Of a DNA stretch of 22,381 nucleotides, positions 1-22,381 are shown piece by piece. The DNA lies in NCBI GenBank assembly GCA_002373855.1, contig DFKO01000010.1, positions 1-22,381 on the forward strand, read 5' to 3'. The position numbers and the translations under genes were made by a program. The DNA comes from Lachnospiraceae bacterium UBA3643. GTDB taxonomy: Bacteria; Bacillota; Clostridia; Lachnospirales; Lachnospiraceae. Numbering within the stretch: position 1 is the stretch's first letter; every line of letters begins with the position of its first letter. The notes below the pieces were generated by a model. That model saw only the letters and a program-made list of their open reading frames with translations. It did no database searches and was not told where the DNA came from.

Positions 1-2181
1 GGCCTTTACAGGGATACCGGAAAACATGACAGGGCCGTGGCAAGCTGTATTGAATCAGAGAAAATACTTGATGAGATGGGAGTCGGCAATACAAAAGAAA
101 GGGCAGCTTCCCTGCTGAACCTGGCCAATGCATACAGAGCATCGGGTGATGCGGATGAAGCCTACAAGACATACAAAAAAGCTTATGCGGTAATAGAGAT
201 CTGCGGTGACGACAATCTGTATTCCAGCTATTACAACAATATGGCACTGCTGCACCAGACAGCGGACAGGTTTGATGATGCAGCAGACTGTCTTGAAAAG
301 GCACTCCGTATCGTGAGAGATGAAATGCATGATGAGATAAGATGTGCAATAACTGAGACAAATCTGGCAGGTACATATTTAAGGCTTAAGAAAAAAGAAG
401 AGGCAAAAGCAAATCTACTTGACGCCCTTAAAATATTCGGAGGCAGGACACCGTCTGATTTCCATTACAGCGCCGCCCTCTCCGCCATGGGAGATTTAAG
501 TCTTTTAAACGGAGAGTTTGAAAAGAGTGTGATGTATTTCGAGATGGCTCTCTCTGAGATAAAACTTCATATGGGAGAAAATGATTTTTACAAAATCGTC
601 TCTGATAATCTGGATAACGCATACGAGATCCTGGCCAGAAAGAAAAGGTCAGAGGGGGAGGAGTGCACAAAGGAAAGTCTCAGAAATGTTAAGGGACTGG
701 ACCTGTGTGAAAAATATTACAGGGCATTTGGAGAGCCTGTAATAGAAAAGAATTTTGGAAGTATACTGGACAATATTGCATGCGGAATGGCGGGAGCGGG
801 ATCCGAATGTCTCGGATACGATGATGATATCTCACCGGATCACGATTTCGGACCGGGCTTTTGCATTTTCATAAATGACAGTGTGTCTGAGGAAGATGAA
901 AAGCGATTAAAGAAAATGTACGAACTCCTGCCAAAATCATTTATGGGAAAGGAACGGCTCGAGACAGTTGAAGGCAGGGGCAGAGTCGGTGTAATCAGGG
1001 TAAAAGACTTTTTAAAGAGTGCCACCGGTTTTGACCATGTCCCCAAAGGCCCGGCTGAGTGGCAGTATACCGTTGATGAGAATCTGATCACTTTTGTAAA
1101 CGGCAGGATATTTACCGACAGGTCAGGCTTTATGGGCATGCTCCGTAAGCATATTAAGAAGGATCAGCCGGCCTATGTCCATCTGAAAAAATTAAGTATC
1201 CAGCTGGAACTGATGGCAAAGCACGGTCAGTACAGTTTTGAGCGGGCCCTTAAGAGATCTGATCTGACGGCGGCATTTATCGCCAAGGGAGAATTTTTAA
1301 AGGCGACAATGCGCACAGTCAATCTGATGAACAATAAATATGCCCCTTATGCAAAGTGGCTCCGCCGCTCCCTCGATGATATAAGCGGAACAGAAAAAAT
1401 AAAAAAACTGATCGACAAACTGTCAAAATCTGCTGTTTCAGAAAAGGATATCCCTGTCATAGAGGATATATGCACTTTGGTCAGAAACGGTCTTAAATCA
1501 AGGGGACTCGCATATTCAGATGAGTCATTTCTGAAAGTTCAGGCCTATGAGATATCAGCACTGGCCATGAGGACACTTACGGCAGACCGTATCGTTGATC
1601 TTGAGTGGGACCTCTTTGACAAGGTTAAAAACGAGGGAGGCAGAGCGGACTGTCAGGACAACTGGGGCACATTTTCAATAATGAGGAGAAGCCAGTATTA
1701 TACATGGCCGGAAGAACTGCTGACCACTCTTTTGGCAGACTTTGAAGAAAAAGCGAAAAACGGCAGAAATGTTATCACGGAAAAATACGGATATATGATG
1801 GAATCTACCGTTCCCGATGAATTCAAGGAGATAAAGGATAAACTCCCTGAAATATCGGAGCAGAAGAAACAGGTAATGGAGGCTATCATCGGTATACAGG
1901 TAGGCTGGATGGAGGAGTTTGCAAAAGGTCATCCAAAGATGGCCACAAATGCAAGGGCCATACATACCAAGGATGATACGCCCTATATGACATCGTATGA
2001 GACGTACCTCAGGGGAGAACTGTCCACATATGATGACGAGACCCTTAAGATGTACGGTCAGTTCATAGTGACTCTTTATAATAACGGAGAGAATCTGGCA
2101 GAAAAGATCATGACCATCACATCATATTATTACGGATACGAGTCAGTGGATGCCTGCGAAAAAGCGTTAAGTAAACTGTAA
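1..2181 (+). CDS. TPR repeat protein with DUF4037-like and DUF4125 domains (5' partial)
   Basis: The reading frame is open from the first base, so the gene starts upstream of the window; the GTG at 37 is internal, because the residues before it continue a TPR-like helix. Three regions are visible, numbering from the first codon in the window. Residues 1 to about 220 are helical TPR units with alternating Ala/Leu/Tyr patterns, a protein-interaction scaffold. About 235-450 carries G-x-G-S-x-x-LGYDDDIS-P-DHD-FGP (DHD at 280-282), which matches the nucleotidyltransferase-like DUF4037 family. About 525-726 contains LEWDLFDKV, GGRADCQDNW, IQVGWMEEF and SYETYLRGEL, which I recognise as DUF4125. The protein looks cytosolic, with no signal peptide or membrane segment. 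DUF4125 has no known biochemical role; the DHD motif suggests metal-dependent nucleotide transfer, but that is inference. Domain calls rest on remembered family motifs. Confidence 0.75.
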   Translation, partial: GLYRDTGKHDRAVASCIESEKILDEMGVGNTKERAASLLNLANAYRASGDADEAYKTYKKAYAVIEICGDDNLYSSYYNNMALLHQTADRFDDAADCLEKALRIVRDEMHDEIRCAITETNLAGTYLRLKKKEEAKANLLDALKIFGGRTPSDFHYSAALSAMGDLSLLNGEFEKSVMYFEMALSEIKLHMGENDFYKIVSDNLDNAYEILARKKRSEGEECTKESLRNVKGLDLCEKYYRAFGEPVIEKNFGSILDNIACGMAGAGSECLGYDDDISPDHDFGPGFCIFINDSVSEEDEKRLKKMYELLPKSFMGKERLETVEGRGRVGVIRVKDFLKSATGFDHVPKGPAEWQYTVDENLITFVNGRIFTDRSGFMGMLRKHIKKDQPAYVHLKKLSIQLELMAKHGQYSFERALKRSDLTAAFIAKGEFLKATMRTVNLMNNKYAPYAKWLRRSLDDISGTEKIKKLIDKLSKSAVSEKDIPVIEDICTLVRNGLKSRGLAYSDESFLKVQAYEISALAMRTLTADRIVDLEWDLFDKVKNEGGRADCQDNWGTFSIMRRSQYYTWPEELLTTLLADFEEKAKNGRNVITEKYGYMMESTVPDEFKEIKDKLPEISEQKKQVMEAIIGIQVGWMEEFAKGHPKMATNARAIHTKDDTPYMTSYETYLRGELSTYDDETLKMYGQFIVTLYNNGENLAEKIMTITSYYYGYESVDACEKALSKL

Positions 2182-2196
2182 AATAAAGGCATTTTG

Positions 2197-2205
2197 TGGT
2201 AAAAT
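2197..2205 (+). promoter_or_regulatory. Candidate extended -10 promoter for the channel gene
   Basis: TGG followed by TAAAAT gives an extended -10 element (TGnTAAAAT). The -35 hexamer at 17-bp spacing (2177-2182, TGTAAA) is poor. A start near 2212 would leave a leader of about 13 bases containing the GGAG at 2214-2217 ahead of the TTG codon at 2225. Confidence 0.35.
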
Positions 2206-2224
2206 TTATATTCGGAGCAGTGTC

Positions 2225-3232
2225 TTGAAAAAGATTAAAAACAGAGTATTTACAATTATAGAAATTGGTGAAAAGGGAGATACGGTCAGCATTTTGTTTG
2301 ATTATTTCATAATGCTGGTCGTATTTGTGAATCTTGCGGCCTCTTTTTATTCTACATTTGATGAGTCCGTGCCGTATACGAATGTGATCGTGACCATAGA
2401 GTACGTGACGGCGATCATATTCAGTATTGAGTATGTGCTCAGATTCTGGACAGCAGATCTTCTGTATCCGGAGAGCGGCATGGTAAAGAGCAGACTTAAG
2501 TTTGTTTTCTCATTTTACGGTATTGTCGATCTGCTCTCTTTTGCACCTGTATTTTTACCGGGAGTATCAATAGGCGGAGGTCTTATGGCAATCAGACTCC
2601 TAAGGACACTCAGAATGCTGAAACTGTTCAGGATTAATTCAAAGCTTGATGCATTTGGCGTTATCGCCGGAGTATTAAAAGAAAAGAGGGATCAGATACT
2701 CTCATCCATCAGCCTCATTGTGATACTTATGCTGGCAGCGTCCATGGGTATTTATTCTCTTGAACACGATGCCCAGCCTGAGCAGTACAGCAACGCTTTT
2801 TCAGGACTCTGGTGGTCTGTATCAACCATGCTCACCATAGGCTACGGTGATGTATATCCCGTCACGATAGCCGGCAAGATATTTACGATCATTATTTCAT
2901 TCCTGGGTGTAGGTTTGGTGGCTATACCTACCGGTATCATAAGCGCAGGATTTGTTGAGTATTACTCAGACCTTAAGTACAGGGAACTCTACGGGGATGA
3001 AAAGGCTCTCATGCTCTACGAGGTTGAGGTCAGGGATAAACATGAATGGGTCGGAAAACAGATAAAGAACTTAAATATCTCAAAACAGGAAATAGTTGTC
3101 TGTATCGTTAGATCCGGAGAAAAGATAATACCAAGGGGCCAGACTGTAATAGAAAAAGGAGATATCGTATATCTCTTTGACAAAGAGCAGGATGGTAAGG
3201 TTGGTACGGTAAATATCAGGAAAACAATATAA
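2225..3232 (+). CDS. Voltage-gated-type potassium channel with C-terminal TrkA-C (RCK-C) domain
   Basis: This is a six-helix cation channel of the bacterial Kv type. Hydrophobic segments appear near residues 24-41, 52-72, 93-112, 160-178 and 217-240. The S4-like helix has basic residues at every third position (R124, R127, R130, K133, R136). The pore loop ends in the K+ selectivity filter TIGYGD (204-209). Residues about 263-320 form a TrkA-C domain (EVEV, IVVCIVR, GDIVYLF), which usually binds a regulatory ligand. No TrkA-N nucleotide-binding domain lies between pore and TrkA-C, unlike Kch or MthK channels. The start is TTG, chosen because GGAG lies 7 bases upstream; the first in-frame ATG (M30) would cut into the first helix. 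It sits 18 bases before udp and may be co-transcribed with it. Potassium selectivity follows from the filter; the physiological role is unknown. Confidence 0.88.
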   Translation: MKKIKNRVFTIIEIGEKGDTVSILFDYFIMLVVFVNLAASFYSTFDESVPYTNVIVTIEYVTAIIFSIEYVLRFWTADLLYPESGMVKSRLKFVFSFYGIVDLLSFAPVFLPGVSIGGGLMAIRLLRTLRMLKLFRINSKLDAFGVIAGVLKEKRDQILSSISLIVILMLAASMGIYSLEHDAQPEQYSNAFSGLWWSVSTMLTIGYGDVYPVTIAGKIFTIIISFLGVGLVAIPTGIISAGFVEYYSDLKYRELYGDEKALMLYEVEVRDKHEWVGKQIKNLNISKQEIVVCIVRSGEKIIPRGQTVIEKGDIVYLFDKEQDGKVGTVNIRKTI

Positions 3233-3250
3233 AACGAGGAGGGTTACATT

Positions 3251-4033
3251 ATGGCAATGCAAAACTATTCGGGGGAAAAAGATCTGCAGTATCACCTTCA
3301 GATAAGACCCGGGGATGTAGGTAAATATGTGATAATGCCGGGAGACCCGAAAAGGTGCGCAAAGATCGCAGAATATTTTGATGATGCAAAGCTTGTGGCA
3401 GATTCAAGAGAATTTGTGACATATACAGGCTATCTGGACGGTGAAAAGGTCAGCGTCACAAGTACGGGTATAGGCGGACCGTCTGCATCCATCGCTCTTG
3501 AGGAACTCGTCAACTGCGGTGCGGATACATTTGTGAGAGTAGGTACATGTGGCGGCATAGAGATAAATGTGTGCGGCGGCGATGCCGTCATCGCAACAGG
3601 TGCTGTCAGAAATGAAGGTACGAGCCGGGAGTATGCTCCCATAGAGTTTCCTGCCGTTGCAGATATAGAAGTGACAAACGCACTTATTAAGGCAGCTAAA
3701 AAACTTGATTTTACATATCATGCAGGTGTGGTTCAGTGCAAGGATGCTTTTTATGGACAGCACTGTCCGGAGAGAATGCCGGTGAGTTACGAGCTCTTAA
3801 ATAAATGGGAAGCATGGAAGCGCCTCGGCGTAAAAGCATCGGAGATGGAGTCGGCAGCCATATTTGTAGCGGGAGCACATTTAGGCGTCAGATGCGGATC
3901 GGTATTTCTCGTAGTCGGCAATCAGGAGAGACAGGCTCTTGGCATGGAAAACAACATCTGTCATGATACGGAAGGTGCAATCAGGATCGGAGTGGAAGCT
4001 CTCAGGATAATGATCGCTGAAGATAAAAACTGA
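3251..4033 (+). CDS. udp: Uridine phosphorylase
   Basis: This 260-residue enzyme of the PNP/UDP phosphorylase family 1 cleaves uridine (often also deoxyuridine) with phosphate to uracil and (deoxy)ribose 1-phosphate in the cytosol. Visible signatures are the phosphate-binding PGDPKR (30-35), GIGGPS (74-78 region), RVGTCGG (96-102) and the ribose-binding EMESAA (198-203). FYGQ followed by R175 fits the pyrimidine-binding Gln/Arg region of Udp better than purine nucleoside phosphorylase. Length matches the family (E. coli Udp has 253 residues). A strong ribosome site, GAGGAGGG at 3236-3243, lies 7 bases before the ATG. It leads the udp-deoB-deoC series, whose next enzymes take the sugar phosphate it releases. 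A broader nucleoside specificity cannot be excluded. Confidence 0.9.
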
Positions 4034-4055
4034 AAATATTTAAGGGGTAAATGAT

Positions 4056-5261
4056 ATGGGCTACAAAAAATATAAAAGAGTATTTCTCATAGTTCTCGAT
4101 TCACTTGGTATAGGTGCCATGCCGGACAGCGAAAAATTCGGTGATGTGGGCGTCGATACATTCGGTCATATTGCAGAGAAGATGATGAGCGGGGAAGGCA
4201 GGTTTGATATCCCCAATCTTGTAAAGCTCGGTATAGGCAATCTCCATGAAATGGATGGCGTATCAAAGACGGATGCTCCCCTTGCAAAATACTGCGCCTT
4301 AAAGGAAAAGAGCCTCGGCAAGGATACCATGACCGGTCACTGGGAGATGATGGGGCTTTATATTACAAAGCCGTTTCAGACTTTTACCGACACAGGCTTT
4401 CCAAAGGAACTCATCGATGAGCTGGAAAAGAGGACAGGCAGAAAGATCATAGGAAACAAGAGCGCATCCGGTACGGTTATCCTGGATGAACTCGGAGAAC
4501 AGGAAATTAATGAGGGTAAACTGATCGTCTATACATCGGCCGATTCTGTTTTACAGATATGCGGCAATGAGGAGACGATGGGAGTTGAGACCCTCTATAA
4601 ATACTGTGAGATAGCCAGAGAACTCACCATGAAGGATGAGTGGAAAGTCGGCAGGGTAATAGCGAGACCCTACACGGGAAAGAAAAAGGGCGAGTTTGTC
4701 AGAACCGCAAACCGTCACGATTACGCATTAAAGCCAACGGGTTTAACGGCATTAAATGCCTTAAAGGACGGGGGCTATGACTGTATCAGTATCGGCAAGA
4801 TAAATGATATCTTTGTGGGTGAAGGCATCACAGACGCATATAAATCAAAATCATCTGTTCACGGAATGGAACAGACAATTGATGAAGCAAAAAAAGATTT
4901 TGAGGGTATCTGTTTTACAAATCTTGTTGATTTTGATGCACTGTGGGGACACAGGAGAAATCCAATCGGATACGGTAAAGAGATAGAGAGCTTTGATAAA
5001 AAGCTGGGAGAGCTCCTGCCGCTCCTTAAAGACGATGACCTCCTGATACTCACGGCGGATCACGGCAACGATCCTACGTATACGGGAACGGATCATACAA
5101 GAGAAAAGGTTCCGTTTATCGCTTATTCTCCTTCATATAAGGAGGGAGGTGCCCTTAACGAACAGGATACATTTGCAGTTATCGGAGCTTCGATAGCAGA
5201 CAATTTCGGAGTGGAGATGCCGGAAGGTACAATAGGCCATTCCATTTTAGGAGAGATATAA
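4056..5261 (+). CDS. deoB: Phosphopentomutase
   Basis: The enzyme interconverts (deoxy)ribose 1-phosphate and 5-phosphate, linking nucleoside phosphorylases to deoC or the pentose phosphate pathway. It belongs to the alkaline-phosphatase superfamily with two Mn2+ ions. Metal ligands are visible in [11 protein letters not shown] (D15) and the C-terminal ADHGNDP and TDHTRE segments. [13 protein letters not shown] (88-100) holds the threonine phosphorylated in the activated enzyme. At 401 residues it has the usual full length. The ribosome site AAGGGG (4042-4047) is 8 bases before the ATG; another ATG at 4051 is out of frame. It begins 22 bases after udp and ends 1 base before deoC, so the three are almost certainly one transcript. 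Confidence 0.96.
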
Positions 5262-5262
5262 G

Positions 5263-5907
5263 ATGACAAAAGAGGAAATATTATCAAAAGTCGACCATAC
5301 GTTATTAAAGCAGACATCCACCTGGGATCAGATAAAAAAGATTCTTGATGAAGGCATGGAAAATCATACGGCAAGTGCCTGCATACCTCCGTGTTTTGTA
5401 AAGAGAGCAAAGGAATATGTGGGAGACAGACTGCCCATATGTACTGTCATCGGTTTTCCAAACGGAAATGTCACTACGGCGGTAAAGGTATTTGAGACAG
5501 CCGATGCTGTAAAAAACGGAGCCGACGAGATAGACATGGTCATCAATATTGGCCTTGTAAAGGAAGGTGACTACGAGGCTGTCCTTGAAGAAATCAGGGA
5601 AGTTAAGAAAGCATGTAACGGAAAACTGTTAAAGGTGATTATAGAGACATGTCTTTTGACGGAAGAAGAAAAGATAAAGATGTGTGAGGTGGTCACTAAA
5701 TCGGGAGCCGATTATATAAAGACGTCCACAGGTTTCTCAGAAGGCGGAGCGACATTTGAAGACGTGGCATTAATGAGAAAGCATTCTGGACTGGAGCTTA
5801 AAATAAAGGCAGCAGGCGGTATAGCGACAGTACAAGATGCGGAAGAGTTTATTAAGCTCGGGGCCGACAGACTGGGGACTTCAAGGCTGATCGCACTGTT
5901 AAAATAA
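5263..5907 (+). CDS. deoC: Deoxyribose-phosphate aldolase
   Basis: This class I aldolase cleaves 2-deoxyribose 5-phosphate to acetaldehyde and glyceraldehyde 3-phosphate, the last step of deoxynucleoside catabolism. The TIM-barrel landmarks are present: DHTLLK (11-16), GFPNG (64-68), [10 protein letters not shown] with the catalytic Asp at 91, YIKTSTGF with the Schiff-base lysine K153, and KIKAAGGI with the second lysine K182. Its 214 residues match the short bacterial form. Only 1 base separates it from deoB, and its ribosome site lies inside the end of deoB (AGGAGAG near 5249), indicating translational coupling. With udp and deoB it forms a complete route from deoxyuridine to glycolytic intermediates. 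Confidence 0.96.
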
Positions 5908-5932
5908 ACGCAGAGTAGAATAGGGGAAATTT

Positions 5933-6994
5933 ATGACGGGTGTATTCGTCAGTTACAGTTCAAAGGATTTGGATATCCTGACACCGATCTTCAGGATGAT
6001 GCATAAAAATAATATACCTTTTTTCAAGGCACCTGAGAGTATACCCCAGGGATCCAATTATGCAAAGGAAATTCCGGGCGCGATCAGAGAGTATAAGGTT
6101 TTTTTGCTGCTTATTTCAGGAGATTCCCAGAGGTCCGCATGGGTCGCCAAGGAAGTCGAGTTTGCCATTAACAGCGGCAGCATGATTGTGCCGGTACAGA
6201 TAACCAGGGTACCCCTTGATAATAAATACAGGCTGTATCTCTCCGATCTTGAGATCATTAAATATTATGAAAATCAAAATGACGGGCTGCGCCAGCTTGA
6301 GATAAAATTAAAAAAGCTGACCGGAAAGGATATATTCACATTTGATGAGGATGTATCAAATGAGACAGAAGAAAATCAGGAAGCTGCCGGTTATCCGGGG
6401 GATGAGTCGGGAGAACTGACCGGCGTCGAAAAAGAGCTTTTAGAACTTAAGAGAAAAAAAGAAAAGAAGATGACGGGCATCATCAAAAACGTCTCGAAGT
6501 CTGAAAAAGGAAAGGTTGCAAACCCGTTTACCGAAACAAAACAGGAGAAAAAAAGGGCTCTGACACCTCACAGGATCCAGGCAAGACGCCAGAATGTCGT
6601 ATCTATGAATCACATCCCAGAGGAGTGTGAATACTGCAAGGGTGAACTCATCATGTGTGGTAAGGGTGCGTATAAATGCGAGGAGTGCGGTAAGATCACC
6701 TACGATTCTTTCCAGAAGATAAAAAACTTTCTGGATGAGCACGGCCCGACATCGGCAGTTGAAGTATCGGCTGAGACGGGACTGCCCAAGGAGATGGTGG
6801 AATATCTTCTCCTTGAGGAACATCTTGAAATACCGAGAACGTCAAGTGTGGTACTTGCCTGTCAGAACTGCGGGGCGGCAATAAGGAGCGGCAGACTGTG
6901 TGATATGTGTAAAAAGAGGGTACAGCTGGTAAAACCCATGGACCCAAAAGAGAAAAATGAGGTCAAATTCAGATACGATTATCAGGATAAATAA
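5933..6994 (+). CDS. TIR-domain protein with two zinc ribbons and a helical (winged-helix-like) segment
   Basis: Residues 1-130 form a TIR domain: it opens with FVSYSSKD, has an internal SAWVAKEVEFAI segment, and E74, four residues after W70, sits where NADase-active bacterial TIR proteins carry the catalytic glutamate. A charged linker (about 140-225) rich in Lys and Glu follows. Then come a C4 zinc ribbon (C232, C235, C249, C252), a helical segment of about 45 residues (260-305) resembling a small winged helix, and a second C4 ribbon (C310, C313, C323, C326). There is no membrane segment, so the protein should be cytosolic. It starts 25 bases after deoC with AGGGGA at 5922-5927, so it probably shares the deo transcript. 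NAD hydrolysis or signalling is inferred from the TIR fold; nucleic-acid binding is inferred from the ribbons. No standard defence partner gene is adjacent. Confidence 0.82.
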   Translation: MTGVFVSYSSKDLDILTPIFRMMHKNNIPFFKAPESIPQGSNYAKEIPGAIREYKVFLLLISGDSQRSAWVAKEVEFAINSGSMIVPVQITRVPLDNKYRLYLSDLEIIKYYENQNDGLRQLEIKLKKLTGKDIFTFDEDVSNETEENQEAAGYPGDESGELTGVEKELLELKRKKEKKMTGIIKNVSKSEKGKVANPFTETKQEKKRALTPHRIQARRQNVVSMNHIPEECEYCKGELIMCGKGAYKCEECGKITYDSFQKIKNFLDEHGPTSAVEVSAETGLPKEMVEYLLLEEHLEIPRTSSVVLACQNCGAAIRSGRLCDMCKKRVQLVKPMDPKEKNEVKFRYDYQDK

Positions 6995-7018
6995 TAATCT
7001 CATAAAAGATATCATATA

Positions 7019-7047
7019 TTGCCATTAACATGGTATACAGATATAAT
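7019..7047 (+). promoter_or_regulatory. Sigma-A-type promoter upstream of the 7083-16400 gene run
   Basis: TTGCCA at 7019-7024 and a perfect TATAAT at 7042-7047 are separated by exactly 17 bases. This predicts transcription from about 7054, 29 bases before the ATG at 7083. The 88-base gap around it (6995-7082) is AT-rich and shows no clear terminator for the upstream run, so read-through is possible. Confidence 0.75.
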
Positions 7048-7082
7048 TCATAAAGAAATAAATAGTTAAAGAGGAATGAAAA

Positions 7083-8177
7083 ATGGGAAAAAGGATTGGC
7101 AATATCGTCCTTAGAGTACTGATCGTAATACTAGTAACAGTTGTGATGCTTGTCGGAACGCTCTATCTGATGATATTTAAATTCAAGAACGGTCCGTCAG
7201 AATCAGCAAAGAATATGTTTATTACAACGATAATGGAAACGGGACAGCTCAAGTTTGTGGCATCCCTTGTCTGCACACCGGAGGAGATTGCAGAGATAGT
7301 CGGAGCCAATGCCATGCAGGAGATGGAGGCAGATGTCGACACATCACTCATCAGCATGAGCGGTAATACGGCAGAAGCGACAACCGGCGATTTTACAGAG
7401 TCGGAAGTCTTTGATGAAAACGGTATCAGGATGGTGGAGATATCGGGTCGAAGCTTTTTTGCAAAGATGCTGATAGTTAAGGACCCCTCTCAGGTTAAGG
7501 TCGGTACCACGTATAATGGTGGCTGGGGCACATACGGAAAAGAACTTGATGAGATCGTAAGTGATGCCGGAGCGATAGCAGGTATAAACGGCGGAATATA
7601 TGTTTCCACAGGTAATACCGGAGGACAGCCCATGGGAGTAGTCGTTCAGGACGGCCAGATCACATATAACGCTCCCTATGATGCAAACGGTATGTATATG
7701 ATCGGATTTAATAATGAAAATATTCTGATCGTCAAGGATATAAACGGAATGAGTGCATCTGAGTTTTCGGCTTATGTAGAATCTGACGGAATCAGGGATG
7801 CGGTAGCTTTCCAGGATGAGGCATCGGATGCTGACAACCATTTCGTGCCCCTTATCATAAACGGTGAGCCCAGACAACTCGACGGTCAGGGATCGGGAGC
7901 AAACCCGAGAACCGTAATCGGACAGAGATCCGACGGTGCAGTCCTCCTCCTTGTCACAGACGGAAGAGGTACATCGGGACACCTCGGAGCTACTGCATCA
8001 GACCTTATCGGTATCATGCAGGAGTACGGTGCGGTCAATGCGGCAAACCTTGACGGAGGATCGTCTTCAACCATGGTTTATAACGGAAACTGGGAGATGA
8101 CATCAGTTACATTCTATTATCAGAATTCATCATGGAAACTGCCCACTGCATTTGTGGTAATGCCTGCAGGAAATTAA
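7083..8177 (+). CDS. Membrane-anchored phosphodiester glycosidase (NAGPA-family) protein
   Basis: An N-terminal helix (about residues 7-32, after MGKR) serves as a membrane anchor or uncleaved signal, so the remaining 330 residues should be outside the cell. The C-terminal 240 residues show the phosphodiester glycosidase domain (PF09992): AGINGGIY, GVVVQDGQI, NPRTVIGQ, LLVTDGRG and NLDGGSSSTMVYNG, the last being the family's most conserved active-site stretch. Relatives include the mammalian uncovering enzyme and proteins often labelled exopolysaccharide biosynthesis. The likely substrate is a sugar linked through a phosphodiester in the envelope, such as a wall or capsule polymer; that is inference. 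It is the first gene behind the promoter at 7019-7047, with GAGG (7071-7074) 8 bases before the start, and is followed 26 bases later by another envelope protein. Confidence 0.87.
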   Translation: MGKRIGNIVLRVLIVILVTVVMLVGTLYLMIFKFKNGPSESAKNMFITTIMETGQLKFVASLVCTPEEIAEIVGANAMQEMEADVDTSLISMSGNTAEATTGDFTESEVFDENGIRMVEISGRSFFAKMLIVKDPSQVKVGTTYNGGWGTYGKELDEIVSDAGAIAGINGGIYVSTGNTGGQPMGVVVQDGQITYNAPYDANGMYMIGFNNENILIVKDINGMSASEFSAYVESDGIRDAVAFQDEASDADNHFVPLIINGEPRQLDGQGSGANPRTVIGQRSDGAVLLLVTDGRGTSGHLGATASDLIGIMQEYGAVNAANLDGGSSSTMVYNGNWEMTSVTFYYQNSSWKLPTAFVVMPAGN

Positions 8178-8203
8178 TATAAAAGCAATAGGAACTTTAA
8201 GTA

Positions 8204-9625
8204 ATGAACGGACTTAACAATAATGACCTTAATATGGTCGATCTGGACAGAAGAAACGACAGACCGGTAAAGAGAAAGACATCCGGAAACAGTAAGAGCA
8301 AAACTGGAAGTGCCAGGAGATCAACGGGAAGCTCAAGAAGGATAACCGATGAATACGGACACGGAAGGATTCCGGAGAGAAGAAGATCGGCAGATGAGCT
8401 GATGCACGGAGCCATTCCTCCCTCTAAAAAGAAAAAGAGAAAAGGCAAGAGGGGCAAGGCATACAGGAGAGAAAAGAGAAGATGGCAGAGATTCTGGAAG
8501 ATACTTGCCATATATGCGGGAGTACTCCTTATCCTCTCGATAATATTCCTGATCTATACAGACAGCTGTCTGAAAAAATACGAGAAATCCCAGTCGTCAT
8601 ACGCTATGGAAAATTATTTAAAGAAATTCGGCGAGGCGATTGACAGCGGTACGATTCCGGAGGGAATGAGTTTTGCCACAAGCGTGAGCGAGTTTGACAG
8701 TGCTGATATTATGTCATCATCATATCTGTCATACCTTCAGGGCAAGACACTGACTTATGATAAAGCACCCGACAGTTATATGACGGAGGCTCCTGTATAT
8801 CTGATCAAGGCAGACGGAACAGATGTGGCCAGGGTTAAAATGGAGGGTACAAACGGACAGGTGATCCTGGCAATCCTTACTGTACTTGACTGGAATGTTA
8901 CAGAGGTAACTCCCATATTCAGTATGGATACCCATGATTATACGATCACCGTACCTGATAACTATTCAGTAACCGTAAACGGTACACCTCTTTCAGATGC
9001 TTATCTGTCAGGAGAGACTGAGTCAGTAGATATCTTCCAGTATGCGAGAGAGTATGCTGACCTCCATGATATGAAGAAATATGTCATTACCGGAGTGGTG
9101 TCCGATATATCCGTTGCGGTATATGACGGAGACGGCAACCAGGTAGAGTGCAATGTAAACGGATATGACTACAGCGCAGGATACCAGTCGATGGGTGAGA
9201 TTCCGGAAGACTATAAGGAAATGGCACTTACCATGGCTGAGACATGGAGCCTTTTGATGACAAGAGACTTAAGCGGAACCAGCAACGGATTTTACACTCT
9301 TGCAGAGTATCTGATAGAAGGATCATATTACTACAAGATGGCTTATGACTGGGCAACCGGAATAGATATCACATTTACCAGTGCCCATACTCTCGGCAAC
9401 CCCATATTTACAAATATCGTCGTGGATGATTATGTGAAATATACGGACAACTGTTTCTCATGTCATATTTATTTTGACAAAGATATGTACCTGACCAGGA
9501 CAGGAGAGACGGCCTACGATACGACGGATTCCACATTTATATTTGTCTACTACGATGATTCCGATGACGGTGTGGACAATCCCCACTGGGCAATTGCCGA
9601 TATGATAGCGAACACTTCAAACTGA
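8204..9625 (+). CDS. Single-pass membrane protein, basic cytosolic tail and large extracellular region
   Basis: Not recognised by name. Residues 1-97 are very rich in Arg, Lys and Ser and should be cytosolic; they contain two similar short motifs, YGHGRIP (51-57) and LMHGAIP (66-72). A single membrane helix spans about 98-118. Residues 120-473 lie outside: a segment at roughly 245-270 (TITVPDNYSVTVNG) resembles the extracellular repeats of TcaA-type envelope proteins, and the last 130 residues, rich in aromatic beta strands and ending in a PHWAIADMI motif, could be an NTF2-like fold. Both fold ideas are inference. The preceding ribosome site is weak (AGGA, about 11 bases upstream). It sits between the phosphodiester glycosidase gene and an unknown gene, probably in one operon, pointing to a role in the cell envelope. 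Confidence 0.8.
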   Translation: MNGLNNNDLNMVDLDRRNDRPVKRKTSGNSKSKTGSARRSTGSSRRITDEYGHGRIPERRRSADELMHGAIPPSKKKKRKGKRGKAYRREKRRWQRFWKILAIYAGVLLILSIIFLIYTDSCLKKYEKSQSSYAMENYLKKFGEAIDSGTIPEGMSFATSVSEFDSADIMSSSYLSYLQGKTLTYDKAPDSYMTEAPVYLIKADGTDVARVKMEGTNGQVILAILTVLDWNVTEVTPIFSMDTHDYTITVPDNYSVTVNGTPLSDAYLSGETESVDIFQYAREYADLHDMKKYVITGVVSDISVAVYDGDGNQVECNVNGYDYSAGYQSMGEIPEDYKEMALTMAETWSLLMTRDLSGTSNGFYTLAEYLIEGSYYYKMAYDWATGIDITFTSAHTLGNPIFTNIVVDDYVKYTDNCFSCHIYFDKDMYLTRTGETAYDTTDSTFIFVYYDDSDDGVDNPHWAIADMIANTSN

Positions 9626-9669
9626 TCTACAGATAAAATAAACTTATATTCAGGAGGGTTACAACTAAA

Positions 9670-10419
9670 ATGAGTGAAGAAATGATCAACGAGAATTCAG
9701 ACATGGAGAATAACAGCTCCGAGGAAAAATCCAGAGAGGAAATAGAGAAAGAGTTTTTCGCCAAAATCGCGGAAGGCAGAAAAAACGATCCCCTTATCGG
9801 CGTAAAGCTCGGCTCTGATGATATCTTCAAATCCCTAATGAAAATAGCCAGGGATGACAAGAATGTGGTCAATGTACATGATGTGACACTCTACGCAGCC
9901 GGTCTTGCGGGATACGCCTGCCAGGCTTCATGTATGGAGAAATATATCGTCAGGGAAAAACTGCAGTTTAATGATAAGTTTCATCTCATCATGACGGCAA
10001 GGGGAGAAAAGTATATCTTTGCCGACTGTATCAACGAGAAGCTCTTTACCGATAAGCATTCAGTATGGAACCTTGTCAGTGGTGTGTATAAAAAGATGTA
10101 TCCGTCTCTTAAGGTTCCGTCGCCTGCTCCTTTTATAAAGAAAGTCGCAGAGTCGGTAGGAGATCCTAACTATATGGTATGCAGAGAGCAGACACCGGAG
10201 GCTCTTACGGAGATGATAGCTCTTGTATGGAAAAACATCTACGTAAAGATGAAGAAATACTGTCCCAATTCCGAGGAGTGGCCGACTCTTTATGCAATGG
10301 TTCTCCAGAAATGTCTCGTTGCCACAAAGGGTATGATCGATCCCAAGATAGCGATGAATCTGATTGCTGAGATAGCAGTATTTTCTTCAAAAATCTATAT
10401 AGGAGATTTTGGACAGTAA
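9670..10419 (+). CDS. Conserved-looking hypothetical protein, 249 residues
   Basis: Not recognised. The first 35 residues are strongly acidic and low-complexity, followed by a mixed alpha/beta region (about 40-245) with no signal peptide or membrane helix, so a cytosolic location is likely. Features that may be conserved are the small-residue stretch YAAGLAGYACQASC (75-88), KYIFADCINEKLF (117-129), and a C-terminal helix ending in IYIGDFGQ. Several cysteines occur but not in paired CxxC motifs. A good ribosome site (AGGAGGG at 9652-9658) lies 11 bases before the ATG, slightly long spacing. Codon use and base composition look like the neighbours. It is 44 bases after the membrane protein and 20 bases before the GH3 gene, consistent with shared transcription, which says little about function. 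Confidence 0.8.
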   Translation: MSEEMINENSDMENNSSEEKSREEIEKEFFAKIAEGRKNDPLIGVKLGSDDIFKSLMKIARDDKNVVNVHDVTLYAAGLAGYACQASCMEKYIVREKLQFNDKFHLIMTARGEKYIFADCINEKLFTDKHSVWNLVSGVYKKMYPSLKVPSPAPFIKKVAESVGDPNYMVCREQTPEALTEMIALVWKNIYVKMKKYCPNSEEWPTLYAMVLQKCLVATKGMIDPKIAMNLIAEIAVFSSKIYIGDFGQ

Positions 10420-10439
10420 ATCTCCCGAAAGGATAATAT

Positions 10440-13202
10440 ATGAATATTGAAAAAGTGATACTTGATTGGAATGAATATATCGAAGCTGCCAGATCGGTTG
10501 TCAGCGAAGGATGTGTTCTTCTTGAAAATAATGGGACACTGCCGCTTGAAAAAGGGGCAGTTGTTTCGATTTTCGGGCGCATACAGACCCATTATTACAA
10601 GAGTGGTACAGGATCGGGAGGTATGGTCAACGTAACCCATGTAGTGGGTATTCCCGAGGGTCTTAAGCAAAGTGGTCATGTCACCGTAAATGAAGACCTC
10701 GAAAACATCTACAAAAAATGGGAAGAGGAAAATCCTTTTGATGAAGGTCTTGGATGGGGTACTGAGCCCTGGTCCCAGCCTGAGATGGAACTGACGGATG
10801 ATATAGTTTCAGAAGCATCATCAAAATCTGATGTGGCAATCGTTATCATAGGCAGAACTGCAGGGGAGGATAAAGACTTCTCTGATGTGGCAGGTGCGTA
10901 CAAGCTGTCTGATGCAGAGGAGGATATGCTCCGCAGAGTCAGAAAACATTTTGGCAAAATGGTTGTCCTCTTAAATGTTGGATCCCTTATGGATCTGAAT
11001 ACGATAAACGATATCGGACCTGATGCCCTTATGGTTGTGTGGCAGGGCGGCATGATCGGAGGACTCGGTACTGCAGATGTCCTTACAGGAAAGGTAAATC
11101 CTTCGGGAAAGCTTACGGATACAATAGCATACGAGATAACAGATTATCCCTCAACAGAAAACTTTGGAGATCCTGTTAAGGATTATTATGCGGAAGATAT
11201 CTATGTAGGATACAGATACTTTGAGACTTTTGACAAATCAAAAGTCAGATATCCGTTCGGATATGGCAAATCATACACAGAGTTTGAACATACAAAAGGT
11301 GAGTTTACCGTTAATGTAAACGAGCGGACTCTCACGGTATCATGCACTGTAAAAAATACAGGTACTGTTGCCGGCAAGGATGTTGCCCAGTTTTATGTAT
11401 CTGCACCCCAGGGGTTGCTCGGCAAACCTGAAAAAGTTTTGGTGGCATATAAAAAGACAGGCATGCTGGCACCCGAAAAAGAAGAGAAAATCACGGTGAC
11501 GATTCCCTTTGACAGATTTGCTTCTTTTGATGATACGGGAGTCACAGGATACGAGAGCTGCTTTGTACTTGAGGCAGGAAAGTATACAGTATATGAAGGT
11601 AAAAATGTAAGGGATACATATATCGAAGGCTCTTTTGATTTAGATGATAATATCCTGATCGAAAAGCTCTCAAAAGCTCTTGCACCAATGGAGAGCTTTA
11701 AGAGAATGAAGGCCTTTGAAAATACAGACGGAACATTATCCGTAAAATATGAGGATGTACCTGTATCTGATATTGATGAAAAAAAGAGACGCATCGATAA
11801 TATGCCGGCAGAGATCCCTCAGGATTTTACAGCGAGATATTCTTTAAAAGATGTTCTCTCACGAAGCATAGATATGGAGCAGTTTATAGCAAGACTCTCC
11901 GATGACGATCTGGCATGTATAGTCAGAGGCGAGGGTATGGGATCAAGCCTTGTGACTGCAGGTACAGCAGCTGCTTTTGGAGGAGTGTCCGATTATTTAA
12001 GAAAGATGGATATCCCTGCGGTCTGCTGTGATGACGGTCCGTCAGGTATGCGACTTGACTCGGGAGCAACAGCTTTCAGCATGCCAAACGGAACCATGCT
12101 TGCCAGCACGTTTAACCCGGATATCATAGAGAGGATGTACGCTTTTACATCTCTTGAGATGATATATAACAGGGTTGAGTGCCTTTTGGGGCCGGGAATG
12201 AATATCCACAGAAATCCCCTTAACGGCAGAAACTTTGAGTATTTTTCGGAAGACCCGTATCTGAACGGAACAATAGCCTCCGCCATGCTTAAAGGTCTCC
12301 ATAAATACGGCTCTGACGGCGTGGCAAAGCATTTTTGCTGCAACAATCAGGAGCTTGGCAGACAGGCATGTGACAGTGTGGTATCCGAAAGAGCTCTCCG
12401 TGAGATATACCTTAAGGGATTTGAGATTGCCGTAAAAGAGGGCGGATGCAAAGCCTTTATGACCACATATGCCCAGGTAAACGGTATGTGGACTGCCGGT
12501 AATTATGATTTAAATACCAGGATCCTTAGGGATGAATGGGGCTTTAAGGGTATAGTGATGACTGACTGGTGGGCCCAGGTCAACGACCGTGGCGGTGAGC
12601 CATCGAAAAACAATACGGCAGCAATGGTCAGAGCCCAGAACGATCTGTATATGGTTACGGCAAATGCGGCAATGAATTCTGCCGGTGACAATACACTGGC
12701 CCAGTTAAGTGAAGGAAAATTAAACAGGGCAGAACTGCAGCGGTGTGCCATGAACATCTGTGAGTATGCCATGAATACCATGGCCATGAAGAGGCTCTGC
12801 CATAATGATATTAAGGTTGAGATAGCGGGCAGAGTCATTGAGGAGGACGCTTTCGATATCGAAAATGCTGAATATCTCGTATTAAAGGGCAATATAACAG
12901 TGAGCCTTAAAGACAAGGAATCAAAGGCCGGAACAAACTACTATATACCCCTTGATATTCAAGACCTTGGTATGTACGATATCTCGGTTACCGCATCCTC
13001 TATGCTCGGAGAGGTAGCCCAGCTTCCCTGCACCCTGTATTACACAGGTGTACCGTTCCTTACATACACATTTAACGGAACCGGAGGAAAAGAAGTGACC
13101 ATAACAAAATCCATGGATTTCCATAACAGGATGGCGGTCATCAGACTGAATGTGGCTAAGAACGGTCTTGACCTCGACAGGATAGAATTTAAAAAACAGT
13201 AA
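10440..13202 (+). CDS. Glycoside hydrolase family 3 beta-glucosidase, domain-permuted
   Basis: This is a cytosolic GH3 enzyme (no signal peptide), 920 residues, with its domains in reversed order. The segment normally C-terminal comes first: SEGCVLLENNGTLPL (22-36), then IIGRTAGEDKDFS, where E143 is the probable acid/base. The fibronectin-III-like domain follows from about 280 (PFGYGKSYTEFE) to about 390. The TIM barrel, normally N-terminal, comes last (about 490-770), with GPGMNIHRNPLNGRNFEYFSED split over the substrate-binding region, KHFCCNN, and the nucleophile D709 in GIVMTDWW. The final 130 residues form an extra beta-rich domain. The same permutation is known for Butyrivibrio fibrisolvens and Ruminococcus albus beta-glucosidases. 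With the GH31 enzyme downstream it could degrade xyloglucan oligosaccharides after uptake. AAAGGA lies about 9 bases before the ATG. Confidence 0.92.
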   Translation: MNIEKVILDWNEYIEAARSVVSEGCVLLENNGTLPLEKGAVVSIFGRIQTHYYKSGTGSGGMVNVTHVVGIPEGLKQSGHVTVNEDLENIYKKWEEENPFDEGLGWGTEPWSQPEMELTDDIVSEASSKSDVAIVIIGRTAGEDKDFSDVAGAYKLSDAEEDMLRRVRKHFGKMVVLLNVGSLMDLNTINDIGPDALMVVWQGGMIGGLGTADVLTGKVNPSGKLTDTIAYEITDYPSTENFGDPVKDYYAEDIYVGYRYFETFDKSKVRYPFGYGKSYTEFEHTKGEFTVNVNERTLTVSCTVKNTGTVAGKDVAQFYVSAPQGLLGKPEKVLVAYKKTGMLAPEKEEKITVTIPFDRFASFDDTGVTGYESCFVLEAGKYTVYEGKNVRDTYIEGSFDLDDNILIEKLSKALAPMESFKRMKAFENTDGTLSVKYEDVPVSDIDEKKRRIDNMPAEIPQDFTARYSLKDVLSRSIDMEQFIARLSDDDLACIVRGEGMGSSLVTAGTAAAFGGVSDYLRKMDIPAVCCDDGPSGMRLDSGATAFSMPNGTMLASTFNPDIIERMYAFTSLEMIYNRVECLLGPGMNIHRNPLNGRNFEYFSEDPYLNGTIASAMLKGLHKYGSDGVAKHFCCNNQELGRQACDSVVSERALREIYLKGFEIAVKEGGCKAFMTTYAQVNGMWTAGNYDLNTRILRDEWGFKGIVMTDWWAQVNDRGGEPSKNNTAAMVRAQNDLYMVTANAAMNSAGDNTLAQLSEGKLNRAELQRCAMNICEYAMNTMAMKRLCHNDIKVEIAGRVIEEDAFDIENAEYLVLKGNITVSLKDKESKAGTNYYIPLDIQDLGMYDISVTASSMLGEVAQLPCTLYYTGVPFLTYTFNGTGGKEVTITKSMDFHNRMAVIRLNVAKNGLDLDRIEFKKQ

Positions 13203-13240
13203 TTTTTTACTATAAATATTTTAAATTTGGAGGTTTCATA

Positions 13241-14032
13241 ATGAGCAAAATCGGTTTTGTCGGAATGGGCAATATGGCAAAGGCACTTGCATCCGGATTT
13301 ATAAAGTCGGGCGCAGTGGACGGAATGGATGTGTATGCTTATGCACCGACTCAGGACAAGCTTATGAAGAATGCTGATGAGATAGGCTTTCTGCCTATGA
13401 CGAGTGTGACGGCTGTTGTCCAGAATGCGGATATCATAATAATAGCATGCAAGCCGTATCAGATAGACAAGGTTCTCGATGAGACCAGGGATATATTAAA
13501 AGGCAAGGCAATCGTATCGATTGCGTCCGGATGGTTTTACCAGACATTTGCTGACAAAGTAAGGGATGTCAGGATCCAGTGTGTAATGCCAAACACACCT
13601 GCCATGGTAGGGGAGGGCGTATTCCTCTTTGAGGAGGCAGGTAGTCTCGCTCCCCTTGAACTTGCGGAAGTGATGAATATGTTCAGTACCATAGGACTGG
13701 TTGTATCAATGCCTACAAGACACATGAGCATAGCATCTGCCATATCCGGATGCGGACCGGCATTTATGGATGTGATCATGGAAGCATACGGTGATGCTGC
13801 GGTTAAGTACGGTTTGTCAAGGGAAACGGCATACAAGCTGATTGCAAAGACCATGGTGGGCAGTGCAAAGCTACAGCTTGAGACAGGCAAGCATCCGGGT
13901 CTTTTAAAGGATGAGGTTTGTTCTCCTGCGGGAACAACCATCAGGGGTATAGCATCACTTGAAAAGAACGGTATGAGAAATGCATGCATTGAATGTATAG
14001 ATGCAATAATGAACTTTAAAACAACTAAATAA
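13241..14032 (+). CDS. proC: Pyrroline-5-carboxylate reductase
   Basis: The enzyme reduces 1-pyrroline-5-carboxylate to proline with NAD(P)H, the last step of proline biosynthesis. The N-terminal Rossmann motif GFVGMGNMA (5-13) binds the cofactor; ACKPYQ, VMPNTPA and SGCGPAF are family landmarks; and the C-terminal dimerisation region carries the signature DEVCSPAGTTIRGIASLE. Its 263 residues match the usual length. The ribosome site TTGGAGG precedes the ATG at good spacing. It sits between two glycoside hydrolase genes (38 bases after GH3, 19 before GH31) without obvious metabolic connection, and no proA or proB is nearby. Confidence 0.95.
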   Translation: MSKIGFVGMGNMAKALASGFIKSGAVDGMDVYAYAPTQDKLMKNADEIGFLPMTSVTAVVQNADIIIIACKPYQIDKVLDETRDILKGKAIVSIASGWFYQTFADKVRDVRIQCVMPNTPAMVGEGVFLFEEAGSLAPLELAEVMNMFSTIGLVVSMPTRHMSIASAISGCGPAFMDVIMEAYGDAAVKYGLSRETAYKLIAKTMVGSAKLQLETGKHPGLLKDEVCSPAGTTIRGIASLEKNGMRNACIECIDAIMNFKTTK

Positions 14033-14051
14033 TTAAGAGAGAAGGTATTTT

Positions 14052-16400
14052 ATGAAATTCAATAACGGGTGTTGGCTTTTTAAAGAGGGTTGCCAGTGTT
14101 TTGCACCGAAAGAGGTGTATTTTGCAGATGTTACCGATAAGGCCGTTACTGTCACGGCTCCGACTGCAAAGATTGTCACAAGAGGTGACACGCTTGGGGG
14201 TATTAATTTAACTGTTGAGATAACAGCTCCTTATAAGGATGTTTTTCGTATTCGCACATATCATCACTTAAGTACGGTTGATGATAAGGGTTTTGTTCTT
14301 GAGCCCTTTAAATCCCAGAGTTTAAAAACAAAGGAAACGGAAAACGATATCACTGTTCATAACGGCAGCATGAAAGCTGTCATCACAAAAGATCCTTTTA
14401 CGATCAGCTTTTTCAGAAATGACAGGCTCATTACAAAATCGTCTGAGAAGGACCTGGCTCTGATGAAGACAGCGTGGCAGGGACTTGCTTATGACAATGG
14501 AGATGAGCAGGATACATACATAAGGCAGATGCTCTCCATAGGAGTTGGTGAACTGATATACGGTATGGGTGAGAGGTTCACACCTTTTGTAAAGAACGGC
14601 CAGACTGTTGATATATGGAATGCTGACGGCGGAACCAGCACGGAGCAGTCGTATAAAAACATACCATTCTTTATCTCCAATAAAGGCTATGGCGTATTTG
14701 TAAATCATCCGGAAAACGTATCGTTTGAAGTAGCTACAGAGATGGTTACAAAAACCCAGTTTTCCGTTAAGGGAGGATATCTCGATTACTTTATCATGAG
14801 CGGTGATACCATGAAGGATGTCCTTGAAAGATATACTGATATTACAGGCAAACCTTCCCTCCCCGCCCCGTGGACTTTTGGCCTCTGGCTGTCCACATCA
14901 TTTACGACCAGCTATGATGAAGCAACTGTTATGAGCTTTATAGACGGAATGCTTGACCGGGGTATACCACTTCGCACATTCCATTTTGACTGTTTCTGGA
15001 TGAAAGAGTTTCACTGGACAGATTTTGTGTGGGACAAGGACGTATTTCCCGATCCTAAAGGTCTCATCAGCCGTATAAAGAAAAAAGGCCTCAATGTCTG
15101 CGTATGGATCAATTCCTACATCGCGGAAAAATCTGCTCTCTTTAAAGAGGGTATGGAGAAAGGCTATTTCATAAAGAGAAAGAACGGTAAGACATGGCAG
15201 TGGGACATGTGGCAGCCGGGTCTTGCGATAGTTGACTTTACAAATCCCGATGCATACAAATGGTACCAGGATAAGCTGGCTATGATGCTTGATTACGGAG
15301 TGGACTGTTTCAAGACGGATTTCGGTGAGAGAATACCTACGGAAGATGTTGTATTTTATGACGGCACGGATCCGGAAAAGATGCATAACTACTATACATA
15401 CCTGTACAACAAGTGTGTATATGAACTCCTCGAGAAAAAGAGAGGCAAGGGAGAAGCAGTTCTCTTTGCCAGATCAGCTACGGCAGGCGGTCAGAAGTTC
15501 CCTGTTCACTGGGGCGGCGACTGCTGGTCAGATTACGAATCCATGGAGGAGAGCCTCCGGGGCGGTCTGTCCCTGCTCATGAGCGGATTCGGATACTGGG
15601 CTCATGATATCGGCGGATTTGAAAATACATCCACTGCCGATGTGTACAAGAGATGGGTTGCATTTGGTCTGCTCTCTTCCCACTCAAGACTTCACGGCAG
15701 CTCATCATACAGAGTACCCTGGGTATATGATGAAGAGGCGGTTGATGTAGTCAGATTCTTTACGAAACTCAAAGCGAGACTGATGCCCTATCTGTATGCC
15801 AATGCCATTCATACATCAAAGACCGGTATACCGATGATGAGATCCATGGTAATTGAGTTTACAGAGGATAAAAACTGTCATTATCTTGACAAGCAGTATA
15901 TGATGGGTGATTCACTTCTGGTGGCTCCTGTATTTAACGATGAGAGCATTGCAGAGTATTATCTGCCGGAGGGTAACTGGACAAACTTCTTTACAGGTAA
16001 GAAGCGTAAGGGAGGAAAGTGGTATACTGAAAAAGTCGGATATCTCGAAATACCTCTGTGGGTTAGGGAAAACAGCGCGATAGTCCTTGGCAGCAGAGAT
16101 GACAGACCTGATTACGACTACTCAAAAGACAACGAGATCAGGGTATACGAACTGTCTGATAAGGCGGCAGCGGAAATCTTTAATGATAAAAACAAAAAGA
16201 TTTATGATTTCATTGCTGAAAAGACAGGCAGCGGTATTAAAATAGAATTAAAGAGTGCTTCAAAGACAATGTCAAAGTCAGCATCAAAGACGGCAGTCAG
16301 ACTGATAAATACGGTTATGACAGGCCGGGGAGCAGAGATTGACGGCCGGGATACAGTCGTTATGTTATCAGCCGATACACCGGTCACTTTAAAGGTTTAG
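14052..16400 (+). CDS. GH31 alpha-xylosidase (YicI-like)
   Basis: This 782-residue enzyme closely follows E. coli YicI, which removes terminal alpha-1,6-xylose from isoprimeverose and xyloglucan oligosaccharides. Shared blocks include the N-terminal-domain stretch DGGTSTEQSYKNIPF, which in YicI helps build the active site, then FHFDCFWMKEF, CFKTDFGERIPTE with nucleophile D423, HWGGDCWSDYESM with acid/base D490, and GFGYWAHDIGGFEN. The separation of the two acids equals that in YicI (416/482) to within one residue. No signal peptide is present, so the substrate must be imported. It starts 19 bases after proC. Near the C-terminus, residues 734-748 are a low-complexity Lys/Ser/Ala/Thr tract with SASKT twice, unlike the rest. 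Alpha-glucosidase activity is the alternative, but the YicI-type insert favours xylosidase. Confidence 0.9.
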   Translation: MKFNNGCWLFKEGCQCFAPKEVYFADVTDKAVTVTAPTAKIVTRGDTLGGINLTVEITAPYKDVFRIRTYHHLSTVDDKGFVLEPFKSQSLKTKETENDITVHNGSMKAVITKDPFTISFFRNDRLITKSSEKDLALMKTAWQGLAYDNGDEQDTYIRQMLSIGVGELIYGMGERFTPFVKNGQTVDIWNADGGTSTEQSYKNIPFFISNKGYGVFVNHPENVSFEVATEMVTKTQFSVKGGYLDYFIMSGDTMKDVLERYTDITGKPSLPAPWTFGLWLSTSFTTSYDEATVMSFIDGMLDRGIPLRTFHFDCFWMKEFHWTDFVWDKDVFPDPKGLISRIKKKGLNVCVWINSYIAEKSALFKEGMEKGYFIKRKNGKTWQWDMWQPGLAIVDFTNPDAYKWYQDKLAMMLDYGVDCFKTDFGERIPTEDVVFYDGTDPEKMHNYYTYLYNKCVYELLEKKRGKGEAVLFARSATAGGQKFPVHWGGDCWSDYESMEESLRGGLSLLMSGFGYWAHDIGGFENTSTADVYKRWVAFGLLSSHSRLHGSSSYRVPWVYDEEAVDVVRFFTKLKARLMPYLYANAIHTSKTGIPMMRSMVIEFTEDKNCHYLDKQYMMGDSLLVAPVFNDESIAEYYLPEGNWTNFFTGKKRKGGKWYTEKVGYLEIPLWVRENSAIVLGSRDDRPDYDYSKDNEIRVYELSDKAAAEIFNDKNKKIYDFIAEKTGSGIKIELKSASKTMSKSASKTAVRLINTVMTGRGAEIDGRDTVVMLSADTPVTLKV

Positions 16401-16414
16401 TATTATTTAAAATT

Positions 16415-16435
16415 TATAATTTATAAAAAAGGAGG
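16415..16435 (+). promoter_or_regulatory. mscL: Possible -10 box and strong ribosome site ahead of mscL
   Basis: TATAAT at 16415-16420 lies in an AT-rich spacer after the GH31 gene, followed by the strong ribosome site AAGGAGG (16429-16435) 8 bases before the ATG. No convincing -35 hexamer occurs at 16 to 18 bases, so the promoter reading is tentative while the ribosome site is clear. Transcription may also continue from the upstream genes. Confidence 0.35.
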
Positions 16436-16443
16436 ATTTTTAA

Positions 16444-16899
16444 ATGAAAAAATTTTTAGAGGAGTTCAAACAGTTTGCGCTTAAAGGTAATGTGATGGAT
16501 CTGGCAGTCGGTGTCATCATCGGTGCTGCATTCCAGAATATCGTGACAGCTCTTACAGCTGACTTTATCACACCCCTTATCGCAGCTGTGACAGGCAGCA
16601 CCGCAGAGGACGGCACAGTTTCAATCGGTGGTACATTTACGATTAACGGTGCGGTGTTTAATTACGGAGACTTTATCTCTTCGATCATCAACTTTTTGAT
16701 AATGGCATTTATTCTCTTCCTCATCATCAAGGCTGTGAATAAGCTTATGAATGTAGGAAAGAAGAAGCAGGCTCCCGGAGCACCTACAACAAAGGTATGT
16801 CCTTTCTGCAAGAGTACTATCGATATCGAGGCAACAAAATGTCCTCACTGTACATCTGACCTTCCCGCAAAAGAGGAAGAAGAAAAAGCAAAGGCCTGA
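16444..16899 (+). CDS. mscL: Large-conductance mechanosensitive channel with C-terminal zinc ribbon
   Basis: MscL opens under membrane tension to release solutes on hypo-osmotic shock. The family N-terminus is clear (FLEEFKQFALKGNVMDLAVG), with the first helix at about 17-45 and the second at about 75-100 (FISSIINFLIMAFILFLII), joined by a Gly/Thr-rich extracellular loop. After the usual end of the protein, residues 117-140 add a C4 zinc ribbon (C119, C122, C133, C136; CPFC and CPHC) and an acidic Glu/Lys tail. The ribbon replaces the helical bundle seen in E. coli MscL; such ribbon-tailed forms occur in other Firmicutes. It would face the cytosol. The gene is followed by 210 bases before the next coding start, with no convincing terminator. 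Confidence 0.95.
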   Translation: MKKFLEEFKQFALKGNVMDLAVGVIIGAAFQNIVTALTADFITPLIAAVTGSTAEDGTVSIGGTFTINGAVFNYGDFISSIINFLIMAFILFLIIKAVNKLMNVGKKKQAPGAPTTKVCPFCKSTIDIEATKCPHCTSDLPAKEEEEKAKA

Positions 16900-17025
16900 A
16901 ACACTCAAATATCAAACACTATATTTAGCGTTTATGATATAAGCCTTTAAACATAAGGGTTGCGGCAGGGTTTCAACAACAACTTGTGTCTCTGAAAAAA
17001 TAAAACACAAAATATACGAAAAGGT

Positions 17026-17054
17026 ATACCATTTTTTTTCAAAATGTGTATAAT
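17026..17054 (+). promoter_or_regulatory. Promoter for the PolC-like small gene
   Basis: A perfect TATAAT lies at 17049-17054, preceded at 17 bases by a weak -35 (ATACCA, 17026-17031). Transcription would start near 17061, inside the apparent coding frame that opens at ATG 17044, so that ATG cannot be the start on this transcript. This supports the GTG start at 17110. The stretch upstream (16900-17025) holds no gene that I can see. Confidence 0.55.
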
Positions 17055-17061
17055 GAAAAAG

Positions 17062-17103
17062 GTGGCCTTAAACCACAAGATATTGTGGGTCACTGTAGGG
17101 GAG
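17062..17103 (+). promoter_or_regulatory. Leader with alternative small hairpins and ribosome site
   Basis: In the predicted leader, GTGG (17062-17065) can pair with CCAC (17073-17076), or CCACAA (17073-17078) can pair with TTGTGG (17083-17088) around the loop GATA. The two hairpins exclude each other. The ribosome site GGGGAG (17098-17103) follows, 6 bases before GTG. The pairings are exact but short; regulatory meaning is a guess. Confidence 0.3.
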
Positions 17104-17109
17104 AATTTT

Positions 17110-17685
17110 GTGAGAAACAGAGGCTATAAGTTCATTATAAATGAAAATGAAACGGGCTACTGGATATTGTGCATTAACGCAACATGGATCAATCATCTGC
17201 TTAGGGACAGAGGGATTGAGCCGAGAAATTTCAGGGCGTTAAACTGGCGTGATATCGCAGCCGCCGCACCGTCTGAAAAGCTTAGGAAGCTGGTAGTCGC
17301 ATTAAAGCCGGCTAACTTCTGGCAGATGTGTGATGTGATAGCATTGTCGGAATCGGAATATGATGATGACAATATGCCAATCTACAGACAGAGATGGTTT
17401 ACCAGATATCCCATTTTTACTGTGGAGGATGTATACGAACTGTTACTTGAGAACGGCTTTAATCAGGAAGATGCACTCCGTGTCACAATGGTGGTCAGGA
17501 GAGGAGAGGAATCTCTTGACGGAGTATCGCTCCGGGATTTCCTTGAACTCTATGATGTACCGGAAGATTTAGAGAGAGTGATCTTAAGGTGCAATAGCCT
17601 TGTATCAAGACATTATGTGATAGACAGGCTCACACATATGGCTTGTCAGCTCCTCAGTACAACCAGGAAAGCTAAAGAAGATTAA
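17110..17685 (+). CDS. Stand-alone protein resembling the helical region near the C-terminus of PolC (no catalytic core)
   Basis: The start is set at GTG 17110 (191 residues) because GGGGAG lies 6 bases upstream and the promoter -10 box overlaps the longer frame's ATG. Residues from about 65 on follow, in order, the remembered pattern of Gram-positive DNA polymerase III PolC after its palm: KPANFWQMCDVIALS parallels RPKTFSELVQISGLS; EDVYELLLENGF with LRVTMVVRRGEE parallels DDIMVYLIYRGLEP with KIMESVRKGKG; YDVPEDLERVILRCNSL parallels HDVPEWYIDSCKKIKYM; and VSRHYVIDRLTHMACQL occupies the position of PKAHAAAYVLMAVRIA. The catalytic aspartates of the palm and the HAAAY segment are absent, so it cannot polymerise DNA. 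It might be a replisome-interacting factor or a diverged fragment. It is monocistronic, with its own promoter and terminator. Residues 1-60 are unrecognised. Homology is by eye. Confidence 0.65.
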   Translation: MRNRGYKFIINENETGYWILCINATWINHLLRDRGIEPRNFRALNWRDIAAAAPSEKLRKLVVALKPANFWQMCDVIALSESEYDDDNMPIYRQRWFTRYPIFTVEDVYELLLENGFNQEDALRVTMVVRRGEESLDGVSLRDFLELYDVPEDLERVILRCNSLVSRHYVIDRLTHMACQLLSTTRKAKED

Positions 17686-17710
17686 TTAATCAGATTAATC
17701 TTTCTATATG

Positions 17711-17751
17711 AAAAAAAGACATTCGGCAGGGAGGGCTGAACGTCTTTTTTT
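17711..17751. terminator. Bidirectional Rho-independent terminator between convergent genes
   Basis: A 17-base arm (17711-17727) starting with seven A and a 17-base arm (17735-17751) ending with seven T pair around a 7-base loop, with one A-C mismatch and one G-U pair. The A run on one side and T run on the other let it work in both directions, ending the gene at 17110 and the minus-strand gene at 17777. Confidence 0.88.
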
Positions 17752-17776
17752 CTTTATGATTTTAGTCAGGAGACAT

Positions 17777-18571
17777 TTATTTTATTGACACTGATTCGCC
17801 GGGATTGATCTTTATGATCTGATTATTGTTTTCTACATATACGGGGATGCCATAGCGGTTGTATAAGGCAGAACCGTCGAGGGTGACCGTCAGGTTTCTT
17901 GCGGCAGTCAGATAATCCTTTATCTCGATATTGGTAGCATACCAGACATCATCTTTTCCGGATAATCCTTTCAGGAGATTTTCCATGTATTCCCATGTGT
18001 TGTCCCTGTCAAATTCATAGCTGTGTCCCCAGATATAAAAAAGCTTTATACGGACATGGTCATCTTTTTCAAAAAACTTACCGACAAGTTTTTCAGCCTC
18101 CGACTGGTGACATGTGGGATGCCATTTCATGAAATCTCCGGGAAGTGTAAAGCCATAGGTGGACTGTACTGTCCTTGAATATTCAAGCCCGGAAAAAACA
18201 GCGGCGTCAATGAACTTATCAAAGTATTCGCCGTACGGATACGAGAGACCCCGGACTGGATAACCGGAGAGTGATTCAAGGCAGCGCCTGTCATCATAAA
18301 GCTCGGATATCATCTGCCGGTCTGTGAGCGATGAAGGAAAGGGATGAGAAACCGTATGACATGATATTTCATGACCTTTATACAGGGATTTTACTTCTTC
18401 TGCCGATATATAATCTTCCCTTCCGAATTTACCTGAGTTTAAGTGAAAAGTCGCTTTGACATTATATTTATTAAAAAGATTTACAAGTTGTCTGTCCTGA
18501 ATCTTTCCGTCATCGAAACTGAATGTGACGGCCCTGCTTTTTCCATTCGGAAATCTGATTTCGAAGCCCAT
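17777..18571 (-). CDS. Polysaccharide deacetylase (NodB / CE4) family protein without signal peptide
   Basis: This 264-residue protein has the NodB fold. Motif 1 is TFSFDDG, with the putative base D20 and metal ligand D21; motif 2 is SCHTVSH, with metal ligands H72 and H76; LSYPYGEY corresponds to the third motif region and YIWGHSYEFD to a later conserved histidine segment. The last 45 residues are beta-rich and resemble a small substrate-side module. CE4 enzymes remove N- or O-acetyl groups from chitin, peptidoglycan or xylan oligosaccharides. Here there is neither signal peptide nor membrane helix, so the enzyme appears cytosolic and may act on imported oligosaccharides; that is inference. 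On its strand AAGGAG (18579-18584 in plus coordinates) lies 7 bases before the ATG. It converges on the PolC-like gene and diverges from the transporter. Confidence 0.87.
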   Translation of the reverse strand: MGFEIRFPNGKSRAVTFSFDDGKIQDRQLVNLFNKYNVKATFHLNSGKFGREDYISAEEVKSLYKGHEISCHTVSHPFPSSLTDRQMISELYDDRRCLESLSGYPVRGLSYPYGEYFDKFIDAAVFSGLEYSRTVQSTYGFTLPGDFMKWHPTCHQSEAEKLVGKFFEKDDHVRIKLFYIWGHSYEFDRDNTWEYMENLLKGLSGKDDVWYATNIEIKDYLTAARNLTVTLDGSALYNRYGIPVYVENNNQIIKINPGESVSIK

Positions 18572-18593
18572 ATAGTTACTCCTTAAAATAGTG

Positions 18594-18622
18594 TTGTTAT
18601 CACCTACAGACTTAAGTATAAT
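18594..18622 (+). promoter_or_regulatory. Sigma-A-type promoter abutting the transporter start codon
   Basis: TTGTTA (18594-18599) and a perfect TATAAT (18617-18622) are separated by 17 bases. The predicted start at about 18629 is only 2 bases before ATG 18631, and no ribosome site precedes that ATG, suggesting a leaderless message. The element lies in the 59-base divergent spacer, so it could interfere with the promoter of the minus-strand gene. Confidence 0.6.
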
Positions 18623-18630
18623 ACAAAACG

Positions 18631-19770
18631 ATGAAAATAATAAATTATATTAAAAAAGACCCGATGCTGCCGGTATCTGTTCTGGCAGCAGTCATATCAC
18701 TGTTTATTACAAAGCCGGATAAAAATCTGCTATCATCCATTGACTGGCATACCCTGGGCACACTTTTTATGATGCTTACGGTACTTGAGGGATTCAAGCA
18801 GGAGCATCTCTTTAACCCGATACTTAAACTAAGTGCCCGTTTTAAGACAATGGCGACGTTATCACTGTTTCTGATATTCGGTGTTTTTTTCTCATCGATG
18901 TTTGTGACCAATGATGTGTCTCTCATTATTTTTGTACCCCTTACCATCATGCTGTTTCGTGGAGCAGGGAGAGAGGAATGTATACTGCCCGTCATATCAA
19001 TGGAAAACATTGCGGCGATCAGAGGATCGCTCCTAATGCCCTTTGGCAGCCCCCAGAATCTCTTTTTGTTTGAGCAGTCCGGAGTAAGCGCACTTAAGTT
19101 TATAACCCATATGTCACCGCTCTGCATAGGATCGGCTGTTTTGCTCATCATATTTGTACTTGTCTATTACAGAAAAGAGCTTGGGAAAAAGACAGCGATA
19201 AATGAGGCCGAGATAGTCTCAAAGTGGGAACCGGAAGGCAGAGTAAGGAGGATTACATATCTCGTTTTATTTATCATGATACTTGTGACGATTGTGACCA
19301 GGACAAAACTCTGGCCGTTTGCTATTGCAGTAGTGATAGCAGATGTCCTAGCGGTAAACAGAAGGCTTTTTAAATCTGTAGATTATGTACTTCTGGTCAC
19401 TTTTTTCTGCTTTTTTGTTTTTTCATCGTCAATTACGGCAAATCCGGTGATAGGCGATTTTCTAAAGAGAAATGTAGGGGGACATGAATATATATGGGTG
19501 ATACTCCTTAGCCAGGTCATATCGAATGTACCGGCGACTATAGTGCTCTATCCTTTTACAGTCAATTTTGCGGCGCTTATATACGGAGCCGATACGGCAG
19601 GACTTTGCTCGCTTATAGGATCGCTGGCATCGGTCATCAATTACAGAATATATGTCAGGGAATATCCGGGTAAGGGTAAAAAGTTTATCCTGATATTTAC
19701 TCTGGTCAGCTGGATATTCTTTATCATAGTTGTGATTCCGGGATACCTTCTTACAAATTGGAAATGGTAA
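18631..19770 (+). CDS. Membrane transporter of the ArsB/CitM/SLC13-like superfamily
   Basis: This 379-residue protein is hydrophobic throughout, with about ten predicted membrane helices (for example 13-28, 43-58, 70-92, 95-110, 165-182, 205-222, 226-240, 248-266, 282-300 and 350-372). The first half contains DWHTLGTLFMMLTVLEGF and VTNDVSLIIFVP, the second PVIGDFL and SQVISNVPATIVLYPF. The paired N-D and N-x-P segments in the two halves are typical of ion-transporter superfamily permeases (citrate, arsenite, Na+/H+ antiporters). The substrate cannot be told. It is somewhat shorter than usual (often 400 or more). No ribosome site precedes ATG 18631; the next in-frame ATG (residue 12, at 18664) also lacks one. 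It is divergent from the deacetylase gene and ends 84 bases before the ABC importer. Confidence 0.82.
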   Translation: MKIINYIKKDPMLPVSVLAAVISLFITKPDKNLLSSIDWHTLGTLFMMLTVLEGFKQEHLFNPILKLSARFKTMATLSLFLIFGVFFSSMFVTNDVSLIIFVPLTIMLFRGAGREECILPVISMENIAAIRGSLLMPFGSPQNLFLFEQSGVSALKFITHMSPLCIGSAVLLIIFVLVYYRKELGKKTAINEAEIVSKWEPEGRVRRITYLVLFIMILVTIVTRTKLWPFAIAVVIADVLAVNRRLFKSVDYVLLVTFFCFFVFSSSITANPVIGDFLKRNVGGHEYIWVILLSQVISNVPATIVLYPFTVNFAALIYGADTAGLCSLIGSLASVINYRIYVREYPGKGKKFILIFTLVSWIFFIIVVIPGYLLTNWKW

Positions 19771-19789
19771 AAACATGGGTTTTATGATA

Positions 19790-19819
19790 AAATATGAAAT
19801 TGTTTCTTATTTCATATTT
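19790..19819. repeat. Perfect 11-bp inverted repeat upstream of the ABC importer
   Basis: AAATATGAAAT (19790-19800) and its exact complement ATTTCATATTT (19809-19819) flank an 8-base spacer. It is AT-only in nine positions per arm and lacks a following T run, so a terminator is unlikely. It lies 36 bases before the lipoprotein ATG and next to TAAAAT at 19788-19793, a place suited to an operator. No matching regulator gene is visible in the window. Confidence 0.45.
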
Positions 19820-19854
19820 CATATTCAGAAAAAGAAACGGAGGGAGAAAATATT

Positions 19855-20913
19855 ATGAAAAACATTTTTAAGAAACTTTTGGCACTTGGACTTGCGTCAG
19901 TAATGACCATGTCACTTGCAGCATGCGGTGAGACTGCCGATGCGGGAAACCAGTCAGCAGCAGCCGGAGACGGACAGGTTTTCAAGGTAGGTATCTGCAA
20001 CTATGTTGATGATGCTTCTCTTAACCAGATTGTAGAGAATATCGAGAACAGGCTGGCAGAGCTTGGAACAGAGAACAATGTGACATTTGAGATCTCTTAT
20101 GACAACTGTAATGCAGATGCAAATGTTCTCTCACAGATCGTTGCAAACTTCATCGCAGATGATGTTGATCTCATGGTAGGTGTGGCTACACCTGTAGCAA
20201 TGGTTATGCAGGGTGCAACAGAGGATAACCAGATCCCCGTTGTATTTGCAGCTGTATCAGATCCTCTCGGAGCAGGTCTCGTTGATTCATTTGAGGCACC
20301 CGGAGCAAATATCACAGGTACATCTGATTACCTTGATACAACTGCAATTATGAACCTTATATTTGCGGCAAATCCCGATGCGGAAAAGATCGGTCTCCTT
20401 TATGATATGGGCCAGGACGCTTCAACAGCAGCCATAGCTGATGCAAAGGCGTATCTTGATGAAAAGGGTGTAGAGTATGTTGAGCGTACAGGTACCAATG
20501 TGGATGAAGTAATGCTCGCAGCTCAGGCTCTTGTTACAGACGGAGTTGATGCGGTATTCACTCCTTCCGATAATACGATCATGCAGGCTGAACTTGCAAT
20601 CTATGAGACACTTGCTGAGGCAGGCATCCCTCATTATGCCGGAGCTGATTCATTCGCTCTTAACGGTGCATTTTTAGGATACGGTGTTGACTATGCAAAC
20701 CTCGGTGTAGTAACTGCTGAGATGGTTTCCGATATCCTCGTAAACGGCAAGGATGTCAGCGCAGAGCCTGTCAGAACATTTGATAACGGTACAGCTACAG
20801 TTAATACAGAGATCTGTGAGCAGCTTGGATATGACTTTGATACTATCTCAGCTGCATTTGAGCCTTATTGCACAAAGATCGAGACAATCGTTACAGCTGA
20901 AGATTTTGAATAA
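19855..20913 (+). CDS. ABC importer substrate-binding lipoprotein (PF04392, TrpX-like)
   Basis: The protein begins with a lipoprotein signal: Lys-rich start, hydrophobic stretch, and the lipobox LAAC with C24 as the lipidated cysteine, so it should be tethered on the outer face of the membrane. The mature 330 residues form a periplasmic-binding-like fold with the motifs expected of ABC_sub_bind (PF04392): FKVGICNYVDDASLNQIVEN, VGVATPVAM, PVVFAAVSDPLGAGLV, ANITGTSDYLD and GVDYANLG. In this family the best studied example is streptococcal TrpX, linked to tryptophan uptake, but other ligands are possible. A strong ribosome site (GGAGGGAG) precedes ATG 19855. It is followed by permease and ATPase genes, 16 bases and then a 1-base overlap away, forming a complete importer. 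Confidence 0.92.
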   Translation: MKNIFKKLLALGLASVMTMSLAACGETADAGNQSAAAGDGQVFKVGICNYVDDASLNQIVENIENRLAELGTENNVTFEISYDNCNADANVLSQIVANFIADDVDLMVGVATPVAMVMQGATEDNQIPVVFAAVSDPLGAGLVDSFEAPGANITGTSDYLDTTAIMNLIFAANPDAEKIGLLYDMGQDASTAAIADAKAYLDEKGVEYVERTGTNVDEVMLAAQALVTDGVDAVFTPSDNTIMQAELAIYETLAEAGIPHYAGADSFALNGAFLGYGVDYANLGVVTAEMVSDILVNGKDVSAEPVRTFDNGTATVNTEICEQLGYDFDTISAAFEPYCTKIETIVTAEDFE

Positions 20914-20929
20914 TCGTTAGGAATTAATT

Positions 20930-21841
20930 ATGTCAAACTTGTTAGGTTTGTTACAGACAGCTCTGGAACTCGGACTCATCAGTTCACTTACTGTGCTTGC
21001 CCTGTTCCTCAGCTACACAATGTTAAATGTATGTGACCTTTCCACCGACGGCTGCTTCACTTTGGGAGCAGTCGTCGGTGCTGTGGTTGCGATATCGGGT
21101 CACCCGTTTCTCTCGATACCTGCCGCAATGGCAGCGGGAGTTATATCGGGATTTATAGTGGCGATACTTCAGACCAAGATGGGCATAAACAGCCTCCTTG
21201 CCGGAATCATTGTCAATACAGGTCTCTACTCGATAAATATGGCTCTGATGGGCAATTCGTCCCAGCTTGCCATGAACAAGACGGAAACAGTTTTTTCAAA
21301 GATGAAGGTGCTTCTCGAAAGCTCGTTTCTAGGAAAGCAATACAAGCTTATCGTGGCTTTACTGGCAGTGATTCTGGTCATCATTTTCCTGTCACTGTTT
21401 TTGAGGACAAAGCTTGGACTGGCGATCAGAGCAACAGGTGATAATCCTGATATGGTAAAGTCGTCGTCCATTAATCCGGTATTTACGACTATCGTCGGAC
21501 TCTGCGTAGCCAATGCATTTACGGCCCTTTCGGGATGTCTCCTCGCACAGTCACAGAAATCAGTCAATATCGATATCGGTACAGCTATGGTCACTGTGGC
21601 CCTGGCGTCTCTCCTTATCGGTAATGCTTTTGTGAGCAGAGGCAGTATATGGCTCAGAGCTGTTGGTGTAGTTTTCGGATCATTTATTTTCAGGATGGTT
21701 TACACGATAGCCCTCAGATTTAACATGCCGGCATCCATGCTGAAACTCGTATCATCCGTCATCGTAATAGTGGCAATCTCAGGACCTTATATTAAAGAGC
21801 AGATTCCCATGATCAAGAGAAAATTAGGGAGGCGGGGATAA
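20930..21841 (+). CDS. ABC importer permease (TrpY / LivH-like)
   Basis: This 303-residue inner-membrane permease has about eight to nine helices and resembles the branched-chain-amino-acid type permeases. Landmarks are LNVCDLSTDGCFTLGA near residues 33-48, KMGINSLLAGIIVNTGLY (84-103), and the cytoplasmic coupling segment LRTKLGLAIRATGDNPDM (162-179), where the EAA-type loop contacts the ATPase. The C-terminus is basic (KRKLGRRG), facing the cytosol. It follows the lipoprotein gene by 16 bases; the ribosome site is weak (TTAGGA, near 20919), which suggests lower translation than the lipoprotein or coupling to it. Its TAA overlaps the ATPase ATG by one base (TAATG). Substrate as for the lipoprotein: unknown, with tryptophan or another small molecule possible. 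Confidence 0.92.
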   Translation: MSNLLGLLQTALELGLISSLTVLALFLSYTMLNVCDLSTDGCFTLGAVVGAVVAISGHPFLSIPAAMAAGVISGFIVAILQTKMGINSLLAGIIVNTGLYSINMALMGNSSQLAMNKTETVFSKMKVLLESSFLGKQYKLIVALLAVILVIIFLSLFLRTKLGLAIRATGDNPDMVKSSSINPVFTTIVGLCVANAFTALSGCLLAQSQKSVNIDIGTAMVTVALASLLIGNAFVSRGSIWLRAVGVVFGSFIFRMVYTIALRFNMPASMLKLVSSVIVIVAISGPYIKEQIPMIKRKLGRRG

Positions 21842-22381
21842 TGTCAAAGATAATGCTTGATATAGATCATATTTCGAAAACATTCAATCCCGGAACAGTC
21901 AATGAGAAACTGGCCATGGACGACCTCTCGCTTTCGGTAAATGACGGGGATTTTATCTCTATAATAGGTGCAAACGGCGCAGGAAAATCAACGCTGTTCA
22001 ATGCCATATGCGGAACGTTTATTACGGATAAGGGTTCTATCGTCTTAGACGGTCAGGATATAACACTGATGGCTGAGCATAAGAGAGCCAAAGTCATAGG
22101 CAGACTCTTTCAGGATCCCATGAGAGGAAGTGCTCCCGGGATGACTATAGGAGAAAACCTTGCCCTGGCAGCAGGACACGGAGGCTGGCTCAGCAGTGTG
22201 TCAAACAGGGACAAACAGCTTTTCAGAGAGCAGCTGTCTCTACTTGATATGGGACTTGAAGACAGGATGGACGATCCTGTGGGACTTTTGTCAGGCGGTC
22301 AGCGTCAGGCCCTGACACTGATGATGGCGACTATCAATCCGCCAAAGCTCCTGCTCCTTGACGAGCATACGGCAGCCCTTG
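21841..22381 (+). CDS. ABC importer ATP-binding protein (TrpZ-like), 3' partial
   Basis: The ATG at 21841 overlaps the permease stop by one base, and the frame runs open to the window end (180 codons, so roughly 70 or more residues are missing). The nucleotide-binding domain is clear: Walker A GANGAGKST, Q-loop RLFQDP, signature LSGGQRQ, and Walker B LLLLDEH with the catalytic glutamate. The histidine after DE, where many ABC ATPases have proline, is followed by TAAL. It powers import through the adjacent permease. The ribosome site GGGAGGCGGGG lies at the end of the permease gene, so translation is coupled. Confidence 0.93.
   Translation, partial: MSKIMLDIDHISKTFNPGTVNEKLAMDDLSLSVNDGDFISIIGANGAGKSTLFNAICGTFITDKGSIVLDGQDITLMAEHKRAKVIGRLFQDPMRGSAPGMTIGENLALAAGHGGWLSSVSNRDKQLFREQLSLLDMGLEDRMDDPVGLLSGGQRQALTLMMATINPPKLLLLDEHTAAL

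Follow-up and report, generated by a model that had tools for sequence, protein, structure and literature searches.

In DNA polymerases of the C family the catalytic aspartates are described as absolutely conserved, and fragments without an intact active site were removed in the survey that reports this, as far as its consulted sections go (PMC3919608). A second polymerase survey discarded fragments shorter than 200 residues, according to the portion of it seen (PMC12926913). The protein described here has 191 residues and no active site, and would therefore be dropped by the filters of both as they stand in those sections. ImuB and other inactive Y-family polymerases are described in consulted sections of the two papers (PMC12926913, PMC3919608); those of the former discuss inactive polymerases of the Y and X families and inactivated exonuclease domains, and no inactive PolC. 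ImuB, as portrayed there, resembles the present protein in being related to polymerases, inactive in catalysis and kept as a protein of its own. However, it belongs to another polymerase family and to the DnaE2 cassette, and the present protein has no such cassette. The clostridial system with both PolC and DnaE1 is called experimentally uncharacterised in the consulted part of PMC3919608. The original prediction knew of no described family of this architecture, and we likewise found none in the open-licence papers of PubMed Central.

The gene lies at 17110..17685 on the forward strand of the window, as we call the whole stretch of 22,381 nucleotides analysed, and is defined by a profile match, a fold match, orthologues and dN/dS. 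It is a solitary gene, with mscL (16444-16899) on one side and, on the other, a polysaccharide deacetylase gene on the minus strand (17777-18571) that converges on it. The signals for which it had been called maintained were all located on the forward strand: an extended -10 promoter element TGTGTATAAT at 17045-17054, whose core TGTATAAT is present upstream in 30 of 30 orthologue loci; a ribosome binding site GGGGAG, read in the sequence at 17098-17103; and an intrinsic terminator hairpin with a U run at 17710-17752 (-18.9 kcal/mol, z -7.9, none of 200 shuffles equal). An in-frame ATG at 17044 precedes the -10 element and should therefore be absent from the transcript, so that the GTG at 17110 is the likely start. 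GTG is also the start codon in 29 of the 30 orthologues compared, the remaining one (L124) having TTG. The leader shows no unusual folding stability (z -0.67; 52 of 200 shuffles as stable), and an Rfam scan of the window matched no RNA element. Elsewhere in the window, the MscL protein encoded at 16444-16899 (+) carries a C-terminal CPFC..CPHC tail that is zinc-ribbon-like, the protein at 5933-6991 (+) has a TIR domain at its N-terminus (TIR_2, E 8.8e-14; also ThsB_TIR), and the glycosyl hydrolase family 3 protein at 10440-13202 (+) has its C-terminal domain preceding the N-terminal domain.

As a single sequence the protein finds no PolC match in Pfam, NCBIfam or the PDB, so that a family profile or the fold is needed to see the likeness. 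Four of its blocks align to PolC in preserved order, collinear over about 120 residues: KPANFW..IALS with KPTHFS..GLS, EDVYELLLENGF..RVTMVVRRGE with RDDIMTYLIQMGL..SIMENVRKGK, YDVPEDLERVILRCNSL with HNVPDWYVWSCERIEYM, and a helix at the HAAAY position. A profile match to PolC, on which the original prediction had been staked beforehand, was found: hhalign of the family against the PolC alignment gave a score of 52.0 (probability 89.8), whereas the highest-scoring of 100 column shuffles reached 24.1 and the reversed alignment 14.0. On the PolC structure 3f2b the family profile reached an E of only 0.12, with profile positions 56-181 on chain 747-872. The predicted fold proved superposable on the same structure, model residues 1-190 lying on chain 931-1296; the structural tool reports the ends of ranges only, and the joint alignment is unreliable over the first ~25 residues. 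Foldseek against C-family polymerases gave E of only 6e-3 to 9e-2 with probability 0.98-1.00, and the ten best rows of VIA-align, limited to chains already ranked by Foldseek, are all C-family polymerases. The protein had been assigned to the PolC region after the palm; the four ordered blocks agree with this, whereas the structural match begins earlier, since it takes in the model from its first residue. The 191-aa family descends from PolC, and its likeness to PolC (PDB 3F2B, 9QPC) consists of this fold and the collinear blocks, although PolC has about 1,440 aa. Two PDB matches at E 7e-7 and 1e-5 were rejected as summed weak matches to designed repeat proteins, and Pfam matches of individual family members (E 0.008-0.5) were mutually inconsistent and not accepted. 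A weak match to phrog_24852 covers residues 93-146 (E 0.0072).

What has been lost is as regular as what has been kept. The columns of the three catalytic aspartates are gaps in all 33 rows of the family alignment (A1, the window protein with 32 of 71 homologues) and D in all 27 rows of the PolC alignment (A3, the genome's own PolC with 26 of 29 other PolC loci, L060, L065 and L069 being omitted). The SHGTDVW and FPKAHAAAY motifs of PolC are replaced by other or variable residues, and the RKG motif is kept in part only; the catalytic core and HAAAY are thus missing as first read. Pfam assigned no family to the window protein, and PHP is absent from the 19 families listed for 33 members. The C-terminal part of PolC, with its clamp-binding tail, is missing too, and no clamp-like motif turned up when the window protein was scanned with regular expressions. 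PolC therefore differs in having PHP, exonuclease, zinc-binding and clamp-binding parts as well as the catalytic positions, all absent here. In their place the family has invariants of its own, identical in 33 of 33 rows: residues P38, P67, F70, W71, M73, D75, Y84, F97, P101, E106, D107, Y109, E110, A122, L147, D149 and R167, besides a nearly invariant RNRGY start. Its members have 191-201 aa in 30 loci (overall range 187-202) and are mildly acidic (median pI 5.3, net charge -4). The best explanation is a PolC duplicate reduced to a palm-like hairpin and the helices of the fingers, and the retained fold together with the new invariants suggests a new binding role.

Orthologues, in place of a strain-specific remnant, were found in 33 of the 35 genomes of the window's genus and in 23 of 23 genomes of good quality; the two genomes without one are 88% and 72% complete. 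The 34 matches listed contain no internal stop, and dN/dS was 0.013-0.079 (Nei-Gojobori) in 24 pairs at least 87.8% identical, the more divergent pairs reaching 0.19 or being saturated. Between the window gene and its nearest relative dN is 0.004 and dS 0.33. The family is under purifying selection, and the gene is maintained rather than decaying, as had been supposed. It also occurs in genomes with a full-length polC, the setting in which orthologues were to be surveyed: 31 of the 35 genomes of the genus have a PolC ORF that reaches 1,100 aa or more, and the window's own genome has both PolC and DnaE. Every 30-locus count in this work excludes L147, a 46-residue match at a contig end. The neighbours read in the 30 loci point to no replication partner; GalE-like (18/30) and DegV-like (19/30) clusters, named by reading, often adjoin the gene and are absent from the window's own lineage. 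Records with the family that carry a name belong to Lachnospiraceae, and rumen samples are the source of many.

Of 297 genomes sampled from the taxonomic family outside the genus, 5 match at E ≤0.01, all weakly. The match in G244 (L038) is, by reading, an unrelated CBS-type membrane protein, and the other four are themselves PolC derivatives. Searching with one of these derivatives yielded 35 clusters, here called type A, whose proteins have 428-465 aa; 25 of the clusters carry the label PF07733. None of the 35 type A rows keeps Asp1 or Asp3, and at Asp2 26 rows have D and 9 have E. The type A profile matches PolC at E 2.8e-47 and the window family at E 2.8e-22 (probability 99.5; score 158.9 against 24.7 for the best of 100 shuffles). 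Type A, found in other Lachnospiraceae, shares with the window family its stand-alone form, the loss of Asp1 and Asp3 and an F..YP motif before an ED motif; unlike the window family, which has no counterpart columns, it keeps the N-terminal half of the palm together with the cysteines that bind zinc. Matches of a type A protein were found in 22 phage and 17 plasmid records; identity stays below 33% in every row listed, and several of the plasmid rows are annotated as PolC-type polymerase. A tree of the fingers segment separates PolC and ten other odd PolC-like ORFs from both the window family and type A (100/98); each of the latter two forms a clade of its own, with support of 100/100 for the window family and 94/90 for type A. 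This tree has 134 columns, an unsettled bootstrap and long branches, so that the grouping of the window family with type A may owe something to long-branch attraction. The ten odd ORFs have 334-925 aa, nine being in the genus and one in the family; all three aspartates are kept in three of them (L106, L109, L110) and not in the other seven.

NrdR is a dATP-responsive repressor of ribonucleotide reductase genes. Between promoter and gene, the palindrome CCACAAGATATTGTGG at 17073-17088, 26 bp past the start of TGTATAAT, resembles what we take to be the NrdR box. At the nrdD-type loci of the genus, of which 26 of 30 were scanned (L154, L160, L172 and L173 omitted), at least one box is found in 23 and a pair exactly 32 bp apart in 12. 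On a matrix built from 22 of these boxes the window box scores 22.1, within the range of the nrdD boxes (15.3-23.5); it is identical to the boxes before two nrdD genes (L148, L166) and is the sole site above 13 in the window. On the same matrix the upstream regions of the orthologues score at least 9 in 30 of 30 and at least 11 in 25 of 30, whereas background reaches 11 at 6 of 317,293 positions, and of 532 random 300-nt stretches, 2 hold a site of at least 11 and 10 a site of at least 9. When the matrix was permuted 300 times with its palindrome preserved, 0.8 of the 30 regions reached 11 on average, and one permutation gave the maximum of 15. The palindrome, at a score of at least 9 in all 30 orthologue upstream regions examined, is new here. 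In contrast to the window family, the four type A loci read showed no nrdD-like box close to the gene.

The arrangement of the boxes has features of its own. A box scoring at least 7 follows TGTATAAT in 24 of 30 loci, by 24-26 bp in four and by 34-37 bp in twenty, two classes that differ by about one helical turn; in L121, L123, L125 and L126 the sole box lies 74 bp upstream of the promoter. In vitro, the strongest NrdR binding is seen with spacers of 14-17 or 24-27 bp between boxes, according to the part of PMC12051234 seen. At the promoters of the present family no second box occurs at 31-33 or 41-43 bp, the two spacings favoured in those binding experiments, and the 32-bp pair was searched for and is absent. 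Instead of the 32 bp of nrdD, the distance to a second box, farther upstream, is about 177-179 bp in 16 of the 30 loci, many of these being closely related and so not independent. The window has weaker sites of uncertain function at 16974-16989 (score 10.6) and 16916-16931 (score 10.8), 99 and 157 bp from the strong box, respectively. Boxes in 30 of 30 upstream regions and identity to two nrdD boxes make the gene look NrdR-regulated, and on this comparison of sites it looks like a member of the ribonucleotide reductase regulon despite the absent close pair and although it is no reductase gene. NrdR would then bind at the putative operator of the family. Of 13 genomes, 11 were found to have the gene nrdR; it was detected neither in G012 nor in the window's own genome, which is 67% complete.

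On the opposing side, exact matches to the box pattern in eight genomes exceed a reversed control modestly in most and not in G024, and the pattern precedes the family's gene in only two of the eight (G014, G023). In 21 of these exact-pattern loci, a part of all such sites, reading found a reductase-like gene following in 8 and a gyrB-like gene in one, the rest being unclear or chance. Box-like sites were seen before a gyrB-like gene (L207 ~1500, G028:C8:37741) and, in two genomes, before a small FtsB/DivIC-like ORF (L189 and L203 ~1500), all named by reading. Going by these sites, the regulon may extend past the reductases.

The operator that the gene has in common with the nrdD promoters, overlooked by the original prediction, is the best clue to the function of the protein. 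Since co-control with ribonucleotide reductase seems likely, the protein may regulate DNA replication. A protein of PolC ancestry, devoid of catalytic positions, held by purifying selection and preceded by an operator shared with nrdD can tentatively be read, with a little under an even chance, as a pseudo-polymerase transcribed alone from an NrdR-type operator and tuning replication to dNTP status. A PolC duplicate would have been trimmed to a non-catalytic form with a conserved promoter and the NrdR-box-like operator. At low dNTPs the protein would be made together with ribonucleotide reductase; it would then bind a replication partner, whether PolC, DnaE or the primer end held by PolC, and restrain or protect stalled synthesis until dNTPs recover. 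Its action at the fork, its replication target and the direction of its effect are what we infer from this setting. The decoy role proposed at the outset did not find support. A clamp decoy is disfavoured because the clamp-binding tail is missing, and a plain DNA-binding decoy is weakly disfavoured because the family is acidic. If confirmed, tuning of replication by this protein would provide a C-family pseudo-polymerase core to a genus, would link NrdR genetically to a protein related to PolC, and would give a handle on the matching of replication to dNTP supply in clostridia with PolC and DnaE1.

The same operator could serve a protein working away from the fork, on nucleotide supply: derived from PolC, it would act as a scaffold and bind either ribonucleotide reductase or a different enzyme of the dNTP pool. 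Loss of the nucleotide-handling motifs of the fingers and the acidity of the family would suit such a scaffold; nevertheless, reading of the 30 loci found no nrd gene adjoining, and we know of no precedent for a polymerase fold binding ribonucleotide reductase, which leaves this explanation unlikely. The palindrome might, alternatively, belong to another regulator or be part of the family's control only, the protein serving a chromosome process unrelated to dNTPs. This is improbable to a similar degree: the lack of a canonical close pair, an nrdR undetected in the incomplete own genome and the four loci with a sole box upstream of the promoter speak for it, but the window box recurs unchanged before two nrdD genes, and the 32-bp pairs that are the NrdR signature are present at 12 of the 26 nrdD loci scanned.

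WYL/HTH-type regulators and AAA proteins are a setting known from some defence loci, and such genes adjoin further odd PolC derivatives found in the genus and in the family. A decoy or sensor against phages or mobile elements that use PolC-like replication is nonetheless quite improbable, as the window family is nearly universal in its genus without such neighbours, has no relative in phage and plasmid records, and gave no match at E ≤0.001 in a viral fold search (best probability 0.54). Decay after a PolC duplication might be suspected from the PolC-like ORFs of intermediate length in Lachnospiraceae and from an internal stop in one type A copy (G265). The absence of stops among the 34 matches listed and the low dN/dS speak strongly against a pseudogene, as do, in their measure, the conserved promoter core and start codon, and this origin has very little probability.

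The reading as a replication-tuning pseudo-polymerase can be widened into a scheme that we consider speculative and rather doubtful as a whole: Lachnospiraceae would repeatedly have turned PolC duplicates into non-catalytic pseudo-polymerases, with the 191-aa family as the core NrdR-controlled fork regulator coupling replication to dNTP supply, and with paired operators, some 17 DNA turns from each other, that may close a repression loop in many members.

Several other PolC derivatives were met in these genomes. The PolC-like ORFs at L106:1927-3756, L109:613-3390 and L110:2535-4622 (G009, G001 and G010; 609-925 aa) have PHP, palm and finger domains, one also an exonuclease, and stop after the HAAAY region; an HTH-type ORF of 202-230 aa lies near each, and they are possibly active short PolC paralogues. 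A 465-aa derivative at L107:1093-4939 (G009) lies between an AAA/M41-type protein and a WYL-domain regulator. Type A genes were met at L210:5398-7853, L211:3331-5789 and L212 ~7057-9416, the last being the G265 copy interrupted by a stop; of the four type A loci read, three have the gene in divergent orientation to a regulator-like ORF, and Pfam support for WYL/HTH is weak and found in L211 only. A third set of derivatives (L112:2847-3872, L113:3940-4953 and L115:497-1501), of 334-341 aa and without the zinc-binding part, has two of its three members in the window's genus.
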